Shown here: piece by piece, positions 1 to 64,000 of the stretch | Layout: each line of letters starts with the position of its first letter | Position numbering within the stretch: the first letter of the stretch is position 1 | Origin: Stutzerimonas balearica DSM 6083 | Lineage (GTDB): Bacteria > Pseudomonadota > Gammaproteobacteria > Pseudomonadales > Pseudomonadaceae | DNA: 64,000 nucleotides | NCBI RefSeq assembly: GCF_000818015.1 | Contig: NZ_CP007511.1 | Coordinates: 2,094,001-2,158,000, forward strand | Reading direction: 5' to 3' | Position numbers and translations under genes: made by a program | The notes under the pieces: model-generated | What the model saw: the letters and a program-made list of their open reading frames with translations, nothing else | Told to the model about the DNA's origin: nothing | Database searches by the model: none

Positions 1-513
1 CCGCTCTGCGTGCTCCTGGCCTTCCTGGTGCTGGCCGCGCAGTACGAGAGCTGGAGCCTGCCGCTGGCGGTGATCCTGATCGTGCCGATGACACTGCTCT
101 CGGCCATCACCGGAGTGATCCTGGCCGGCAGCGACAACAACGTCTTCACCCAGATCGGCCTGATCGTGCTGGTGGGGCTGGCATGCAAGAACGCGATCCT
201 CATCGTCGAGTTCGCCAAGGACAAGCAGGAGGAAGGCATGGACCGGCTCGCCGCCACCCTCGAAGCCTGCCGCCTGCGCCTGCGGCCGATCCTGATGACC
301 AGCTTCGCCTTCATCATGGGCGTGGTACCGCTGGTGCTCTCCAGCGGGGCCGGTGCCGAGATGCGCCATGCCATGGGTGTTGCGGTGTTCAGCGGCATGC
401 TTGGGGTGACGTTCTTCGGCCTGTTGCTGACCCCGGTGTTCTATCTGGTGATTCGCGCCTTCGTCGAGAAGCGTGAAGCGCGCAAGGCGGTATTCAAGGA
501 GGCCCGCGCATGA
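1..513 (+). CDS. RND multidrug efflux permease, MexF/HAE1 type, C-terminal fragment
   Basis: This is the C-terminal ~170 residues of an inner-membrane resistance-nodulation-division pump that exports drugs or solvents using the proton gradient. The start lies upstream of the window; the reading frame is open from base 1. Visible are the last hydrophobic helices and the family-typical segments ACKNAILIVEFA, LRLRPILMTS and GAGAEMRHAMG, which belong to the distal transmembrane block of HAE1 pumps. It overlaps the following outer-membrane factor by 4 bases (ATGA), so the pair is translationally coupled and forms the end of an adaptor-pump-channel operon. The wording of the helices resembles MexF more than MexB, but the fragment is too short to name the pump. 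Confidence 0.9.
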   Translation, partial: PLCVLLAFLVLAAQYESWSLPLAVILIVPMTLLSAITGVILAGSDNNVFTQIGLIVLVGLACKNAILIVEFAKDKQEEGMDRLAATLEACRLRLRPILMTSFAFIMGVVPLVLSSGAGAEMRHAMGVAVFSGMLGVTFFGLLLTPVFYLVIRAFVEKREARKAVFKEARA

Positions 514-1898
514 AGTTCTTCACCCTTTCCCTGCTCGCTCTGACCATCGCCGGTTGCGCGGTCGGTCCGGATTACCGTGCGCCGCAACCGGAGCCGGCGC
601 GCATCGAGCGGGCTGCCGCGGCCGGCTTCGACCGTGCGCGCTTCGAGGGCGCCTGGTGGCAGCAGTTCGAGGACCCCACCCTGGACCGCCTGGTGGCCCA
701 TGCGCTGGCGGAGAACCGCGAGCTACGTATCGCCTTCGCCCGCCTGGGCAGCGCCCGGGCGATCCGCGACGACGCGGCCAATGACCGTTTCCCGACGGTC
801 ACGGCAGGCGCGGGTGCCGAAATCGGCAAGGCGCAGCAGCCGGGTTTTGGTGATCGGCGGGTTGACATCGAACGCTACGACCTGGGGCTGGACATGGCCT
901 GGGAGCTGGACCTGTTTGGCCGCATCCAGCGCCGGCTAGAGGCCAGCGAGGCGCAGGCCGAGGCGGCCGAGGCCGACCTGCAGCAGTTGCAGGTCAGCCT
1001 GATCGCCGAGCTGGTCGATGCCTACGGCCAGCTGCGCGGCGCCCAGCTACGCGAGCGCATCGCCCGCGCCAACCTGGACAACCAGCGCCGCTCGCGCGAG
1101 CTGACGGTACAACTGCGCGACGGCGGCCTGGGTAGCGACCTCGACGTGCTGCGCGCCGATGCGCGCCTGGCCGCGACCGAGGCGACGCTGCCGCAGTTGC
1201 AGGCCCAGCAGGCGCGTGCGCGCAATCGCATCCGCATCGCCACGCTGCTTGGCCAGCGCGCCGACGGGCTCAGTGTCGACCTCTCGCCACGCGAGCTGCC
1301 GGCGATTGCCAAGGCCTTGCCGATCGGCGATCCGGGCGAACTGTTGCGCCGCCGGCCGGACATCCGTGCCGCCGAACGGCAACTGGCGGCGGCGACCGCC
1401 AATGTCGGCGTGGCCACGGCGGACCTGTTTCCGCGGGTAAGCCTGTCCGGTTTTCTCGGTTTCATCGCCGGGCGCGGCTCGCAGCTCGGTTCCAGCGCAG
1501 CCGAGGCGTGGAGCGTGGCCCCGGGCATCAGCTGGGCGGCCTTCGACCTGGGCAGCGTACGCGCCCGCCTGCGCGGCGCCGAGGCCGAGGCCGAGGGGGC
1601 TCTGGCGGCCTACGAGCAGCAGGTGCTGCTGGCACTGGAGGAGTCGCAGAATGCCTTCAGCGACTACGGCCATGCGCAGCAGCGCCTGCTGGCACAGCTG
1701 CGCCAGTCCGAAGCCAGCCGTGCCGCAGCCGAGCAGGCGCGCATTCGCTATCGCGAGGGCAGCGAGGATTTTCTCGTGCTGCTCGACGCCGAGCGCGAGC
1801 GCCTGGCTGCCGAAGACGCCCAGGCGCAGGCGGAGGTCGAGGTCTACCGCGGCATCGTCGCGCTGTACAAGGCGCTGGGGGGCGGCTGGCAGAGCTGA
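510..1898 (+). CDS. Outer-membrane efflux lipoprotein, OprM/OprN (NodT) family
   Basis: This is the outer-membrane channel of the tripartite pump whose permease ends just upstream. The 462-residue protein starts with a lipoprotein signal ending in the lipobox IAGC (Cys at residue 16), followed by the family hallmark VGPDYRAP. Two repeated outer-membrane-efflux domains follow, with long helical, Ala/Gln/Glu-rich stretches and the RRRPDIRAAERQL signature around residues 280-293. The length is normal for the family. The start is fixed by the ATGA overlap with the permease. The substrate cannot be read from the sequence. Confidence 0.93.
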   Translation: MKFFTLSLLALTIAGCAVGPDYRAPQPEPARIERAAAAGFDRARFEGAWWQQFEDPTLDRLVAHALAENRELRIAFARLGSARAIRDDAANDRFPTVTAGAGAEIGKAQQPGFGDRRVDIERYDLGLDMAWELDLFGRIQRRLEASEAQAEAAEADLQQLQVSLIAELVDAYGQLRGAQLRERIARANLDNQRRSRELTVQLRDGGLGSDLDVLRADARLAATEATLPQLQAQQARARNRIRIATLLGQRADGLSVDLSPRELPAIAKALPIGDPGELLRRRPDIRAAERQLAAATANVGVATADLFPRVSLSGFLGFIAGRGSQLGSSAAEAWSVAPGISWAAFDLGSVRARLRGAEAEAEGALAAYEQQVLLALEESQNAFSDYGHAQQRLLAQLRQSEASRAAAEQARIRYREGSEDFLVLLDAERERLAAEDAQAQAEVEVYRGIVALYKALGGGWQS

Positions 1899-3059
<1,161 letters not shown>

Positions 3060-3075
3060 GCGGTCGGCAGCCGCC

Positions 3076-4551
3076 TTACCGCGTCTGCCCCTGGCTGGAG
3101 CCGGTCGTCAGCGCCGGGTCCTCCAGCCGGCTGCTGTCCCAGCCCCCGCCGAGCGCGGCGATCAGCTGAACGCTGGCCAGCAGGCGATCCCCTAGCAGGC
3201 CCAGATGGGTCCGCTCGTTGTTCAGTGCGGTGGTCTGCACGGTCGCCACGCTGAGGAAGTCGACCATTCCGGCGCGGTACTGGTTTTCGATCAGGCGCAG
3301 TGATTCCTGCGCCGACTCCAGCGCCTCGCGCTGTACTCCAACCTCCTCATCCAGCACGCGCAGCTGCACCAGCGCATCCTCCACTTCGCGCAAGCCGTCG
3401 AGCACGGTCTGTCGATAGCTCGCCACGGTCTGGTCGTAGGCGGCTTCGGCGCGTTCGACTTCGGCGCGCCGCGCGCCGAAATCCAGCAGCGTGACCGCCA
3501 ACTGCGGGCCAAGCGACCAGAAGCGGTTGGGCACCTCCACCAGGTTGCTCCAGGCACTGTTGCGGTAACCTCCGGAAGCCGAGAGCGTCAGGTCCGGAAA
3601 CCAGGCGGTCTTGGCTATCCCGATCTCGGCGTTGGCGGCCATCACGTTGCGTTCGGCCGCGGCCACGTCCGGGCGGCGTTCGAGCAGTTGCGAGGGCAGC
3701 GCCACCGGCAACTGCGGCAGCTGCGGAATGCCCTCGCGCCGCGCCAGGTCGAGTTCGCTGGGCGGCACGCCGACGAGCACGGCAATGGCATGCTCGAACT
3801 GTGCACGTTGCCATTGCAGGTCGATGGCCTGCGCCTGGGTCTGCTTGAGCTGGGTGCGTGCCTGCGCCACGTCCGACTTGGGCACGATGCCGGCGCGGTA
3901 CTGGTTCTCCGTCAGGCGCAGCGAGCGCGCGTAGGCATCCACCGTCTGGTCGAGCAGGCGCTGCTGGGCATCCATTACCCGCAGCTGCAGATAGGTCTGC
4001 ACCAGCTCGGCCTGCAGGCTCAGGCGCAGGGCGGCCAGATCGGCCGCGCTGGCCTGCATGTCGGCCCGGCTGGCTTCGAGGTTGCGTCGCAGCCGCCCCC
4101 ACAGGTCGACCTCCCAGGCCGCATCCAGCCCCAGCTGGTAGCTCTCGCTGATCCCGCTCGCGCCAGTCGTGCCCTGCGACCCGCTACCCTGCCCGCTGCG
4201 GGTAGCCGATGCACTGCCGGATACGCTGGGGAACAGCTGCGAACGGGCGCTGCGCACGAGGGCGCGGGCCTGGCGGTACTGCGCTTCGGCGGCGGCGAGG
4301 TTCTGGTTGGACAGCTCGAGCCGAGCGACCAGCGCATCGAGCTCGGCATCGCCATAGAGCGACCACCAAGGGCCGCGCGCGAGCAGATCGCCCGGTGCGG
4401 CGCTCTTCCAGCCTTCGGCCTGCTTGAACGCGCTGCCGAGCGTGAGCTCCGGCCTCCGGTAGTCGGGGCCAAGGGTGCAGCCACCCAGCAGCAGTCCCAG
4501 GGTGAGCATGGCCAGTGGGCGCAGGTGGAAACGTCGAGCGGAAACGGTCAT
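3076..4551 (-). CDS. opmB: Outer-membrane efflux lipoprotein OpmB (channel of MuxABC)
   Basis: This is the outer-membrane channel of the two-permease RND system encoded upstream on the same strand. The 491-residue protein carries a lipoprotein signal with lipobox LLGGC, then TLGPDYRRPEL, and two outer-membrane-efflux repeats, with ENQYRAGI and ENQYRAGM marking equivalent positions in each repeat. It overlaps muxC by 4 bases. The gene order adaptor, permease, permease, channel matches muxABC-opmB of P. aeruginosa. The first outer-membrane factor (510-1898) is a divergent paralogue. Confidence 0.92.
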   Translation of the reverse strand: MTVSARRFHLRPLAMLTLGLLLGGCTLGPDYRRPELTLGSAFKQAEGWKSAAPGDLLARGPWWSLYGDAELDALVARLELSNQNLAAAEAQYRQARALVRSARSQLFPSVSGSASATRSGQGSGSQGTTGASGISESYQLGLDAAWEVDLWGRLRRNLEASRADMQASAADLAALRLSLQAELVQTYLQLRVMDAQQRLLDQTVDAYARSLRLTENQYRAGIVPKSDVAQARTQLKQTQAQAIDLQWQRAQFEHAIAVLVGVPPSELDLARREGIPQLPQLPVALPSQLLERRPDVAAAERNVMAANAEIGIAKTAWFPDLTLSASGGYRNSAWSNLVEVPNRFWSLGPQLAVTLLDFGARRAEVERAEAAYDQTVASYRQTVLDGLREVEDALVQLRVLDEEVGVQREALESAQESLRLIENQYRAGMVDFLSVATVQTTALNNERTHLGLLGDRLLASVQLIAALGGGWDSSRLEDPALTTGSSQGQTR

Positions 4552-7500
4552 AGCGGATTGTCCAGGGCGGCGTCGGTACGCACTCCACGCCAGTGGTTGA
4601 AGCGATGGCGCAGACGGTCGAGGTAGAGGTAGACCACCGGCGTGGTGTAGAGCGTGAGGATCTGGCTGAGCACCAGGCCGCCGATGATCGCCAGGCCCAG
4701 CGGCTGGCGCATTTCGGCGCCTTCGCTACCGCCGACCAGCAGCGGCACGGCGCCGAGGATGGCGGCCAGGGTGGTCATCAGGATCGGCCGGAAGCGCAGC
4801 AGGCAGGCGCGGTGGATCGAGTCGGCCGGTGCCAGGCCGTCGTTGCGCTCGAACTGCAGGGCCAGATCGATCATCAGGATGGCGTTCTTCTTCACCACGC
4901 CGATCAGCAGGAACAGGCCGAGCAGCGAGATCAGGCTGAACTGCTCGCCGGTGAGAATGATCGCCAGCAGCGCGCCGACGCCCGCCGAAGGCAGTGTCGA
5001 GAGGATCGTCAGAGGGTGGATGTAACTCTCGTAGAGCACGCCGAGCACGATGTAGACCAGCAGCAGTGCACCGAGAATCATCAGTGGCTGGCTTTCCTGC
5101 GCCGCCTTGAACACGTCGCCGGTGCCGCCCAGCCGTCCCTGCACCTCGCTCGGCAGGCCGATGGCCGCCACCGCGCGTTCGATCGCCAGCGTCGCCTGGT
5201 CGAGGCTGACGCCCGGTGCGAGGTCGAAGTCGATATTCTCCGCGGCGAACTGGCCGTCGTGCTGCACGCGGTCTTCTTCCAGGCTGCGCTCGTAGCGTGC
5301 GAAGGCCGACAGGGGCACGCGCTGGCCGTCGTCGGTGATCACATGGACCTGGTCGAGCACCTCGGGGTGCTGCGCATAGGCCGGGTCGAGCTCCATCACC
5401 ACGCGGTACTGGTTCAGCGCCTCGTAGATGGTCGAGATCTGCCGCTGGCTGAAGGCGTTGTTCAGCAGCGTCGTCACGGTGCTCATGTCGATGCCCAGCC
5501 GCTTGGCCGCATCACGGTCCACGACCAGGGTGATCTGCTGCGCACCCTCGCCATCGTTAGCGTCGATGCTGGTCAGCTCGGGCAAGGCCTTGAGCGCGGC
5601 GATGACACGCGGCGTCCAGGTGCGCAGATCGTCGAGGTCGCCGGCCAGCAGCGAGTACGAGTACGCCGAGCTGCTCTGCCGCCCGCCGCCGAACTGCAGA
5701 TCCTGGTCAGCCATGAGGAACATGCGCCCGCCCGGCACCTTTGGCTGGTTGCGGCGGATGCGCTCGATCACCTCCTGCGCCGAGAGGTGCCGCTCGGCCA
5801 GCGGCTTGAGCCGCACGATCATGAAGGCATTGTTGATGCCGCCCTGCCCGCCGATGAAACCGGCCACGCTTTCCACCGCCGGGTCGGCCAGCACCGCCTT
5901 GCGGAACACCTCCATTTTCGGCTGCATGACTTGGAACGACAGGCCGTCATCGCCGCGGATGAAGCCGGTCAGCTGGCCGGTGTCCTGCTGCGGCAGAAAG
6001 GTTTTCGGCACCTGGACGTAGAGCACAACATTCAGCGCGACGGTCGCCAGCAGGCTGAGCAGGGTGATCCGCCGGTGGCGTAGCGCCCAGGCCAGGGAAC
6101 GGTCATACCAGCCGACCAGCCGCTCGTGCAGGCGGTGGCTCCAGACATGCAGGCGGCTGTCGTGCTGTGGGTCGTGGCGCTTGAGCCAGCGGGCGCAGAG
6201 CATCGGCGTGAGCGTCAGCGAGACCAGCAGCGAGACCAGAATGGCCGCCGCCAGCGTCAGGCTGAACTCACGGAACAGCCGCTCCACCAGCCCGCCCATG
6301 AACAGGATCGACACGAACACCACGACCAGCGAGACGTTCATCGACAAGAGCGTGAAACCCACCTCGCGGGTGCCGATGTAGGCCGCGCGCAGCGGCGGCA
6401 CGCCGTCGTCGATGTGCCGGGCGATGTTCTCCAGCACCACGATGGCATCGTCGACCACCAGGCCGGCGGCGAGGATCAGCGCCATCAGCGACAGCGTGTT
6501 GAGCGAGAAGCCGGCCAGGTACATCACGGCGAAGGTGCCGACCAGCGACACCGGTACCGCCAGGGCCGGAATCATCGCGGTGCGCAGTTTGCCGAGGAAC
6601 AGGAACACCAGCAGGATCACCAGTGCCACGGCGATCAGCAGCGTGCGTTCGGCCTCGTGCAGGGTCGCGCGGATCACCGGCGAGCGGTCCATCGCCACGT
6701 CCAGCGCGACGCTGCCCGGCAGTATCGCCTGCAGCGCCGGCAGTTCGGCGCGGATGCCCTCGATGGTTTCGATGATGTTGGCACCGGCCTGGCGATTGAC
6801 GATCAGCAACACCGCCGGCTCGTTGTTGAAGAAACCGCTGTTGTAGCGGTCCTCGACCGAATCCTTGACGCGCGCCACGTCGCCCAGGCGCAGCGCCGCG
6901 CCGTCCTGATAACGGATGATCAGCGGGGTGTAGTCGGCGGCCTCGTGCAGCTGGTCGTTGGCCGCCACCTGCCAGTGACGGTGGTCATCCTCGACCATGC
7001 CCTTGGGCCGCCGCACGTTGGCGTTGGCGATGGTCTGGCGCACTTCGTCGAGCGACACGCCGTACTGCTCGAGCTGCTGCGGCTGCAGCTCGACGCGCAC
7101 GGCCGGCAGCGAGCTGCCGCCGACCTGGACCTCGCCGACGCCGGGCACCTGCGACAGCTTCTGCGCGAGGATGGTCGAGCCGATGTCGTAGAGCTGGCCC
7201 TTGTCGAGCACCTCGGAGGTCAGCGACAGCACCATGATCGGCGCCTGCGACGGATTGATCTTGCGGTAGGTGGGCATGCTGCGCATGCCGCTCGGCAGGA
7301 GGTTGCGCGCGGCGTTGATCGCCGCCTGCACGTCGCGGGCGGCACCGTTGATGTCGCGGCTCAGGTCGAACTGGATGATGATCCGCGTCGAGCCCTGGCT
7401 GCTGCGGCTGGTCATCTGGCTGACCCCGGCGATACTGCCGAGCGAGCGCTCCAGTGGCGTTGCGACGCTGGACGCCATGATCTCCGGGCTGGCGCCGGGC

Positions 7501-7652
7501 AGGCTGGCCTGCACCGTGATCACCGGGAAATCCATGTTCGGCAGCGGCGAGACCGGCAGCAAGGTGAAGCTCACCCCGCCGAGCAGGAGGATCGCCAGGC
7601 TCAGCAGCATGGTCGCTACCGGGCGGGCGATGAACGGCGCCGAAAGATTCAT
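4548..7652 (-). CDS. muxC: RND efflux permease MuxC (MdtC-like)
   Basis: This is the second inner-membrane RND permease of the MuxABC-OpmB pump; MuxB and MuxC (MdtB and MdtC in enterics) form a mixed trimer. At 1034 residues it has the expected twelve-helix architecture with two large periplasmic loops. The N-terminus MNLSAPFIARPVATMLL and the segment LPNMDFPVITV are typical of the MdtC branch. The proton-relay region around VDDAIVVLENIARH is present. It lies 28 bases after muxB and overlaps opmB by 4. Reported substrates of the P. aeruginosa system include aztreonam, macrolides and novobiocin; that is family knowledge. Confidence 0.93.
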   Translation of the reverse strand: MNLSAPFIARPVATMLLSLAILLLGGVSFTLLPVSPLPNMDFPVITVQASLPGASPEIMASSVATPLERSLGSIAGVSQMTSRSSQGSTRIIIQFDLSRDINGAARDVQAAINAARNLLPSGMRSMPTYRKINPSQAPIMVLSLTSEVLDKGQLYDIGSTILAQKLSQVPGVGEVQVGGSSLPAVRVELQPQQLEQYGVSLDEVRQTIANANVRRPKGMVEDDHRHWQVAANDQLHEAADYTPLIIRYQDGAALRLGDVARVKDSVEDRYNSGFFNNEPAVLLIVNRQAGANIIETIEGIRAELPALQAILPGSVALDVAMDRSPVIRATLHEAERTLLIAVALVILLVFLFLGKLRTAMIPALAVPVSLVGTFAVMYLAGFSLNTLSLMALILAAGLVVDDAIVVLENIARHIDDGVPPLRAAYIGTREVGFTLLSMNVSLVVVFVSILFMGGLVERLFREFSLTLAAAILVSLLVSLTLTPMLCARWLKRHDPQHDSRLHVWSHRLHERLVGWYDRSLAWALRHRRITLLSLLATVALNVVLYVQVPKTFLPQQDTGQLTGFIRGDDGLSFQVMQPKMEVFRKAVLADPAVESVAGFIGGQGGINNAFMIVRLKPLAERHLSAQEVIERIRRNQPKVPGGRMFLMADQDLQFGGGRQSSSAYSYSLLAGDLDDLRTWTPRVIAALKALPELTSIDANDGEGAQQITLVVDRDAAKRLGIDMSTVTTLLNNAFSQRQISTIYEALNQYRVVMELDPAYAQHPEVLDQVHVITDDGQRVPLSAFARYERSLEEDRVQHDGQFAAENIDFDLAPGVSLDQATLAIERAVAAIGLPSEVQGRLGGTGDVFKAAQESQPLMILGALLLVYIVLGVLYESYIHPLTILSTLPSAGVGALLAIILTGEQFSLISLLGLFLLIGVVKKNAILMIDLALQFERNDGLAPADSIHRACLLRFRPILMTTLAAILGAVPLLVGGSEGAEMRQPLGLAIIGGLVLSQILTLYTTPVVYLYLDRLRHRFNHWRGVRTDAALDNPL

Positions 7653-7680
7653 CGATCGCCCTCGTCCAGGCTCTCGCGGT

Positions 7681-10600
7681 TCATGCGCCGGCCTCGGCCG
7701 GTTCGGCCTGGCGCCGCCAGCGCTGGCCCAGGCGGTCGAAGAACAGGTAGATCACCGGCGTGGTGAACAGCGTCAGCAACTGGCTCATCAACAGGCCGCC
7801 GACCAGCACCAGGCCCAGCGGCTGGCGTAGCTCGGCGCCGGAGCCGGTGGCGAGCATCAGCGGAATGGCGCCGAACAGCGCCGCCAGGGTGGTCATCAGG
7901 ATCGGCCGGAAACGCAGCAGCGCGGCGCGGTAGATCGCCTGCTCCGGCGTCATGCCTTGGTGACGTTCTGCCTCCAGGGCGAAGTCGATCATCATGATCG
8001 CGTTCTTCTTGACGATGCCGATCAGCAGAATGATGCCGATGATCGCGATCAGCCCCAGATCGTTGCCGGTCAGCAGCAGGGCGAGCAGCGCGCCCACCGC
8101 CGCCGACGGCAAGGTCGAGAGAATGGTGATCGGGTGGATGTAGCTCTCGTAGAGCACACCGAGCACGATGTACATGGTCACCACGGCGGCGAGAATCAGC
8201 AGCAGCGTGCTCGACAGCGACGCGCGGAAGGCTTCGGCGGCACCCTGGAAGTGCGTCTGGATACCGGCCGGCAGGCCAATCTCCTGTTCGACCTGCTCGA
8301 TCACCTCGACTGCGTGGCCAAGCGACATGCCCTCGGCGAGGTTGAACGACACCGTCGCCGCCGGGAACTGGCCGATGTGATTGATCAACAGGGGCGCCGA
8401 GCGTTGTTCGATCCGCGCCAGGCTCGACAGCCGCACCGGATCGCCCTCCCCGCTCTTGACGAACAGTTGCTCGAGCGCCTGCGGGCCGAGCCGCGAGCCG
8501 GCCCCGACCTCCAGCACCACGCGGTACTGGCTGGCCTGGGTGAAGATGGTCGATATCTGTCGTTGGCCAAAGGCGTCATACAGCGCGTCGGTGATGGCCG
8601 AGACCTCGATGCCCAGGCGCGCGGCCGCGTCGCGGTCGATGTCTAGGTAGACCTGCAGGCCGTCGCTCTGCAGGTCGGTGGCGACGTCGGTCAGTTCCGC
8701 CCGCTGGCGCAGGGCCTCGACCAGGCGCGGCGTCCATTCGTTGAGCAAGGCGCTGTCGGGTGACTCCAGGCTGAACTGGAACTGCGTGCGGCTGACCCGG
8801 TCCTCGATGGACAGGTCCTGCACCGACTGCAGGTACAGCTCGATGCCCGGGATGCGCGCCAGTTCGGGGCGCAGGCGCTCGATGACCTGGCTGGCAGTGG
8901 CGCTGCGCTCGGCGTGCGGCTTGAGGTTGATCAGCAGGCGCCCGCTGTTGAGCGTGACGTTGTCGCCGTCGACGCCGATATAGGACGACAGGCTGACCAC
9001 GTCCGGGTCGGCCAGCAGTACCTCGGCCAGGCGCTGCTGGCGCTCGCTCATTTCGCGGAACGAAACCGATTGCGGCGCCTCGCTGATCCCCTGGATCACG
9101 CCGGTGTCCTGCACCGGGAAGAAGCCCTTGGGCACCATCAGGTACAGCACCACGGTCAGCGCCAGCGTGGCCAGCGCGATCAGCAGCGTCAGCGTCTGGT
9201 GGCCGAGCACCCAGCCCAGCCAGCGCGCGTAACCGCCGATCAGCCGCTCGACCCAATCCGGCCCGTGCTCGTTGGCCTTGTGCGGTTTGAGCAGCCTGGC
9301 GCACATCATCGGCGTCAGTGTCAGCGAGACCACCAGCGACAAGAGAATGGCGACGGCCAGGGTGATTGCGAACTCGCGGAACAGGCGTCCGACCACGTCC
9401 TGCATGAACAGCAGCGGAATCAGCACGGCGATCAGCGACAGGGTCAGCGAGATCAGCGTGAAGCCGATCTGCTTGGCGCCCTTGAGCGCCGCGTTGAGCG
9501 GTGTCTCGCCCTCCTCCACGTGGCGGGCGATGTTCTCCAGCATGACGATGGCGTCGTCGACGACGAAGCCGGTGGCGATGGTCAGCGCCATGAGCGTCAG
9601 GTTGTTCAGCGAGAAGCCGCAGAGGTACATCACCGCAAAGGTGCCGACCAGCGACAGCGGCACCGCGATCGAGGGAATCACCGTGGCCGAAAGCTTCTTC
9701 AGGAAGACAAAGGTCACCGCGACCACCAGGATGGTCGCCAGGATCAGCTCGTGCTGCACGTCGGTGACCGCGGCGCGGATGGTCTGCGTGCGGTCGGTGA
9801 GGATGGTGACGTCCAGGCCCGCCGGCATGCTCGCGGTGACTTCCGGCAGCAGTGCCTGGATGCGCTCGACCACTTCGATGACGTTGGCGCCCGGCTGGCG
9901 CTGGATATTCAGCAGCACCGCCTGATTGCGGTTGGCCCAGGCGGCCAGGCGCTCGTTCTCCGCACCATCGACGATGCTGGCGATGTCCTTCAGGCGCAGC
10001 GCCGCGCCGTTCTCGTAGGTCAGGATCAGCTCGGCGTATTCCTCGGGCGACTTGAGCTGATCGTTGGCGTCAAGCATCGAGACGCGGGTCGGGCCATCGA
10101 AGTTGCCCTTGGGCTGGTTGACGTTCGCCTGATTGATCAGCTGCCGCACATCGGCCAGGGACAACCCATAGGCGGCCAGCGCCTCGGGATTGGTGCGAAT
10201 GCGCACGGCCGGGCGCTGACCGCCGGCGATGCTGACCATCCCCACGCCGCTGATCTGCGCGAGCTTCTGCGCCATGCGCGTATCGACCAGGTCGTGCAGT
10301 TGCGGCAGCGGCAGCGTCCTGGAGGTTATCGCCAGGGTGATCACCGGCGTGTCGGCCGGGTTGACCTTGTTGTACACGGGCGGCGCCGGCAGGTCGTTTG
10401 GGAGCAGGTTGTTTGCCGCATTGATCGCCGCCTGCACCTCCTGCTCGGCTACGTCCAGCTCCACGTCCAGGGAGAACCGCAGGGTGATGACCGAGGCGCC
10501 GCCGGAGCTGCTCGAAGACAGCTGCGTCAGTCCTGGCATCTGCCCGAACTGGCGCTCGAGTGGTGCCGTAACTGCGCTGGTCATCACTTCGGGGCTGGCG

Positions 10601-10758
10601 CCCGGGTAGAGCGTCATGACGCGGATCGTCGGGTAATCGACCTGCGGCAGCGCCGCCACCGGCAGCAGCTTGTAGGCGATCAGACCGGCCAGGAGGATGG
10701 CGACCATGGTCAGGGTCGTCGCCACCGGCCGCAGGATGAACAGCCGCGAGACGTTCAT
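7681..10758 (-). CDS. muxB: RND efflux permease MuxB (MdtB-like)
   Basis: This is the first of two RND permeases in the Mux pump. The 1025-residue protein starts [17 protein letters not shown], has the MdtB-type [11 protein letters not shown] segment and the conserved [14 protein letters not shown] helix-4 motif with its proton-relay aspartates. It overlaps the adaptor gene muxA by 4 bases (ATGA), which fixes the start. It is about 40 percent alike to MuxC by eye, consistent with the paralogous pair that assembles as a heterotrimer. Confidence 0.93.
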
Positions 10759-11996
10759 CGAACCGGGCGCTCCCCTTTTTCCTCGACGCCGACCTTCGGC
10801 TGGTCGGCCGCCTCGCGCGCCATGGTGGCCGGGTCAACGACCTCGACCTCGCTGCCGTCACGCAGCCGATCGGTCCCTTCCATGACGACGCGTTCGTCGG
10901 GCTTCAGGCCTGCGGTGATCACCGTCAGCTCGCCGTTGCTCGGGCCGACTTCGACGTTGCGCAGCTCGACCTTGCTATCCGCGTTCACCACATAGGCGAA
11001 GTTGCCGCGCGAGCCGAACTGCAGCGCAGCCGAGGGGATCAGCGTCACGTCCTTGAGCGTTTCCACGCGCAGGCGCACGTTGACGAACTGGTTGGGCAGC
11101 AGCAGCTCGGCCTCGTTATCGAAGCGCGCCTTGAGCTTGAGGGTGCCGGTGGTGACGTCGATCTGGTTGTCGATGCTCTCCAGCACGCCCTCGCCGAACA
11201 GGGTGCGCTCGCCGCGATCCCAGGCCTGCACGCCAAGGGCTTCGCCCTGGCGGAAGCGGATCAGCACCGGCGGCAGATCGGTTTCCGGCAGCGTGAAGGT
11301 GACCGCCATCGGCTGGGTCTGGGTGATCACCACCAGCGGCGTGGTGTCGTTCGCCGCGACCAGGTTGCCGAGGTCGAGCTGGCGCAAGCCCAGGCGCCCG
11401 CCGATCGGCGCGCGGATCTGGGTGAATTCGAGGTTGAGCTTGGCTTCGTTCACGGCCGCCTGGTTGGCCGCCAGGGTGCCTTGGTACTGGCTGACCAGCG
11501 CTGCCTGGGTATCGAGGGTCTGCTTGGCGATGCTGTCCTCGGCATACAGGCCCTGGTAGCGCTGCAGGTCGAGCTGGGCATTTTTCAGCTGCGCCTGGTT
11601 CTGCCGCAGCGTGCCTTCGGCCTGTTGCAGCGCCACGCGATAAGGCCGCGGGTCGATCACCGCGAGCAGGTCGCCAGCCTTGACCCGCTGGCCCTCCTCG
11701 AAGTGCACCTCGACCAGCTCGCCCGCCACCCGGCTGCGCACGTTCACGGTATTGAGCGGCGTAACCGTGCCCAGCGCCTTGTAGTACACCTCGAAATCAC
11801 CCTGGCGCACCGGCGTGACGCGTACCGGCACGGGGCCACCGAAGGCGCCGAAGCCTGGCCGGCCACCGGGTCGCTGGGCCTGCTCGGCGTTGCTGTCGGG
11901 CCAGAGCCACCAGAGCAGCGACACGGCGGCCAGCACCGCGACGGCGAGCAGCAACCAGCGGAAACGGGGAGACGAGGAAGCGGGGACGACGGGCAT
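10755..11996 (-). CDS. muxA: Periplasmic adaptor (membrane fusion) protein MuxA
   Basis: This is the membrane-fusion subunit that bridges the MuxBC permeases and OpmB. The 413-residue protein has an N-terminal membrane anchor (about residues 12-31), a proline/glycine-rich linker, a lipoyl half-motif ([22 protein letters not shown], shown in part), an alpha-helical hairpin (about 125-185), a second lipoyl half and beta-barrel domains. It is the first gene of the operon. About 240 bases separate it from the divergent murJ-like gene. On its strand a CTTAAGG half-site occurs near 12027, but I cannot assign a regulator. Confidence 0.93.
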
Positions 11997-12233
11997 GATG
12001 ATGTTCGCAGCGAAAGGAGCCTGAACCTTAAGCAGTCGCAGCGCTCTCGCAAAGCGGATTTACGGCATTTTTACAGTATCGAAAGTTGTCGGCCGGACGC
12101 CTTGCGGCCGGAACCATGGCCGCGCCCGCCAGTCTATCTAGCGCCTGCCCTTGGTGGCGCGTCGTCCGATCGCGCCGCCAGCGTGCCGAAATACCAGTTG
12201 GGCCCGTAGTACGGCCTGTCACAGGATCAAGGA

Positions 12234-13700
12234 ATGAACGCATCACTGGTCATACTGGCGCTTACCGTCGCCAGCTTTCTTCTCGGTTTTCTTCGCGACC
12301 TGTTCATCGCCAGGGCCTTCGGCCTGAGCTGGCAGGCCGACCTCATCTTTGTCGCGCTGGTGCTGCCCCTGTTCTTCGAGAACTTTCTCGGGCTGGCCCT
12401 GCGCGACACCATGATTCCTTACCTGCAGAAGCTGCGCAGCCAGTCGGAAGGCCTGTTCGAGGCAGTCAGCCGCTGGCTCTACTGGCGCGTGATGCTGCTG
12501 GGGATCGCCTCGAGCGGCCTGATCGTGCTCGCCAGCTATCCGATACTGACCGCCCTCGCCCCTGGCTGGACACCCGCCCAGGTCGAGGCCGGGCAACTGG
12601 TGTTCTGCTTCGGTGCCCTGCTGATTGCGGTGCAGGCGACGCTCTACTGCCAGGGCGCGCTGCTGAACATGGACCAGGTGTTCATCATGCCGATGACTCG
12701 CACCGTGCTGCTCAATGCCGGCGCCATCGTCGGCATCCTGCTGTTCGAGCCGAGCGGGCTGGTGATCTTCCTCGGCATGTTGCTGCCGCAGCTGGCGCTG
12801 ATCGTGCTGCAGCATCGGCGCATCCACTACCTGCGCGGCGAGGCGATGGCCGTCGAAAAGGGCCGCGGCGGCGAATTCGGCCTGGCCTTCGCGCCGGTGC
12901 TGCTCGCCGCCGGTGCGCAGCAAGCGTGCATCCTCGCCGAGCGGGTGTTCGCCTCGTTTCTCGATGAAGGCAGCATCACCATGCTGTCGTTCGCCTTCCG
13001 CATCGTCACCATTCCCCTGACGCTCTATGCGATGTCGGTGCTGTCGGTGCTCTTCCCGCAGTTTTCCTCCAGCTGGAACGACAAGGACCACGCCGGCCAC
13101 GCCGCGGTGATTCGCAAGGGCCTCTTGGCGACCCTGCTGTTCCTGGTGCCGGCCAGCGTGGTGCTCTGCTCGTTCCCCGAAGCGGTGGTGGCGGTGCTTC
13201 TGGAGCGCGGCCAGTTCGGCGCCGCGCAGACCGAGGCGACCGCCGCGCTGGTGGTCATCTATGCCGCCGGGCTGCCGGCGCTCGGCCTGGCGCTGCTCTG
13301 GGGGCGCGCGTTGCTGGCACAGAATCAGGCCCGGTTGTTCCTGGTCATCACGCTGATCGCCTCGGCCGTGACCATCGGGCTCGACGCCATCCTCTACCGC
13401 AGCCACGGGGCGCAGGGGCTGGCGACGGCCTTTGCCAGCGGTGCGGTATTGCAGGCCTTGCTGATGGGCTTGTACGTCTACCGCGCCGTGCCGCGTGCAC
13501 TGGGCGCGACCTTGCTGCTGCGCTGGCTGGCGACCGCCGGAGCGCTGGGGCTGGCGCTACGCTATGCGCCCCAGCCGGACGGGCTGCTGCAGCTGTGCCT
13601 GTACATCTCCCTGGTGCTCGTCGCCTTTGCCGTGGGCGTCGTGGTGCTCGGCGAACGTGACCTGTTCAAGCGCAGCTACTGGTCGATGCGCCGCGCCTGA
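12234..13700 (+). CDS. MurJ/MviN-family lipid flippase
   Basis: This is a polytopic inner-membrane protein of the MOP superfamily, which flips lipid-linked saccharides (lipid II for MurJ itself). The 488 residues carry roughly 13-14 hydrophobic helices. The N-terminal FLRDLFIARAFG segment corresponds to the R-D/E-x(3)-A-x-x-FG motif of MviN proteins. It is shorter than canonical MurJ (about 510 residues), and it lacks the usual rpsT/ribF neighbourhood, so it may be a second paralogue serving a polysaccharide rather than peptidoglycan. The start follows an AAGGA ribosome-binding site. It ends one base before the convergent metallohydrolase gene. Confidence 0.82.
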   Translation: MNASLVILALTVASFLLGFLRDLFIARAFGLSWQADLIFVALVLPLFFENFLGLALRDTMIPYLQKLRSQSEGLFEAVSRWLYWRVMLLGIASSGLIVLASYPILTALAPGWTPAQVEAGQLVFCFGALLIAVQATLYCQGALLNMDQVFIMPMTRTVLLNAGAIVGILLFEPSGLVIFLGMLLPQLALIVLQHRRIHYLRGEAMAVEKGRGGEFGLAFAPVLLAAGAQQACILAERVFASFLDEGSITMLSFAFRIVTIPLTLYAMSVLSVLFPQFSSSWNDKDHAGHAAVIRKGLLATLLFLVPASVVLCSFPEAVVAVLLERGQFGAAQTEATAALVVIYAAGLPALGLALLWGRALLAQNQARLFLVITLIASAVTIGLDAILYRSHGAQGLATAFASGAVLQALLMGLYVYRAVPRALGATLLLRWLATAGALGLALRYAPQPDGLLQLCLYISLVLVAFAVGVVVLGERDLFKRSYWSMRRA

Positions 13701-13701
13701 G

Positions 13702-14631
13702 CTACTGGTCGACGCGGCTCAGCGCCTGCGCTTCGTATTTCGGATACAGGTGCGTGGCGCTGCGGATCAGCTCATAGCGGGTCAGACTGATGCCGGCGAA
13801 ACGTGGCGGAATGGGCGCCTGGGTCACCTCTCCCATCTCGGCGCCCTGCTCGGCGCTCGTTCTCATCAGCTCGTCGAGCCAGCCCAGGTAGTCGCGCATC
13901 TGTTCGAATGGCTGGGCGTTGTCGCTCACCGGGCCATGGCCGGGCACGAGCAGTTTCCAGGGCAGCGCCTGCAGCGTGTCCAGGTCGGCCAGCCAGACAT
14001 CCAGCCCCGGGCTGTTCGGCGTGGTCAGGGCACGCTGATAGAAGACGATGTCGCCAGCCAGCAACACGCCGGTCGTTTCATCGAATACCGCCAGGTCGGC
14101 GCCGGTATGCCCGCGCAGGGCCAGCAACTGCAGGCGGTGGTCGCCGACCTGAAGCTCGCCGGGGGTAAGGGTTTCGCTCGGCAGCACCACCTCGGTGCCG
14201 CGCATCCAGTCGCCGACCATGCGGTACATGTTCTCGGCCATGGCATCGCCCTGCTCACGTAGCAGTTCGGTGGTGCCCTCCAGCGCCGCGATGGGCACAT
14301 CGGCAAAGGCCTGGTTGCCCAGGACATGATCAGGGTGATGATGGGTCAGCAGTACCTTGACCACCGGCTTGCCGGTCACCCGCGCGATGGCTTCGCGCAT
14401 CTCTTCGCCATAGCGGCGCGAGGGCCCGGTGTCGATCACCACGACGCCCTCGGCGGTCACGATGAAGGCGGTGTTGACGATATTGGCGCCGTTGGACTTT
14501 TCGAAGTTTTCCGTACTGCCCTCGAACAGCCAGGTGCCTTCGGCGATCTGGCGGGGTTCGAGTCGATAGCGAAGTTCGGCATGGGCCGAAACGCCGAGGC
14601 ATAGCGCGACGGCAAGAAGAATCAGGCGCAT
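13702..14631 (-). CDS. Quinoprotein-relay zinc metallohydrolase (MBL fold)
   Basis: This is a secreted metallo-beta-lactamase-fold hydrolase of the group found next to PQQ-dependent alcohol dehydrogenases; its substrate is unknown. The 309-residue protein has a signal peptide (cleavage after about residue 18), the HxHxDH zinc motif at H97-H99-D101-H102, a further His in RGHTG, the bridging Asp in LLAGD and the last ligand in PGHGP. It is the fourth gene of a reverse-strand operon pedF, binding protein, SoxYZ-like, MBL. The order matches the P. putida ped cluster, except that there pedH follows, whereas here an unrelated flippase does. Confidence 0.9.
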   Translation of the reverse strand: MRLILLAVALCLGVSAHAELRYRLEPRQIAEGTWLFEGSTENFEKSNGANIVNTAFIVTAEGVVVIDTGPSRRYGEEMREAIARVTGKPVVKVLLTHHHPDHVLGNQAFADVPIAALEGTTELLREQGDAMAENMYRMVGDWMRGTEVVLPSETLTPGELQVGDHRLQLLALRGHTGADLAVFDETTGVLLAGDIVFYQRALTTPNSPGLDVWLADLDTLQALPWKLLVPGHGPVSDNAQPFEQMRDYLGWLDELMRTSAEQGAEMGEVTQAPIPPRFAGISLTRYELIRSATHLYPKYEAQALSRVDQ

Positions 14632-14679
14632 GGGGCCTCCCGAAGCGGGGAACGGTAGGAAGATTGAGGTGCGCGCCCG

Positions 14680-15429
14680 TCAGAGCGCGGCTTCGAACTC
14701 GTTGCCGTTGTTGTCGCGCAACCAGAGCTGCGCCGGCTCGTCGGTCTTGAGCTCGAGGCTGATAGTCGGGTTCTCGGCGACCGCCGGGTACAGTTCAAGG
14801 GTGGCCAGCGGCTGGCCGTCGGCGCCGCGCAGCACCGCCTGATTCAGAAAGAACTCGGGGATGCCGCCGACCAGGCCATTGTCCATCGGATGCGAGATCT
14901 GCATGCGCAGCCGGCTCGCGTCGCCGCGCGGGAAGCGACCGCCCAATACCTCGCCCAGGTGATCCTCCCAGCCTGGTTGAGCACGTACCACACTGGGCGC
15001 CGTGCAACCGCCGCCAGCGGCATCGACCTTGGCGCCGCCCATGTGCCAGACGCCGTCGCGGGTCAGCACGGCGGCGCGCACAGGGGTCGCCTGCTCGACG
15101 CGGATGCGGATCGCCACCAGCGGCAAGGCCTTTTCGCCCGGCTCGAAGGTGAAGATTCGCGGGATCGGGTTGAGATCGGCCCAGGCTTCGATGCGCACCA
15201 CGTCCTCGCCCAGTTCGCGGGCGTCGATCAGCACCGGCACCTGGCGCGCATCCTCGGCGAAGGGAGGCAGCTGCACCCGCACGCGCTCATCGAATACGTA
15301 GGGTTCGCCCTTGAGCAGGTTGCGATGGTGGTGTTCCCACATCACCGATTGCAGGGGGTCGGGCTCGCCGGCCTGCAGATAGGCCGGCCCCAACAGCAGC
15401 AGTGTCAGCATCAGCGTTCGCATCGGCAT
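14680..15429 (-). CDS. Quinoprotein dehydrogenase-associated SoxYZ-like carrier
   Basis: This is a periplasmic fusion of SoxY-like and SoxZ-like domains in 249 residues. Sox carriers hold a substrate covalently on a Cys in a glycine-rich motif; here GGGCT places that Cys at residue 142 rather than at the extreme C-terminus, as in the fused subfamily. The signal peptide ends near YLQA-GE. I chose ATG 15429 because GGAGG lies 6 bases upstream; the longer frame has no signal at its start, and ATG 15423 is the alternative. The cargo in alcohol oxidation is unknown. It sits 31 bases after the binding-protein gene in the operon. Confidence 0.87.
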   Translation of the reverse strand: MPMRTLMLTLLLLGPAYLQAGEPDPLQSVMWEHHHRNLLKGEPYVFDERVRVQLPPFAEDARQVPVLIDARELGEDVVRIEAWADLNPIPRIFTFEPGEKALPLVAIRIRVEQATPVRAAVLTRDGVWHMGGAKVDAAGGGCTAPSVVRAQPGWEDHLGEVLGGRFPRGDASRLRMQISHPMDNGLVGGIPEFFLNQAVLRGADGQPLATLELYPAVAENPTISLELKTDEPAQLWLRDNNGNEFEAAL

Positions 15430-15460
15430 CTCCAGCCTCCTTTTGACGCCCGACCGGCAC

Positions 15461-16369
15461 TCAGCGATTGACCACCTCGCCCTGCCCTTGCTGGTACAGC
15501 TCGGGTTTTTCGTAGCGCATGCCGTAGGCCGCGTAGATCTGCTCCATACCGCCGTCGTTGACCAGCGGCTCGAGTATCTCTTCCAGAGCGTAGGCCAGCT
15601 GGCGGTTGGATTCATGTACCGCCATGCCCAGATCCCAGGCCTGACGGCCCATGTTGGGATAGGCGTTCTCGGCCAGCTTGAGGTGGCTGTCGGCGGCCTG
15701 GGCGACCAACCAATCGATTTCCCCGCGCATGGCCATGGTGGCATCGACCTCGCCCTTGACCATCGCGTCGAAGGCCAATCGCGGCGTGGGGTAATGATGG
15801 GTATTGGCAGCCATCCGGCCGTTGAAGACCGAGGTCATGTAGAACGAGGGCACGCTCTCGACCTCGACCCCGATGGGGTGGTACTGGAACACCGCGACGC
15901 TCGGCACGTCATCCATCCGCCGGTCGTCATAGGCCATCTGCCAACGTTCGCGCTGGTAGGGGCCGAACATGGCGACCAACTCATTGACCAGCTCGCCGAC
16001 GTCGTTGCGCCGCAGGGAGAACTCGCGGTCGTAGGGTACGCGCAGCATCACGTCGGCGAGCACGTCGCGGCGCAGGTAATGCCCCTTCCAGATGAAGTTG
16101 CGCAGGTCGTCATCGAGCGTCTCGCCGGGGGTCACCCAGAGCAGCTCGAGCTTCAGACCCAGGCCCTCGGCAAGCTTGGCGGCGAGATCGACATCCACAC
16201 CGCGAGGCTTGCCGTCGGCCCTGTAGCTGTAAGGCGGGAAGTTGTCGTACACCGCCACCTTCAGCACGCCAGATTCGACGATATCGTCGTACGACCGGAC
16301 CTGCGCGGCCTGCGCCGGCATCATCGCGCAAGACAGAATCAGCCAGACCAGCAACAGGAACCGGTGCAT
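15461..16369 (-). CDS. Quinoprotein dehydrogenase-associated periplasmic binding protein
   Basis: This is a type-2 periplasmic solute-binding protein (SBP_bac_3 fold) of 302 residues, without cognate ABC membrane genes beside it. Such proteins accompany methanol and ethanol dehydrogenases (MxaJ/XoxJ-like), where they are thought to help enzyme maturation or activation. The signal peptide runs to about MMPAQA-AQ; the mature part opens with VLKVAVYDNFPPYSY, a classic binding-protein strand. The start at 16369 is preferred over 16420 because it begins the signal peptide and lies 5 bases after the pedF stop. Confidence 0.88.
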   Translation of the reverse strand: MHRFLLLVWLILSCAMMPAQAAQVRSYDDIVESGVLKVAVYDNFPPYSYRADGKPRGVDVDLAAKLAEGLGLKLELLWVTPGETLDDDLRNFIWKGHYLRRDVLADVMLRVPYDREFSLRRNDVGELVNELVAMFGPYQRERWQMAYDDRRMDDVPSVAVFQYHPIGVEVESVPSFYMTSVFNGRMAANTHHYPTPRLAFDAMVKGEVDATMAMRGEIDWLVAQAADSHLKLAENAYPNMGRQAWDLGMAVHESNRQLAYALEEILEPLVNDGGMEQIYAAYGMRYEKPELYQQGQGEVVNR

Positions 16370-16374
16370 GGCGA

Positions 16375-16812
16375 TCACCGCTTGGCCGCTTCGCTTTCGA
16401 TATAGGTACGGATGGCCCACAGCGCTTCCTGGCTGAGGGTGTCGGCCATGCGCGGCATGTACACCGCCCCGTCACGCACCGCGCCGTTGATCACGCGCTC
16501 CTTGAACCACTCGTCGCCGTCCATGTTCGCTTCCAGGTCGCGCAGGTCCGGTGCGATACCGCCGGAAATGGCTTCCAGGCCGTGGCAGCGGGCGCAGTTC
16601 TGGTTGTACGCCGACGAGCCGATTTCCACGGCGCGGTCATGGTATTCGCTGGGCGCGCGGAAGGGGTTCTCATCGGCCCACTCTTCGCCCAGATCGGGCA
16701 GTCCCTTGGTTTCCACAGGCTGCGGCGTGACGTCGCCGTGGGCCAGAGCGAGGCCCGATACGCCGATGAAGCCTGCAGCCAGCAGAGCACGCAGAAGATT
16801 GTTCTTGTTCAT
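16375..16812 (-). CDS. pedF: Cytochrome c-550 PedF/ExaB, electron acceptor of ethanol dehydrogenase
   Basis: This is a periplasmic mono-haem cytochrome c that accepts electrons from the PQQ enzyme encoded divergently. The 145-residue protein has a signal peptide (cleavage after LALA, residue 24), the haem-binding CARCH at residues 73-77 and the likely axial Met119 in VYMPRM. It is the first gene of the four-gene accessory operon. The gene starts on the opposite strand from exaA with 309 bases between, and it has a strong AAGGGTGG ribosome-binding site. Confidence 0.93.
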   Translation of the reverse strand: MNKNNLLRALLAAGFIGVSGLALAHGDVTPQPVETKGLPDLGEEWADENPFRAPSEYHDRAVEIGSSAYNQNCARCHGLEAISGGIAPDLRDLEANMDGDEWFKERVINGAVRDGAVYMPRMADTLSQEALWAIRTYIESEAAKR

Positions 16813-16926
16813 GGACTACCACCCTTGGTTCGTTGAATCTGAGCAAGGCTGCTCCTGAACGGAGCGCATGGCAGGCATCTTGAAACCGGCGGCGTCCCGG
16901 CAGAATCCTGCTTTGGATGCCATGCC

Positions 16927-16978
16927 CTACTCCCTTGGTAGTAGCGCCTGCGACCTGCGGGTGAGCGCCTGTAGTAGC
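16927..16978. promoter_or_regulatory. Putative LuxR-type operator region between pedF and exaA
   Basis: The 309-base divergent region holds CTACTCCCTTGGTAGTAG at 16927-16944 (arms CTACT/AGTAG), then GTAGTAGC repeated at 16941 and 16971, exactly 30 bases apart. The CCTTGGTA core recurs upstream of other genes of the island (27649, 27821, 30204). I infer binding by the PedR2/EraR or AgmR/ErbR response regulators; the sequence itself shows only the repeats. Confidence 0.5.
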
Positions 16979-17009
16979 AAGGCGAAATCACAGCAGTTCG
17001 GGAACGCAT

Positions 17010-17031
17010 CCCGGCCTCGCCGGGCGTTTTT
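17010..17031 (+). terminator. Terminator-like hairpin in the exaA leader
   Basis: CCCGGC-CTC-GCCGGG at 17010-17024 is followed by CGTTTTT, the form of an intrinsic terminator reading toward exaA. It lies between the operator-like repeats and the exaA start codon, so any transcript beginning upstream would have to read through it. It could end a short RNA or attenuate exaA. Confidence 0.45.
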
Positions 17032-17121
17032 CCGTTTCGACGCGCAGGGCGCGCTCCCACTATTCGAAGCGCCAGGCCACCAGACGGCGGCCTCGTTCGA
17101 CTAGACAAGGGAAACGCAACC

Positions 17122-18993
17122 ATGACAACAAGATCGCACCCCGGCAGCAAACGCCCCCTCGCCCTCGCCGTGCATTGCCTCGCCCTGGCCGGCAGCCTGG
17201 CGCTGGCCGGCGCCGTGCAGGCCAAGACCGTCAGCTGGGAAGACATCGCCAACGACCACCTCACCACCCGCGACGTGCTGCAATACGGCATGGGGACCAG
17301 CGCACAACGCTACAGTCCGTTGGCGCAGGTCAATACCGAGAACGTCTTCAAGCTGACACCGGCCTGGTCCTACTCCTTCGGTGACGAGAAGCAGCGCGGC
17401 CAGGAGTCGCAGGCCATCGTCCATGACGGCGTCATCTACGTCACCGGCTCCTATTCGCGGGTGTTCGCCATCGACGCCAAGACCGGCAAGCGGCTGTGGA
17501 ACTACACCCATCGCCTGCCCGACGACATCCGCCCGTGCTGCGACGTGGTCAACCGCGGCGCCGCAATCTATGGCGACAAGATCTTCTTCGGCACGCTGGA
17601 CGCCGCGGTGGTCGCGCTGAACAAGGACACCGGCAAGGTGGTGTGGAAGAAGAAATTTGCCGATCACGGCGCCGGCTACACCATGACCGGCGCACCGACC
17701 ATCGTCAAAGACCAGAAGACCGGCAAGGTGCTGTTGATTCACGGCAGCTCGGGCGACGAGTTCGGCGTGGTCGGCCAGCTGTTTGCGCGCGACCCGGACA
17801 CGGGCGAGGAAGTCTGGATGCGCCCCTTCGTCGAAGGGCACATGGGGCGTCTCAACGGCAAGGAGAGCACGCCGACCGGCGACGTCAAGGCGCCCTCCTG
17901 GCCGGATGATCCCAACCACCCGACCGGCAAGAAGGAAGCCTGGAGCCACGGGGGCGGCGCTCCCTGGCAGAGCGCCAGTTTCGATCCGCAGACCAACACC
18001 ATCATTGTCGGCGCCGGCAACCCGGCTCCCTGGAATGGCTGGGCGCGTACCGCCGACGGTGGTGATCCGAAGGACTACGACAGCCTTTACACCTCCGGCC
18101 AGGTCGGCGTCGATCCGAGCACCGGCGAGGTCAAATGGTTCTACCAGCACACGCCGAACGACGCCTGGGACTTCTCCGGCAACAACGAACTGGTGCTGTT
18201 CGATTACAAGGACAAGAACGGCAAGACGGTGAAAGCCACGGCCCATGCCGACCGCAACGGTTTCTTCTACGTCGTCGATCGCACCTCCGGCAAGCTGCAG
18301 AACGCCTTCCCCTTCGTCGACAACATCACCTGGGCGAGTCACATCGACCTGAAGACCGGTCGCCCGGTGGAGAACGAGAACCAGCGCCCGCCGCTGCCCG
18401 AGCCCGGCGAGAAGCATGGCAAGTCGGTGGAAGTCTCGCCGCCGTTCCTCGGCGGCAAGAACTGGAACCCCATGGCCTACAGCCAGGACACCGGGTTGTT
18501 CTATGTTCCGGCCAACCACTGGAAGGAGGACTACTGGACCGAAGAGGTCAGCTACAAGAAGGGTTCGGCCTACCTTGGCCAGGGCTTCCGCATCAAGCGG
18601 ATGTACGACGACCACGTGGGGATCCTGCGGGCGATGAACCCGACCACCGGCAAGGTGGCCTGGGAGCACAAGGAAAAACTGCCGCTGTGGGCCGGCGTGC
18701 TGGCCACCAAGGGCGGCCTGGTGTTCACCGGCACTGGCGACGGTTTCTTCAAGGCCTTCGACGCCAAGACCGGCAAGGAGCTTTGGAAATTCAACGTCGG
18801 CACCGGGATCATCGCCCCGCCGATCACCTGGGAGATGGACGGCGAACAGTACATCGGCGTAACGGCCGGCTATGGCGGCGCCGTGCCGCTGTGGGGTGGC
18901 GACATGGCGGTGCTGACCAAGCCGGTCGCCCAGGGCGGTTCGTTCTGGGTCTTCAAACTGCCTGAATGGGACAAGAAGACCGCGCAACGCTGA
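17122..18993 (+). CDS. exaA: PQQ-dependent ethanol dehydrogenase, calcium type (ExaA/PedE)
   Basis: This periplasmic quinoprotein oxidises ethanol and other primary alcohols to aldehydes, passing electrons to cytochrome c. The 623 residues comprise a signal peptide (cleavage A34-K35) and an eight-bladed propeller with W-motifs such as GKVAWE and GKELWKF. The vicinal disulfide that sits over PQQ is C139-C140. The catalytic base is D350 in NDAWDFSG; residue 352 is Ser, not the extra Asp that marks lanthanide enzymes (PedH/XoxF), so this is the Ca-dependent PedE class. An AAGGGA ribosome-binding site precedes it. Accessory genes are divergent; a pentapeptide-repeat protein follows, as in P. putida. 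Confidence 0.95.
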   Translation: MTTRSHPGSKRPLALAVHCLALAGSLALAGAVQAKTVSWEDIANDHLTTRDVLQYGMGTSAQRYSPLAQVNTENVFKLTPAWSYSFGDEKQRGQESQAIVHDGVIYVTGSYSRVFAIDAKTGKRLWNYTHRLPDDIRPCCDVVNRGAAIYGDKIFFGTLDAAVVALNKDTGKVVWKKKFADHGAGYTMTGAPTIVKDQKTGKVLLIHGSSGDEFGVVGQLFARDPDTGEEVWMRPFVEGHMGRLNGKESTPTGDVKAPSWPDDPNHPTGKKEAWSHGGGAPWQSASFDPQTNTIIVGAGNPAPWNGWARTADGGDPKDYDSLYTSGQVGVDPSTGEVKWFYQHTPNDAWDFSGNNELVLFDYKDKNGKTVKATAHADRNGFFYVVDRTSGKLQNAFPFVDNITWASHIDLKTGRPVENENQRPPLPEPGEKHGKSVEVSPPFLGGKNWNPMAYSQDTGLFYVPANHWKEDYWTEEVSYKKGSAYLGQGFRIKRMYDDHVGILRAMNPTTGKVAWEHKEKLPLWAGVLATKGGLVFTGTGDGFFKAFDAKTGKELWKFNVGTGIIAPPITWEMDGEQYIGVTAGYGGAVPLWGGDMAVLTKPVAQGGSFWVFKLPEWDKKTAQR

Positions 18994-19000
18994 CCGGCCA

Positions 19001-19094
19001 GGCCGTGCCGAGCAGGCACGGCCCTCGCCGCCCTACCCGGCCGGCGAACATCGCCCGCCCTTCGGTCCCGAGTTGGCGCTCTCGCCGAAGGGCG
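19001..19094 (+). terminator. Two hairpins downstream of exaA
   Basis: GGCCGTGCC-GAGCA-GGCACGGCC (19001-19023) begins 7 bases after the exaA stop. A second perfect 10-bp stem, CGCCCTTCGG with CCGAAGGGCG, spans 19056-19094. Neither has a clear T-run, so they may stabilise the exaA mRNA 3' end or act as Rho-linked stops rather than classic terminators. Confidence 0.5.
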
Positions 19095-19158
19095 AGGCGG
19101 TGTTTCGCATGGCCTTCCCGGGTCGCCCGGTGCGACCGGAACTGCCGGAGCCATCCCC

Positions 19159-19812
19159 ATGAAGATAATCAACGCCCTGCTGTTGCCCCTGGTCCTGCTG
19201 GGCAGCGCCCATGCGCTTGCCGAAGACGACGCGCGCCTGGTCATCAACGGCTGCGTCATCGAGCCGGACAGCCAGTGTCCGAACGCCGACCTGCGCGGTG
19301 CGAACCTCGCCAACCAGGATCTGCGCCGGATCAACCTCGCCGGCGCAGACCTCAGCGGTGCCGACCTGCGCCACGCCAATCTCGACCTGGCCAATCTGGA
19401 AAAAGCCAGGCTCAAAGGCGCCAACCTCACCCGTGCCAGCCTGCAACAGGCCAATCTGCGCCTGGCCGACTTCAGCGAGGCGCGGCTGGTCGCCATACGC
19501 GGTTGGGGCCTGTTCGGCCAGGCCGCACAGTTCCGCCAGGCCGACCTGACCGGCGCCTTTCTGGAGTTCGCCCGCCTGAGCGGTGCAAAGCTGCACGACA
19601 GTCGTCTGATCGCGGCAGACCTGGAGATGGCCTGGCTGAGCAAGGCCGACCTCAAGGGCGCGGACCTCAGCGATGCCAACCTGCAGGAGGCCAAGTTCAA
19701 CGATGCCAACCTGGCCGACGCCAACCTCAGGGGTGCGCGCCGCCATTACGCCACCTTCCAGGGCACCAACATGGAAGGCTGTCGTGACTGCCCGATCGGC
19801 TGGGAGCGCTGA
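19159..19812 (+). CDS. Pentapeptide-repeat protein of the quinoprotein cluster
   Basis: This 217-residue exported protein has a signal peptide (cleavage after ALA, about residue 22) and then tandem A(D/N)LxX repeats, for example ADLRGANLANQDL and ADLSGADLRHANL, from about residue 44 to 200. Such repeats fold into a right-handed quadrilateral beta-helix. A pentapeptide gene sits beside pedE in P. putida too, but its role is unknown; it may be structural or protein-binding. The C-terminus holds CRDC, a possible disulfide or metal site. Confidence 0.88.
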   Translation: MKIINALLLPLVLLGSAHALAEDDARLVINGCVIEPDSQCPNADLRGANLANQDLRRINLAGADLSGADLRHANLDLANLEKARLKGANLTRASLQQANLRLADFSEARLVAIRGWGLFGQAAQFRQADLTGAFLEFARLSGAKLHDSRLIAADLEMAWLSKADLKGADLSDANLQEAKFNDANLADANLRGARRHYATFQGTNMEGCRDCPIGWER

Positions 19813-19903
19813 GCGCGCCGGCATGGACTCAGTCCACATCTGCCGCTAGGGTTGCCCGATGAGCGGCGCCGCCCGGCGCCGACAGCCGGAGCGAGGCAGG
19901 TCA

Positions 19904-20368
19904 ATGCCCGATATCACCGCGGCAAGGTTTCCCGAGGACCGCGATGCGGTTCTGGCAATCTTCACCGAGTACGTTCGCAGTCCGAGCGTCAGCCTCGACT
20001 ATCAAGGATATACACGCGAGTTCGCCGAACTGCCCGGCGCCTATGCGGCACCGGCGGGCTGCCTGCTGCTGGCTCGCGTCGGCCGCGAGGTGGTGGGCTG
20101 CGCCGCCCTGCGCCGGGTCGACGACACCACCTGCGAGATGAAGCGCGTTTATGTGCGTCCGCAGGCGCGTGGCCAGGCGCTCGGCCGGCAATTGGTCGAG
20201 CGCATCCTTGCCGAAGCGCGTCGGGCTGGCTACCAGCGCATCTGCCTCGATGTGTTGCCGGAGTTTACCGCGGCGCGCCAGCTCTATCATTCGCTCGGCT
20301 TCGTCGCTGCTGAACCGGTAAGCGTCAATCCGGTGCCGGGCACCGCCTTTCTCGGCCTCGAGCTGTAA
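19904..20368 (+). CDS. GNAT-family N-acetyltransferase
   Basis: This 154-residue cytoplasmic acetyl-CoA-dependent acyltransferase has unknown acceptor. The acetyl-CoA-binding motif A is VRPQARGQALGRQL, followed by the C-terminal LYHSLGF typical of the fold. ATG 19904 is preferred over 19859 because GAGGCAGG lies just upstream and the shorter protein begins in the first beta-strand. It is followed 3 bases later by an exonuclease gene, likely one transcript; neither has an obvious link to alcohol oxidation. Confidence 0.85.
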   Translation: MPDITAARFPEDRDAVLAIFTEYVRSPSVSLDYQGYTREFAELPGAYAAPAGCLLLARVGREVVGCAALRRVDDTTCEMKRVYVRPQARGQALGRQLVERILAEARRAGYQRICLDVLPEFTAARQLYHSLGFVAAEPVSVNPVPGTAFLGLEL

Positions 20369-20371
20369 CCG

Positions 20372-21019
20372 ATGGCCAATCTGCCGATTGTTCGCCTCAA
20401 GCCGCCTGGCGAAGCCGGCGAACTGGCGCCGTTCGCCGGCATGCCGCCGGAGCGGATCGTCATGCCTGACAGTGCGGCGAGCTGCGAAGCGGTACTGCGT
20501 GAGCTGCTCGCCTGGCCAGGTCCGATTGGCTTCGATACCGAGTCCAAACCCACCTTTCGCGTCGGTGAGCATTCGGACGGTCCCCACCTGATCCAGTTCG
20601 CTACCCCGCAGCGCGCCTACCTGCTGCGGGTCGCCATTGCTGAATGCCTGCCGGTCGCCAGGGCCGTGCTGGAGAACCCGCGCCTGGTGAAGCTTGGCTT
20701 TGGCCTGAAGTCCGACCGCAGCCGTCTGCAGGGCCGGTTGGGCATCGCCTTACGCGCCGGCATCGACCTGGGCAGCGTGTTGCGCTACGAGGGGCGCAAG
20801 GGCCAGGTCGGCTTGCGCGGTGCGCTGGCAGCCCTGCGCCAGGAGGCGATCGCCAAGTCGCGCCGGCTGTCGACGTCCAACTGGGCAAACCTGCAACTGA
20901 GCGAGGCGCAGCAGCGTTACGCCGCCGACGACGCCTATGGCGCGCTGCAGGTATTCGCGGCGCTCGAGGCCGAGGTGCAGCAAAGGCTCCTCGCGCTCGC
21001 CCGTACGCCGGAGCGGTGA
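20372..21019 (+). CDS. 3'-5' exonuclease, DEDDy/RNase D-like domain
   Basis: This 215-residue protein consists of a single DnaQ-like 3'-5' exonuclease domain. Metal-binding residues are seen in GFDTES (D55, E57) and in the C-terminal YAADDAYG, the Exo III Y-x3-D motif. It lacks the HRDC domains of RNase D, so it is closer to the stand-alone WRN-exonuclease-like proteins of pseudomonads. The natural substrate (RNA or DNA ends) is unknown. Confidence 0.87.
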
Positions 21020-21143
21020 TGTCATTGCGACAGCCTATCGGGCCGATAGAGCAAATTGTCGTCCGGGGTCTCTCCAGTTCGCCGTAGCGCGGCCGAATTA
21101 CACAGTGGGCGGTAGGTCCCTCCCTTCACTGGATGCCAAGAAA

Positions 21144-22469
21144 ATGTTCAACAACCAACTCAAGCGGGAGCTGTCGGCGCTTCGCGAGGAAGCCTCGATC
21201 AGCCGACAGATCAAGGACTCGCTGTACCGCGAGATGATGGTCCTCGAAGTGGACCCGCAAGGACGCATCCAGCATGCGAACGAAACCTTTCTCGCCGAAA
21301 TGGGCTACCGCCGCGACGAGTTGCTCGGCCGACCGCTCGACGGCTTGTTTTCCGCGCAATTTCGCAGCGAGGCCAACTATTCCAGGCTGCAGACCGCGAT
21401 ACGCCAGGGCGAGCATTTGTCCGGCGCCTACCGCCTGTTGCGTGCCGATGGCAAGGAGGCCTGGCTGCGCTCGATCTGGCAGCCGATCAAGGCGGCCGAT
21501 GGCGCGCTGCTGCACATCACGCTCTGCGCCAACAACCTGACCCGCACCATCGAGTCCTCGCGCGAGGCCGAGAGCGTGATCAACGCCCTGCAGCGTTCGA
21601 CCGCGGTGATCGAGTTCGACCTGAGCGGCCACGTGCTGACCGCCAACCAGCGCTTCCTCGACGGCATGGGCTATCGCCTGGAGCAGATCCAGGGCAAGCA
21701 CCACCGAATGTTCTGCGAACGAGAGGAAGCCGAGTCGGCCGAGTACCGCGCCTTCTGGGAGCGCCTCAACCGCGGCGATTTCGTGGCGGCCCGCTTCAAG
21801 CGCATCGATGCCCTTGGCCGTCCGGTATGGCTGGAGGCTTCCTACAATCCGGTGCACGACGCCTACGGCAAGCTGTACAAGGTGATCAAGTTCGCCACGG
21901 TGATTACCGAGCAGGTTCAGCGCGAGATGGCGGTGGCCGAGGCGGCGACGATCGCCTACAGCACGTCGCAGCAGACCGACCTCAGCGCCCAGCGTGGTGC
22001 GCAGGTGGTGCAGCAGACCGTCGAGGTCATGCATCAGATCGCCCAGCAGATGCAGGACGCGTCCGATGGCATCGAGGCGCTGGACAAGCAGTCGCAGCTG
22101 ATCAGCGCGATCCTCAAGACCATCAGCGGCATTGCCGACCAGACCAACCTGCTCGCGCTCAACGCCGCCATCGAGGCCGCGCGTGCCGGTGACCAGGGGC
22201 GTGGCTTCGCTGTGGTGGCCGACGAGGTACGCCAGCTCGCCGCGCGAACCAGCAAGGCGGCCGAGGAAATCGTCGGGGTGGTGCAAAAGAACCAGGACCT
22301 GGCGCAAGCCGCCGTGCACAGCATGTCGGCCAGCCGCAGCCAGGCCGAGCAGGGCCTGGAATTCGCCAATCAGGCCGGCGCGGTGATCGTCGAAATCCAG
22401 GACGGTGCGCAGCGGGTGGTCAGCGCGGTCGGCCAGTTCGCCAGTCAGCTGAACAGCGACAATCGCTAG
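21144..22469 (+). CDS. Soluble PAS-PAS chemotaxis transducer, BdlA-like
   Basis: This 441-residue cytoplasmic methyl-accepting protein has two PAS domains (about residues 25-130 and 150-255) and a C-terminal MCP signalling domain with the hairpin tip [20 protein letters not shown]. There is no transmembrane segment. The architecture and length match BdlA, which controls biofilm dispersal in P. aeruginosa, and Aer-like redox receptors. I chose ATG 21144 because upstream in-frame codons overlap the previous gene and the BdlA family begins near [10 protein letters not shown]. The ligand or cofactor (haem or FAD) cannot be decided. Confidence 0.87.
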
Positions 22470-22484
22470 CGGCGCACGCTGCCC

Positions 22485-22513
22485 GCACGGCCAGACAACC
22501 TGCCTGGCCGTGC
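22485..22513. terminator. Bidirectional hairpin between convergent genes
   Basis: GCACGGCCAG (22485-22494) pairs with CTGGCCGTGC (22504-22513) across a 9-base loop. It lies between the 3' ends of the PAS-MCP gene and the TonB receptor gene and could terminate both. Confidence 0.65.
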
Positions 22514-22520
22514 GCTCGCG

Positions 22521-24821
22521 TTACAGCGCGTCCCAGGCATAGCGCACGCCCAGCCAGCCGGCACGCGGCGCCCCCGGGGCGATGAACTGCTCATGGCGCC
22601 ATTCGTCCGGGTCGCTGGCGAAGGCGTTGCCGGCGCCGACAAAGGGGTTCTCCGCGAGCGCGCCGGCTGTCGCGTAGCGCTTGTCGAACAGGTTGTCGAC
22701 TCGACCGAACAGCGTCCAGCCCGGTGCGAACCGGTAATCGGCGGTGAGATTGACCACCGCATAGCCCGCCAGCTTTCCGCTGCCTTCGAATTCGTCGTTG
22801 GGCCGGTGACGGTTGTTCTCGTTGCCGCGCACGTACTGATCCGAGTAGGCCAGCACGGTGGTGCCCAGCCGCAACCGGTCGTTCAGGTTCCAGTCCAGGC
22901 CGAGCTTGAGGTTGTGTCGGGGCAACCCTGGCAGGTAGTCGCCGCTGGCGATGCGGATTTCGTCGTCCGGGCAGCCGCCCTCGCCTTCGGTGCTGTTGTT
23001 CTCGGCAAGAATGCAGGCCGAAGAGCGGAAGGTCGCATGCAGCCAGGTGTAGTCGACCCGCCAGTCCACCGGCCCCTGCGTGCCGGCCAGGCCGAACTCG
23101 ATGCCCTGGCGCTGCGTGCGGCCGAAGTTGGTGAAGTAGCCCTGGCTGCCGCCGGTGCCGACGAACAGCAGGTCGTCATGGTTGATGCTGCGGAAAGCCC
23201 CGAGATTCCAGTGCGTGCCGCCGGCCAGCTCGCCGCGCAGGCCGAGCTCCAGCGTGCGCGTGACGACCTGTTCGAGGAAGGGGTCGGCGGCCATGGCGTT
23301 GGGCAGGCTGCAGGGATTTTCGGGATCGGCGCAGCCGAGTTCGATCGGCGTCGGCGCACGGTTGCCCTGCGAAAAGCCGCCATACAGCGTCAGCGCCGGC
23401 TGCAGCTGCCAGGCAAAGCCCAGGGCCGGGTTGAGTTTGTGGTAGGTGAAGTCGCCGTCGAGGTTGTCACCCATGCGGTCGGAGTTGACCACGCGGGTGC
23501 GGTTGTAGCGCAGCGAGCCGGTCAGCTGCAGGCGCTCGGTCAGTGACCAGGTGTCGGTCGCATAGAGGCTCGAGGTGCGGGTGCGACCCAGCAGGCTGTT
23601 GACCTGCTCTTCGTCCTCGCTGGCAAGGATGCCGCGCTCGTCGGTCAGCTCGCCGCCCTGCTCGCTTTGCTGGAAGCTGGCGCGTGTGTTGTCGTGCGTC
23701 AGGCCGAAGGCAAACTGGTGGGCGCCGGCGTAGTGCGTCCATTGCAGCGCCAGCCCGTAGGCGCGCTGCGTGGTCCGGGTGCGGTTCAGCACGCCGCTTT
23801 CCGGGCCTTCGCCGATGAAGCCGTCGTCGGCCCACTCCTCGTATTCATCCTCGTATTCGTCGTTGCCGTCGCCATTGAGCGTCTGCGTGCGGGTGCGACG
23901 CAGGTAAAGGGTGCCCGATAGCCGATCGCGCTCGCTCAGCCAGTGGCTGGCCGAGAGTGCCATCAGGTGGCTCCTGTTCTCGGTCTGGTCGGGATAGGTA
24001 AAGATCGCGTCTTCGTCGCGATCATGCAGGCTTTCAGGCAGCAGGCCGTTGCCGATCAGGTCGTTGTCGGCATGCGCCAATGTCAGCGCCACGTCGGTGC
24101 TGTCGCTGGTCCAGGCGAACTTGCCGAACAGCTGCCGCACTTCGGAGGGCGAATGGTCACGCCAGCCATCTTCGTCCATGCCTTCGGCCGCCAGGTACCA
24201 AGAGAAATTCTCGTGGCTGCCGCCCTGCTCGACCGCCGCGCCGTAGCGCCCGAAGGAGCCGCCGTACACCTCGGCCGAGCCGCCCGGATGGGTATCGCCG
24301 CGCTTGGTTTGCAAGGCCAGCGCCCCGCCCAGGGTGTTGAGCCCGTAAAGCGGGTTCGAACCGGGCACGAGCGTGGCGCTGGCGAGCGCGGTATTGGGTA
24401 TCAGGTCCCAGTGCACCACGTCACCGAAGGCTTCGTTGATCCGCACGCCGTCGAGAAACACCGACATGCCCTGCGGCGTGCCCAACAGCGGCGAGGCGGA
24501 GAAGCCGCGGTAGTTGAGGTCCGCCTGGTAGGGATTGCCCTGGGTTTCGTTGAGATTCACGCTCGGCAGGCCGCGCTGCAGCTTTTCGGCCAGCGATTGC
24601 CCTCCCAATCGATCGAGCTGCCGCTCATCGAGTGTCTGCACATTGGCAGGCACCTGGTCCTTCGGCAGGTCGATGCCCGGCAGCGGAGTCGTGGCGACGA
24701 CCTCCGCAGCCTCCAGTTCGAGTGGCTCGTCGGCGTGAGCCAGGCCGGGCAACAGGCCGGCGATGGCCAGGGAAAGCAGCGTGCGCCGGGGCAGCCGGCG
24801 ACTACTGAACTGAGACTGCAT
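22521..24821 (-). CDS. TonB-dependent outer-membrane receptor
   Basis: This 766-residue receptor has a signal peptide (to about LAHA-DE), a plug domain with NVQTLDERQLDRLGG and GLNTLGGALAL, and a 22-strand barrel ending in a family-typical region (WLGVRYAWDAL). It would import a ligand using TonB energy. Its place between the PQQ enzyme and the PedS2/PedR2-like pair suggests a cofactor of the quinoprotein system (PQQ or a lanthanide chelate), but siderophore uptake is equally possible from sequence alone. The promoter region carries unusual tandem dyads (see 24922-24987). Confidence 0.9.
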   Translation of the reverse strand: MQSQFSSRRLPRRTLLSLAIAGLLPGLAHADEPLELEAAEVVATTPLPGIDLPKDQVPANVQTLDERQLDRLGGQSLAEKLQRGLPSVNLNETQGNPYQADLNYRGFSASPLLGTPQGMSVFLDGVRINEAFGDVVHWDLIPNTALASATLVPGSNPLYGLNTLGGALALQTKRGDTHPGGSAEVYGGSFGRYGAAVEQGGSHENFSWYLAAEGMDEDGWRDHSPSEVRQLFGKFAWTSDSTDVALTLAHADNDLIGNGLLPESLHDRDEDAIFTYPDQTENRSHLMALSASHWLSERDRLSGTLYLRRTRTQTLNGDGNDEYEDEYEEWADDGFIGEGPESGVLNRTRTTQRAYGLALQWTHYAGAHQFAFGLTHDNTRASFQQSEQGGELTDERGILASEDEEQVNSLLGRTRTSSLYATDTWSLTERLQLTGSLRYNRTRVVNSDRMGDNLDGDFTYHKLNPALGFAWQLQPALTLYGGFSQGNRAPTPIELGCADPENPCSLPNAMAADPFLEQVVTRTLELGLRGELAGGTHWNLGAFRSINHDDLLFVGTGGSQGYFTNFGRTQRQGIEFGLAGTQGPVDWRVDYTWLHATFRSSACILAENNSTEGEGGCPDDEIRIASGDYLPGLPRHNLKLGLDWNLNDRLRLGTTVLAYSDQYVRGNENNRHRPNDEFEGSGKLAGYAVVNLTADYRFAPGWTLFGRVDNLFDKRYATAGALAENPFVGAGNAFASDPDEWRHEQFIAPGAPRAGWLGVRYAWDAL

Positions 24822-24921
24822 CGGGTAGTTCCTTGTTCTTGTCAGGCGGATCGGGCCGAACGAGCCGGCGGGCGGCTCCCTACGTCGGTTTGGGCAGGCC
24901 GTGCTGGCAACCTGCCAGGGC

Positions 24922-24987
24922 GATTATCAGAAGGAGTCTGGCTGCGCCGACAGGGAAGATTTCCCGGTTCGTGCGGGAAAACTTCCC
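24922..24987 (-). promoter_or_regulatory. TonB-receptor promoter with tandem GGGAA-N3-TTCCC dyads
   Basis: The 398-base gap (24822-25219) upstream of the receptor holds a GATAAT -10 on the minus strand (24922-24927) without a good -35. Immediately upstream lie two identical-arm dyads, GGGAAGATTTCCC (24953-24965) and GGGAAAACTTCCC (24975-24987), 22 bases centre to centre. Relative to a start near 24915 they centre at about -44 and -66, the geometry of a dimeric activator on one DNA face. The regulator is unknown. Confidence 0.55.
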
Positions 24988-25002
24988 GGCGCCGCGGAGA
25001 TT

Positions 25003-25014
25003 GGTCGTACGACC
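25003..25014. repeat. 12-bp perfect palindrome GGTCGTACGACC
   Basis: A perfect palindrome upstream of the tandem dyads of the TonB-receptor promoter. A further dyad, GGCAGGT-G-ACCTGCC, lies at 25171-25185 close to the 3' end of the response-regulator gene and may be its terminator hairpin, though it lacks a T-run. I see no gene in 24822-25219. Confidence 0.4.
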
Positions 25015-25219
25015 TGCGCATTAGGTCTACGCCGCCTTTCGGGCACATCCAGGCAGCAGCGGCACGGCCGTGCGGCGCTGTTTGCCGGCCGGCGGGGATG
25101 GGTGAAGTTCGGAGGCACGCCAGGCGGCCGAAGGCTGCTGGGCGCGGGGCGGTAACGGGACGCGGCGGTCGGCAGGTGACCTGCCACCTGCCCGTCGACG
25201 GAGTTGAAGCGGCTGGTGG

Positions 25220-25879
25220 TCAGGCTTCGCAGAGCATGCGTTCGCCGACCCGCAGCAGGCCCTGGTCGATGGCCAGGTGTACCAGCTCGGCCTGGGAGCT
25301 GACCTCGAGCTTGTTCTTGAGCAACGCCATGTGGTTGGACACGGTCTTGCTGCTGATGCACAGACGCTGGGCGATCTCACGGGTGCTGATGCCGCGCGCG
25401 AGCATGATGAACACTTCCATCTCGCGCGGCGTCATGTCCGCCAGCCGCCCCTGGTTGGCCGAACTCGACGCGCGCTGGCAGGCCAGCTCGACGGCCAATG
25501 GCTGTTCGATGAACGGCTGTCCGGCCAGCACCTTGCGCACCGCCTCGACCAGCACGTCCGGTGCGCAACGCTTGGTCAGGTAGCCGGATGCGCCGGCGTC
25601 GAGGGCCTGCCGAACGAGAGCCTGCTCATCGTGCATGCTGAAGATCAGCACCGGCAGCAGCGGCAGGCGCTGGCGCAGGCGCCGGCAGGTTTCCAGCCCG
25701 CTGATGCCCGGCAGCCCGAGGTCAAGAATTACCAGGCTGGGCACCTCGTCCTGCACGCTCTGCAGGGCCTGCTCGCCGCTCGCGGCTTCGGTTACCACCA
25801 CTTCAGGCAGCAAGGCGGTCAGCAGGCTGGCGTAGCCCTGACGGACCACGGCGTGATCGTCGACCAGCAGAATGTTCAT
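25220..25879 (-). CDS. LuxR-family response regulator, PedR2/EraR (ExaE)-like
   Basis: This 219-residue NarL-type regulator has a receiver domain with phosphoacceptor D53 in ILDLGLPG and the Lys in GYLTKR, then a LuxR helix-turn-helix (about 148-205; LTPREMEVF ... TVSNHMALLKNKL). It overlaps its kinase gene by 4 bases. In P. putida the equivalent pair controls the switch between calcium and lanthanide alcohol dehydrogenases; in P. aeruginosa ExaDE/EraSR activates exaA. ATG 25879 is chosen because the longer frame runs into the kinase gene and the receiver begins exactly at MNILLVDDH. Confidence 0.9.
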   Translation of the reverse strand: MNILLVDDHAVVRQGYASLLTALLPEVVVTEAASGEQALQSVQDEVPSLVILDLGLPGISGLETCRRLRQRLPLLPVLIFSMHDEQALVRQALDAGASGYLTKRCAPDVLVEAVRKVLAGQPFIEQPLAVELACQRASSSANQGRLADMTPREMEVFIMLARGISTREIAQRLCISSKTVSNHMALLKNKLEVSSQAELVHLAIDQGLLRVGERMLCEA

Positions 25880-27138
25880 GTTGTCGCTCCTGTGCAGGGC
25901 AGGTTGAGATAGAGCGTCCAGCCGCGCCCCGGGCAATGCCGCAAGCGCAGCCGGGCGCCGAGACAGCGGGCGCGCTCGCGCATCGAGCGCAGGCCGACGC
26001 CGGTACCTTCGGGCGGCTGGCCGTGGCCGTTGTCGGCGACCAGCAGGCTCAGGCCGCGAGTGCCGCCACGTAGCTGCAGGCTGACCTGGCTGGCCTGCGC
26101 ATGCCGCGCGACGTTGGTCAGCGCCTCCTGGGCGAGCCGGTAGAGGTGCAGCTTGTCGTCCATGTCCAGCGAGGGCATCGTGCCGCGCAGGCGAAACCGG
26201 CATGCGATGCCCTGCGAGGCCTGCCACTGCTCGGCAAGCTGGGCGATGGCCTGCTCCAGGCTGAGATGCTCGAGCATGACCGGATACAGGTCGCGGACCA
26301 GCCCGCGAAAGCCGTTCTGCAGGTCGAGGCTGTGCTGCTCAAGGTGCGCGGCGGTCTCGCGCACGGCTTCGGGGCGGTCCGCCTGGACACGGAGCAGGCA
26401 GGCGCGCGCACGGATGCCGGCGACATACTGCCCGAGATCGTCGTGCATCACCTGCGCCAGGCGTGTGCGTTCGCGTTCCTGCAGCTCCATCAGGGTACGG
26501 TTGAGCCGCAGGTTGTCGGCTTCGGCCGCTTCCAGCGCGCCGGCCATCTGGTTGAACTGCCCGGCCAGCCGCTGGGCCTCCGGCAGACGTCGTGCCACCA
26601 GGCGTGTGGCCAGCTGCCCGCGCGATATGCGCAGCAGCCCGCCGAGCAGGTCTTCCAGCACGCCCAGTGCATGGCCGACGGCCCAGCGAATGGTAAGCAG
26701 GCTCAGTGCCAGGGCCAGGCCGAACAGCGCCAGCAACTGCAACAACGAGTCCCAGACTTCCTCGACCTCGTCGTCCGGGTTGACGGTCAGGCGGATCTGC
26801 TGGCCATCGTCGAACTGCACGGTTTTCGCTGGCATCACCTGGGGATACAGCCACTGGCTCAACCAGCGGCGATGCTGCCCTTCGGCTGTGGCTACCGGCT
26901 CTGCCCCGGCCGCGATGCGCTCGACCCGGATGTGCCGGAGGCTGTCCTGCAGGCCGCTGGCCAGGGCCTGCGGGTGGCCGCGCAGGCTGAGCGCGAGGTA
27001 GTCGACGACCTGTTGCGCGGCATCCATTTCGCGTTGCACGTCGTGCGCGGCCTGGCGCAACAGGACGCTCATGCACACGAGCGTCACCGCCGCGAAGAAC
27101 AGCGCCACCAGCAGGTAGGTGCGACCAAGGGCATTCAT
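25876..27138 (-). CDS. Membrane sensor histidine kinase, PedS2/EraS (ExaD)-like
   Basis: This 420-residue NarX-type kinase has TM1 (about 8-27), a periplasmic loop of about 100 residues, TM2 (about 132-152), a HAMP-like linker, a HisKA_3 dimerisation domain with phospho-accepting H232 in VMHDDLGQ, and a C-terminal HATPase with DNGHGQPPEGTGVGL. The loop ends in an acidic patch (D122, D123, E124, E126, E127, D130) that could bind a cation. The paired regulator is the adjacent response regulator. PedS2 of P. putida is reported to sense lanthanides; applying that here is inference. Confidence 0.9.
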   Translation of the reverse strand: MNALGRTYLLVALFFAAVTLVCMSVLLRQAAHDVQREMDAAQQVVDYLALSLRGHPQALASGLQDSLRHIRVERIAAGAEPVATAEGQHRRWLSQWLYPQVMPAKTVQFDDGQQIRLTVNPDDEVEEVWDSLLQLLALFGLALALSLLTIRWAVGHALGVLEDLLGGLLRISRGQLATRLVARRLPEAQRLAGQFNQMAGALEAAEADNLRLNRTLMELQERERTRLAQVMHDDLGQYVAGIRARACLLRVQADRPEAVRETAAHLEQHSLDLQNGFRGLVRDLYPVMLEHLSLEQAIAQLAEQWQASQGIACRFRLRGTMPSLDMDDKLHLYRLAQEALTNVARHAQASQVSLQLRGGTRGLSLLVADNGHGQPPEGTGVGLRSMRERARCLGARLRLRHCPGRGWTLYLNLPCTGATT

Positions 27139-27148
27139 CGCGCCGCCC

Positions 27149-27586
27149 TCACTTGACTACGAAACGCCCTTCCATGCCCTTGTTCTGCAGGCCCTTGCAA
27201 TAGAAGGGGTAGCTGCCGGGCTTGATCGGCAAGAAGAAGATCTCCGCTTCGCCGGCGTCCTCGAATTCCAGTTCGGTAAGGGTCATCGCCTTGATCTCGA
27301 CGCCGCCGGCCTCGACCTTGCGCAGAAAGATCGAATGGGCGAATTCCGGGGCCTGGAAAGCGCACTCCTTCTGACCGTCGGAGATCACCTTGAGCTGGTA
27401 GGCGACGCCGGTTTCCAGCTGGTATTCCTTCTGCGAGACCGCGTAGTCGCTTTCTTCGGAGCCGAACTTGAGATCCGGCAGGGCCTGGGTGCGACGGGTC
27501 AGGTCGCCGGCGGCGTGACATTGATCGAAGCCGATCAGGCTGGCGATGAACAGGGCGTTGAGCAGCAGCGCTTTGCAAGTGGGCAT
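27149..27586 (-). CDS. Periplasmic cupredoxin-like protein with incomplete copper site
   Basis: This 145-residue exported protein (signal peptide to about CHA-AG, residue 25) has a cupredoxin-type C-terminal beta-barrel. Candidate ligands are H84, C130 and M138 in YPFYCKGLQNKGM, but the His normally 3-5 residues after the Cys is missing (Asn at +5), so a classic type-1 blue centre is doubtful. It sits 10 bases before the kinase gene on the same strand. It may carry copper or electrons differently, or bind another metal. Confidence 0.75.
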   Translation of the reverse strand: MPTCKALLLNALFIASLIGFDQCHAAGDLTRRTQALPDLKFGSEESDYAVSQKEYQLETGVAYQLKVISDGQKECAFQAPEFAHSIFLRKVEAGGVEIKAMTLTELEFEDAGEAEIFFLPIKPGSYPFYCKGLQNKGMEGRFVVK

Positions 27587-27648
27587 GGGACAGCCTCGTT
27601 ATTGTTATCGGTCGCGCCATCCTAAGGCGCGGCGCCTGCGTCTTCCTC

Positions 27649-27850
27649 CTACCTTGGTAGCGATGGTGCCGACGCCAACCGGCATTGGCGGGCGCCTGCG
27701 AGCCGCACGCAAGGGCCGCGCGGCAACCTCGCAGCGCCCGAAAACCCGGGTTGGCAAGGCTGCATCGGCCCTCGCACCAGGCTTGCAGCGGGCCGTCTTG
27801 CGCGGCCAGTCCCTCGGCAGCGCTACCAAGGTAGCGACACCAAGGTAGCG
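27649..27850. promoter_or_regulatory. Three CTACCTTGGTAG-type dyads between cupredoxin and chemoreceptor genes
   Basis: The 401-base divergent gap (27587-27987) contains CTACCTTGGTAGCG (27649-27662), the near-perfect palindrome CGCTACC-AA-GGTAGCG (27821-27836) and a directly following half-degenerate copy CACCAAGGTAGCG (27838-27850), with centres 14 bases apart. One site faces the cupredoxin gene, two face the chemoreceptor. No other feature is seen in the gap. Confidence 0.55.
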
Positions 27851-27987
27851 ATCCATTTCCCGGCTCTGCCGCCGCAATATCCCTGTATTCGTGATGCCAA
27901 TTGGACATCAGTCGGCCCCGGCCGCCCTGCTCCAGCGCTTGCAGCAGGCCCTTGAGTTTCCCCTTAGTGTTTTCAGGAGTGCCAAGC

Positions 27988-30158
27988 ATGATCCCCCTGC
28001 GATCCATACAACACCGAATCGCGCTTATCGGCGGGCTGTGCCTGCTGGTGACGGCGGGCATACTCATCGGCTACAGCGTGTTTCTTGCCAGCTCGACGCA
28101 ACGGCTGGTCTCCGGCCGCGTCAGCCAGCAGGCTCAGGACGATGCGCTGCAAACCCTGCAGCATCTGGGCGGCAAGTACGCCGGCGAGATCCGCTCGGAG
28201 TTCACCGAGGCGCTGGAGGCCGCACGCGGCATGGCAACCACCTTTGCTGTCGCGAAGATGAACGGTGCCGCCAGTGGCGGCCTGCAGATGGGCCGCGATG
28301 AGGTCAATGCCGTCCTGCTGAACGTGCTCAAGCGCTACCCGAACTTCAACGGCACCTACGCCTGTTGGGAGCCGGACGCCATCGATGGCCAGGACCTGCT
28401 GTTCCAGGACGGGCAGAACGGCAACAACCTCCAGACCGGGCGTTTCACCCGTACTGGACGCGCGCGGCCGATGGCACCATCGCGGTCCAGCCACTGGTCG
28501 AGTACGACACCCTGGACAAACACCCCAACGGGGTACTCAAGGGCGGCTGGTACATCGGGCCGAAGGAAACCCAGCGCGAGAGCGTGCTCGCCCCCCTGCC
28601 CTACATCGTCCAGGGCAAACAGGTGTGGCTGGCGACCCTGTCGGTGCCGATCGTGGTCGACGGTCGCTTCCTCGGCGTGGCGGGCACCGACTACAACCTT
28701 GATTTCGTGCAGAAGATCAGCGAGGAAGTCGCGGGCAAGCTGTTCGACGGCCAGGGCGAAGTGGCGATCATCAGCGACCAGGGGCTGATCGTGGCCGAGA
28801 GCCGCAAGCCGGAACTCATCGGCCAGCATTTCCAGAAGATTCTTCCGGACTGGCAGGCGCTGCTGGGCTCCATCCAGGGCGGTGAAGAGCTCGCGCGGCT
28901 CGACGACGACGGCATGGTAACGGTGTTTGCGCCCATCGAGCTGGGGCGTACCGGCAAGCCCTGGTCGATGATGCTGCGCATCGACAAGGACATCGTGCTG
29001 GCCCAGGCCGCCGAGCTGGAGCGCGAGATGAGCGCACAAAGCGAGCGCAGCGTGCTGCAGCAAATCGGCGTAGGCGTCCTTATTTCCCTGCTTGCCGTGG
29101 TGGCGCTGTGGTTCTCCTCGCGTTCGGTGGCACTGCCCATTCGCAAGGCGGCCAACCTGGCACGAGCCATTCAACAGGGCGATCTGTCCCAGCGGCTGGG
29201 CCATCGCTCGCCGGACGAGGTTGGCCAGTTGTCGCTCAGCCTCGATCGCATGGCCGACAGCCTGCAGGAGCAGGTAGCCGTAGCCGAGCGGATTTCCCAG
29301 AGCGACCTGGCGGTCGACGTGCGTCTGGCGTCCGAGCGCGATCAACTGGGCCTGGCCTTGCGGCGCATGGTCGAGAACCTCAACGGGCTGGTGTCGCAGG
29401 TGCAGCTCAGCTCGCAGCTGATCAACGACAAGGCTGGCCAGGTGACCCACCTCAGCCAGGAGCTGGCCGGCGGGGCGACCGAGTCCGCCTCGGCGGTGAC
29501 CGAAATCAGCGCCACCATCAGCCAGATGGCGACGCAGATCCGCCAGACCTCCGGCTATGCCAGCGAGGCCAACGGGCTGTCGCGCAGCGCCGAACAGGCC
29601 GCGCGCGGCGGCAACGAGCTGATGGCGACGCTCAAGGCCGCGATGCAGGAGATCAACCAGTCCGGCCAGGACATCACCAACATCATCCGGGCGATCGAGG
29701 AGATCGCGACGCAGACCAACCTGCTGGCGCTGAATGCGGCCATCGAAGCGGCCCGTGCCGGCGAGCACGGCCGCGGCTTCGCCGTGGTGGCCGACGAGGT
29801 TCGCCAGCTCGCCGGGCGCAGTGCCGAGGCCGCACAGCGCTCGACGCGTCTGATCGAGGAGTCCAATGCGCGCACCATCAAGGGCATGGAGCTGACCGAC
29901 GAGACCGCGCAAGCGCTCGAAGCGATCGTCCAGGGCGCCGCGCAGGTGTCGCAACTGGTCGACGAGATCGCCTCGGCATCCAGCCAGCAGGCCTCAGGCA
30001 TCGAGCAGGTCAGCCTCGCCATCGGTCAGATCGACGAGGTCGTGCATCACAACAGCAGCAATTCCGAGCAGACCAGCCAGACGGCGCAAGAACTTACCCA
30101 GCAGGCGCAGCAGATGATCGTTCAGGTCGGCCGCTTCACCGTCAAACGCCTGGGCTAG
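27988..30158 (+). pseudogene. dCache chemoreceptor (MCP) with a single-base frameshift
   Basis: The coding sequence starts at ATG 27988 (AGGAGT 9 bases upstream) with a membrane helix (residues 12-34) and a periplasmic Cache domain. The frame then shifts near 28446: up to GRF (27988-28446) it reads in one frame, and [11 protein letters not shown] onward in the -1 frame to 30158. Restoring one C there gives a 723-residue receptor with second TM helix, HAMP and a full signalling domain ([20 protein letters not shown]). Both halves are otherwise well preserved, so the lesion is recent or a sequencing error. The setting suggests an alcohol- or aldehyde-sensing receptor, unproven. Confidence 0.85.
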
Positions 30159-30165
30159 GCCCACG

Positions 30166-30187
30166 GGCGGCCTCTGCGGAGGCCGCC
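30166..30187 (+). terminator. Hairpin after the chemoreceptor gene
   Basis: GGCGGCCTC-TGCG-GAGGCCGCC begins 7 bases after the chemoreceptor stop codon. The 9-bp stem is perfect but is not followed by a T-run. Confidence 0.55.
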
Positions 30188-30203
30188 ACGCGGCGCTGCA
30201 TTT

Positions 30204-30217
30204 CTACGACCTTGGTA
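30204..30217 (+). promoter_or_regulatory. CCTTGGTA operator-like site upstream of the ABC operon
   Basis: CTACGACCTTGGTA matches the exaA/pedF copy at 16927 as CTAC-N2-CCTTGGTA. It lies about 85 bases before the binding-protein start codon and so is positioned to control the whole ABC operon. Confidence 0.45.
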
Positions 30218-30296
30218 CACAGCGACTGGTACTTTCTGCATATTTCCCCACCCCGAGTCGGTTCCTATGCTGGCCGCAACCCCTGAGGAGTTGCCC

Positions 30297-31493
30297 ATGC
30301 GACCGCTCGCGATCCGCACCCTGTTTTCACTGATGGCGCTCGGCGGCGTGCTGACTTCCGTGCAGGCCGCCCCTCCCCCGGCGCCCGCACCGCTGGAGGT
30401 GCGCATCGGCTACCTGGGCTATCGGCCCGATCCCGGGCCGCTGCTTTCCAACGTCATCCCCGAACCTGCGGACGCCGGTCTGCGCGGCGCCGAGCTGGCG
30501 ATCACCGACAGCAACACCACAGGGCGCTTTCTCAAGCACAGTTACAGCCTGGAGGCGGTCAATGCAGAAGACCCCCAGGCGCTGCTCGCCGGCGCCCGCC
30601 GCCTGTACGAGGCCGGCTTGCGCCTGATGGTGGTCAACGCGCCGGCGCAGGAATTGCGCCAGCTCGCCGAGGCCTTTCCCGACGCGCTGCTGATGAATGC
30701 CGGCAGCGCCGACGATGCACTGCGTCAGGCCTGCCTGCCGAACGTGCTGCACACCTTGCCCAGCCGCAACATGCTGGCCGACGCGCTCGGCCAGTTTCTC
30801 GCCGCACGGCGCTGGAACCGCTGGCTGCTGATCGTCGGCAGCACGCCAGAGGATCAGGCGTACGCCGCGGCGCTCAAGCGTGCGGCCAAGCGTTTCGGCC
30901 ATCGCATCGTCGCCGAGAAGCCCTGGACGTTCGATAACGATCAGCGCCGCACGGCGCAGGCGGAAATGCCGTTGTTCACCCAGACCGCCGAGTACGACGT
31001 GGTGCTGGTGGCCGACGAACGTGGCGACTTCGGCGAGTACGTGCCCTACCAGACCTGGTATCCGCGGCCGGTGGCCGGTACCCAGGGCCTGACGCCGACC
31101 GGCTGGCACAAGACCGTCGAGACCTATGGCGCGGCACAGCTGCAGAATCGCTTCGAGGCGCATGCGGGGCGCTGGATGAACGACCGCGACTTTGCCGCCT
31201 GGATCGCGGTGCGCAGCCTTGCGGCTGCGGTCACCCGTCTCAGAACCACCGACGTGACAGAGCTGCGCGCGCTATCGCTTACCGATCAGCTGCCGCTCGA
31301 CGGCTTCAAGGGGCGCAAGCTGAGCTTTCGCCCCTGGGACGGCCAGCTGCGCCAACCCATCCCGCTGGTGCACCCGCGCGCGCTGGTTTCCACCTCCCCG
31401 CAGGAGGGCTTTCTGCACCCGACCAGCGAGCTGGATACCCTGGGCCTGGACGCGCCGGAAAGCCGCTGTCGGCTGAGCGAGGTGGGCTTGTGA
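30297..31493 (+). CDS. PQQ-associated ABC transporter periplasmic binding protein (PedB-like)
   Basis: This 398-residue type-1 periplasmic-binding-fold protein (branched-chain amino-acid-binding-like) has a signal peptide to about VQAAP. ATG 30297 is chosen for the GAGGAG ribosome-binding site 7 bases upstream. It heads a tight operon with a Sel1 protein, a beta-propeller, an ABC ATPase and a permease, the arrangement of the P. putida PedA1A2BC system, which is needed for lanthanide-dependent growth at low metal. Whether it binds a metal, PQQ or an alcohol-derived compound is not visible in the sequence. Confidence 0.85.
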   Translation: MRPLAIRTLFSLMALGGVLTSVQAAPPPAPAPLEVRIGYLGYRPDPGPLLSNVIPEPADAGLRGAELAITDSNTTGRFLKHSYSLEAVNAEDPQALLAGARRLYEAGLRLMVVNAPAQELRQLAEAFPDALLMNAGSADDALRQACLPNVLHTLPSRNMLADALGQFLAARRWNRWLLIVGSTPEDQAYAAALKRAAKRFGHRIVAEKPWTFDNDQRRTAQAEMPLFTQTAEYDVVLVADERGDFGEYVPYQTWYPRPVAGTQGLTPTGWHKTVETYGAAQLQNRFEAHAGRWMNDRDFAAWIAVRSLAAAVTRLRTTDVTELRALSLTDQLPLDGFKGRKLSFRPWDGQLRQPIPLVHPRALVSTSPQEGFLHPTSELDTLGLDAPESRCRLSEVGL

Positions 31494-31999
31494 GAGGCCC
31501 TGCCCAGCTTGCCGCGCTGGCGGGCCTGTTCGCGTTCCAAGGCAGCGCCGTAGCGGACGAGCTCGGCTACGAGGCCTACCTGGACAGCCCCAAGCGCATC
31601 AAGTGCCTGTATGGCTACGTCACCGCCAAGACCGGCAACTTCGATGCGGCCCGGGCGATCTTCGAAGACTGCGTGGCACGCTGGAACGACGTCTATTCAC
31701 TGATTTCGCTGGCGCAGATGTACGAAAGCGGCAGCGGCGTGCCGGTCGACCTTGGCAAGTCCGCCGAGCTGCTCAAACAGGCGGCGGCCCAGCCGGACGA
31801 CGCGAGCTACGTCAGCCTGGCGCGCTATCACTGGGGCGTCGCGCTCGCCGAGGGGCGTGGCGTCGCGCCTGATCTGGCACAGGCGCGCCATTGGCTTCGC
31901 CGTGCCGCCGAAGGTGGCCAGGAAGAAGCCCAGCAGTACCTCGCCGAGCTTGACCAGGGATCGCGTGCCGGCGATGCCGGTGCCGCCGCCAGACCCTAA
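31490..31999 (+). CDS. Exported Sel1-repeat protein
   Basis: This 169-residue protein has a signal peptide (to about SAVADE) and two or three Sel1/TPR-like repeats (LAQMYESGSGVPVDLGKSAELLKQAA; YHWGVALAEGRGVAPDLAQA, shown in part), which form helical protein-interaction solenoids. It starts with GTG overlapping the preceding stop codon (GTGA). It is inserted between the binding protein and the propeller of the ABC system, a position suggesting a periplasmic scaffold for that transporter. Its function is otherwise unknown. Confidence 0.82.
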   Translation: MRGPAQLAALAGLFAFQGSAVADELGYEAYLDSPKRIKCLYGYVTAKTGNFDAARAIFEDCVARWNDVYSLISLAQMYESGSGVPVDLGKSAELLKQAAAQPDDASYVSLARYHWGVALAEGRGVAPDLAQARHWLRRAAEGGQEEAQQYLAELDQGSRAGDAGAAARP

Positions 32000-32030
32000 C
32001 GACCAGACAAACAACAACAAGGACCACCAC

Positions 32031-33005
32031 ATGCCTCGCCACCCGCTCGCCGCTGCCGTTCTCTGCGCCCTGGGCTGTGCCCTGATCGGATCGGCGCATG
32101 CCGCCACGGCCTATGTGTCCAACGAAAAGGACGACAACATCAGCGTGATCGATCTCGATCGCATGGAGACGATCGAGACCATCGACGTCGGCATGCGCCC
32201 GCGCGGGCTGACGCTGTCGCACGACAACAAGCTGCTCTACGTCTGCGCGAGCGATTCCGACACCGTCCAGGTCCTGGACCTGGCGACCCGGCAGATCATC
32301 AAGCAACTGCCTTCGGGGGCGGACCCGGAGCAGTTCGCCCTGCACCCGAACAACAAATGGCTGTACATCTCCAACGAGGACGATGCGCTGGTCACCGTGG
32401 TGGATGTCGACAAGGAAGAGGTGCTCGCGCAGATCGACGTCGGCGTCGAACCGGAGGGCATGGCGGTCAGCCCGGACGGCAAGTGGGCGGTCAACACCAG
32501 CGAAACCACCAACATGCTGCACTGGATCGATACCGCCACCAACCAGCTGGTCGACAACACCCTGGTCGACCAGCGGCCACGGCACGTCGAGTTCACCCGC
32601 GACAGCAAGCAGCTCTGGGCCTCGGCCGAGATCGGCGGCACCGTCAGCGTGGTCGATGTCGACAGCCGGCAGATCCTCAAGACGCTCCACTTCCAGATCA
32701 AGGGCGTGCACCCGGACAAGGTGCAACCGGTCGGGGTCAAGCTGACCTCCGACGGCAAGTACGCCTTCGTCGCGCTGGGGCCGGCCAACCATGTCGCGGT
32801 CGTCGACGCGAAGACCTTCGAAGTGCTCGACTACCTGCTGGTCGGGCGCCGCGTCTGGCACATGGCTTTCACCCCGGACGAGCGCATGCTGCTGACCACC
32901 AACGGCGTCAGCGGCGACGTTTCGGTGATCGACGTGCCTTCGCTGAAGGTGACCAAGTCGATCAAGGTCGGCCGGTATCCGTGGGGCGTGGTGGTCAAGC
33001 CATGA
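32031..33005 (+). CDS. YVTN beta-propeller protein of the PQQ-associated ABC system (PedA2-like)
   Basis: This periplasmic protein of 324 residues has a signal peptide (to about SAHA-AT) and seven YVTN-type blades, seen as recurring VSNEKDDNISVIDL, VCASDSDTVQVLDL and VAVVDAKTF segments. Propellers of this family accompany quinoprotein systems but do not carry the PQQ-binding motifs. It overlaps the ATPase gene by 4 bases. It may act as an accessory binding or delivery protein. The ATG at 32031 begins the signal peptide; upstream in-frame codons lie within the Sel1 gene. Confidence 0.88.
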   Translation: MPRHPLAAAVLCALGCALIGSAHAATAYVSNEKDDNISVIDLDRMETIETIDVGMRPRGLTLSHDNKLLYVCASDSDTVQVLDLATRQIIKQLPSGADPEQFALHPNNKWLYISNEDDALVTVVDVDKEEVLAQIDVGVEPEGMAVSPDGKWAVNTSETTNMLHWIDTATNQLVDNTLVDQRPRHVEFTRDSKQLWASAEIGGTVSVVDVDSRQILKTLHFQIKGVHPDKVQPVGVKLTSDGKYAFVALGPANHVAVVDAKTFEVLDYLLVGRRVWHMAFTPDERMLLTTNGVSGDVSVIDVPSLKVTKSIKVGRYPWGVVVKP

Positions 33006-33814
33006 ACGCGCTGGAAGTCGAGGGCATCGGGTTCAACTACGGGGCCCGCCGCGCGCTGGATAACGTCGGCTTCGTGACCGAGCGCGGCCGCTTCACCGCC
33101 CTGCTCGGGCCCAACGGGGCGGGAAAGTCCACGCTCATCGCCCTGCTCACCCGCTTGTACGACCTGCAACAGGGCGAAATTCGCGTCGAGGGCTACAGCC
33201 TCAAGAGCCAGCCGCGCCAGGCCCTGCAACGCATGGGTGTGGTGTTCCAGCAGAGCACGCTGGACCTGGACCTGACCGTGGAACAGAACCTGCGCTACCA
33301 CGCCGCCCTGCATGGCTTGTCCAGCGCCAGGGCGCGCTTGCGCATCGACATGGAGCTCGAGCGGCAGACCCTCACCGAGCGCCGCCGCAGCAAGGTGCGC
33401 GAGCTCAACGGTGGCCATCGCCGGCGGGTGGAAATCGCCCGCGCCCTGCTTCATGAGCCCAGCGTGCTGCTGCTCGACGAAGCCAGCGCCGGGCTGGACC
33501 CGGCCAGCCGCCAGGGGCTCAACGATCATGTTCGCCAACTCTGCCGCGACGATGGCATGAGCGTGCTGTGGACCACTCACCTGCTCGACGAGGTGTTGGC
33601 CGACGATCACCTGCTGGTTCTTAAGCAGGGCCGGCTGGTGGCGCAGGGCCCGGCTGCCAGCCTGGTCGACGATGAGGAGGATCTGGCCGCCAGCTTCTCG
33701 CGGTTGACCGGCGAAGGCGTCGCCTCCACAAGCCGTGCGCGGCCGGTCGGCATGGCGGGCGTGCCCAGGGATACGGCGTCGCGTGACGCCACTGCTTCGC
33801 AGGTGCGCTCATGA
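33002..33814 (+). CDS. ABC transporter ATP-binding protein (PedA1-like)
   Basis: This 270-residue ATPase energises the transporter with the permease encoded next. Walker A is GPNGAGKS (36-43), Walker B is VLLLDEASAGLD, and the H-loop His lies in TTHLLDE. The signature motif is unusual, LNGGH instead of LSGGQ. After the nucleotide-binding domain there is an extra Ser/Ala/Arg-rich tail of about 40 residues. It overlaps both neighbours by 4 bases. Confidence 0.9.
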   Translation: MNALEVEGIGFNYGARRALDNVGFVTERGRFTALLGPNGAGKSTLIALLTRLYDLQQGEIRVEGYSLKSQPRQALQRMGVVFQQSTLDLDLTVEQNLRYHAALHGLSSARARLRIDMELERQTLTERRRSKVRELNGGHRRRVEIARALLHEPSVLLLDEASAGLDPASRQGLNDHVRQLCRDDGMSVLWTTHLLDEVLADDHLLVLKQGRLVAQGPAASLVDDEEDLAASFSRLTGEGVASTSRARPVGMAGVPRDTASRDATASQVRS

Positions 33815-34602
33815 ATGCCTATTGGGAATGTCTGCGCGGCATCGTGGCCCGCGAATGGCTGCGTTTCGTTCAACAGCGTTCGCGCTTTCTCAGCGCTCTG
33901 GTACGCCCGCTGCTCTGGCTGCTGGTGTTTGCCGCCGGTTTCCGTGCGGCGCTGGGCATCGCCATCATCGAGCCGTACGACACCTATATCACCTACGAGA
34001 CCTATATCGTCCCCGGCCTGGCCTGCATGATCCTGCTGTTCAACGGCATGCAGGGTTCGCTATCGATGGTCTACGACCGCGAGATGGGCAGCATGCGCGT
34101 GCTGCTGACCAGCCCCCTGCCCCGTGCTTTTCTGCTGGCGAGCAAGCTGCTGGCCACGGCCTTGATCTCGCTGCTGCAGGTCTATGCGTTCTTTGCCATC
34201 GCCTGGCTCTATGGCGTGCAGCCACCGGCGTCCGGCCTGCTCGTCGCACTGCCGGCGCTGCTGCTGGTGGCGCTGTTGCTCAGCGCGCTGGGCCTGCTGC
34301 TGTCCAACGGTATCCGGCAGCTGGAAAACTTCGCCGGGGTGATGAATTTCGTGATCTTTCCGATGTTCTTCCTCTCCTCCGCGCTCTATCCGCTGTGGAA
34401 GATGCGCGAAGCCAGCGAATGGCTGTACTGGATCTGCGCCGTGAATCCTTTCAGTCACGCCGTCGAACTGGTGCGTTTCGCGCTCTACGAGCAATTCAAC
34501 GCACTGGCGCTGGCTGTCTGCCTGGGGCTGACCCTGTTGTTCAGCCTGCTGGCGGTGCTGAGCTTCAACCCGCAGCACGCGGCGCTGCGTCGCGCTGCCT
34601 GA
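33811..34602 (+). CDS. ABC transporter permease (PedC-like, ABC-2 type)
   Basis: This inner-membrane protein of 263 residues has six predicted helices and the ABC-2 family layout, including PFSHAVELVRFALY near the C-terminus. ABC-2 permeases usually export, although the equivalent P. putida system is linked to lanthanide uptake or use, so direction is unsettled. It overlaps the ATPase gene by 4 bases and ends the operon. Confidence 0.9.
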   Translation: MNAYWECLRGIVAREWLRFVQQRSRFLSALVRPLLWLLVFAAGFRAALGIAIIEPYDTYITYETYIVPGLACMILLFNGMQGSLSMVYDREMGSMRVLLTSPLPRAFLLASKLLATALISLLQVYAFFAIAWLYGVQPPASGLLVALPALLLVALLLSALGLLLSNGIRQLENFAGVMNFVIFPMFFLSSALYPLWKMREASEWLYWICAVNPFSHAVELVRFALYEQFNALALAVCLGLTLLFSLLAVLSFNPQHAALRRAA

Positions 34603-34606
34603 ATTA

Positions 34607-34670
34607 CTACTTTCGTACCGCTTCGGCTGTCCAACGTAGGATTTGCACGGGGCGCCCATTGTTCTGTAAT
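34607..34670 (+). promoter_or_regulatory. Promoter of the CxxxCW gene with a degenerate CTAC-N4-GTAC site
   Basis: A sigma-70-like promoter, TTGCAC (34643-34648) and TGTAAT (34665-34670) with a 16-base spacer, precedes the CxxxCW gene. CTACTTTCGTACC at 34607-34619, matching the island dyad at 9 of 12 positions, centres about 65 bases upstream of the expected start point, a normal activator position. Confidence 0.5.
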
Positions 34671-34698
34671 CGCTCAACGAAAGGATGGGACCAGAACC

Positions 34699-35271
34699 AT
34701 GAGAATGCGGATGCTCACCGGCCTGCTGATGGCGCTTCCCCTGTTCGCTGCGGCTGCCGGCACCGGAGCTGCGGATGCTGCGCAGTTCTCCGCCGAAGGC
34801 TATCGGCAGGACCAGTACCGCAGCCCCACGCCCGATACGGCCGAAGGCGCGCGTACCCTGTCGACCGAGCAGCTCAAGGCGCTGCTCGAGCAGGAACCCA
34901 GGCCCGTACTCGTCGACGTTTACCGTCGCCAGTGGCTGGCCGGCCAGTTTATCGACAGCGAGCCGCATGCCAACCTGCCGGGCAGCATCTGGTTGCCGAA
35001 CACCGGTGATGGCAATCTGGCGCCGGAATGGGCAAGCTACTTCACACGCAATCTGCAGCAGGCCACCGGCGGCGATAAAGACCGGGCGCTGGTTTTCTAC
35101 TGTCGATCCGACTGCTGGCTGAGCTGGAATGCGTCGATGCGCGCACACCGGCTGGGTTACACGGACATCTACTGGTATCGGGATGGCGTGGACGCCTGGG
35201 AGCAGGCAGGCCTGCCACTGCAACCGGCGCGGCCCGTGCCGCTGGAGGCGACTGCCAGCGCCGCCCGATAA
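34699..35271 (+). CDS. PQQ-catabolism-associated CxxxCW rhodanese-like protein
   Basis: This 190-residue exported protein has a signal peptide (to about AAADA) and a rhodanese-like fold whose active loop carries C135-R-S-D-C139-W140. The family is found only with PQQ-dependent dehydrogenases and may handle sulfur or disulfides in the periplasm, perhaps with the SoxYZ-like carrier; that link is inference. The first of three closely spaced ATG codons (34699) is used; 34705 and 34711 are alternatives. Confidence 0.87.
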   Translation: MRMRMLTGLLMALPLFAAAAGTGAADAAQFSAEGYRQDQYRSPTPDTAEGARTLSTEQLKALLEQEPRPVLVDVYRRQWLAGQFIDSEPHANLPGSIWLPNTGDGNLAPEWASYFTRNLQQATGGDKDRALVFYCRSDCWLSWNASMRAHRLGYTDIYWYRDGVDAWEQAGLPLQPARPVPLEATASAAR

Positions 35272-35304
35272 GCTCACCATAATCACAACAAGAGGTGCCC
35301 AGCC

Positions 35305-35966
35305 TTGTACAAGATTCTCATAGCCGATGATCACCCGCTGTTTCGTGAGGCGATCCACAACGTCATCCGCGATGGCTTTCCCGACAGCGAAATTCTCGAA
35401 ACCGCCGATCTGGACAGCGCCCTGGCACTGACCCAGGAGCACGACGATCTCGACCTGGTACTGCTGGACCTGAACATGCCGGGCATGCACGGCCTCAACG
35501 GGCTGATCAACCTGCGCAACGAGGCCCCTACCATTCCGGTGGTGATCGTCTCGGCCGAGCAGGACAAGCAGATCGTCCTCCAGGCCATCACCTACGGCGC
35601 CGTGGGCTTCATCACCAAGTCCTCCCCGCGCGCACAGATGACCGAAGCCATCGAGCAGATCCTCAATGGCAACGTCTATCTGCCCTCGGACATCATCCGC
35701 AGCCAGAAGCCCACCACTCGCCACCATCACAGCGAGCCGTCGATTCCGCCGGAGCTGCTGCAAGCACTCACGCGCAAGCAGCTACTGGTGCTCGAAGCAT
35801 GACCAAGGGCGAATCGAACAAGCAGATCGCCTACAACCTCGACATCGCCGAGACCACGGTCAAGGCCCATGTCTCGGCCATCCTGCGCAAGCTGAACGTG
35901 CATAACCGCGTACAGGCCATTCTCTCGGCCAGCGATATCGACTTCTCCAGCTACCTGCGCCGCTGA
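35305..35966 (+). pseudogene. agmR: LuxR-family response regulator AgmR/ErbR (PedR1), split by a one-base deletion
   Basis: This is the activator of glycerol/ethanol metabolism genes in pseudomonads. TTG 35305 (AGAGGTG upstream) opens a receiver domain reading [13 protein letters not shown], with the phosphoacceptor in LLDLNMPG. After [10 protein letters not shown] the frame ends at a TGA (35800-35802). The helix-turn-helix continues intact in the -1 frame from ATG 35799 ([12 protein letters not shown] ... to 35966). Restoring one base at about 35797 yields LERMTKGES and a normal 220-residue protein. The two halves overlap as ATGA, so coupled translation of separate receiver and DNA-binding polypeptides is conceivable; no good ribosome-binding site is seen for the second. 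Confidence 0.85.
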
Positions 35967-35993
35967 ACAAGCCGCCGGCCGCCAGATTTCCCC

Positions 35994-36021
35994 AACCGCT
36001 GCCCCTGGCAGCGGTTTTTTT
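35994..36021 (+). terminator. Intrinsic terminator after agmR
   Basis: AACCGCTGCC-CCT-GGCAGCGGTT followed by seven T residues in all, 27 bases after the agmR stop. This is the clearest Rho-independent terminator of the island and separates it from the convergent nahK. Confidence 0.9.
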
Positions 36022-36045
36022 ATGCCGCCGCCAGGGCGTGTTGCA

Positions 36046-38631
36046 TCAGGCGGGAGCCTGACCGTGCTCGAGCAGGTGGCACATCGCGGTCTTCAACTTC
36101 ATCGGCCGTACCGGCTTGTGCATCAGCATGTAGCCGAGTTCGCGCACTTGCTGTTTCAGGTCGTTGCTGTAGTTGGCGGTGATCATCAACGCCGGTAACG
36201 GGCTGGCACGGCGGTCGTTCACCGTGGTGACGACGTCGATGCCGGTGTGCCCGTTGTCCAGGTGGTAGTCGGCGATCATCAGGTCGGCCTCGGCATGGAA
36301 GTTATCGACCTGGCGCGCCAGGTCTTCCTCCGAGAGCGCCGTGGTCACCACGCAGCCCCAGCCTTCGAGCAGGGTGCGCATGCCAGCACAGATCGCCGTG
36401 TCGTTGTCCAGCACCCAGACCCGCGCGCCGTGCAGGCGCTCGAGCGCGAGCTCCGCGGTGCCCGGCTCCGGGCGAGCCTTGGGCGCGCGTTTGGCCAGTG
36501 GTACTTCGATCGAGAACTTCGAACCACGCCCCGGCTGCGAACTGACCTGGATGCGATGCCCGAGCATGCGCGCGATCTTGTCGACGATCGCCAGCCCGAG
36601 TCCCAGGCCTCGGTCCTGATTGGGCCGCACGCCCTCGCCGCGCTTGAATTCCTGGAAGATCTCCTCGAGCTTGTCGCTCGCGATGCCGACGCCCGTGTCC
36701 CAGACTTCGATCGACAGGCTCTGGCGACGCCGCCGGCAGCCCAGCAGCACCCTGCCCTCCGGCGTATAGCGGATGGCATTGGTCAGCAGGTTGCGCAGAA
36801 TCCGCGCCAGGAGCTGGATGTCGCTACGCACCAGCGCTGAGCACGGAATGAAGTCCAGCACCAGGCGCTCGGCGCCGGCGATCTGGCGGAACTCCATGGC
36901 AAGGTTCTCGAGCAGTTCGCTGACGGCGAACGGCGCGATGTCCGGCTTGATCACCCCGGCGTCGAGCTTGGAGATATCCACCAGGGTGCCGAGCAGGTTC
37001 TCGACGTCTTCCAGTGAGTTGCTGATGTTGCGCACCAGCCCGCCGTTGGCCTGTGGTGTCGGCTGTTCCAGCAACGCGCTGGTAAACAGCCGCGCGGCGT
37101 TGAGCGGCTGCAGCAGGTCATGGCTGACCGCGGCAAGAAACTTGGTTTTCGACAGGTTGGCCAGCTCGGCCTCGCGCTTGGCCTCGCGCAGGCGTGCCTC
37201 GACGCTGCTGCGCTCGTCGATCTCGCGCAGCAGCTGGTCATTCAGGCTGGTCAGCTCGGCAGTGCGCTCGCGCACCCGCTGTTCGAGGTTCTGGTAGGCC
37301 TGGTGCAGCGCCTCGGCAGTGCGCCGGCGATCGGTGATGTCCTGGATCAGCACGAAGATGCCCGCCACCTCGCCGTTGGCCAGGCGATTGGGCACGTAGG
37401 AGCGCAGCATGTAGCGCTGCTGGCCGTTGTGGTTGCGCTCTGCCATCTCGAAGCTGACGCTTTCACCGGACAGCGCCCGGTCGATATAGGGCTCAAGCTG
37501 CCGCCAGTGTTCGCCACTGTGCACCTCACGCAGGCTCTGGCCGAGCATGCCGTCGCTCGGCCAGCGATACCACGCCTCATAAACCTTGTTGGTGAATTCG
37601 TAGGTCAGGTCCGAAGACACATAGGCGATCAGTGCAGGTACGTGGTCGGTGATCAGACGAATCCAGCGCTCGCTCTGGCGCAGGGCTTCGGCATGCCGAT
37701 AGCGCTCGGTGATGTCGGTGAAGGTATTGACGAAACCGCCGGTGGGCAGCTCGTGGGTACGAATTTCCAGCACGCGCCCATCGAACAGACGCTGCTCCAG
37801 CACCCTCACCGGCTGCCCGGCGCTGTCGAGCGTGTTGGGCGTCAGCAGGCTCAGTTCGCTGTCGACCATGACCTCGTCGAACGGTCGATGCGCTTCGATC
37901 GGCGCCAGGCCGCAAAGCTCGAGGAAACGGTGGTTCCACAGCTCCAGTGCACCCTCGGCGCTGACCATCGCCACGCCCTGCGACAGGCTGTCGACGGCTC
38001 GCTGCAGCAGGCGCGACTTCTGCGCCAGCGCCTGCTCGCGGCGCATGGTTTCACTGACCTTGACCTCGGTGATGTCGGTATAGAGCACCACCAGGCCGCC
38101 TTCCTGGGTCGGCCGCTCGCTGACCTGCACCCAGCGTCCGTTGTTGAGGCGGTACACGGTCGGCTCGTCACCCTTGCCGCGGTGTTCTTCGACGATCAGC
38201 CCGGTGCTTTCGGCCAGCCGGCGCACTTCGGCCAGGCGCGTTCCGGCATTGATGCGCGCGCGGGTACGGCTCCACAGCGACTTGAAGCGGCGATTGAACA
38301 GCACGATGCGCTGATCGCGGTCGAACAGCACGAAGGCGTCGGAAATGCTCTCGATGGCGTCGATAAGATGCTGATGCGCCGTCTCGGCGCGCAGGCGCGC
38401 GTCGCTGAGCAGACGGTTGCTGGCCTTGAGCTCGGCCATGGCCTGGTTCAGCGCATCGGTGCGCTCGCGGACCTGCTCGGCCAGCTCCACCGAATGCTGG
38501 AAGGCTGCATAGGACGCATCGCGCCCCGGGCCGCTGCTCTCGACGCGCTCGATCAGGGCGGCGTTGATGCGACGCAGTTTCTGGTTTTCGCGTTCGAGCT
38601 CGGCCAACCGGGCCAGCGGATCAACGGACAC
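36046..38631 (-). CDS. nahK: Hybrid sensor kinase NahK (NosP-associated)
   Basis: This soluble hybrid kinase of 861 residues has an N-terminal coiled coil, three PAS domains, a HisKA domain with FLAAVSHDLLQPLNAARLF, a HATPase and a C-terminal receiver (phosphoacceptor in MIADYHLDNG). In P. aeruginosa NahK is inhibited by NO-bound NosP and feeds phosphate to HptB, controlling biofilm dispersal. GTG 38631 is chosen because GGAGGA lies 4 bases upstream and the family begins near this point; a longer in-frame ATG at 38721 lies inside nosP. It overlaps nosP by 11 bases. It lies next to agmR as in P. aeruginosa and P. putida. Confidence 0.88.
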   Translation of the reverse strand: MSVDPLARLAELERENQKLRRINAALIERVESSGPGRDASYAAFQHSVELAEQVRERTDALNQAMAELKASNRLLSDARLRAETAHQHLIDAIESISDAFVLFDRDQRIVLFNRRFKSLWSRTRARINAGTRLAEVRRLAESTGLIVEEHRGKGDEPTVYRLNNGRWVQVSERPTQEGGLVVLYTDITEVKVSETMRREQALAQKSRLLQRAVDSLSQGVAMVSAEGALELWNHRFLELCGLAPIEAHRPFDEVMVDSELSLLTPNTLDSAGQPVRVLEQRLFDGRVLEIRTHELPTGGFVNTFTDITERYRHAEALRQSERWIRLITDHVPALIAYVSSDLTYEFTNKVYEAWYRWPSDGMLGQSLREVHSGEHWRQLEPYIDRALSGESVSFEMAERNHNGQQRYMLRSYVPNRLANGEVAGIFVLIQDITDRRRTAEALHQAYQNLEQRVRERTAELTSLNDQLLREIDERSSVEARLREAKREAELANLSKTKFLAAVSHDLLQPLNAARLFTSALLEQPTPQANGGLVRNISNSLEDVENLLGTLVDISKLDAGVIKPDIAPFAVSELLENLAMEFRQIAGAERLVLDFIPCSALVRSDIQLLARILRNLLTNAIRYTPEGRVLLGCRRRRQSLSIEVWDTGVGIASDKLEEIFQEFKRGEGVRPNQDRGLGLGLAIVDKIARMLGHRIQVSSQPGRGSKFSIEVPLAKRAPKARPEPGTAELALERLHGARVWVLDNDTAICAGMRTLLEGWGCVVTTALSEEDLARQVDNFHAEADLMIADYHLDNGHTGIDVVTTVNDRRASPLPALMITANYSNDLKQQVRELGYMLMHKPVRPMKLKTAMCHLLEHGQAPA

Positions 38632-39784
38632 ATCGTCCTCCTGGGCGGCCAATGGCGACGCCGGTGAAGGTCTGGTTGATGTGCATGCCGTTGTACTGCT
38701 CGCCGTAGGTGTTGAAGCCAATCACCTGCTGCCGGCGCAGAAGCTCCGAGGCCGCTTCGCCAAGCCCGCGCTCCTCGACCTCCAGGCGACGCAGGAAGCA
38801 GTCGCAGCCGATGGTCAACAGCGGCGCGCCCAGGCGCTGCTCCAGGCGCTCGAACAGTGCGGTCAGGTTCGGCAATAGCGGGCCGGGCTCCATGGCAGTG
38901 AGCACGATGCCGTTTTCCACCGCACAGTAGAACGTCAGGCTGAGGTCGTCGTTGACCTTCTGGATCGCGCGCACGTAGTAATGCTCGTTGATGCGCACGG
39001 CCAGTGGGTGCGCGGCGAACAGGCGGTGATCCAGCTGTTCCACCGGAACGCCGATCAGGCGTGCATATTCCTTGGCGGCCGGCTCCGCGTTGAGTTCGTA
39101 TACCCGGCGCGCCTGGCTGTCAGCCTCGGTCACGACGAGCTTTTCGCTGCGCGGCAGGATGTGGTGGGTGGTGAACACCTCGAAATCGAGCCAGGTATTG
39201 ACCAGCACGACAATGGCGGCTCCGGCATGGAAGCGGCCGTTGTAATAGACGTGGGTGCGGGTCAGATGGTTGTCGTCGCCGGCTGAGCCGCCAAAGTGCG
39301 GGATGCTGCCGAACGCGGCGCTGAGTGCGGCGAGCACGACCTCTTCGCGGCTGGACAGGCCGTCGAGCAGGGTCAGCGCGAAACTGTGGTCCTTGATCGG
39401 CGCGAGCGAATTGCTCCGGCAGTCGGCGCCCAGGCGCTCGACCAGTTGCTGCGCATCAACCAGGCCAAAGCGGTCCATTTCGTCGATCAGCTCGCAGGCG
39501 ATCGAGAAGTTGCGGTGGTCGAAGCCGATGGCCGAGACACAGCTGCGGCTGTAGCCCTGTGCAGTGATTTCACCGGCCGAGGTGCAACCGACCAGGCGCA
39601 CGCCGCCGAAATACTGTTCCAGCGCATCGCCCAGCGCCTCGAGGTCGTATTCGGCTGAACAGAAGAACAGCACGAAGCCCAGGTGCGGATGCATGAGCTG
39701 ACGCGCCAGATCCTGCGCCACGGTTTCGGCCGAGCGCGACTCGGACATGGCAGTACGGACCACCTCGTTCTGCTGTTCTGCCAC
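38621..39784 (-). CDS. nosP: FIST-domain nitric-oxide sensor NosP
   Basis: This 387-residue cytoplasmic protein has FIST N and C domains (LVGCTSAGEI; FGGSAGDDN; GFNTYGEQ). Family members bind haem and sense NO. A GTG start at 39784 preceded by GGGAG is preferred to ATG 39844, which has no ribosome-binding site, and gives a length in line with the P. aeruginosa protein. The overlap with nahK supports a sensor-kinase pair. A weak CTACTTGAGTAC element lies 64 bases upstream. Confidence 0.87.
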   Translation of the reverse strand: MAEQQNEVVRTAMSESRSAETVAQDLARQLMHPHLGFVLFFCSAEYDLEALGDALEQYFGGVRLVGCTSAGEITAQGYSRSCVSAIGFDHRNFSIACELIDEMDRFGLVDAQQLVERLGADCRSNSLAPIKDHSFALTLLDGLSSREEVVLAALSAAFGSIPHFGGSAGDDNHLTRTHVYYNGRFHAGAAIVVLVNTWLDFEVFTTHHILPRSEKLVVTEADSQARRVYELNAEPAAKEYARLIGVPVEQLDHRLFAAHPLAVRINEHYYVRAIQKVNDDLSLTFYCAVENGIVLTAMEPGPLLPNLTALFERLEQRLGAPLLTIGCDCFLRRLEVEERGLGEAASELLRRQQVIGFNTYGEQYNGMHINQTFTGVAIGRPGGRCVR

Positions 39785-39938
39785 TTCCGCACTCCCGCAC
39801 AGCTCTGAATGTCCACATTCTTGGGCAGGGTTTGCAAGGCGCAAATGCTACTTGAGTACCGGTACAGGCCTGCGTAGGTAGCAGCGCGACGCTTTGCCTC
39901 GTCAGCTATGCCGCTAATCGCAGCGACGCAGAAATGCG

Positions 39939-39966
39939 AAAGGCCGGCCCTTGCGGGTCGGCCTTT
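39939..39966 (-). terminator. Hairpin terminator downstream of the porin gene
   Basis: AAAGGCCGGCCC-TTGC-GGGTCGGCCTTT, a 12-bp stem with one G-T wobble, lies between the porin 3' end and the nosP start. The A/T flanks allow it to work for the reverse-strand porin transcript. Confidence 0.65.
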
Positions 39967-40072
39967 GGCTGGAGGTCGGGGCGTGGCACGTCGCTTCGCG
40001 GCCGGCCACTGCAGGCAACGGAGGGAGCGGCCTACGGCTCGTTGTCCCTTCGCGCCCCGCCGCCGTGGCGGA

Positions 40073-41260
40073 TCAGAAGCTCAGCGCAGCACCGACGGCG
40101 AAGGTGCGGGTGTCTTCGTCGAGGGTCGAATCGTCACGACCGGCGATCTCGAACTGGTTCAGTTCGGCGACCAGCTTCAGGTTGTCGTTGACGTCGTGGA
40201 ACAGCGCGATGCCACGGGTTTCGTAGTCGGCTGCCGAACCCAGACCGTTGCCGTCATCCTTGGTCTTGCCGTAGGACAGCGCCACGCGGTTCTTGCCGAA
40301 ACGATAGGAGCCCTGCAGCAGGTAGCCGTCGCTGTCGATTTCGCGCAGCAGTGCTTCGCCAGCGTTGTTGGTGAAGAACGGGTTGATGCCTTCGGCCTGG
40401 AAGCCCGAGGCGGTCAGGGACAGATTGCCCATCTTGGCCTGCACGCCGTAGCCGATGCCCTTGGAGTCGACTTCTTCGATGCTGCTGTCGGTGTTGTCCG
40501 AGCTCTGCTGCATGCCGTTGATCCAGGTGTAGAACTGGGTGCCGCCGACATCGAACTGGTAGGTGACTTCGGTTTCGAAGCGCGGCGCTTCCTGGTACGC
40601 CTTGTCCAGCGTCGAGTTGGTGTCTTCGGTGGTGTCTACCGGGTCCATGATGCCGACTGCGATACGCAGGCCGTCCATTACCGGCGAGCGGTAGGTGATC
40701 TGCGAGGTCGGGAACGGGTACGGGTAGCCGGTGCCGATGTTGCCAAAGGACACGCCGCCACCGTCGACCAGCCCGAGGGTGTCGCTGACCTGGCCGTAGC
40801 CGGTGAGCATTTCGTCGAGCAGGATGTTGGAGCGGGCGAACAGGCCGAAGTCCTTACCGAACAGCACTTCACCCCACTGCTCGTTCGACGCGGTGCCGTA
40901 GAACTGACGAACGTCGATGTCGGTCGCAGTGCCGTTGGTTTCGCTGTCGTTGATGGTCACCCAGAAGGACGAACGACCGCCCAGCTTGATGTCGTCGACC
41001 TGCTTGCTGAAATTGAAACCGATGTAGTTAGGCAGGAAGCCCATCTTCACCCGCGACTGCTTGCGATCGAACTGCTCGCCATCGCGGTCCACATCACTGT
41101 TGACGTAGAAGGTGTTGAAGTAGCCGTCGGTCGAAAAGGTCATGTCGTTCTTTTCGTACAGCACGATCTCGGCCAGGGCAGTCTGGCTGATCGACATGGC
41201 GACGGCACTGGCCAGGGCCAGCGGCAGCAGTGTTCTAGTGGTTTTTTTGTTGTTGTGCAT
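40073..41260 (-). CDS. Outer-membrane porin, Gram-negative type
   Basis: This 395-residue porin has a signal peptide (to about TALA-EI) and an even pattern of amphipathic beta strands ending with the aromatic terminal TFAVGAALSF, as required for BAM insertion. Acidic turns such as NSDVDRDGEQF suggest calcium-rich loops. Porins of this kind sit in quinoprotein clusters and may admit alcohols or glycerol; the substrate is not readable. The 283-base upstream gap carries a GATAAT -10 on the minus strand (about 41305-41310) and a degenerate dyad near 41357. Confidence 0.85.
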   Translation of the reverse strand: MHNNKKTTRTLLPLALASAVAMSISQTALAEIVLYEKNDMTFSTDGYFNTFYVNSDVDRDGEQFDRKQSRVKMGFLPNYIGFNFSKQVDDIKLGGRSSFWVTINDSETNGTATDIDVRQFYGTASNEQWGEVLFGKDFGLFARSNILLDEMLTGYGQVSDTLGLVDGGGVSFGNIGTGYPYPFPTSQITYRSPVMDGLRIAVGIMDPVDTTEDTNSTLDKAYQEAPRFETEVTYQFDVGGTQFYTWINGMQQSSDNTDSSIEEVDSKGIGYGVQAKMGNLSLTASGFQAEGINPFFTNNAGEALLREIDSDGYLLQGSYRFGKNRVALSYGKTKDDGNGLGSAADYETRGIALFHDVNDNLKLVAELNQFEIAGRDDSTLDEDTRTFAVGAALSF

Positions 41261-41543
41261 GGCGCTCTCCGCTTATGGACGACGTAGGGGTCGTGTCGGA
41301 GGCGATTATCGAAACGGTCTCGGCGTCCCCATACGCTGCGATGGCGGCGAATGGCTAGTACTTTGGATGGGGAGCCCGGAGCGCTCGAAAAGCACCGCGC
41401 CGATTCGTTCCGCTGACGCGGGCCGGTATTACACCCAAGGGCCTAGTACTCCGCTGCAGGGGCCGCAGGCAGCGGCTTGCCGCCGCTCACCCGAAGATGA
41501 CGGCGACGCTGCCGAGAGGTGGATTTGGCGCGTCAGCCAGGGT

Positions 41544-44039
41544 TCAGAACAGCGAAGCGGCGTTGCTGACGACCTGCCAGCGAGCCTGGCTGGTACGTAG
41601 AAGCTGCAGCTGCCTGGCGAGTTCGGCCCGGTCGACTCGGGCCATCGCCTCGATCACCTGCTGCGGGTGGTCCGGGTCCAGCCCCGCCAGACAGGCCTGC
41701 CAGGTTTGCTCGGCGCGGCGGCGCAGGGGTATCGACGACACCGCCCCGCCCTCAGCGGGCGATTTCGTGCGAGCCAGGCCAGGCAGCTCCGCCGCAAACT
41801 GCGCCAGGAACGCCTCGATGTGCCCGAGAATTTCCGCTGCCGAAGATTTTGGCGACTGCACCACGAACAACATGCCGGCCTGCGTGCCGAACTGCCGGAA
41901 GCCGCAGAGCACCGCGTACCCCAGCTGAAGCTCGCTGCGCAGGCGGCGAAAGAACGGCGCTTCCATCGTCTGCGCCAGCGTCCGCCAGGCTGCCTCGGTG
42001 GCCACGTCACGGGTTGGAAGCGGACAGAACAGCACAACGGCAGCTTCTTCGCCCGGCTGGCCGAACGACCACCAGTGGCGGGCGCGCAGTACTGGCACAG
42101 GCGCGTTTGGCCGCTCGGCCGAGCGACCGGGCGCCGCGGCGAGCGCCGTGGCCAGCGCCGCCTGTTGCCCGCTGCCCAGCCCGAACGCCAGGGCTTGCCA
42201 GCGCGCCTCGTTCCAGGCGGCGTCGAGGCTGCCGGGGTCACATGCGCCCGGCTGGGTCGCCAGATCGGCGATTCCGAGCAGGCGCGGCAGCCGATTCCAC
42301 AGCTGACGTACCAGCAGTTCCTGACCATTCAGCTCACAGGCTCGCGCCGCTCTTGCCTGTGCCTCCGACAGCGATGCCGGTCCCAGCGATTCGAGCCGCG
42401 GCAGCAGGTCGGCGGCGATCAGGGGTAGCGCCGGAGCGAAGCCGACCAGGCCCAGGCTCCAGGCCGTGCCGAGGTCCTCGAACAGTATTTCGACACCCGC
42501 CTGACGCGCGGCCCAGCGGCGCTCGCGCAAGGCAGCCTCCACCGCCAGTGCCAGACCGATCGACGGCGCCTTGGCGAACTGCCACGAAAGGTAGAGCGCG
42601 CCTTGTCCGTAGGCATCGCTGCCATCGCGTCCAAGCCAGCGCAGTGCCGTCGGTAGCGGCGGCTGGGCGGTGTTCGGTGCCGGGTCGCGCAGCCAGGGGT
42701 TGGCCTTCGGCAGTTGCCAGTCCACCACGGGCAGAGTCGTCGCGGCTGGCAGCGGTTCGTCCGCCAGGCGAAGTACGAAGCCCTCTCCACCGGCCGCCGG
42801 GCACGGCCGCTCGTCACAGGTCAGCAGTGTCGGCCCGGTGCCGACCATGTGCGCCAATAGCTCACCGAGCGCGGGCTGCAGCTGTTCCGGCGACCGCATG
42901 CGCGAACCCGCTTCGATCCAGTAACGCAGGCGCAGCAGTGGCTCCATTCCGACCAGGCTGCGCTGGCGCACGCGCTGGTATTCGTCCCAGGCCGCCGCGG
43001 CTGCCCCGTGGCGCGCAAAGAACGCCAACCAGCTCGAGACCAGGGCAACCACGCCCGGCCGCTGGGCGTGACCTTGTTCGCTCAGACGCAGATCGAGCAC
43101 CACCACCGATTGGCCTCTGTGCAGGTACGGCACGCGCATGGCCAGCCCTTCGCACCACCGGCGTGCGCGCAATGCGGCGATCAGGCTGCCGTCCGCCTCG
43201 CTGGTCAACGCGCAGGCCAGGTAATCCAATGCGCCATCGAGGCTGCCTCTGACCTCGTCGAGCGCGTAGGCCAGCAGCAGCCTGGAGGGCTCATGCGCGA
43301 CCTGCAGGCGGCGGCTCCAGTCGGACCGAAAGGCCAGCCTCGGCAGGCGTGGCGCCGTGCTCTCGGCGGGGGCCGAAGGCACGTGGCACTGCGGTGCCTG
43401 CAACAGCTGCTCGAGGTCGCGGCGCGGCAAGGCGGTCGCCACCAGCAACTCGAGCGCGCCGCTGTTGTAGAACCGGCGATGGTAGTCGGTGAGCGCTGCC
43501 TGGAAATCAGTCGACTCCACCGGCAGGGTTTCGCGGTTGCCGGCATGGAAGCCGCCGAACGGATGCGGATCGGCAAGTGCCGTACCGAGCGCTGCATCGC
43601 AGAGTGTCTCGGTGTCGCGCCCGCGGGCCAGGAACTCGGCCTGTAGGACCTCCCGTTCACGTGCTTGTGCCGCGCGATCGAGCAGTGGCCGCGCCAGCAT
43701 GTCGAGCAGGCGCCTGAGTGCCTGCTCGAAATCCTCCTGGCGAACCTGAAAAAAGAAGTCGGTGTGGCGCTCGCGCGTCGAAGCGTTGAGCTGGCCGCCG
43801 CAGCCCTGGACAAAGGCCATCAGACTGTCGTCGACGGCGTAGGCCTCACTGCCGAGAAACAGCAGGTGCTCGAGAAAATGTGCCAGGCCCGGATAACGCG
43901 TCGGCGCGTCGTGCGCACCACCGGCCACCCGTACCAGGGCCGCCGCCTGACTGCCGGGCGGCAGCGCGAGCAGGCCGACCTTGAGCCCGCTGGCGGTGAC
44001 GAATGATTCGGGGGCAGCACTGGGATCGAAAGCGTTCAT
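41544..44039 (-). CDS. pqqF: PQQ biosynthesis peptidase PqqF (M16 family)
   Basis: This zinc metallopeptidase (831 residues) trims the PqqA precursor after PqqE cross-linking, together with PqqG. The inverted zinc motif HFLEH is at residues 54-58 (H54, E57, H58). The four-domain M16 length is complete. No pqqABCDE genes are in the window, so the rest of the pathway must be encoded elsewhere. It lies 79 bases downstream of the merR gene on the same strand and may share its transcript. Confidence 0.9.
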   Translation of the reverse strand: MNAFDPSAAPESFVTASGLKVGLLALPPGSQAAALVRVAGGAHDAPTRYPGLAHFLEHLLFLGSEAYAVDDSLMAFVQGCGGQLNASTRERHTDFFFQVRQEDFEQALRRLLDMLARPLLDRAAQAREREVLQAEFLARGRDTETLCDAALGTALADPHPFGGFHAGNRETLPVESTDFQAALTDYHRRFYNSGALELLVATALPRRDLEQLLQAPQCHVPSAPAESTAPRLPRLAFRSDWSRRLQVAHEPSRLLLAYALDEVRGSLDGALDYLACALTSEADGSLIAALRARRWCEGLAMRVPYLHRGQSVVVLDLRLSEQGHAQRPGVVALVSSWLAFFARHGAAAAAWDEYQRVRQRSLVGMEPLLRLRYWIEAGSRMRSPEQLQPALGELLAHMVGTGPTLLTCDERPCPAAGGEGFVLRLADEPLPAATTLPVVDWQLPKANPWLRDPAPNTAQPPLPTALRWLGRDGSDAYGQGALYLSWQFAKAPSIGLALAVEAALRERRWAARQAGVEILFEDLGTAWSLGLVGFAPALPLIAADLLPRLESLGPASLSEAQARAARACELNGQELLVRQLWNRLPRLLGIADLATQPGACDPGSLDAAWNEARWQALAFGLGSGQQAALATALAAAPGRSAERPNAPVPVLRARHWWSFGQPGEEAAVVLFCPLPTRDVATEAAWRTLAQTMEAPFFRRLRSELQLGYAVLCGFRQFGTQAGMLFVVQSPKSSAAEILGHIEAFLAQFAAELPGLARTKSPAEGGAVSSIPLRRRAEQTWQACLAGLDPDHPQQVIEAMARVDRAELARQLQLLRTSQARWQVVSNAASLF

Positions 44040-44118
44040 GCAACAGGCTCGAGTGGTCGGTCGGCGAGCATCGCCCGGCGGCCGGCGCGGGGCAACCCTG
44101 CTTCGGAACGAGGCCGGC

Positions 44119-45072
44119 TCAGGTGTCGAGCTGGCCCGCCAGGAATTGCATCAGCCGCCGCTGCATCAGCGACGCGGTGCTGCCAAGACAGGCGATCGAG
44201 GTCCCGCGCAGCGCATCGCGGCCGTGCTCGGCTGCTTCGCCGGCCAGCGCCACCGGGCAATTGACCGCGAGCGCGACCTTGCCGAACTGCCGTACCTGCG
44301 GCTCGCCAGGCGGCAAGTTGGAGAACAGCACCAGCGCCTGCGGCTGTACCTTGTCGCAGACCAGCGCCAGCTCGTCCATCGGCTGGCCGAATGGCAACAC
44401 GCTGACGGCCAGGCTGTCGTTACCGAGCAAGAGCCCGGCAATCAGCAGTTCCAGCTCGCGACACTGGCCTGCCACCGCGGCCACCAGCACCCGCTCGCGC
44501 CCCGGAAGCCGGCCCAGTTGCAAGCGCTGCAGGACGCGAGCGCGAAGAAAGGCATCCAGGAACAGCCATTCGCTGGTACGGCCGAATTCGTCCTGACGCA
44601 GCATCAACTCCTGCCATACCGGCAGAAGTACGTCCTGATAGACGATGGCCAACGGGTAGGTCGAAAAGATCTGGCCGTAGAGCTGGTCAAGGCGGGCCTC
44701 GTCGAACTCGGCGACGGCGTTGCGCAGCTGCAGCTGCCATTCGGCCCAGTCGCCGCTGCAGACCTCGGCAGGTGTGGGGGCTTCGGAAGCCGGCCCCGCA
44801 TTGCTGCGCGCGAGCAGGCTGCCGACCTTGCTCACCGCCACACCGCGCTCGGTCCACGCCAGGATGCTGCGCACCGCTTCGACATCCGCCATGGAATAGA
44901 GGCGGTGCCCGCTTTCGGTGCGGGTCGGCTGGATCAGCCCGTAGCGCCGCTCCCAGGCCCGCAGGGTGACGGGGTTGACGCCGGTCAGCCGGGCCACCTC
45001 ACGGATGGGGAACAGCTCGGCTGGTGCCGAAGGGTTGGCTGCTGCGGTGGTCCCGCCGGTGGTCTCGGTCAT
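44119..45072 (-). CDS. MerR/LitR-family regulator without cobalamin motif (first copy)
   Basis: This 317-residue regulator has an N-terminal MerR helix-turn-helix ([20 protein letters not shown]) and a C-terminal region shaped like the helical-plus-Rossmann B12-binding module of CarH/LitR. The B12 signature is missing: the position of E/DxHxxG reads GQCRELEL, and no W-x9-EH is seen. That fits the LitR class reported to depend on a LOV protein rather than adenosylcobalamin. Its recognition helix is identical to that of the regulator at 54828, so both should bind the same TGTACA operators. ATG 45072 is chosen over 45117 for alignment with the family. Confidence 0.87.
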
Positions 45073-45166
45073 GGGCGGCTCGTGCGCTGAAAAGTGCCGG
45101 CATTGTAGCGCAGCCATTCCGGCAAGTCGGAACTGCGCGCATCCACCGCCGGCATGGCCCGCCCGC

Positions 45167-45466
45167 TCAGTCGTTCAAGGGCACGCGCAGACCCTCGTCG
45201 GCGCCGAGCGGTGTGGGCCGGCCGATGATCTCGTCATGGCTGACCGGTTGCCGCCAATAGACCTCCTGCACGCCACAGCCGCGCAGCGCCCGCTTCAGGC
45301 TTGCCTGATCGCGCCAGAGCGTCTGGCCTCGTTCGTCGGCGAATGCCGAGCGAGTCCCGCGATGCTCGATGACCCAGGCGTTGTAGCCGCAGCATTGCAG
45401 GCTCCGCAGCTCGACCTCTATTACCCGCCCCTGACGCATCGCGCGGCGCAGATCATTGCGTGTCAT
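45167..45466 (-). CDS. DUF6482-like hypothetical protein
   Basis: This 99-residue cytoplasmic protein has no recognised catalytic motif. It contains [15 protein letters not shown] and a Trp/Arg-rich middle. I recall similar short proteins in pseudomonads (DUF6482), but their role is unknown. It is divergent from folE and shares its TGTACA-containing promoter region, so it is probably part of the light regulon. A GTG at 45481 is an alternative start; neither start has a strong ribosome-binding site. Confidence 0.7.
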
Positions 45467-45490
45467 CGTCGAAATACCCACTTCGATACC

Positions 45491-45622
45491 TGTACAGAAA
45501 TTACGGATTTGTACATGCCTAGAGCCCTAGCGGTGCCGTCTCGGGAGCTCTGCGCGCCGGGAAAACTGTACAACAAACCGAGAAATACTCAAATAACTTG
45601 TACATTCATATTTTGTCGTATA
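45491..45622. promoter_or_regulatory. TGTACA operator array between DUF6482 and folE
   Basis: TGTACA occurs at 45491, 45510, 45567 and 45599. The last pairs with CGTATA at 45617 across 12 bases (site 45599-45622), the spacing seen at the photolyase promoter; the first two are 13 bases apart. TTGTAC (45598-45603) and TATAGG (45619-45624) could be the folE -35 and -10. The motif matches the T(G/A)TACA-N12-TGTA(C/T)A consensus I recall for P. putida LitR proteins. Confidence 0.7.
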
Positions 45623-45658
45623 GGTTTTCAAGCGTACCGACCACACCTGGACCGCATC

Positions 45659-46219
45659 ATGGACACGCTCTCTTCTCAATACCGCGACATCCTCCAAGGG
45701 CTGGGCGAAGACCCCGAGCGTGAGGGCCTGCGCGACACGCCGCTGCGTGCCGCCAAGGCCATGCGCTACCTGTGCAATGGCTACACGAAAAGCCTGGAGG
45801 AAGTCGTCAACGGAGCGCTGTTCGCCTCCGACAACGACGAGATGGTGATCGTCAAGGACATCGAGCTTTATTCGCTCTGCGAACATCACCTGCTGCCCTT
45901 CATCGGCCGCGCGCACGTCGCCTACATTCCGACCGGGCGGGTGCTGGGCCTATCAAAGGTCGCGCGCATCGTCGACATGTACGCGCGCCGCCTGCAGATC
46001 CAGGAAAATCTCACGCGGCAGATCGCCGAGGCGATTCAGGAAGTCACCAGTGCGGCCGGCGTGGCGGTGGTCATCGAGGCGCGACACATGTGCATGATGA
46101 TGCGCGGGGTCGAGAAGCAGAACTCGGTGATGAACACTTCGGTGATGCTGGGCGCCTTCCGCAGCTCCTGCAACACCCGCATGGAGTTCATGCAGCTGAT
46201 CGGGCGGGACCGGGCATGA
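45659..46219 (+). CDS. folE: GTP cyclohydrolase I
   Basis: This 186-residue enzyme converts GTP to dihydroneopterin triphosphate, the first step of folate and pterin synthesis. Zinc and catalytic residues are seen in LCEHHLLPF and in SSCNTRMEF. It is the first gene of a tight operon folE-folX-chalcone-isomerase-like-MFS-DUF3833 behind the TGTACA array. This placement suggests a light-induced isozyme that supplies a pterin, perhaps for the photolyase antenna; that is inference. Confidence 0.92.
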
Positions 46220-46587
46220 GCCGTCTGGAAAACGGCCTCGCGCGGATCCGCGTGAAGGACCTGCGGCTGCGGACGTACATCGGCATCAACGAGGACGAAA
46301 TTCGCAACCGCCAGGACGTCATCGTCAACCTGACGCTGCACTACCCGGCCGCGACCGCGGTGCGCGAAAACGACATCGACCAGGCGTTGAACTACCGGAC
46401 CATCACCAAGGCGGTCATCCGGCATGTGGAGGACAATCGCTTCGCCTTGCTCGAGCGCCTGACCCAGGAGCTGCTCGACCTGGTGATGGACCACCCGGCG
46501 GTTCGCTATGCCGAGGTCGAGGTCGACAAACCGCACGCCTTGCGTTTCGCCGACTCGGTGTCGGTGACGCTCGCCGCACAGCGCTGA
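46216..46587 (+). CDS. folX: Dihydroneopterin triphosphate 2'-epimerase FolX
   Basis: This 123-residue member of the FolB/FolX tunnelling fold acts on dihydroneopterin triphosphate. It has [11 protein letters not shown] near the N-terminus and the catalytic-type Lys/His in [13 protein letters not shown]. It overlaps folE by 4 bases (ATGA). FolX rather than FolB is favoured by the pairing with folE and by the N-terminal sequence; folE-folX pairs lead to tetrahydromonapterin in pseudomonads. Confidence 0.85.
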
Positions 46588-46594
46588 GCCCGCC

Positions 46595-47110
46595 ATGCGC
46601 GCCCTGATCCTGTTCGCCGCCCTGCTCTGCCTGCTCAGCGGCACGGTGCAGGCCAGCTGGCGCCAGGATCTGCCGCAGGCTCGCCTGCAGGGGCAAGGCG
46701 AACTGCGCTTCTTCGGACTACGCATCTATAGCGCCAGACTGTGGAGCGCCGCACCGCTAGGTCAGGCGCCGGCGCCCTTCGCCCTCGAGCTGACCTACCA
46801 TCGGCGCATCAGCCGCGACTCACTGGTGCAGACCAGCCTCGAGGAAATCACCCGCCTGGCCGGCACCGACCTCGCACCGGATCGCCTGGCACGCTGGGCG
46901 CGGGAGATGCGTCAGGCATTCGTCGATGTGCTGCCGGGCCAGCGCATCACCGGTGTCTTTCTGCCTGGCGTGGGTTGCCGCTTCTACGTCGGCGACCAGC
47001 TGCAGCACGAGATCCGCGACCCCGAGTTCGCCGACGCCTTCTTCGCCATCTGGCTCGACCCGCGCACACGCGACCCGGAGCTGCGCCAACAGCTGTTGGG
47101 CCTTCAATGA
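46595..47110 (+). CDS. Exported chalcone-isomerase-like protein
   Basis: This 171-residue protein has a signal peptide (to about TVQA-SW) and a chalcone-isomerase-like fold (GELRFFGLRIYSARLW; LPGQRITGVFLPG, shown in part). Bacterial members are not known to act on flavonoids; a lipid or fatty-acid ligand is more likely. Its place beside MFS and DUF3833 genes recurs in photo-oxidative stress clusters of marine gammaproteobacteria. Confidence 0.82.
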   Translation: MRALILFAALLCLLSGTVQASWRQDLPQARLQGQGELRFFGLRIYSARLWSAAPLGQAPAPFALELTYHRRISRDSLVQTSLEEITRLAGTDLAPDRLARWAREMRQAFVDVLPGQRITGVFLPGVGCRFYVGDQLQHEIRDPEFADAFFAIWLDPRTRDPELRQQLLGLQ

Positions 47111-48342
47111 AACGCATGCCGCTGGCCTGCTACGCCAGCCTCGGCTTGCCCTTGGCCATGGCGATGCTGCCGATCTATGTGTTGGTGCCCAGCTTCTATG
47201 CGGCCGAGCTCGGCCTGGGCCTGGGCATCACCGGCCTGGTGCTGTTCCTGGCCCGGTTGGTCGATACGTTTCAGGACCCCTGGCTGGGGCGGCTGATCGA
47301 CCGCAGCAGCGAGCGTGGCTGGCCGCGCATCCTCGCACTCGCCGCACCGCTGCTGGCGTTGGCGATGCTCGGGCTGCTCGCGCCGCCGACCTGGAGAGAT
47401 ACAGACCTCGCGCTCTGGCTCGCAGCGATGCTGGTGCTGACCTACAGCCTGCACAGCCTGGTGAACATCACCTATATGGCGTGGGGCGCGAGGATTACCG
47501 ATCACCCCGCGAGCCGTACCCGCGTGGCCGCCTGGCGCGAGGGCGCCGGGCTGGTCGGCGTGGTGCTCGCCAGCCTGCTGCCCACGCTGCTCGCGCAGCG
47601 GCTGGGCATGCCCACGGCCCTGCTGGTCTTCGCAGTGGCCTTTGCCGCACTTCTATTGCTCGCGACGGCGTTGACGCTGCGCGGCGCGCCGGTCGCACAC
47701 CGGGAGCCGCGGCGGGAACAGGACGACTGGCGCCAGCCCTTGCGCAACCGGCCGTTCCGCCAGCTGGCGGCGGTCTTCCTGGCCAACGCGGTGGCCGTCG
47801 CGATACCTGCGACGCTGGCGCTGTTCTTCATTACCGACTTCCTTCAGCTGCAGGCCCAGGCCGGCTGGTTTCTGGCGCTCTACTTCGTCTCCGGGGCGCT
47901 CGGCCTGCCACTCTGGACGGCGCTGGCCAACCGTTTCGGCAAGGTCCGCTGCTGGCGGCTGGGCATGTTCACCGCCTGCGCCGCGTTCATCTGGGCGATC
48001 TTTCTCGAGCCGGGTGCGGCATTCGCCTATGCGCTGATCTGCCTGCTCAGCGGCCTCGCCCTCGGGGCGGATCTGGCGTTGCCGCCCGCGCTGCTTGCCG
48101 ACCTCATCCCGCCCGAGGAACGCGGCGCGACGGCCGCCTACTTCGGCATCTGGAGCCTGCTCGCCAAGCTCGCGCTCGCCTTCGCCGGGCTCGGCCTGCC
48201 GCTACTGGCCCTGCTGGGCTACACCCCGGGCGAGCCCGCCGACTGGCGGCTCGCCTTTGTCTACGCCGGCGTGCCCTGTGCATTGAAGTTGCTGGCGGCC
48301 ACGGCGCTTTCGCGCCTCGCTCGTGGAGGAAGCTTCGCATGA
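47107..48342 (+). CDS. MFS transporter, GPH cation symporter type
   Basis: This 411-residue inner-membrane protein has about 12 helices. The loop LVDTFQDPWLGRLIDRS is the melibiose/GPH-family motif between helices 2 and 3. It overlaps the preceding and following genes by 4 bases each. The substrate is unknown; the neighbourhood suggests a lipid-like or pterin compound rather than a sugar. Confidence 0.87.
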   Translation: MKRMPLACYASLGLPLAMAMLPIYVLVPSFYAAELGLGLGITGLVLFLARLVDTFQDPWLGRLIDRSSERGWPRILALAAPLLALAMLGLLAPPTWRDTDLALWLAAMLVLTYSLHSLVNITYMAWGARITDHPASRTRVAAWREGAGLVGVVLASLLPTLLAQRLGMPTALLVFAVAFAALLLLATALTLRGAPVAHREPRREQDDWRQPLRNRPFRQLAAVFLANAVAVAIPATLALFFITDFLQLQAQAGWFLALYFVSGALGLPLWTALANRFGKVRCWRLGMFTACAAFIWAIFLEPGAAFAYALICLLSGLALGADLALPPALLADLIPPEERGATAAYFGIWSLLAKLALAFAGLGLPLLALLGYTPGEPADWRLAFVYAGVPCALKLLAATALSRLARGGSFA

Positions 48343-48860
48343 AGAAACTGATGATTCTGCTCTGCGCCTTGTTGGCCAGCTGCACCAATGTCGAGGTCGG
48401 CGATTACCGCAACGAGGAACCGCGCCTGGACCTGCGCGAGTATTTCGCCGGACGCGTCGATGCCTGGGGCATGTTCCAGAAGCGCTCCGGCGAAGTGGTC
48501 AAGCGCTTCCATGTGCGCATCGACGGCTCGCTCGAGGGTGACCGGCTGATTCTCGACGAACACTTCAGCTACAGCGACGGCACTACCCAGCGGCGCGTCT
48601 GGACGCTGCGCCCCGACGGCCCGAATCGCTGGCGCGGCACTGCAGGGGACGTGGTCGGCGAAGCCGTTGGCGAAGTCGCCGGTAACGCACTGCGCTGGCG
48701 TTACGTGCTCGAACTGCCGGTCGATGGCTCGGTGTATCGGGTGAACTTCGACGACTGGATGTACCTGATCGATGCCAAAACCATGGCCAACCGATCGTTC
48801 ATGACCAAGTTCGGCGTCGAGCTTGGCCAGGTCACACTGTTCTTCCGCAAGGCCGAGTGA
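48339..48860 (+). CDS. DUF3833 lipoprotein
   Basis: This 173-residue lipoprotein has lipobox LLASC (Cys at residue 15) and a lipocalin-like beta-rich body (YFAGRVDAWGMFQKRSGEV, shown in part). DUF3833 proteins occur in clusters with DUF1365, Cfa-like and SDR proteins, in line with a role in membrane lipid remodelling. GGAGGA precedes the start. Confidence 0.85.
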   Translation: MKKLMILLCALLASCTNVEVGDYRNEEPRLDLREYFAGRVDAWGMFQKRSGEVVKRFHVRIDGSLEGDRLILDEHFSYSDGTTQRRVWTLRPDGPNRWRGTAGDVVGEAVGEVAGNALRWRYVLELPVDGSVYRVNFDDWMYLIDAKTMANRSFMTKFGVELGQVTLFFRKAE

Positions 48861-48892
48861 GCGCGCGCCGTTACAAATCGGTGTCCGGCACG

Positions 48893-48934
48893 CCGGGCTG
48901 GACCGCTACAGCCCGGCGACAATCGACTAGAATG
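48893..48934 (+). promoter_or_regulatory. Hairpin and candidate promoter before the LOV gene
   Basis: GCCGGGCT (48893-48900) pairs with AGCCCGGC (48911-48918) after the DUF3833 gene. TAGAAT (48929-48934) is a good -10; 17 bases upstream GCTACA (48906-48911) could be the -35, overlapping the hairpin. This suggests the LOV gene has its own transcript. Confidence 0.4.
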
Positions 48935-48967
48935 CCGCGACAAGAATGCCAACCGGACTTGCCTGAC

Positions 48968-49414
48968 ATGATCAACGCCAAGCTGCTGCAACTGGTAGTG
49001 GAAGCCTCCAACGACGGCATCGTGGTTGCCGAGCAGGAAGGCGAAGACAACATCCTGATCTATGCCAACCCGGCCTTCGAGCGCCTGACCGGGTACACGG
49101 TGGACGAGATCCTTTACCAGGACTGCCGCTTCCTGCAGGGGGACGACCGCAATCAGCCGGGGCTCAACGCCATCCGCGAAGCGGTACGCAACCACCGCCC
49201 GTGTCGCGAGGTGATCCGCAACTACCGGCGCGATGGCACCCCCTTCTGGAACGAGCTCTCGATCACCCCGGTGTTCAACGAGGCCGACCAGCTCACCTAC
49301 TTCATCGGTATCCAGAAAAACGTCAGTGCCGAAGTCGAGGCGCTGCAGCGCGTGCGCGAGCTGGAGGCCGAAAATGCCCGGCTGCGCGCCGAGCTGCAAG
49401 CGCTGAGGAACTGA
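48968..49414 (+). CDS. Short LOV blue-light photoreceptor (SB1-LOV/PplA-like)
   Basis: This 148-residue protein is a single LOV (PAS) domain with a C-terminal helix. The photoactive cysteine is C53 in YQDCRFLQGDDRNQ, the residue that forms the flavin-C4a adduct under blue light, at the same position as in P. putida SB1-LOV. The N-terminal MINAKLLQ cap and the C-terminal coiled coil (LQRVRELEAENARLRAEL) allow dimerisation. There is no output domain, so it must signal through a partner, most simply the two MerR/LitR proteins of this island. Confidence 0.95.
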   Translation: MINAKLLQLVVEASNDGIVVAEQEGEDNILIYANPAFERLTGYTVDEILYQDCRFLQGDDRNQPGLNAIREAVRNHRPCREVIRNYRRDGTPFWNELSITPVFNEADQLTYFIGIQKNVSAEVEALQRVRELEAENARLRAELQALRN

Positions 49415-49528
49415 CGCCTCGGTACCCCCGTTTCAGCGCGACAGGGCCTATTTTCCGCTGGCTATACCGCCGCCGGTATGCTGCTATTAATAGGCCACTA
49501 TCGCGTACGACAATTCGAGGCATGAGCG

Positions 49529-51397
49529 ATGCTGCAATCGCTGGTAGTCAATGCCCTGCTCCTGCTGGCCATTTGCTGGTTATTCACCTTCAGCCTGCGA
49601 CACCTGGCGCATCACCAGCCTCGGTTGCTTCAGCTGGTCATGGGGCTGTGCTTCGGGGCCGCGTGCATCATCGGCATGCTCGTGCCCTTCACCCTGCAAT
49701 CGGGCCTGATCTTCGATGCACGCAGCGTCGTGCTCGGCATCGCTGCGCTGTTCGGCGGGCCGCTGACGGCCGCGGTCGCCGGTGTGCTGGCGGCCAGCTA
49801 CCGGGTCTGGCTCGGTGGAGTGGGCACCTATGTCGGTCTACTGAGCATCTTCATCCCGATACTCCTGGGCCTGGTGCTGCGTCTGGCTCACGAACGCGGG
49901 CATCTGCCGCTGCGTTTTCTGCCCTTGCTGGCAGCCGGGTTCATCATTCATCTGCCGGTGGTTGCCGTGCAGGCGCTGCTGCCTTCGGGGCTCGGCCTGA
50001 TCGCGGTGAAGACCGTTGCGCTACCCTTTCTGCTGACCCTGCCGCTGGCTACCGCGGTGCTCGGGCTGCTGCTCAACGACCTTGCCGAGCGCGCCCGCAC
50101 CGAGCAGGCGCTGCAACGCAGCGAAGCGCGGCTGAGGGCGATCACGCGGGCGATGCCCGACCTGCTGATGGTGCTCGACGAGGACGGGCGCTATCTAGAA
50201 GTCCTGACGGCCGACAGCCTGTTGCTCTATCAGGAGCCCCACCGGCTCGTCGGGCGCCTGCTGCACGAAGTCTTCGATCCCGAGGATGCCGATCGCTTTC
50301 TTGCCTTCATTCGCCTGACCCTCGAGCGCAACACCCCGCAGCGCATCCGTTACTCGCTGCAGACGCTCGACGGCCTGCGCACCTTCGAGGGCCGCGCACA
50401 GCGACTGGAAACCACCGAGGACGAACGGCGTGCGGTGGTCTGGTGCAGCCGCGACATCACCGAACGCGACCTTGCCGAACAGGAGCGGCGCATCGCCGCC
50501 ATCGCCTTCGAATCGCAGCAAGGCATGTTCATCACCGACCCGCAGGCCTACATCATCCGCGTCAATCGGGCCTTCACACTCATCACGGGCTATAGCGCCG
50601 AGGAACTGATCGGCCAGCCGGCGAGGATGCTTTCCTCCGGTAGCCATGACGAAACCTTCTATGCCGCGCTCTGGCAGCAGATCAAGACCACCGGCTCCTG
50701 GGAAGGCGAAATCTGGAACCGCCGCCGCAACGGCGAGGTGTTCCCCGAGTGGCAAACCATTACCGCGGTGCGCGACGACAACGGCAAGGTCACGCACTAC
50801 ATCGCCACGGTCATGGACATCACCCAGCGCAAGATGGCCGAGGAGCGCATCCATCAACTGGCGTTCTATGACCCGCTCACCAACCTGCCGAACCGCAGGC
50901 TGTTCCTCGACCGGCTGCAGCATGCCCTGGATGCCAGCGAACGCAGCCGGCATTGCGGTGCGGTGATGTTCATCGACCTGGACAACTTCAAGATGATCAA
51001 CGACGCCGGTGGCCACAAGGCCGGCGATCAGTTCCTGCGCCTGGTCGCCGAGCGGTTGCAGAAGGCCGTGCGCCAGAGCGATACCGTCGCCCGCTTGGGT
51101 GGCGACGAGTTCGTGGTGATCCTCGAGGATCTCGGCCAGGAGCCGGAGGAAGCCATCGGTCAGGCCAGCCGTATCGGGGAAAAGCTGCTGGAAAGCCTGG
51201 CCGCGCCTTACTGCATCGGCGAACGCGAGCTGAGCAGCAGCGCCAGCATCGGCGTCGCGCTGTTCCGGGGCGACGAACCGGGCGTGGATGAGCTCATCAG
51301 CCGCGCCGACCACTGCATGTACAACGCCAAGATGAATGGCAAGAACGCCCTGAGCCTGGCCTGCCTGGACGACCCGGTCGCGAGCCGCTCGGCCTAG
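49529..51397 (+). CDS. Membrane diguanylate cyclase with 5TMR-LYT and two PAS domains
   Basis: This 622-residue protein has an N-terminal 5TMR-LYT membrane sensor (about 1-190), two PAS domains (about 205-315 and 330-450) and a C-terminal GGDEF domain. The catalytic motif GGDEF is intact, and an RxxD product-inhibition site (RQSD) lies five residues before it. No EAL domain follows. It should make cyclic di-GMP in response to an intramembrane or PAS signal. It lies 114 bases after the LOV gene; a regulatory link with light is possible but unproven. Confidence 0.9.
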   Translation: MLQSLVVNALLLLAICWLFTFSLRHLAHHQPRLLQLVMGLCFGAACIIGMLVPFTLQSGLIFDARSVVLGIAALFGGPLTAAVAGVLAASYRVWLGGVGTYVGLLSIFIPILLGLVLRLAHERGHLPLRFLPLLAAGFIIHLPVVAVQALLPSGLGLIAVKTVALPFLLTLPLATAVLGLLLNDLAERARTEQALQRSEARLRAITRAMPDLLMVLDEDGRYLEVLTADSLLLYQEPHRLVGRLLHEVFDPEDADRFLAFIRLTLERNTPQRIRYSLQTLDGLRTFEGRAQRLETTEDERRAVVWCSRDITERDLAEQERRIAAIAFESQQGMFITDPQAYIIRVNRAFTLITGYSAEELIGQPARMLSSGSHDETFYAALWQQIKTTGSWEGEIWNRRRNGEVFPEWQTITAVRDDNGKVTHYIATVMDITQRKMAEERIHQLAFYDPLTNLPNRRLFLDRLQHALDASERSRHCGAVMFIDLDNFKMINDAGGHKAGDQFLRLVAERLQKAVRQSDTVARLGGDEFVVILEDLGQEPEEAIGQASRIGEKLLESLAAPYCIGERELSSSASIGVALFRGDEPGVDELISRADHCMYNAKMNGKNALSLACLDDPVASRSA

Positions 51398-51418
51398 CCG
51401 GAACCGCGCCGCATGTGC

Positions 51419-51441
51419 GGGGCGCCAGGCCGAGGCGCCCC
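51419..51441. terminator. Bidirectional terminator hairpin
   Basis: GGGGCGCC-AGGCCGA-GGCGCCCC lies between the convergent cyclase and ferrochelatase genes. The stem is perfect but has no T-run on either side. Confidence 0.6.
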
Positions 51442-51449
51442 GTGCGGGT

Positions 51450-52475
51450 TCAGAGCGCTTGCGGCGCGCGCCGGCACAGCGTGGCGAGCGCCTGCACCCA
51501 GGCCTCATGGGTGTTCAGGCAGGGCACCAGAACCAGTTCCTGGCCGCCGGCTTCGATGAACTGTTCGCGGGCGCGATCGCCGATCTCCTCGAGCGTCTCG
51601 ATGCAGTCGGCGACAAACGCCGGGCACATCACCAGCAGCTTCTTGACGCCCTGCGCGGCCAGCTCGTCGATGCGCGCCTCGGTATAGGGCTCGATCCACT
51701 TCGCACGACCGAGCCGCGACTGGAACGAGACCGACCAGCGATCGGCAGCCAGGCCTGCACCGGCGGCGAAGGCCTCGGCGGTGCGCAGGCACTGCGCGCG
51801 ATAACAGTGCGCGAGCACCTCGCCCTCGGCACGCTGGCAGCAGTCGGCGTCCTTGAGGCAATGGCTGCCGGAGGGGTCGCTCTTGTGCAAGTGGCGCTCG
51901 GGCAGCCCGTGAAAGCTCAGCAGCAGGTGATCGAAGCCGCCGTCCAGGTACTCGCGTGCGCTGGCAACCAGGGCATCGAGGTATTCGGGCTGGTCGTAGA
52001 ACGGTTGCAGGATCGACAGCTGCAGCTTCAGCCCATGCTGGCGAATGACTCGCCGCGCTTCCTCGATGGCGGTTGTCGTGGTGCTGTCGGCGTACTGCGG
52101 GTAGAGCGGTGCGAAGGTGACCTGGCTGATGCCCTGGCCGGCCAGGCGGACCAGCGCCTTTTCGATCGAGGGCTCACCGTAGCGCATGGCCAGTTCGACC
52201 GGCCCCTGTGGCCAGTACGGGCGGATCGCCTCCTGCAGGCGCCGGCTCAATACCACCAGCGGCGAACCCTCCGGCCACCAGATCGAGGCGTAGGCGTGTG
52301 CCGACTGCTCCGGGCGCTTGACCAGGATCAGCGAAACCAGCAGGCGCCGCAGCGGCCACGGCAGGTCCACCACGTAAGGGTCCATGAGGAACTGGTTGAG
52401 ATAACGGCGCACATCCGCCACCTGCGTCGACGCGGGCGAACCCAGGTTGACCAACAACAACGCCTGCTCTGTCAT
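51450..52475 (-). CDS. hemH: Ferrochelatase
   Basis: This 341-residue enzyme inserts Fe2+ into protoporphyrin IX, the last step of haem synthesis. The family segments [17 protein letters not shown] (catalytic His) and SFQSRLG are present. ATG 52475 is chosen because it begins [12 protein letters not shown]; the longer frame adds an unrelated stretch. It lies 53 bases after the epimerase gene on the same strand and probably shares the TGTACA-controlled promoter at 53510. Light-linked expression would prevent build-up of phototoxic porphyrin. Confidence 0.93.
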
Positions 52476-52528
52476 ACGAATTTCCTGACTGCCAATCGAG
52501 TGCGCCGCCTCCGCGCGGCGCGCCATTT

Positions 52529-53455
52529 TCACACATGCCGCAGCTTCTGCCCGCCCGGGCGGGCCAGAAGATCGGTCAACGCCGAATCAAGCTCGCGGAA
52601 ACGGAAGCGATAACCCTCTGCCTCCAATCGCTTGGGCTGCGCGTGCTGCCCACCGAGCAGGAGATCGGCCATCTCGCCCAGCGCCAGCTTCAGCGCGAAG
52701 CCCGGCACCGGCAGCAGCGCCGGCCGGTGCAGCGTGCGGCCGAGCGCGCGGGCGAACTCGGCGTTGCGCACCGGCTGCGGCGCGCACGCATTGTACGGGC
52801 CACTGGCCTGCGGCTGGCAGAGAAGAAAATCAATCAGGCCGATCTGGTCCTGCAGGTGGATCCATGGCATCCACTGCCGACCATTGCCGGTCGGCCCGCC
52901 GAGGCCCAGGCGGAACAGCGGCAGCAGGCGCTTGAGAAAACCGCCGTCTTCGGCCAGTACCAGCCCGGTGCGCACGCGTACGACGCGGATGCCAAGCTGC
53001 TCGGCCTCGCAGGCCGCCTCCTCCCAGGCGCCGCACAGCTGGCTGGCGAAGTCGCCCGTCACCGGCCTGCTGTCCTCGTCGAGCAGGTGTTCGCCACCAT
53101 TGCCATACCAGCCGACGGCCGAGCCGGAGATGAGCACCGCCGGGCGCTCGTCGCGTTCGGCCAGCCAGTCCACCAGACGCTCGGTGAGGTGAATGCGACT
53201 GTCCCAGAGCAGGCGTCGACGGGCCTTGGTCCATGGGCGGTCGGCAATAGGTGCACCGGCGAGGTTGATCACCGCATCCAGCGGCTCGTGAGTGATTTCA
53301 TCGAGCGTGCCGATGCCGCGAACCTGTCGGCCGCAGAGACCTGCCACCTGGCCCGGCCTGCGACTCCAGACGGTGAGCTGATGCCCCTGTTCGAGCCAGT
53401 GGCGGCACAGCGCCCGGCCGATCAGCCCGGTACCACCGGTCAGCAGAATATGCAT
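52529..53455 (-). CDS. TIGR01777/YfcH-type NAD-dependent epimerase
   Basis: This 308-residue extended short-chain dehydrogenase has the nucleotide-binding GGTGLIG at the N-terminus, SGSAVGWYG, and the C-terminal DUF1731 helix bundle. The substrate is unknown. ATG 53455 starts directly at the first beta-strand; the longer frame to 53500 is unlikely. It is the first gene of the reverse-strand pair with hemH and is divergent from the Trp-rich protein. Confidence 0.87.
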
Positions 53456-53509
53456 GGTCCCGCCTCCTCTGTTGGTGCCTGCTCGCTCTGTACTCAGCAA
53501 GCATAGGCC

Positions 53510-53533
53510 TGTACAACTATTTGGGTCTGTATA
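53510..53533. promoter_or_regulatory. LitR-type operator, TGTACA-N12-TGTATA
   Basis: TGTACA (53510-53515) and TGTATA (53528-53533) are separated by exactly 12 bases in the 92-base gap between the divergent epimerase and Trp-rich genes. It can control both directions. Confidence 0.75.
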
Positions 53534-53547
53534 GCCGGTACTGCCCC

Positions 53548-53763
53548 GTGAATCGCTTCAATCCCGCCAAGCTACGCCTATCGAAATGGACCGCCCGCCA
53601 GCCCGTGCGGCGCGAAAAGCACTTTCTCGTGACCGATCTCGAGCACGATGAAGCCGGAACACTACAGCGCGTAGAGCTGCAGGCCGTGTACAGCCAGCGC
53701 AGTGAGTGGATCGACTGGCGCGAGCTGCGCGACGAGCAGCGCTGGAGAATCGGCTGGCACTGA
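53548..53763 (+). CDS. TIGR02450-family Trp-rich small protein
   Basis: This 71-residue protein is recognised by NPAKLRLSKWTARQP, EKHFLV and the C-terminal WIDWRELRDEQRWRIGW. The family is found in marine and photolyase-linked clusters and has no known function. The family begins with MNR.NP, which supports GTG 53548, although no ribosome-binding site is visible and the start lies only 14 bases after the operator half-site. A TTG at 53521 inside the operator is less likely. Confidence 0.75.
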   Translation: MNRFNPAKLRLSKWTARQPVRREKHFLVTDLEHDEAGTLQRVELQAVYSQRSEWIDWRELRDEQRWRIGWH

Positions 53764-53778
53764 CCTCTCACACAATCT

Positions 53779-53852
53779 TGTACATCCCTGTTGACTTGTA
53801 CAACTGCAGGCTTATGATGGCCCCATGTTGTACAAGAAGCAACAGCTGTACA
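53779..53852 (+). promoter_or_regulatory. Photolyase-operon promoter with two TGTACA-N12-TGTACA operators
   Basis: Operator 1 spans 53779-53802 and operator 2 spans 53829-53852, both with perfect TGTACA halves 12 bases apart; their centres are 50 bases apart. A sigma-70 promoter, TTGACT (53791-53796) and TATGAT (53813-53818) with a 16-base spacer, lies between them, with operator 1 covering the -35 and operator 2 just after the start point. This is a repressor-loop geometry. Confidence 0.85.
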
Positions 53853-53871
53853 AGTAAAGTTGGAGGTCGCC

Positions 53872-54825
53872 ATGTCTCACCCCGCCATCAAGATCGGTAT
53901 CAGTGCCTGCCTGGTCGGCCAGCAGGTGCGCTTCAACGGTGGCCACAAAGAGTCGCGGCTGTGCAGCGAAACGCTTGCACAACATTTCCAGCTCTTCCCG
54001 GTCTGCCCGGAAATGGCCATCGGACTGGGTGTACCGCGCGAAGCGATCCGCCTGGTCGGCGACCCGCAGGCACCGCGCGCGGTCGGCAGCCGTCGTCCCG
54101 AACTGGATGTGACCGACGCCCTGGCCCGCTACGCGCGGCAGGTCGCGTCGGAGCTCACCGACATCAGTGGCTTCATCCTCATGCAGAAGTCGCCCTCCTG
54201 CGGCATGGAGCGCGTCAAGGTCTACGGTGCCAATGGCTACGGCCTGCCCGGCGGCGGTAGCGGCATCTTTGCCTCGCACCTCATGCAGGCACGCCCCGAT
54301 CTGCCAGTGGAAGAAGACGGCCGCCTGAACGACCCGGTTCTGCGCGAAAACTTCCTCACCCGCGTCTGCGCCTATGCCGAATGGCAGGCGCTGCTGGCCG
54401 AAGGCATCAGTGCCCGTGCCATCGTCGACTTTCACGCCCGCTACAAGTACCAGCTGATGGCCAACAACCCGCTGCAATACAAGGTGTTGGGGCGGCTGGT
54501 TTCCGAAGCCGGTCGGCAGCCGATCGAGGCGTTCGCCGCGGACTACTTCAGCCGCCTGATGCAGGCGCTGAAGAAGACCGCCACGCGCGGTACGCACAGC
54601 AACGTGCTGCAGCACCTGAGCGGCTACCTCAAGCACGTCCTCAACGCCGAGGACCGGCAGGAAATGCGCCGGCTGATCGACCAGTACCGCGACGGCATCG
54701 TCCCGCTGGTGGTGCCGTTGACCCTGCTCAAGCACCACTTCCGCCGCCACCCGCACCGCTACATCGCCCGGCAGGCCTATCTGCAGCCACATCCGGAAAC
54801 CCTCAGCCTGCGTAACGGAATCTGA
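53872..54825 (+). CDS. DUF523-DUF1722 fusion protein (YbgA-like)
   Basis: This 317-residue cytoplasmic protein has an N-terminal DUF523 (ISACLVGQQVRFNGGHK; QKSPSCGMERVKVY, shown in part, with conserved cysteines) and a C-terminal DUF1722 (about 195-310). The gene is a frequent neighbour of photolyase (ybgA-phr in E. coli). DUF523 proteins have been linked to thiouracil desulfidation, suggesting a possible role in nucleobase or thio-base metabolism. TTGGAGG precedes ATG 53872. It is the first gene of the nine-gene operon. Confidence 0.87.
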   Translation: MSHPAIKIGISACLVGQQVRFNGGHKESRLCSETLAQHFQLFPVCPEMAIGLGVPREAIRLVGDPQAPRAVGSRRPELDVTDALARYARQVASELTDISGFILMQKSPSCGMERVKVYGANGYGLPGGGSGIFASHLMQARPDLPVEEDGRLNDPVLRENFLTRVCAYAEWQALLAEGISARAIVDFHARYKYQLMANNPLQYKVLGRLVSEAGRQPIEAFAADYFSRLMQALKKTATRGTHSNVLQHLSGYLKHVLNAEDRQEMRRLIDQYRDGIVPLVVPLTLLKHHFRRHPHRYIARQAYLQPHPETLSLRNGI

Positions 54826-54827
54826 CC

Positions 54828-55757
54828 ATGAACGACCTCCATCCAGAGCCGCAGGCGTCAGAGCCAGGCTGGTTGCCGATTCGTGAGGTGGCGCGGCTGA
54901 CCGGCGTCAACCCGGTGACCCTGCGTGCCTGGGAACGGCGCTACGGGCTCATCGTGCCCCTGCGTACCGGCAAGGGGCATCGGCTCTACAACGACGAGCA
55001 CGTGGCACGTATCCGCGAGATTCTTGCCTGGCTCAACCGCGGTGTGGCTGTCGGCCAGATCAAGCACCTGCTGGACGCGCGCCAGCCGGTCGAGCATGCG
55101 GAACACAATCCCTGGAGCGAGCTGCGTGAGCAGATGCTTGCCGCCCTCGAGCGCCTGAACGAGCGCCAGCTCGACGACACCTTCAACCGTGCGCTGACCA
55201 TCTACCCGCCGCGCACGCTTTGCCAGCACCTGCTGCTGCCCCTGCTCGACGAGCTGACGCAACGCTGGCAGGGCCAGTTCGGCGCCGCGCTCGAGCGCGT
55301 GATGTTCGAGAGCTGGTTGCGCAACAAGATCGCCATGCGCCTGTACCACAGCAATCGCCAGCAGTCCGGGCCGTCCATGTTGATCGCCAGCCTGGCCGAG
55401 CGCCCGGTCGACCCCGGTCTCTGGTTGACCGCCTGGCTGGTGTCGGCAGTGGCGCCGGTCGAACTGATCGAGCGTGCGGTGCCCTTCGCCGAGCTGGCCC
55501 TCGCACTCGAACGGCTGAACCCCACCGCCCTGCTCCTGCATACCGACCAGAGCCTGGACAAGGCCTGTCTGCAGCGCCAGTTGCCGCGGCTGGCCCGCGA
55601 GGGCGCCGCGCCGCTGGTGCTCGTCGGCCCGGCCAGCCTCATTCACCGCGCTGCACTGGAAGAGGCGCCCGTGCGGCTGGCCGAGGGGCCGCTGCAGGTA
55701 CTGGCGCAGCTGGCCGAGGCCGACCTGCTGGACCCGTCAGAGGAGGATCGGGCATGA
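54828..55757 (+). CDS. MerR/LitR-family regulator without cobalamin motif (second copy)
   Basis: This 309-residue paralogue of the regulator at 44119 has the identical helix-turn-helix ([20 protein letters not shown]) and a diverged C-terminal domain lacking the ExHxxG cobalamin motif. It is the second gene of the operon that begins with twin operators, so it probably represses itself and the photolyase, with release by light through the LOV protein. It starts 2 bases after the previous stop and overlaps phrB by 4. Confidence 0.88.
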   Translation: MNDLHPEPQASEPGWLPIREVARLTGVNPVTLRAWERRYGLIVPLRTGKGHRLYNDEHVARIREILAWLNRGVAVGQIKHLLDARQPVEHAEHNPWSELREQMLAALERLNERQLDDTFNRALTIYPPRTLCQHLLLPLLDELTQRWQGQFGAALERVMFESWLRNKIAMRLYHSNRQQSGPSMLIASLAERPVDPGLWLTAWLVSAVAPVELIERAVPFAELALALERLNPTALLLHTDQSLDKACLQRQLPRLAREGAAPLVLVGPASLIHRAALEEAPVRLAEGPLQVLAQLAEADLLDPSEEDRA

Positions 55758-57181
55758 CCCAACTGATCTGGTTGCGCAGCGATCTGCGTGCGCACGACAA
55801 CACCGCCCTGGCCGCCGCGATGGAGGCCGGCCCGACGTTGGCGCTGTACGTCATCACTCCCGTGCAGTGGCAGGCCCATGACGACGCGCCCTGCAAGGTG
55901 GATTTCTGGCTGCGCAACCTCGCCGAGCTTTCCGCCGAGCTCGGCCGGCTCAACGTGCCGCTGCTGATTCGCCAGGCGGCCGACTGGCAAGCCCTGCCGG
56001 CGGTGTTGACCGGCGTCTGTCGTGAACACCACATCGACTGCGTGCGGGTCAACGACGAGTACGGGGTCAACGAGCGGCGCCGCGACGAGGCCGTGGCCCA
56101 GGCGCTGCAGGGTATCGGCGTGACCTGGCGTCATCACCTCGACCAGCTCCTGTTCACGCCCGGGACGCTGCTGACCCAGTCCGGTGGCTACTTCAAGGTC
56201 TTCAGCCAGTTCCGCAAGGCGGCGCTGGCGCGCCTGGCCCCGGCGTTGCCGCCCTGCGTACCGTTGCCGGCTGCGCAGGCGCCGCTCGGCGTCGCCGCCG
56301 ATCCGGTGCCGACGGGCGTGAGCGGTTTCGACACGCCGAGTGAGGCGTTGCGCGCGCTCTGGCCGGCCGGCGAGCACCACGCGCGCAAGCGCCTGGACGA
56401 CTTCGCCGACGAACGTCTGCGCTACTACGACTGGCTACGCGATTTGCCGGCCCGGGATGGTACCAGCCAGTTGTCGGCCTACCTGGCAGCCGGCGTGATC
56501 TCGGTTCGCCAGTGCCTGCATGCAGTGCTGAGCCGCAATCACGGCGAGCTCGACAGCGGCAACCCGGGCGCCGTGGTGTGGATCAACGAGCTGCTCTGGC
56601 GCGAGTTCTACAAGCACATCCTGGTGGGCTTTCCACGGGTCAGCATGGGCCGTGCGTTTCGCCGCGACACCGAGGCGCTGCCCTGGCGCCATGCCCCGGA
56701 CGAGCTGGCGGCCTGGCAGCAGGGCCGTACCGGCTACCCGATCGTCGATGCCGCGATGCGCCAGCTGCTGGCTACCGGCTGGATGCACAACCGCCTGCGC
56801 ATGGTCGCCGCGATGTTTCTCAGCAAGAACCTGCTGATCGACTGGCGCGAGGGCGAGCGCTGGTTCATGCGCCACCTCATCGACGGCGACCTGGCGGCCA
56901 ACAATGGCGGCTGGCAGTGGAGCGCCTCGACCGGCACCGATTCGGTGCCCTACTTCCGCCTGTTCAATCCGCACAGCCAGTCGCGCCGCTTCGACCCCGA
57001 AGGCCGCTTCCTGCGTCAGTGGCTGCCGGAGCTCGACGCCTTGAGCGACCGCCAGATCCACGACCCAAGCAGCGCCGGCGCGCTGTTCCTGCCCGCTGGC
57101 TACCCGCCACCGATCGTCGACCTGGGCATGAGCCGGGCCCGGGCGCTGGACGCCTTTCGCAACCTGGAGGTGACCACATGA
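55754..57181 (+). CDS. phrB: Deoxyribodipyrimidine photolyase (class I CPD)
   Basis: This 475-residue flavoenzyme repairs UV-induced cyclobutane dimers with blue light. It has the N-terminal antenna domain (LIWLRSDLRAHDNTAL) and the FAD-binding region with INELLWREFYKHI, TGYPIVDAAMRQL, GWMHNRLRM and the WQWSASTGTD segment of class I enzymes. The folE-folX operon could feed its pterin antenna. It overlaps both neighbours by 4 bases. Confidence 0.95.
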   Translation: MTQLIWLRSDLRAHDNTALAAAMEAGPTLALYVITPVQWQAHDDAPCKVDFWLRNLAELSAELGRLNVPLLIRQAADWQALPAVLTGVCREHHIDCVRVNDEYGVNERRRDEAVAQALQGIGVTWRHHLDQLLFTPGTLLTQSGGYFKVFSQFRKAALARLAPALPPCVPLPAAQAPLGVAADPVPTGVSGFDTPSEALRALWPAGEHHARKRLDDFADERLRYYDWLRDLPARDGTSQLSAYLAAGVISVRQCLHAVLSRNHGELDSGNPGAVVWINELLWREFYKHILVGFPRVSMGRAFRRDTEALPWRHAPDELAAWQQGRTGYPIVDAAMRQLLATGWMHNRLRMVAAMFLSKNLLIDWREGERWFMRHLIDGDLAANNGGWQWSASTGTDSVPYFRLFNPHSQSRRFDPEGRFLRQWLPELDALSDRQIHDPSSAGALFLPAGYPPPIVDLGMSRARALDAFRNLEVTT

Positions 57182-57606
57182 GCGCCTTTCTCGAACGCTT
57201 CGCCGAGGGGTTCTCCGGCCTCGATGCCAGCAATCTTCACCGCCTCGGCGAGCTGTACAGCGACAGTGTGCACTTCAGTGACCCGCTGCACGAGGTCTGG
57301 GGGCTGGATGAGCTCGAGCGCTACTTCGCGCAGCTGTACGCCAACGTCCAGGCGCTGGAGTTCGAGTTCTTCGCCTTCGATCAGGTGCGCGACGGTCAGG
57401 GCTACCTGCGCTGGCTGATGACCTACGAACACCCGCGGCTCAAGGGCGGCAAGCCGATCAGCCTGGAAGGTTGCAGCCTGCTGCGCTGGAACCTCGACGG
57501 CAAGGTCGAGCGGCACCGCGACTACTTCGATGCCGGCGCCCTGCTCTACCAGCACGTCCCGCTGATGGGCGGTGCCATTCGCTGGCTGCGCCGGAGGCTG
57601 GTGTGA
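57178..57606 (+). CDS. NTF2/SnoaL-like protein
   Basis: This 142-residue cone-shaped alpha/beta-barrel protein has YSDSVHFSDPLHEVWGLDEL near the N-terminus (shown in part). Relatives sit next to SDR, DUF1365 and Cfa-like genes in light- or singlet-oxygen-induced clusters, and they may bind a lipid intermediate. The function is unknown. Overlaps on both sides imply coupled translation. Confidence 0.82.
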   Translation: MSAFLERFAEGFSGLDASNLHRLGELYSDSVHFSDPLHEVWGLDELERYFAQLYANVQALEFEFFAFDQVRDGQGYLRWLMTYEHPRLKGGKPISLEGCSLLRWNLDGKVERHRDYFDAGALLYQHVPLMGGAIRWLRRRLV

Positions 57607-58367
57607 GCGCGCCCAGGCGCATCTGGCTGACCGGCGCCAGCAGTGGCATCGGCCAGGCAATGGCTGCGCGCCTGCTGGCCGCCGGGCACCGGGTCGCGCT
57701 GAGTGCGCGGCGCGCGGAGCCGCTGCAGGCACTGGCCGAGCGCTACCCGCTGCAGGCGCTGGTGTTGCCCGGCGACCTGACCGACGCCGCTGCGGTGGCG
57801 GGCATGGCCGAGGTCATCGGCGTGCAATGGGGCGCGCTCGACCAGGCGATCCTCAATGCCGGGACTTGCGAGTACATCGAGGCGGGCCGCTTCGATGCCG
57901 CCCTGGTCGAACGGGTGGTGCGCAGCAACCTGATCGCCCCGGCCTACTGCATCGAGGCGGCATTGCCTCTGCTGCTGCGCGGCGACCGGCCTCATATGGT
58001 GGGTGTCGGCAGCTCGGTGACCTGGCTGCCGTTGCCGCGCGCCGAGGCCTACGGCGCCTCCAAGGCAGGCTTGCGCTACCTCCTGCAGGCGCTGCGGCTG
58101 GATCTGGCGGCGCAGGGCGTCGCCGTCACGCTGGTCAGCCCCGGCTTTGTCGACACCCCGCTGACCCGTCGCAACGACTTTCCCATGCCCATGCGCTGGC
58201 CGGTCGAACGCGCCGCGCAACACATTCTCGAGCGGCTCGAACAGCGGCCGTTGGAGATCGCGTTTCCGGCGCCCTTCATCGCCGGTTTGCGCCTGCTTTC
58301 CTGGCTGCCCGCCAGGCTGCAGTTCGCCATTGGCCGCCGGCTGGCGCGGCCTGACTCTCACGGATAG
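57603..58367 (+). CDS. Short-chain dehydrogenase/reductase
   Basis: This 254-residue NAD(P)-dependent oxidoreductase has TGASSGIG (residues 10-17), an NAG-type motif in ILNAGTCEY, catalytic Ser in VGSSVTW and YGASK. It starts with GTG overlapping the previous stop by 4 bases. The substrate is unknown; the neighbourhood points to a fatty-acyl or lipid-linked compound. Confidence 0.87.
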   Translation: MSAPRRIWLTGASSGIGQAMAARLLAAGHRVALSARRAEPLQALAERYPLQALVLPGDLTDAAAVAGMAEVIGVQWGALDQAILNAGTCEYIEAGRFDAALVERVVRSNLIAPAYCIEAALPLLLRGDRPHMVGVGSSVTWLPLPRAEAYGASKAGLRYLLQALRLDLAAQGVAVTLVSPGFVDTPLTRRNDFPMPMRWPVERAAQHILERLEQRPLEIAFPAPFIAGLRLLSWLPARLQFAIGRRLARPDSHG

Positions 58368-58374
58368 ACAGACC

Positions 58375-59622
58375 ATGAAAATCGCCATCATCGGCAGCGG
58401 TATTTCCGGCCTGGCCTGCGCCTACCTGCTCGCCCGTCGGCACGACGTGACCGTGTTCGAGGCCGAGAGCTGGATCGGCGGGCATACCCACACCGTTCCG
58501 GTCGAGTTCGACGGCCGCCACTACCGGATCGATACCGGTTTCATCGTGTTCAACGACTGGACCTACCCAAACTTCATCCGTCTGCTCGACCAGCTCGGCG
58601 TGGCCTACAAGCCGACCGAGATGAGCTTTTCGGTATGCGACCCGGCGAGCGGCACGGAATACAACGGGCACAACCTCAACACGCTGTTCGCGCAGCGGCG
58701 CAACCTGTTTTCGCCGGCCTTCTGGGGCATGCTGCAGGACCTGCTGCGCTTCAACCGCGAGGCCCAGGACGACTTGGTCAATGGCCGGATCGGCCCGCAC
58801 GTGACGCTTGGCGAATACCTGGCCATCGGGCGCTACGGGCAGCGCTTCATCGACCACTACATCGTGCCGATGGGCGCGGCGATCTGGTCCATGTCGCTCA
58901 AGGACATGCTGGGCTTTCCGCTGGAGTTCTTCGTCCGTTTCTTCCGCAACCACGGCCTGCTGTCGGTGAACCACCGGCCGCAATGGTATGTGGTCGAGGG
59001 CGGCTCCAGCGCCTATGTCGAACCGCTGACCCGCAGCTTCGCCGAGCGCATCCGCCGCAGTTGCCCGGTCTACGAGGTACGCCGCGACGCCGAAGGTGTC
59101 ACGCTGCACAGCGCCCTTGGCGTGGAGCGCTTCGACAAGGTGGTCTTCGCCTGCCACAGCGATCAGGCACTGCGCCTGCTGGAGCGCCCGAGCGAAGCGG
59201 AGCAGACGGTGCTCGGCGCCATCGGCTACGCCGATAACGATGTCGTTCTGCATACCGACACCCGCCTGTTGCCCAGCCGCCGGCTCGCCTGGGCCAGTTG
59301 GAACTACCGCCTGGGCGGCCCGCCGCAGCAGCCGGCGGCGGTGACCTACAACATGAACATCCTGCAGGGCATCGAGGCGCCGGAGACCTTCTGCGTCAGC
59401 CTCAACCAGACCCAGGCGATCGACCCGCGACGCATCCTCGCCCGTTTCACTTATGCCCACCCGCAATACAGCCTGACCGCGATTGCCGCGCAGGAGCGTG
59501 TGGAGGAACTGCAAGGCCAGCAACACAGCTACTTCTGCGGTGCCTACTGGGCCAACGGCTTCCACGAGGATGGCGTGGTCAGCGCGCTGCGCGTCGCCGA
59601 AGCCTTCGGAGAGCAGCTGTGA
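58375..59622 (+). CDS. FAD-dependent oxidoreductase (flavin amine-oxidase fold)
   Basis: This 415-residue flavoprotein has the dinucleotide-binding GSGISGLACAYLLA, the second GG motif GGHTHTV, and a C-terminal FAD signature in FCGAYWANGFHEDGV. Homologues lie beside Cfa-like and DUF1365 genes in the singlet-oxygen regulon of Rhodobacter, where this set is implicated in making furan fatty acids from methylated acyl chains. A similar role here is inference. Confidence 0.87.
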   Translation: MKIAIIGSGISGLACAYLLARRHDVTVFEAESWIGGHTHTVPVEFDGRHYRIDTGFIVFNDWTYPNFIRLLDQLGVAYKPTEMSFSVCDPASGTEYNGHNLNTLFAQRRNLFSPAFWGMLQDLLRFNREAQDDLVNGRIGPHVTLGEYLAIGRYGQRFIDHYIVPMGAAIWSMSLKDMLGFPLEFFVRFFRNHGLLSVNHRPQWYVVEGGSSAYVEPLTRSFAERIRRSCPVYEVRRDAEGVTLHSALGVERFDKVVFACHSDQALRLLERPSEAEQTVLGAIGYADNDVVLHTDTRLLPSRRLAWASWNYRLGGPPQQPAAVTYNMNILQGIEAPETFCVSLNQTQAIDPRRILARFTYAHPQYSLTAIAAQERVEELQGQQHSYFCGAYWANGFHEDGVVSALRVAEAFGEQL

Positions 59623-60428
59623 GCACTGCGCTGGCGCACAGCGCGCTCTATTCCGGCTGGGTCCGGCATCGGCGCTTCGCTCCCCGGGCCCATGCGTTTC
59701 GCTATCGCATCGGCCTGCTCTACCTGGACCTGGCCGAACAACAGGCGCTGACCGAGCTGTCGCCCCTGGCCGGGCGGCTGGCGGCGTTCTGCTTCCGCGA
59801 GACCGATTACCTGCCCGAGTTCACCCGCAACGGCACCGGCCTGGCCGATGCGGTGCGCCAGCGCGTGGCCGAAGCGCTCGGCAAGCGGATCGACGGGCCC
59901 ATACGTGTGCTGACACAGCCGCGCAGCTGGGGGCTTTCGTTCAACCCGGTGAGCTTCTTCTATTGCTTCGATGCCGACGAGCAACTGCGCGCCGTGCTCT
60001 GCGAAGTGAGCAACACCCCCTGGCGCGAGCGGTATCACTACGTTCTGCCGGCCAATCAGGTCGGCAAGCTGCGCTGCAGCGTGGCCAAGACCTTCCACGT
60101 CTCGCCATTCCTGCCGCGCGAGCTGGAATACCGCATGCGTTTCACCATTCCCGGCCCGCAGCTGGCCGTGCACATGGAGGATTGGCAGGGCGAGACCCGC
60201 TTGTTCGACGCCACGCTCACCCTCGAACGCCAGGTGCTCGACCGCACTGCCCTGCACCGCCACCTGCTGGCCTTCCCCTGGATGACCGGCAAGACCCTGC
60301 TCGGCATCTACTGGCAGGCCCTGCGCCTGCTCGTCAAACGTGTCCCGCTGTTCGACCACACCGCCGCCATTGGCCACTACGGCGTCGCCACCTCGCAACC
60401 CAGGGAGCCCCGCGATGAAAAGCTCTAG
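59619..60428 (+). CDS. DUF1365 protein
   Basis: This 269-residue cytoplasmic protein is recognised by the N-terminal YSGWVRHRRFAPRAHAFRYR (shown in part) and FNPVSFFYCF. The family almost always lies between a flavin oxidoreductase and a Cfa-like methyltransferase, as here. The function is not established. It starts with GTG overlapping the previous stop and overlaps the next gene by 14 bases. Confidence 0.87.
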   Translation: MSTALAHSALYSGWVRHRRFAPRAHAFRYRIGLLYLDLAEQQALTELSPLAGRLAAFCFRETDYLPEFTRNGTGLADAVRQRVAEALGKRIDGPIRVLTQPRSWGLSFNPVSFFYCFDADEQLRAVLCEVSNTPWRERYHYVLPANQVGKLRCSVAKTFHVSPFLPRELEYRMRFTIPGPQLAVHMEDWQGETRLFDATLTLERQVLDRTALHRHLLAFPWMTGKTLLGIYWQALRLLVKRVPLFDHTAAIGHYGVATSQPREPRDEKL

Positions 60429-61725
60429 CCTGTCTGTCAAAGCCAAACCGATGGCCACCAGCGGCCTGGCCAGCAGCCTGCTGCGGCGTATCGTCATCGG
60501 CCACCTGAAGCGCCTGCGCCACGGCGGGCTGACCTTGGTCGACGGCGGCCAGCGACTGCACTTCGGCGAGCGCGGGCTGCAGGCCGAGATCCGCGTGCAG
60601 GACGCCAACCTCTGGGGGCTGGTCGCCAGCAACGGCTCGATCGGCGCTGGCGAAGCCTATGTGCTGGGTTACTGGACCAGCCACGACGTGACGGCCGTGG
60701 TGCGCCTGTTCGTCGCCAACCTCGAGGTGCTGGACGGCATCGAGCGTGGCCTGGCGTTGTTCGGCCAGCCGGTGGTGCGCGCGCTGCACTGGTTCAACCG
60801 CAACACCCGCAGCGGCTCACGGCGCAACATCGCTGCGCACTACGACCTGGGCAACGACCTGTTCGAGCGCATGCTCGACCGCACCATGATGTATTCGGCG
60901 GCGATGTTCGAAAGCGTCGAAGACAGCCTCGAGCAGGCTCAGCTGAACAAGCTCGAGCGCATCTGCCGCAAGCTGGAGCTCGGCCCTGAGGACCATCTGC
61001 TGGAGATCGGCACCGGCTGGGGCAGCATGGCGCTCTACGCCGCGGTGCATTACGGCTGCCGGGTCACCACCACCACGCTGTCGCGCGAGCAGTACGCCTA
61101 CACCCAGCGGCGCATCGAGGAGCAGGGCCTGCAGGATCGCATCACCCTCCTGCTCGAGGACTATCGCGACCTCGAAGGCCAGTTCGACAAGCTGGTGTCC
61201 ATCGAGATGATCGAGGCAGTCGGGCACCGCTTCCTGCCGCAGTACTTCCGCCAGTGCGCGCGCCTGCTCAAACCCGATGGGCTGATGCTGCTGCAGGCGA
61301 TCACCATCCGCGACCAGCGCTACGAACGCGCTCGGCGCAGCGTCGATTTCATCCAGCGTTACATCTTCCCCGGCGGCGCCCTGCCCTCGGTGCAGAAGAT
61401 GGTCGACCTCGCCACGCGCGAAACCGACATGAACCTGGTGCACATGGAGGATTTCGGCGAGCACTATGCGCGCACCCTGCGCCTGTGGCACGACAACCTT
61501 CGCCAGGCGCGCCAGGAGCTCGAGCAGCTGGGCTACGACGAGCAGTTCTATCGGCTCTGGGAGTTCTACCTGTGCTACTGCGAGGGCGGCTTCCTCGAGC
61601 GGGCCATCGGCACCGCCCAGCTGCTGCTGGCCAAGCCCGCGGCGCACCCGGACGTGCTGGCGTTGCGCGCCGGCAGCGCGTACTCGGCCCAGCCTGGCCG
61701 CATCAAGCATCCGGAGCCGGCATGA
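60415..61725 (+). CDS. Cyclopropane-fatty-acyl-phospholipid synthase-like methyltransferase
   Basis: This 436-residue SAM-dependent enzyme acts on unsaturated acyl chains of membrane phospholipids. The SAM-binding segment is [17 protein letters not shown], and the C-terminal CYCEGGF matches the conserved cysteine region of Cfa. The first motif differs from classic Cfa (GTGWG in place of GCGWG), so it may methylate rather than cyclopropanate, as reported for the furan-fatty-acid pathway enzyme. It overlaps the chemoreceptor gene by 4 bases. Confidence 0.88.
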
Positions 61726-63212
61726 AAGCGAACGACCTGCATGCCCATTTCCGCCAGGCCGACCGCATCATGCTCGGCGTGCTCTGGCTGCTGTTCGCCT
61801 ATGCCCTGGGGCTGGCAGCGTTCAATGGTGGCTGGGCCCAGGCGCTGCTCATTGGCGGGCTCACCGCGGTCAGCGTCAGCGCCCTGCAGGCGTTGGTTCC
61901 CGGTGGGCGCCTGCTGCGCTGCACCGTCGCGGCCGCGTTCATGGTGATGTCGGCGCTGCACATCAACCTGGCGCACGGCCTGCTTGAAATGCACTTCGGC
62001 ATCTTCGTGCTGCTGGCCTTTCTCGTTTATTACCGGGACTGGCTGCCCATCGTCGTCGCGGCGACCACCATCGCCGTGCATCATCTGGCGTTCTTCGCCC
62101 TGCAGCAGCAGGGCACGCCGGTTTATCTGGTACCAGCCGGCAGCTGGGGCGTGATCGCTCTGCACGCGGTGTATGTCGTGGTCGAGAGCGCCATTCTCGT
62201 CTACCTGGCGCTGCGCGCCGCACGTGAGGCGGCCGAGGGCGATGCCCTGATGGCGACTGTCGCCGGCATCACACGCGATGCGCAGCGCTTCGATCTGAGC
62301 GTGCGTCACCGCGGGCGCGGCCTGATCGCCGAACGCTTCAATGGTCTGCTCGTCCAGCTTGGGCAGTTGCTGCATTCGGCGCTTGCCGACGCGGGCCAGG
62401 TAGGCGCCTCTGCCGGACAGTTGCGCGAGGCCACCGCCACCCTGCGCAGCGGCGCGACCGGCCAGCTGGCCGAGGCCGCGCAGATGACCGAGGCCATGCA
62501 GCAGATGAGCCTGGCCATCGATGACGTTGCCGAGCATGCCGATCACGCCGCTAAGGCGGCCGCGGATGCCACCCGCCGCGCCACTGAAAGCCGTGCGTCG
62601 GTGGGCGCGGCGCTGAGCGAGATCGGCCGGCTCGCCGAGCACATCGAAGGGACCGATCAGCGGGTGCAAAGCCTGGTCGCCGAAGTTGCGGAGATCGGCC
62701 GCGTGCTCGACGTCATCAGTGCCATCGCTGCGCAAACCAACCTGCTGGCGCTCAACGCCGCTATCGAAGCGGCGCGCGCCGGCGACCAGGGCCGAGGCTT
62801 CGCGGTGGTGGCCGACGAGGTGCGCAGCCTCGCACGTCGGACTGCCGAGTCGACCGACGAAATCCAGGGCGTCATCGGCCGCCTGCAACTGCAGAGCCAG
62901 CAGGCCAGCCAGGCGATGCAGGAAAGCCGGCAGAGCGTGCAACGCTGCGTCGACGGCAGCCAGACCACGCGCGCGCTGCTGGAGGCCATCGGTGGCGAGA
63001 TCGAGGCCATCTCGCGGATGAACGAGCTGATCGCTGCGGCCACGCATGAGCAGAGCGCAGTTTGTGCGGACGTCGCCAGCCATCTGCGCAACGTCCAGCA
63101 TGTCGCCGAGCGCAACGCCGACGATGCCGGTCGGCTGGATGAACAGGCCGGCCAGCTGCACATCCTTTCCAGCCGCCTGGGGGCGATCGGCTCGCGGTTC
63201 CAACTGACCTGA
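61722..63212 (+). CDS. Multi-spanning chemoreceptor without periplasmic domain
   Basis: This 496-residue methyl-accepting protein has about six N-terminal helices (residues 17-165) with very short loops instead of a periplasmic ligand domain, then a linker and a full MCP signalling domain with [21 protein letters not shown] sensor of this shape should respond to membrane state, redox or energy. It is the last gene of the operon and overlaps the lipid methyltransferase by ATGA, so its expression is tied to photolyase and lipid modification. The ligand is unknown. Confidence 0.85.
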
Positions 63213-63246
63213 TCGCGCCCCCGAATGGGGAGTCGTACGGCCGTGG

Positions 63247-63263
63247 CGCACTCTCGTGGTTCA
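63247..63263 (+). promoter_or_regulatory. Possible NtrC-binding site
   Basis: CGCACT-CTCGT-GGTTCA resembles the NtrC dyad TGCACC-N5-GGTGCA and centres about 144 bases upstream of the expected sigma-54 start point, a usual enhancer distance. The match is imperfect. Confidence 0.4.
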
Positions 63264-63372
63264 TGCGCACTGGCCGGGTCGGCCCGGCCGGGGCTGTAGC
63301 GATAGCGCTCAGGTGACCCGGCAACGGCTCTGTGCCGCGCCTTTCCAGCCTTCGCCAGCGCTTTTCGGAATC

Positions 63373-63388
63373 TGGCACGCAACCTGCT
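63373..63388 (+). promoter_or_regulatory. Sigma-54 promoter of nirB
   Basis: TGGCACG-CAAC-CTGCT matches the RpoN consensus TGGCACG-N4-TTGCW at all but one base, with the invariant GG and GC exactly 10 bases apart. Transcription should begin near 63399, leaving a leader of about 209 bases. Confidence 0.85.
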
Positions 63389-63432
63389 TATCCCTAGGCA
63401 CAGGCCGCTCCCGATGCGAGTGGCAGTCCCGG

Positions 63433-63497
63433 GTGGTCAGCGTCGACCACTGCGCCCCAAGGCGGCGGGACAGTGCGATCCGGGCAACGGGGCTCGG
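63433..63497 (+). ncRNA. Dual-hexaloop ANTAR (NasT-type) leader RNA
   Basis: Two hairpins each close a six-base loop with A at position 1 and G at position 4: GTGGTC-AGCGTC-GACCAC (63433-63450) and CCGGGC-AACGGG-GCTCGG (63480-63497, one wobble pair). This is the defining pattern of RNAs bound by ANTAR antiterminators. With the terminator at 63532 it forms a nitrate/nitrite-responsive antitermination switch. Confidence 0.82.
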
Positions 63498-63531
63498 GCG
63501 AATCGACACAAGAAACCTACGAATACCAGGC

Positions 63532-63570
63532 AAAGGCGCCTGGGGCCGGCAGCGGCTCCAGGCGCCTTTT
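63532..63570 (+). terminator. Leader terminator before nirB
   Basis: GGCGCCTGGGGCC (63535-63547) pairs with GGCTCCAGGCGCC (63554-63566; one wobble/mismatch) and is followed by five T residues. It lies in the nirB leader 38 bases before the start codon and would stop transcription unless antiterminated. Confidence 0.9.
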
Positions 63571-63607
63571 TGTTTTGCGGACCGAGCGGTCCGGCGGAGG
63601 AACGGCT

Positions 63608-64000
63608 GTGAATTCGATCGTCACCCCGATCAAGCGAGAAACCCTGATCATCGTCGGCAACGGCATGGTCGGCCACCACTGCGTCGAGCAACTGGTCGAG
63701 CGCGGCGCGCTGGGACGTTACCAGGTGCATGTCTACGGCGAGGAGCGCCAGCGCGCCTACGACCGCGTGCACCTGTCCGAATACTTCGGCGGCCGCGATG
63801 CCGAGTCGCTGGCCATGTGCGAGGCCGACTACTACACCAGCCACGGCGTGCAGGCGCACCTCGGCGTGCAGGTGCTGGAGATCGATCGCGAGCGCCGCGA
63901 AGTGCTTACCAGCGTCGGCCGCCAGCCTTACGACAAGCTGATTCTCGCCACCGGCTCCTATCCCTTCGTACCGCCTATTACCGGCGCCGAAGGCAATGCC
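63608..64000 (+). CDS. nirB: Nitrite reductase large subunit NirB, N-terminal fragment
   Basis: This is the start of the assimilatory NAD(P)H-nitrite reductase large subunit, which reduces nitrite to ammonium in the cytoplasm. The 131 codons seen include the FAD-binding LIIVGNGMVGHHCVEQL, the RAYDRVHLSEYF segment typical of NirB, and KLILATGSYPFVPP. GTG 63608 is the likely start (GGAGG lies 9 bases upstream). The gene runs past the window end. Control by sigma-54 and an ANTAR leader fits nitrogen-source regulation. Confidence 0.9.
   Translation, partial: MNSIVTPIKRETLIIVGNGMVGHHCVEQLVERGALGRYQVHVYGEERQRAYDRVHLSEYFGGRDAESLAMCEADYYTSHGVQAHLGVQVLEIDRERREVLTSVGRQPYDKLILATGSYPFVPPITGAEGNA

Follow-up and report, generated by a model that had tools for sequence, protein, structure and literature searches.

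A chemoreceptor gene as a probable further output of the class II LitR light operon in Stutzerimonas and related Pseudomonas

The PplR1-3 light regulon of Pseudomonas putida was reportedly described by Sumi et al. in 2020, and blue-light-induced chemoreceptors (MCPs) of Pseudomonas syringae DC3000 are said to have been described by Santamaria-Hernando et al. in 2020. A lipid gene set associated with ChrR in Rhodobacter sphaeroides has a role in light stress. In Pseudomonas mendocina, a class II LitR operon (PME6650-PME6610, its order implied by the locus numbers) is induced by blue light under the regulators PmlR1 and PmlR2 and the LOV protein PmSB-LOV; several of its first eight genes, and also its ninth, are labelled hypothetical (PMC9758184). 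Over three time points in blue light, phrB was induced 26.7-33.2-fold, ufaM 25.0-33.2-fold and pmlR1 5.7-10.1-fold, and the footprinted sites read T(G/A)TACA-N12-TGTA(C/T)A (PMC9758184, Table 1 for the induction values). The P. putida PplR1-3 regulon places phrB, ufaM and folE2 under class II LitR control through a common binding consensus (PMC9758184, PMC8508746). The R. sphaeroides lipid genes RSP1087-1091, which include one for a UfaM-type methylase and encode UfaM, UfaD and UfaO of the furan fatty acid pathway, are raised in a chrR mutant and tied to ChrR, not LitR (PMC7380195). P. syringae DC3000, likewise a pseudomonad, raises chemoreceptor expression in blue light, five MCPs being induced via LOV and BphP1 photoreceptors (PMC8508746, section 15).

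In the available text of the sources, a chemoreceptor output is unmentioned for the P. putida regulon (PMC9758184, PMC8508746), as is an MCP for RSP1087-1091 (PMC7380195) and a LitR operator or operon membership for the DC3000 receptors (PMC8508746). The main text of PMC9758184 nowhere uses the words chemotaxis, motility or phototaxis, and no MCP within a LitR operon or regulon is described in the accessible parts of the open-licence literature searched.

The window analysed is a stretch of 64,000 nucleotides from Stutzerimonas balearica DSM 6083 (NZ_CP007511.1, positions 2,094,001 to 2,158,000). It carries nine genes on a single (+) strand, 53872-63212, each joined to its neighbour by an overlap or a gap of at most 7 bases. 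Coordinates, strand and Pfam matches, which back all nine gene calls, bear out the order and close spacing given in an initial annotation of this DNA, as well as the single promoter with twin TGTACA operators that it placed ahead of the genes, both operators being exact. The features, in window coordinates, are as follows.

53779..53802, + strand: LitR-type operator Site 1, TGTACA-N12-TGTACA, exact sequence, overlapping the -35 box and placed like Site 1 in the available text of PMC9758184
53791..53818, + strand: sigma-70-type promoter TTGACT-N16-TATGAT, from a consensus scan, its boxes and their spacing being those of the mapped P. mendocina promoter P6650
53829..53852, + strand: LitR-type operator Site 2, TGTACA-N12-TGTACA, exact sequence, between the predicted transcription start and the first ATG
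53872..54825, + strand: rudS, TudS desulfidase DUF523 fused to DUF1722 (Pfam 2-thiour_desulf and DUF1722)
54828..55757, + strand: litR, class II LitR/PplR1/PmlR1-like MerR repressor (Pfam MerR_1 and B12-binding_2)
55754..57181, + strand: phrB, deoxyribodipyrimidine photolyase (Pfam photolyase)
57178..57606, + strand: NTF2/SnoaL-like protein (Pfam SnoaL_2)
57603..58367, + strand: short-chain dehydrogenase (SDR), GTG start (Pfam adh_short)
58375..59622, + strand: FAD-dependent amine-oxidase-like oxidoreductase (Pfam Amino_oxidase)
59619..60428, + strand: DUF1365 protein, GTG start (Pfam DUF1365)
60415..61725, + strand: Cfa-like fatty-acid methyltransferase, cfa/ufaM (Pfam CMAS)
61722..63212, + strand: chemoreceptor (MCP), six-helix histidine-rich membrane domain (residues 1-185) and MCPsignal
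63532..63569, + strand: intrinsic terminator-like hairpin of 17 pairs, 3' of the MCP gene (terminator scan)

Two bases separate rudS from litR, and litR-phrB, phrB-NTF2 and NTF2-SDR overlap by 4 bases each. The SDR gene ends 7 bases before the FAD oxidoreductase gene, which overlaps the DUF1365 gene by 4; DUF1365 overlaps cfa by 14, and cfa overlaps the MCP gene by 4 (ATGA). The rudS product is by homology a putative tRNA 4-thiouridine desulfidase, the function being that assigned to RudS in the available text of PMC11417400. No Pfam match to the cobalamin-binding B12-binding domain was found in the LitR protein, as class II requires in the definition of PMC9758184. The Cfa-like protein falls short of the curated cut-offs set for cyclopropane synthase in NCBIfam models and is provisionally named ufaM by its position in the P. 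mendocina operon.

Judged by sequence, there is nothing new in the first eight genes, whose set is that of the P. mendocina operon as described in the available text of PMC9758184. There too the promoter is TTGACT-N16-TATGAT, two TGTACA-N12-TGTACA operators stand at the same places and the cistrons overlap or lie close together. The window operators, over the -35 box and after a transcription start predicted at about 53824 by analogy with P6650, fit the footprinted consensus. The shared gene set, promoter boxes and operators uphold the earlier proposal of a light-response operon, and by analogy with P. mendocina the window operon would be under light control. The ninth gene differs, being an MCP in the window but not in P. 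mendocina (PMC9758184), and is the new element relative to the known LitR operon.

The operators are rare in the genome as a whole. TTGTACA-N9-13-TTGTACA is found at just these two places in 4.38 Mb, and the looser TGTACA-N11-13-TGTACA at four, namely both operators and two others, against one match for the reversed control pattern. TTGTACA itself is found 16 times in the window, where 0.84 would be expected. The promoter scan of 53500-64000 scored 53791-53818 at 10/12 and a weaker + strand match within cfa at 9/12; it proves nothing alone, because shuffled sequence averages 1.0 match, and what makes the boxes count as a promoter is their identity to those of P6650, which has been mapped. Three terminator-like sites were found in the same interval against 4.6 in shuffles, the site at 63532-63569 being the one on the + strand. 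Eleven genomes searched hold 2 to 7 TGTACA-N11-13-TGTACA pairs each (reversed control 0 or 1). Among 33 site neighbourhoods screened out of 44, rudS was found at 11, other operon genes at 2, the MCP family of the window at 2 and a different MCP at 1; the remaining 17, about half of the sites screened, had none of these as neighbours. The exact N12 operator pair is absent in 12 of 38 relatives of genome G109.

Within the genus, the MCP is the last light-operon gene, on the same strand, in 28 of 56 genomes (the window and 27 other loci). Nineteen of these loci have ufaM/cfa and nine do not, and several of the nine also lack all five genes after phrB, the MCP being kept beside rudS/phrB. In total rudS is present in 48 of the 56 genomes and the MCP in 31 (rudS and ufaM were searched at E 1e-60), and 20 of the 48 rudS-bearing genomes are without an operon-linked MCP. 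No close ufaM was found elsewhere in the nine ufaM-less genomes, where the best E values among the matches listed were 4e-61 to 5e-65, against less than 1e-200 for orthologues. The nine loci imply that the MCP is linked to the light operon and not to the lipid enzyme. In genomes G168 and G217 no MCP stands between ufaM and the next gene, a reductase gene that in the window comes after the MCP, so that the MCP is a discrete gain or loss; in G015, a member of the window's genus, a DUF2878 gene occupies the place after ufaM. The operon-linked MCPs form one branch in a tree built by a quick method (SH-aLRT 93); two loci of under 300 residues are not in this tree, namely L021, truncated by the end of its contig, and L109 of G074, with an interrupted frame.

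These comparisons divide the claims of the initial annotation. The presence of an MCP beside cfa is conserved, 18 further genus genomes having ufaM/cfa and then the MCP. The overlap of the two genes, taken as translational coupling, is seen in the window alone among the relatives examined: the gap before the MCP is 16-70 bases after ufaM, whereas in ufaM-less relatives, where co-transcription is putative, the preceding gene is phrB, NTF2 or the FAD oxidoreductase and ends 74-314 bases before the MCP, distances which may be off by some codons as start codons were set by script (the nearest start to the aligned N-terminus). The pairing of receptor and lipid methyltransferase does not hold up as the meaningful one, given the nine operon MCPs without ufaM and the Pseudomonas orthologues elsewhere.

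Orthologues outside the operon are mostly from Pseudomonas. Merging identical proteins gave 106 distinct stand-alone loci; the 47 operon-linked loci from both sets are unmerged and come partly from the same genomes. An exact-consensus operator lies at most 200 bp upstream in 15 of the 106, as compared with a single site in the remaining 1,148,862 bp (0.018 expected), and the N11-13 form at 18 against 3 elsewhere (0.055 expected), the expectations coming from shuffles which preserve base composition alone. The exact operator is absent upstream of the other 91. In the named set, for which the best 80 of 126 relatives were kept, an operator pair is present within 300 bp at 16 of 31 stand-alone loci of at least 61% identity and at none of 29 below this cut, which was picked after the rows were seen. 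No operator was seen at orthologues in this set from, for example, P. amygdali and P. cerasi, which we take to belong to the P. syringae group, and a local search gave no MCP match at L117 and L118. Operator-bearing and operator-less rows are intermingled in the MCP tree. Together with the 91 loci lacking an operator, this implies that LitR control covers part of the receptor family, and that the 15 operator-bearing loci are related and not independent events. The operators at stand-alone orthologues and the retention in the operon make it very probable that the MCP is a member of the LitR light regulon, and the same two observations favour the earlier view of a chemoreceptor as a conserved part of the light response in the genus.

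The signalling domain of the MCP is clear (PF00015, 139.6 bits against a cut-off of 34.6). Its sensor domain is predicted to be embedded in the membrane as six helices, and residues 1-194 match no Pfam sensor family, MHYT or other named membrane sensor. The membrane domains of 66 relatives gave scattered weak matches, the best being Peptidase_M50B (5.9e-4; 8 of the 66 with E values of 1 or less). In an alignment of 65 of the 80 named loci, near-identical and short rows having been dropped, H91, H120, H121 and H148 are invariant within the membrane bundle and H80 mostly so, together with E89. These residues appear to sit in the bundle's outer half and hint that the ligand is a metal, a haem or of redox type. 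The fold match ranked best is the membrane domain of a diguanylate cyclase, with no ligand named for it in the available text. Among the closest known systems is the six-helix membrane domain of ImcA from P. aeruginosa (8wcn; PMC10904736), a candidate for a shared ImcA/Rv1625c-like receptor fold. The HtrVIII aerotaxis transducer of Halobacterium also has six membrane helices and an MCP domain, and haem has been proposed for it, but it is archaeal and related to cytochrome oxidase, unlike the window MCP (PMC13401364).

Domain searches found no light-sensing domain in the MCP, so the receptor is more likely to be installed by light than to be the light sensor itself. Unlike Htr-type transducers of sensory rhodopsins, the MCP has no rhodopsin gene beside it: none lies among the eight preceding genes, and the following gene has a Pyr_redox_2 match. 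A short LOV protein encoded in the same genome and acting as anti-repressor is part of the class II LitR scheme. DNA encoding the LOV motif GxNCRFLQ is absent from the window's genome and from all of 8 genomes searched, a divergent LOV being missed by such a motif. The search itself works, since the pattern is found in 63 of 298 family genomes; it occurs in 6 of 56 genus genomes and, among the 28 with a linked MCP, in G204 only. BLUF (PF04940) is likewise absent from the window's genome, being present in 3 of the 8 searched and in none of the four genus members there. With LOV and BLUF apparently absent, the light input is still to be found.

The order of the genes, the window operators, the MCP kept behind the operon by half of the genus genomes and the operators at one stand-alone branch lead us to think it likely that the window holds the pseudomonad light-damage operon of the class II LitR type, extended by a dedicated chemoreceptor that LitR regulates as one more output. 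Without light, both operators would be occupied by LitR repressors and the promoter blocked. Blue light would lift repression to give one transcript for all nine genes, from which RudS would strip near-UV-sensitive 4-thiouridine from tRNA, with photolyase co-produced. The same transcript would supply the lipid-modifying set ending in UfaM and then the MCP. If made in the light, the receptor could join chemoreceptor arrays, so that swimming would depend on some signal relevant to lit cells. Light may in this way alter the targets that these bacteria approach or avoid when swimming; the phototaxis or photophobia first proposed for the receptor, and its sensing of membrane or redox state, would be possible.

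Three other explanations may be weighed. An ordinary chemoreceptor might simply have landed behind the operon and be read through, without a role in the light response. Its absence from 20 of the 48 rudS-bearing genomes, junctions ranging from overlap to 314 bases and the 91 operator-less orthologues would all suit such an origin, but the persistence of the MCP beside rudS/phrB in 9 of 28 loci lacking ufaM, several without any of the five post-phrB genes, and LitR-type operators far above chance at unlinked orthologues make it unlikely. The receptor might instead read an alteration of the membrane brought about by the operon's own Cfa/UfaM enzyme. The predicted membrane-embedded sensor and the position of ufaM directly before the MCP in 18 of 27 other operon-linked genus loci favour this. 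We nevertheless think it quite improbable, as 9 of the 27 lack ufaM, with no close copy elsewhere among the matches listed, Pseudomonas orthologues lie away from the operon and the ufaM overlap is confined to the window.

Direct absorption of light by the MCP, for instance through haem or porphyrin on the conserved histidines, would give a photophobic response. The invariant H91, H120, H121 and H148, the mostly conserved H80 and E89 could serve this purpose, and blue light is reported to elicit responses from E. coli receptors for which no chromophore is known (PMC8508746, section 15). Against it stand the lack of any light-sensing domain match, a cofactor that is itself putative and a best fold match, the diguanylate cyclase membrane domain, with no ligand named in the available text; we hold this explanation to be very doubtful.

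LitR regulons have so far been known for repair and protection. The reading preferred here, of a chemoreceptor as LitR-regulated output, admits a wider and more tentative form, in which the LitR switch commands behaviour as well as repair. Lit Stutzerimonas and related Pseudomonas would then possibly install a dedicated chemoreceptor with a histidine-rich six-helix sensor of a kind not yet described, which takes a metal, a haem or a redox compound as ligand and turns the cells away from photo-oxidative conditions, with LitR control exerted on an operon member or on a stand-alone gene with its own operator, and extending in P. guguanensis to a second, CHASE3-type MCP. An orphan receptor family thereby gains a testable context, and work on LitR gains an output in behaviour that can be assayed. 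A conserved LitR-regulon chemoreceptor, if true, would connect light sensing by transcription factors with directed movement of soil and water bacteria that are not phototrophic, and the receptor need not be a photoreceptor for this to be so.

The first eight genes of the operon constitute a class II LitR light operon. Their initial annotation as a light-response operon was sound, since the gene set, promoter boxes and operator sites are those of the operon published for P. mendocina (PMC9758184, excerpts); the light reading of these eight genes is accordingly already in print and not new. According to the same excerpts, the P. mendocina set, ordered by its locus numbers, runs hypothetical, pmlR1, phrB, hypothetical, SDR, FAD oxidoreductase, hypothetical, ufaM, hypothetical, and is predicted to form a single nine-gene transcript. 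Light raised expression, measured by qPCR, 5.7-10.1-fold for pmlR1, 26.7-33.2-fold for phrB and 25.0-33.2-fold for ufaM. In the window, gene calls and Pfam matches confirm nine genes on a single strand at the places proposed for them, and all neighbours overlap or are separated by no more than 7 bases. Two signals frame the set:

53791-53818, + strand: sigma-70-type promoter, amid two exact TGTACA-N12-TGTACA sites
63532-63569, + strand: one strong terminator-like hairpin, 3' of the chemoreceptor (MCP) gene

The first of the two sites covers the -35 box of this promoter. The P. mendocina promoter is TTGACT-N16-TATGAT, and its repressor protects two TGTACA-N12-TGTACA sites, one at the -35 box, the other downstream of the transcription start and ahead of the ATG (PMC9758184, excerpts); boxes and sites are the same in the window. 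In its TTGTACA form the pair occurs in the whole 4.38 Mb window genome just at the two operon-promoter sites, while the looser TGTACA form (N11-13) is found at 2 additional places. The window LitR matches MerR and B12-binding_2, with no match to the cobalamin-binding domain in a Pfam search, and in this resembles the class II LitR proteins described in the same excerpts. By analogy, the operon would be induced by light in the window strain. A diguanylate cyclase gene (5TM-LYT, PAS, GGDEF; 49529-51397, + strand) lies approximately 2.4 kb upstream of the operon.

The ninth gene encodes the MCP, whose N-terminus is matched in 93 of 298 sampled family genomes; within the genus the MCP is present in 31 of 56 genomes and rudS in 48. 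Of 32 further MCP loci fetched from the genus, 27 resemble the window in having the MCP immediately 3' of the operon and co-oriented with it. These operon-linked MCPs form a single tree branch (27 rows including the window, SH-aLRT 93). A linked MCP is absent from 20 rudS-bearing genomes of the genus. In two of the genus loci (L052 in G168 and L054 in G217) ufaM is directly followed, without an MCP in between, by a reductase gene (labelled nirB-like by us, with a Pyr_redox_2 match) that comes after the MCP in the window and in G133 and G210. At a third locus (L051 in G015) a DUF2878 gene occupies the place after ufaM. Since it is linked at 27 of 32 loci and a linked copy is missing from these 20 genomes, the MCP is best described, as far as gene order can tell, as an optional yet strongly placed part of the operon.

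The proposal that the meaningful partner of the MCP is cfa (ufaM) was not supported by this comparison. The adjacency recurs at the 18 of the 27 other linked loci that have ufaM, but the 4-base overlap is peculiar to the window among the linked loci compared. The remaining nine linked loci lack ufaM, some retaining only rudS and phrB, or rudS, litR and phrB. In linked relatives with ufaM the MCP follows that gene after 16-70 bases, and at the loci without ufaM the gap is 74-314 bases. Judged by placement, it is the light operon, not cfa, with which the MCP is associated. Unlinked members of the MCP family occur in five genus genomes (L042, L046, L048, L049 and L050; N-terminus 55-57% in a local search), and no operator was found upstream of any of these five.

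Outside the genus sample, the MCP orthologues fetched are mostly stand-alone genes. In a first set, a consensus operator pair beginning 41-106 bases before the start codon was present at 7 of 67 stand-alone loci. A second set, the best 80 of 126 relatives, comprised 20 operon-linked and 60 stand-alone loci; the pair lay within 300 bases of the gene at 16 of 31 stand-alone loci with at least 61% identity and at 0 of 29 below this value, a cut chosen after viewing the rows, with the count made by hand. Operator-bearing stand-alone loci include those of P. alcaligenes, P. guguanensis, P. peli and P. xionganensis. When both sets were merged and identical proteins removed, 106 stand-alone loci remained; they are mutually related, so that operator counts represent sequences rather than events. 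The exact N12 consensus was found within 200 bases upstream at 15 of them and only once in all the other sequence (1,148,862 bases), with 0.018 expected upstream by chance and no occurrence in any of 200 composition-keeping shuffles. For N11-13 pairs there were 18 upstream and 3 in the remainder, with 0.055 expected and a shuffle mean of 0.005. In several stand-alone genes, but not in others, a TATAAT-like or TATACT-like box was seen by eye just before the operator, as also before Site 2 of the operon. The operators at stand-alone orthologues are sequence-level evidence for LitR control that is separate from operon linkage.

Genome-wide, 2 to 7 TGTACA-N11-13-TGTACA pairs were counted in each of 11 whole genomes, the reversed control giving 0 or 1. 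Of 44 operator-site neighbourhoods, 33 were screened; by hand count, 11 contained rudS, 2 had other operon genes, 2 the MCP and 1 another MCP, and 17 had none of these. In the window, a second LitR-like MerR gene (44119-45072, - strand; 37% identity to the operon LitR) and folE (45659-46219, + strand) are divergently oriented, with the MerR gene 8.8 kb from the operon on its upstream side. Because a TGTACA-N13-TGTACA pair (45491-45515) and additional TTGTACA sites (45567 and 45598) lie between these two genes, folE probably belongs to the same light regulon. A TTGTACA half-site (53510-53516) stands immediately upstream of a divergent gene labelled epimerase-like by eye (52529-53455, - strand), and a comparable gene in G228 and G232 is separated from a divergent FAD oxidoreductase by a full operator (L121, L123). 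Elsewhere in the window genome a further exact pair (G000:C1:310240-310263; L126:1501-1524) is flanked, by eye, by a divergent MCP with a PAS-like N-terminus, starting about 358 bases away, and by an apparent TAXI-type transporter binding protein, starting about 170 bases away. In G109 an operator (L120:1501-1524) lies about 117 bases ahead of the ATG of a CHASE3-HAMP-MCP, a chemoreceptor distinct from that of the operon, and this may be a second light-regulated MCP there.

The light input described for P. mendocina is a short LOV protein, which relieves the repression (PMC9758184, excerpts). Searches of the window genome found neither a canonical LOV motif nor a BLUF domain, although this genome has two LitR-like genes and carries LitR operators; among the 28 genomes with a linked MCP, the LOV pattern occurs in G204 only.

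Operon anatomy, conservation and operators are directly observed, and a sequence of events can be proposed on them. Light would lift LitR repression (both repression and induction being carried over from P. mendocina), the MCP would be produced along with the repair and lipid-modifying enzymes, and it would give lit cells a new steering input. Domain searches matched no light-sensing domain in the MCP, and for this reason the stimulus is most likely a chemical consequence of light, such as a change in metal, haem, oxidant or redox state, rather than light itself; both this stimulus and the direction of movement are guesses. Light-regulated chemoreceptors in pseudomonads are not a new idea, as five MCPs of P. 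syringae DC3000 are reported to be induced by blue light through LOV and BphP1 (cited in excerpts of PMC8508746). In the portions of open-licence papers covered by a literature search, no description was found of a LitR operon and regulon with a conserved chemoreceptor among its members. The new element would be this chemoreceptor, conserved within the LitR operon and very probably part of the LitR regulon.
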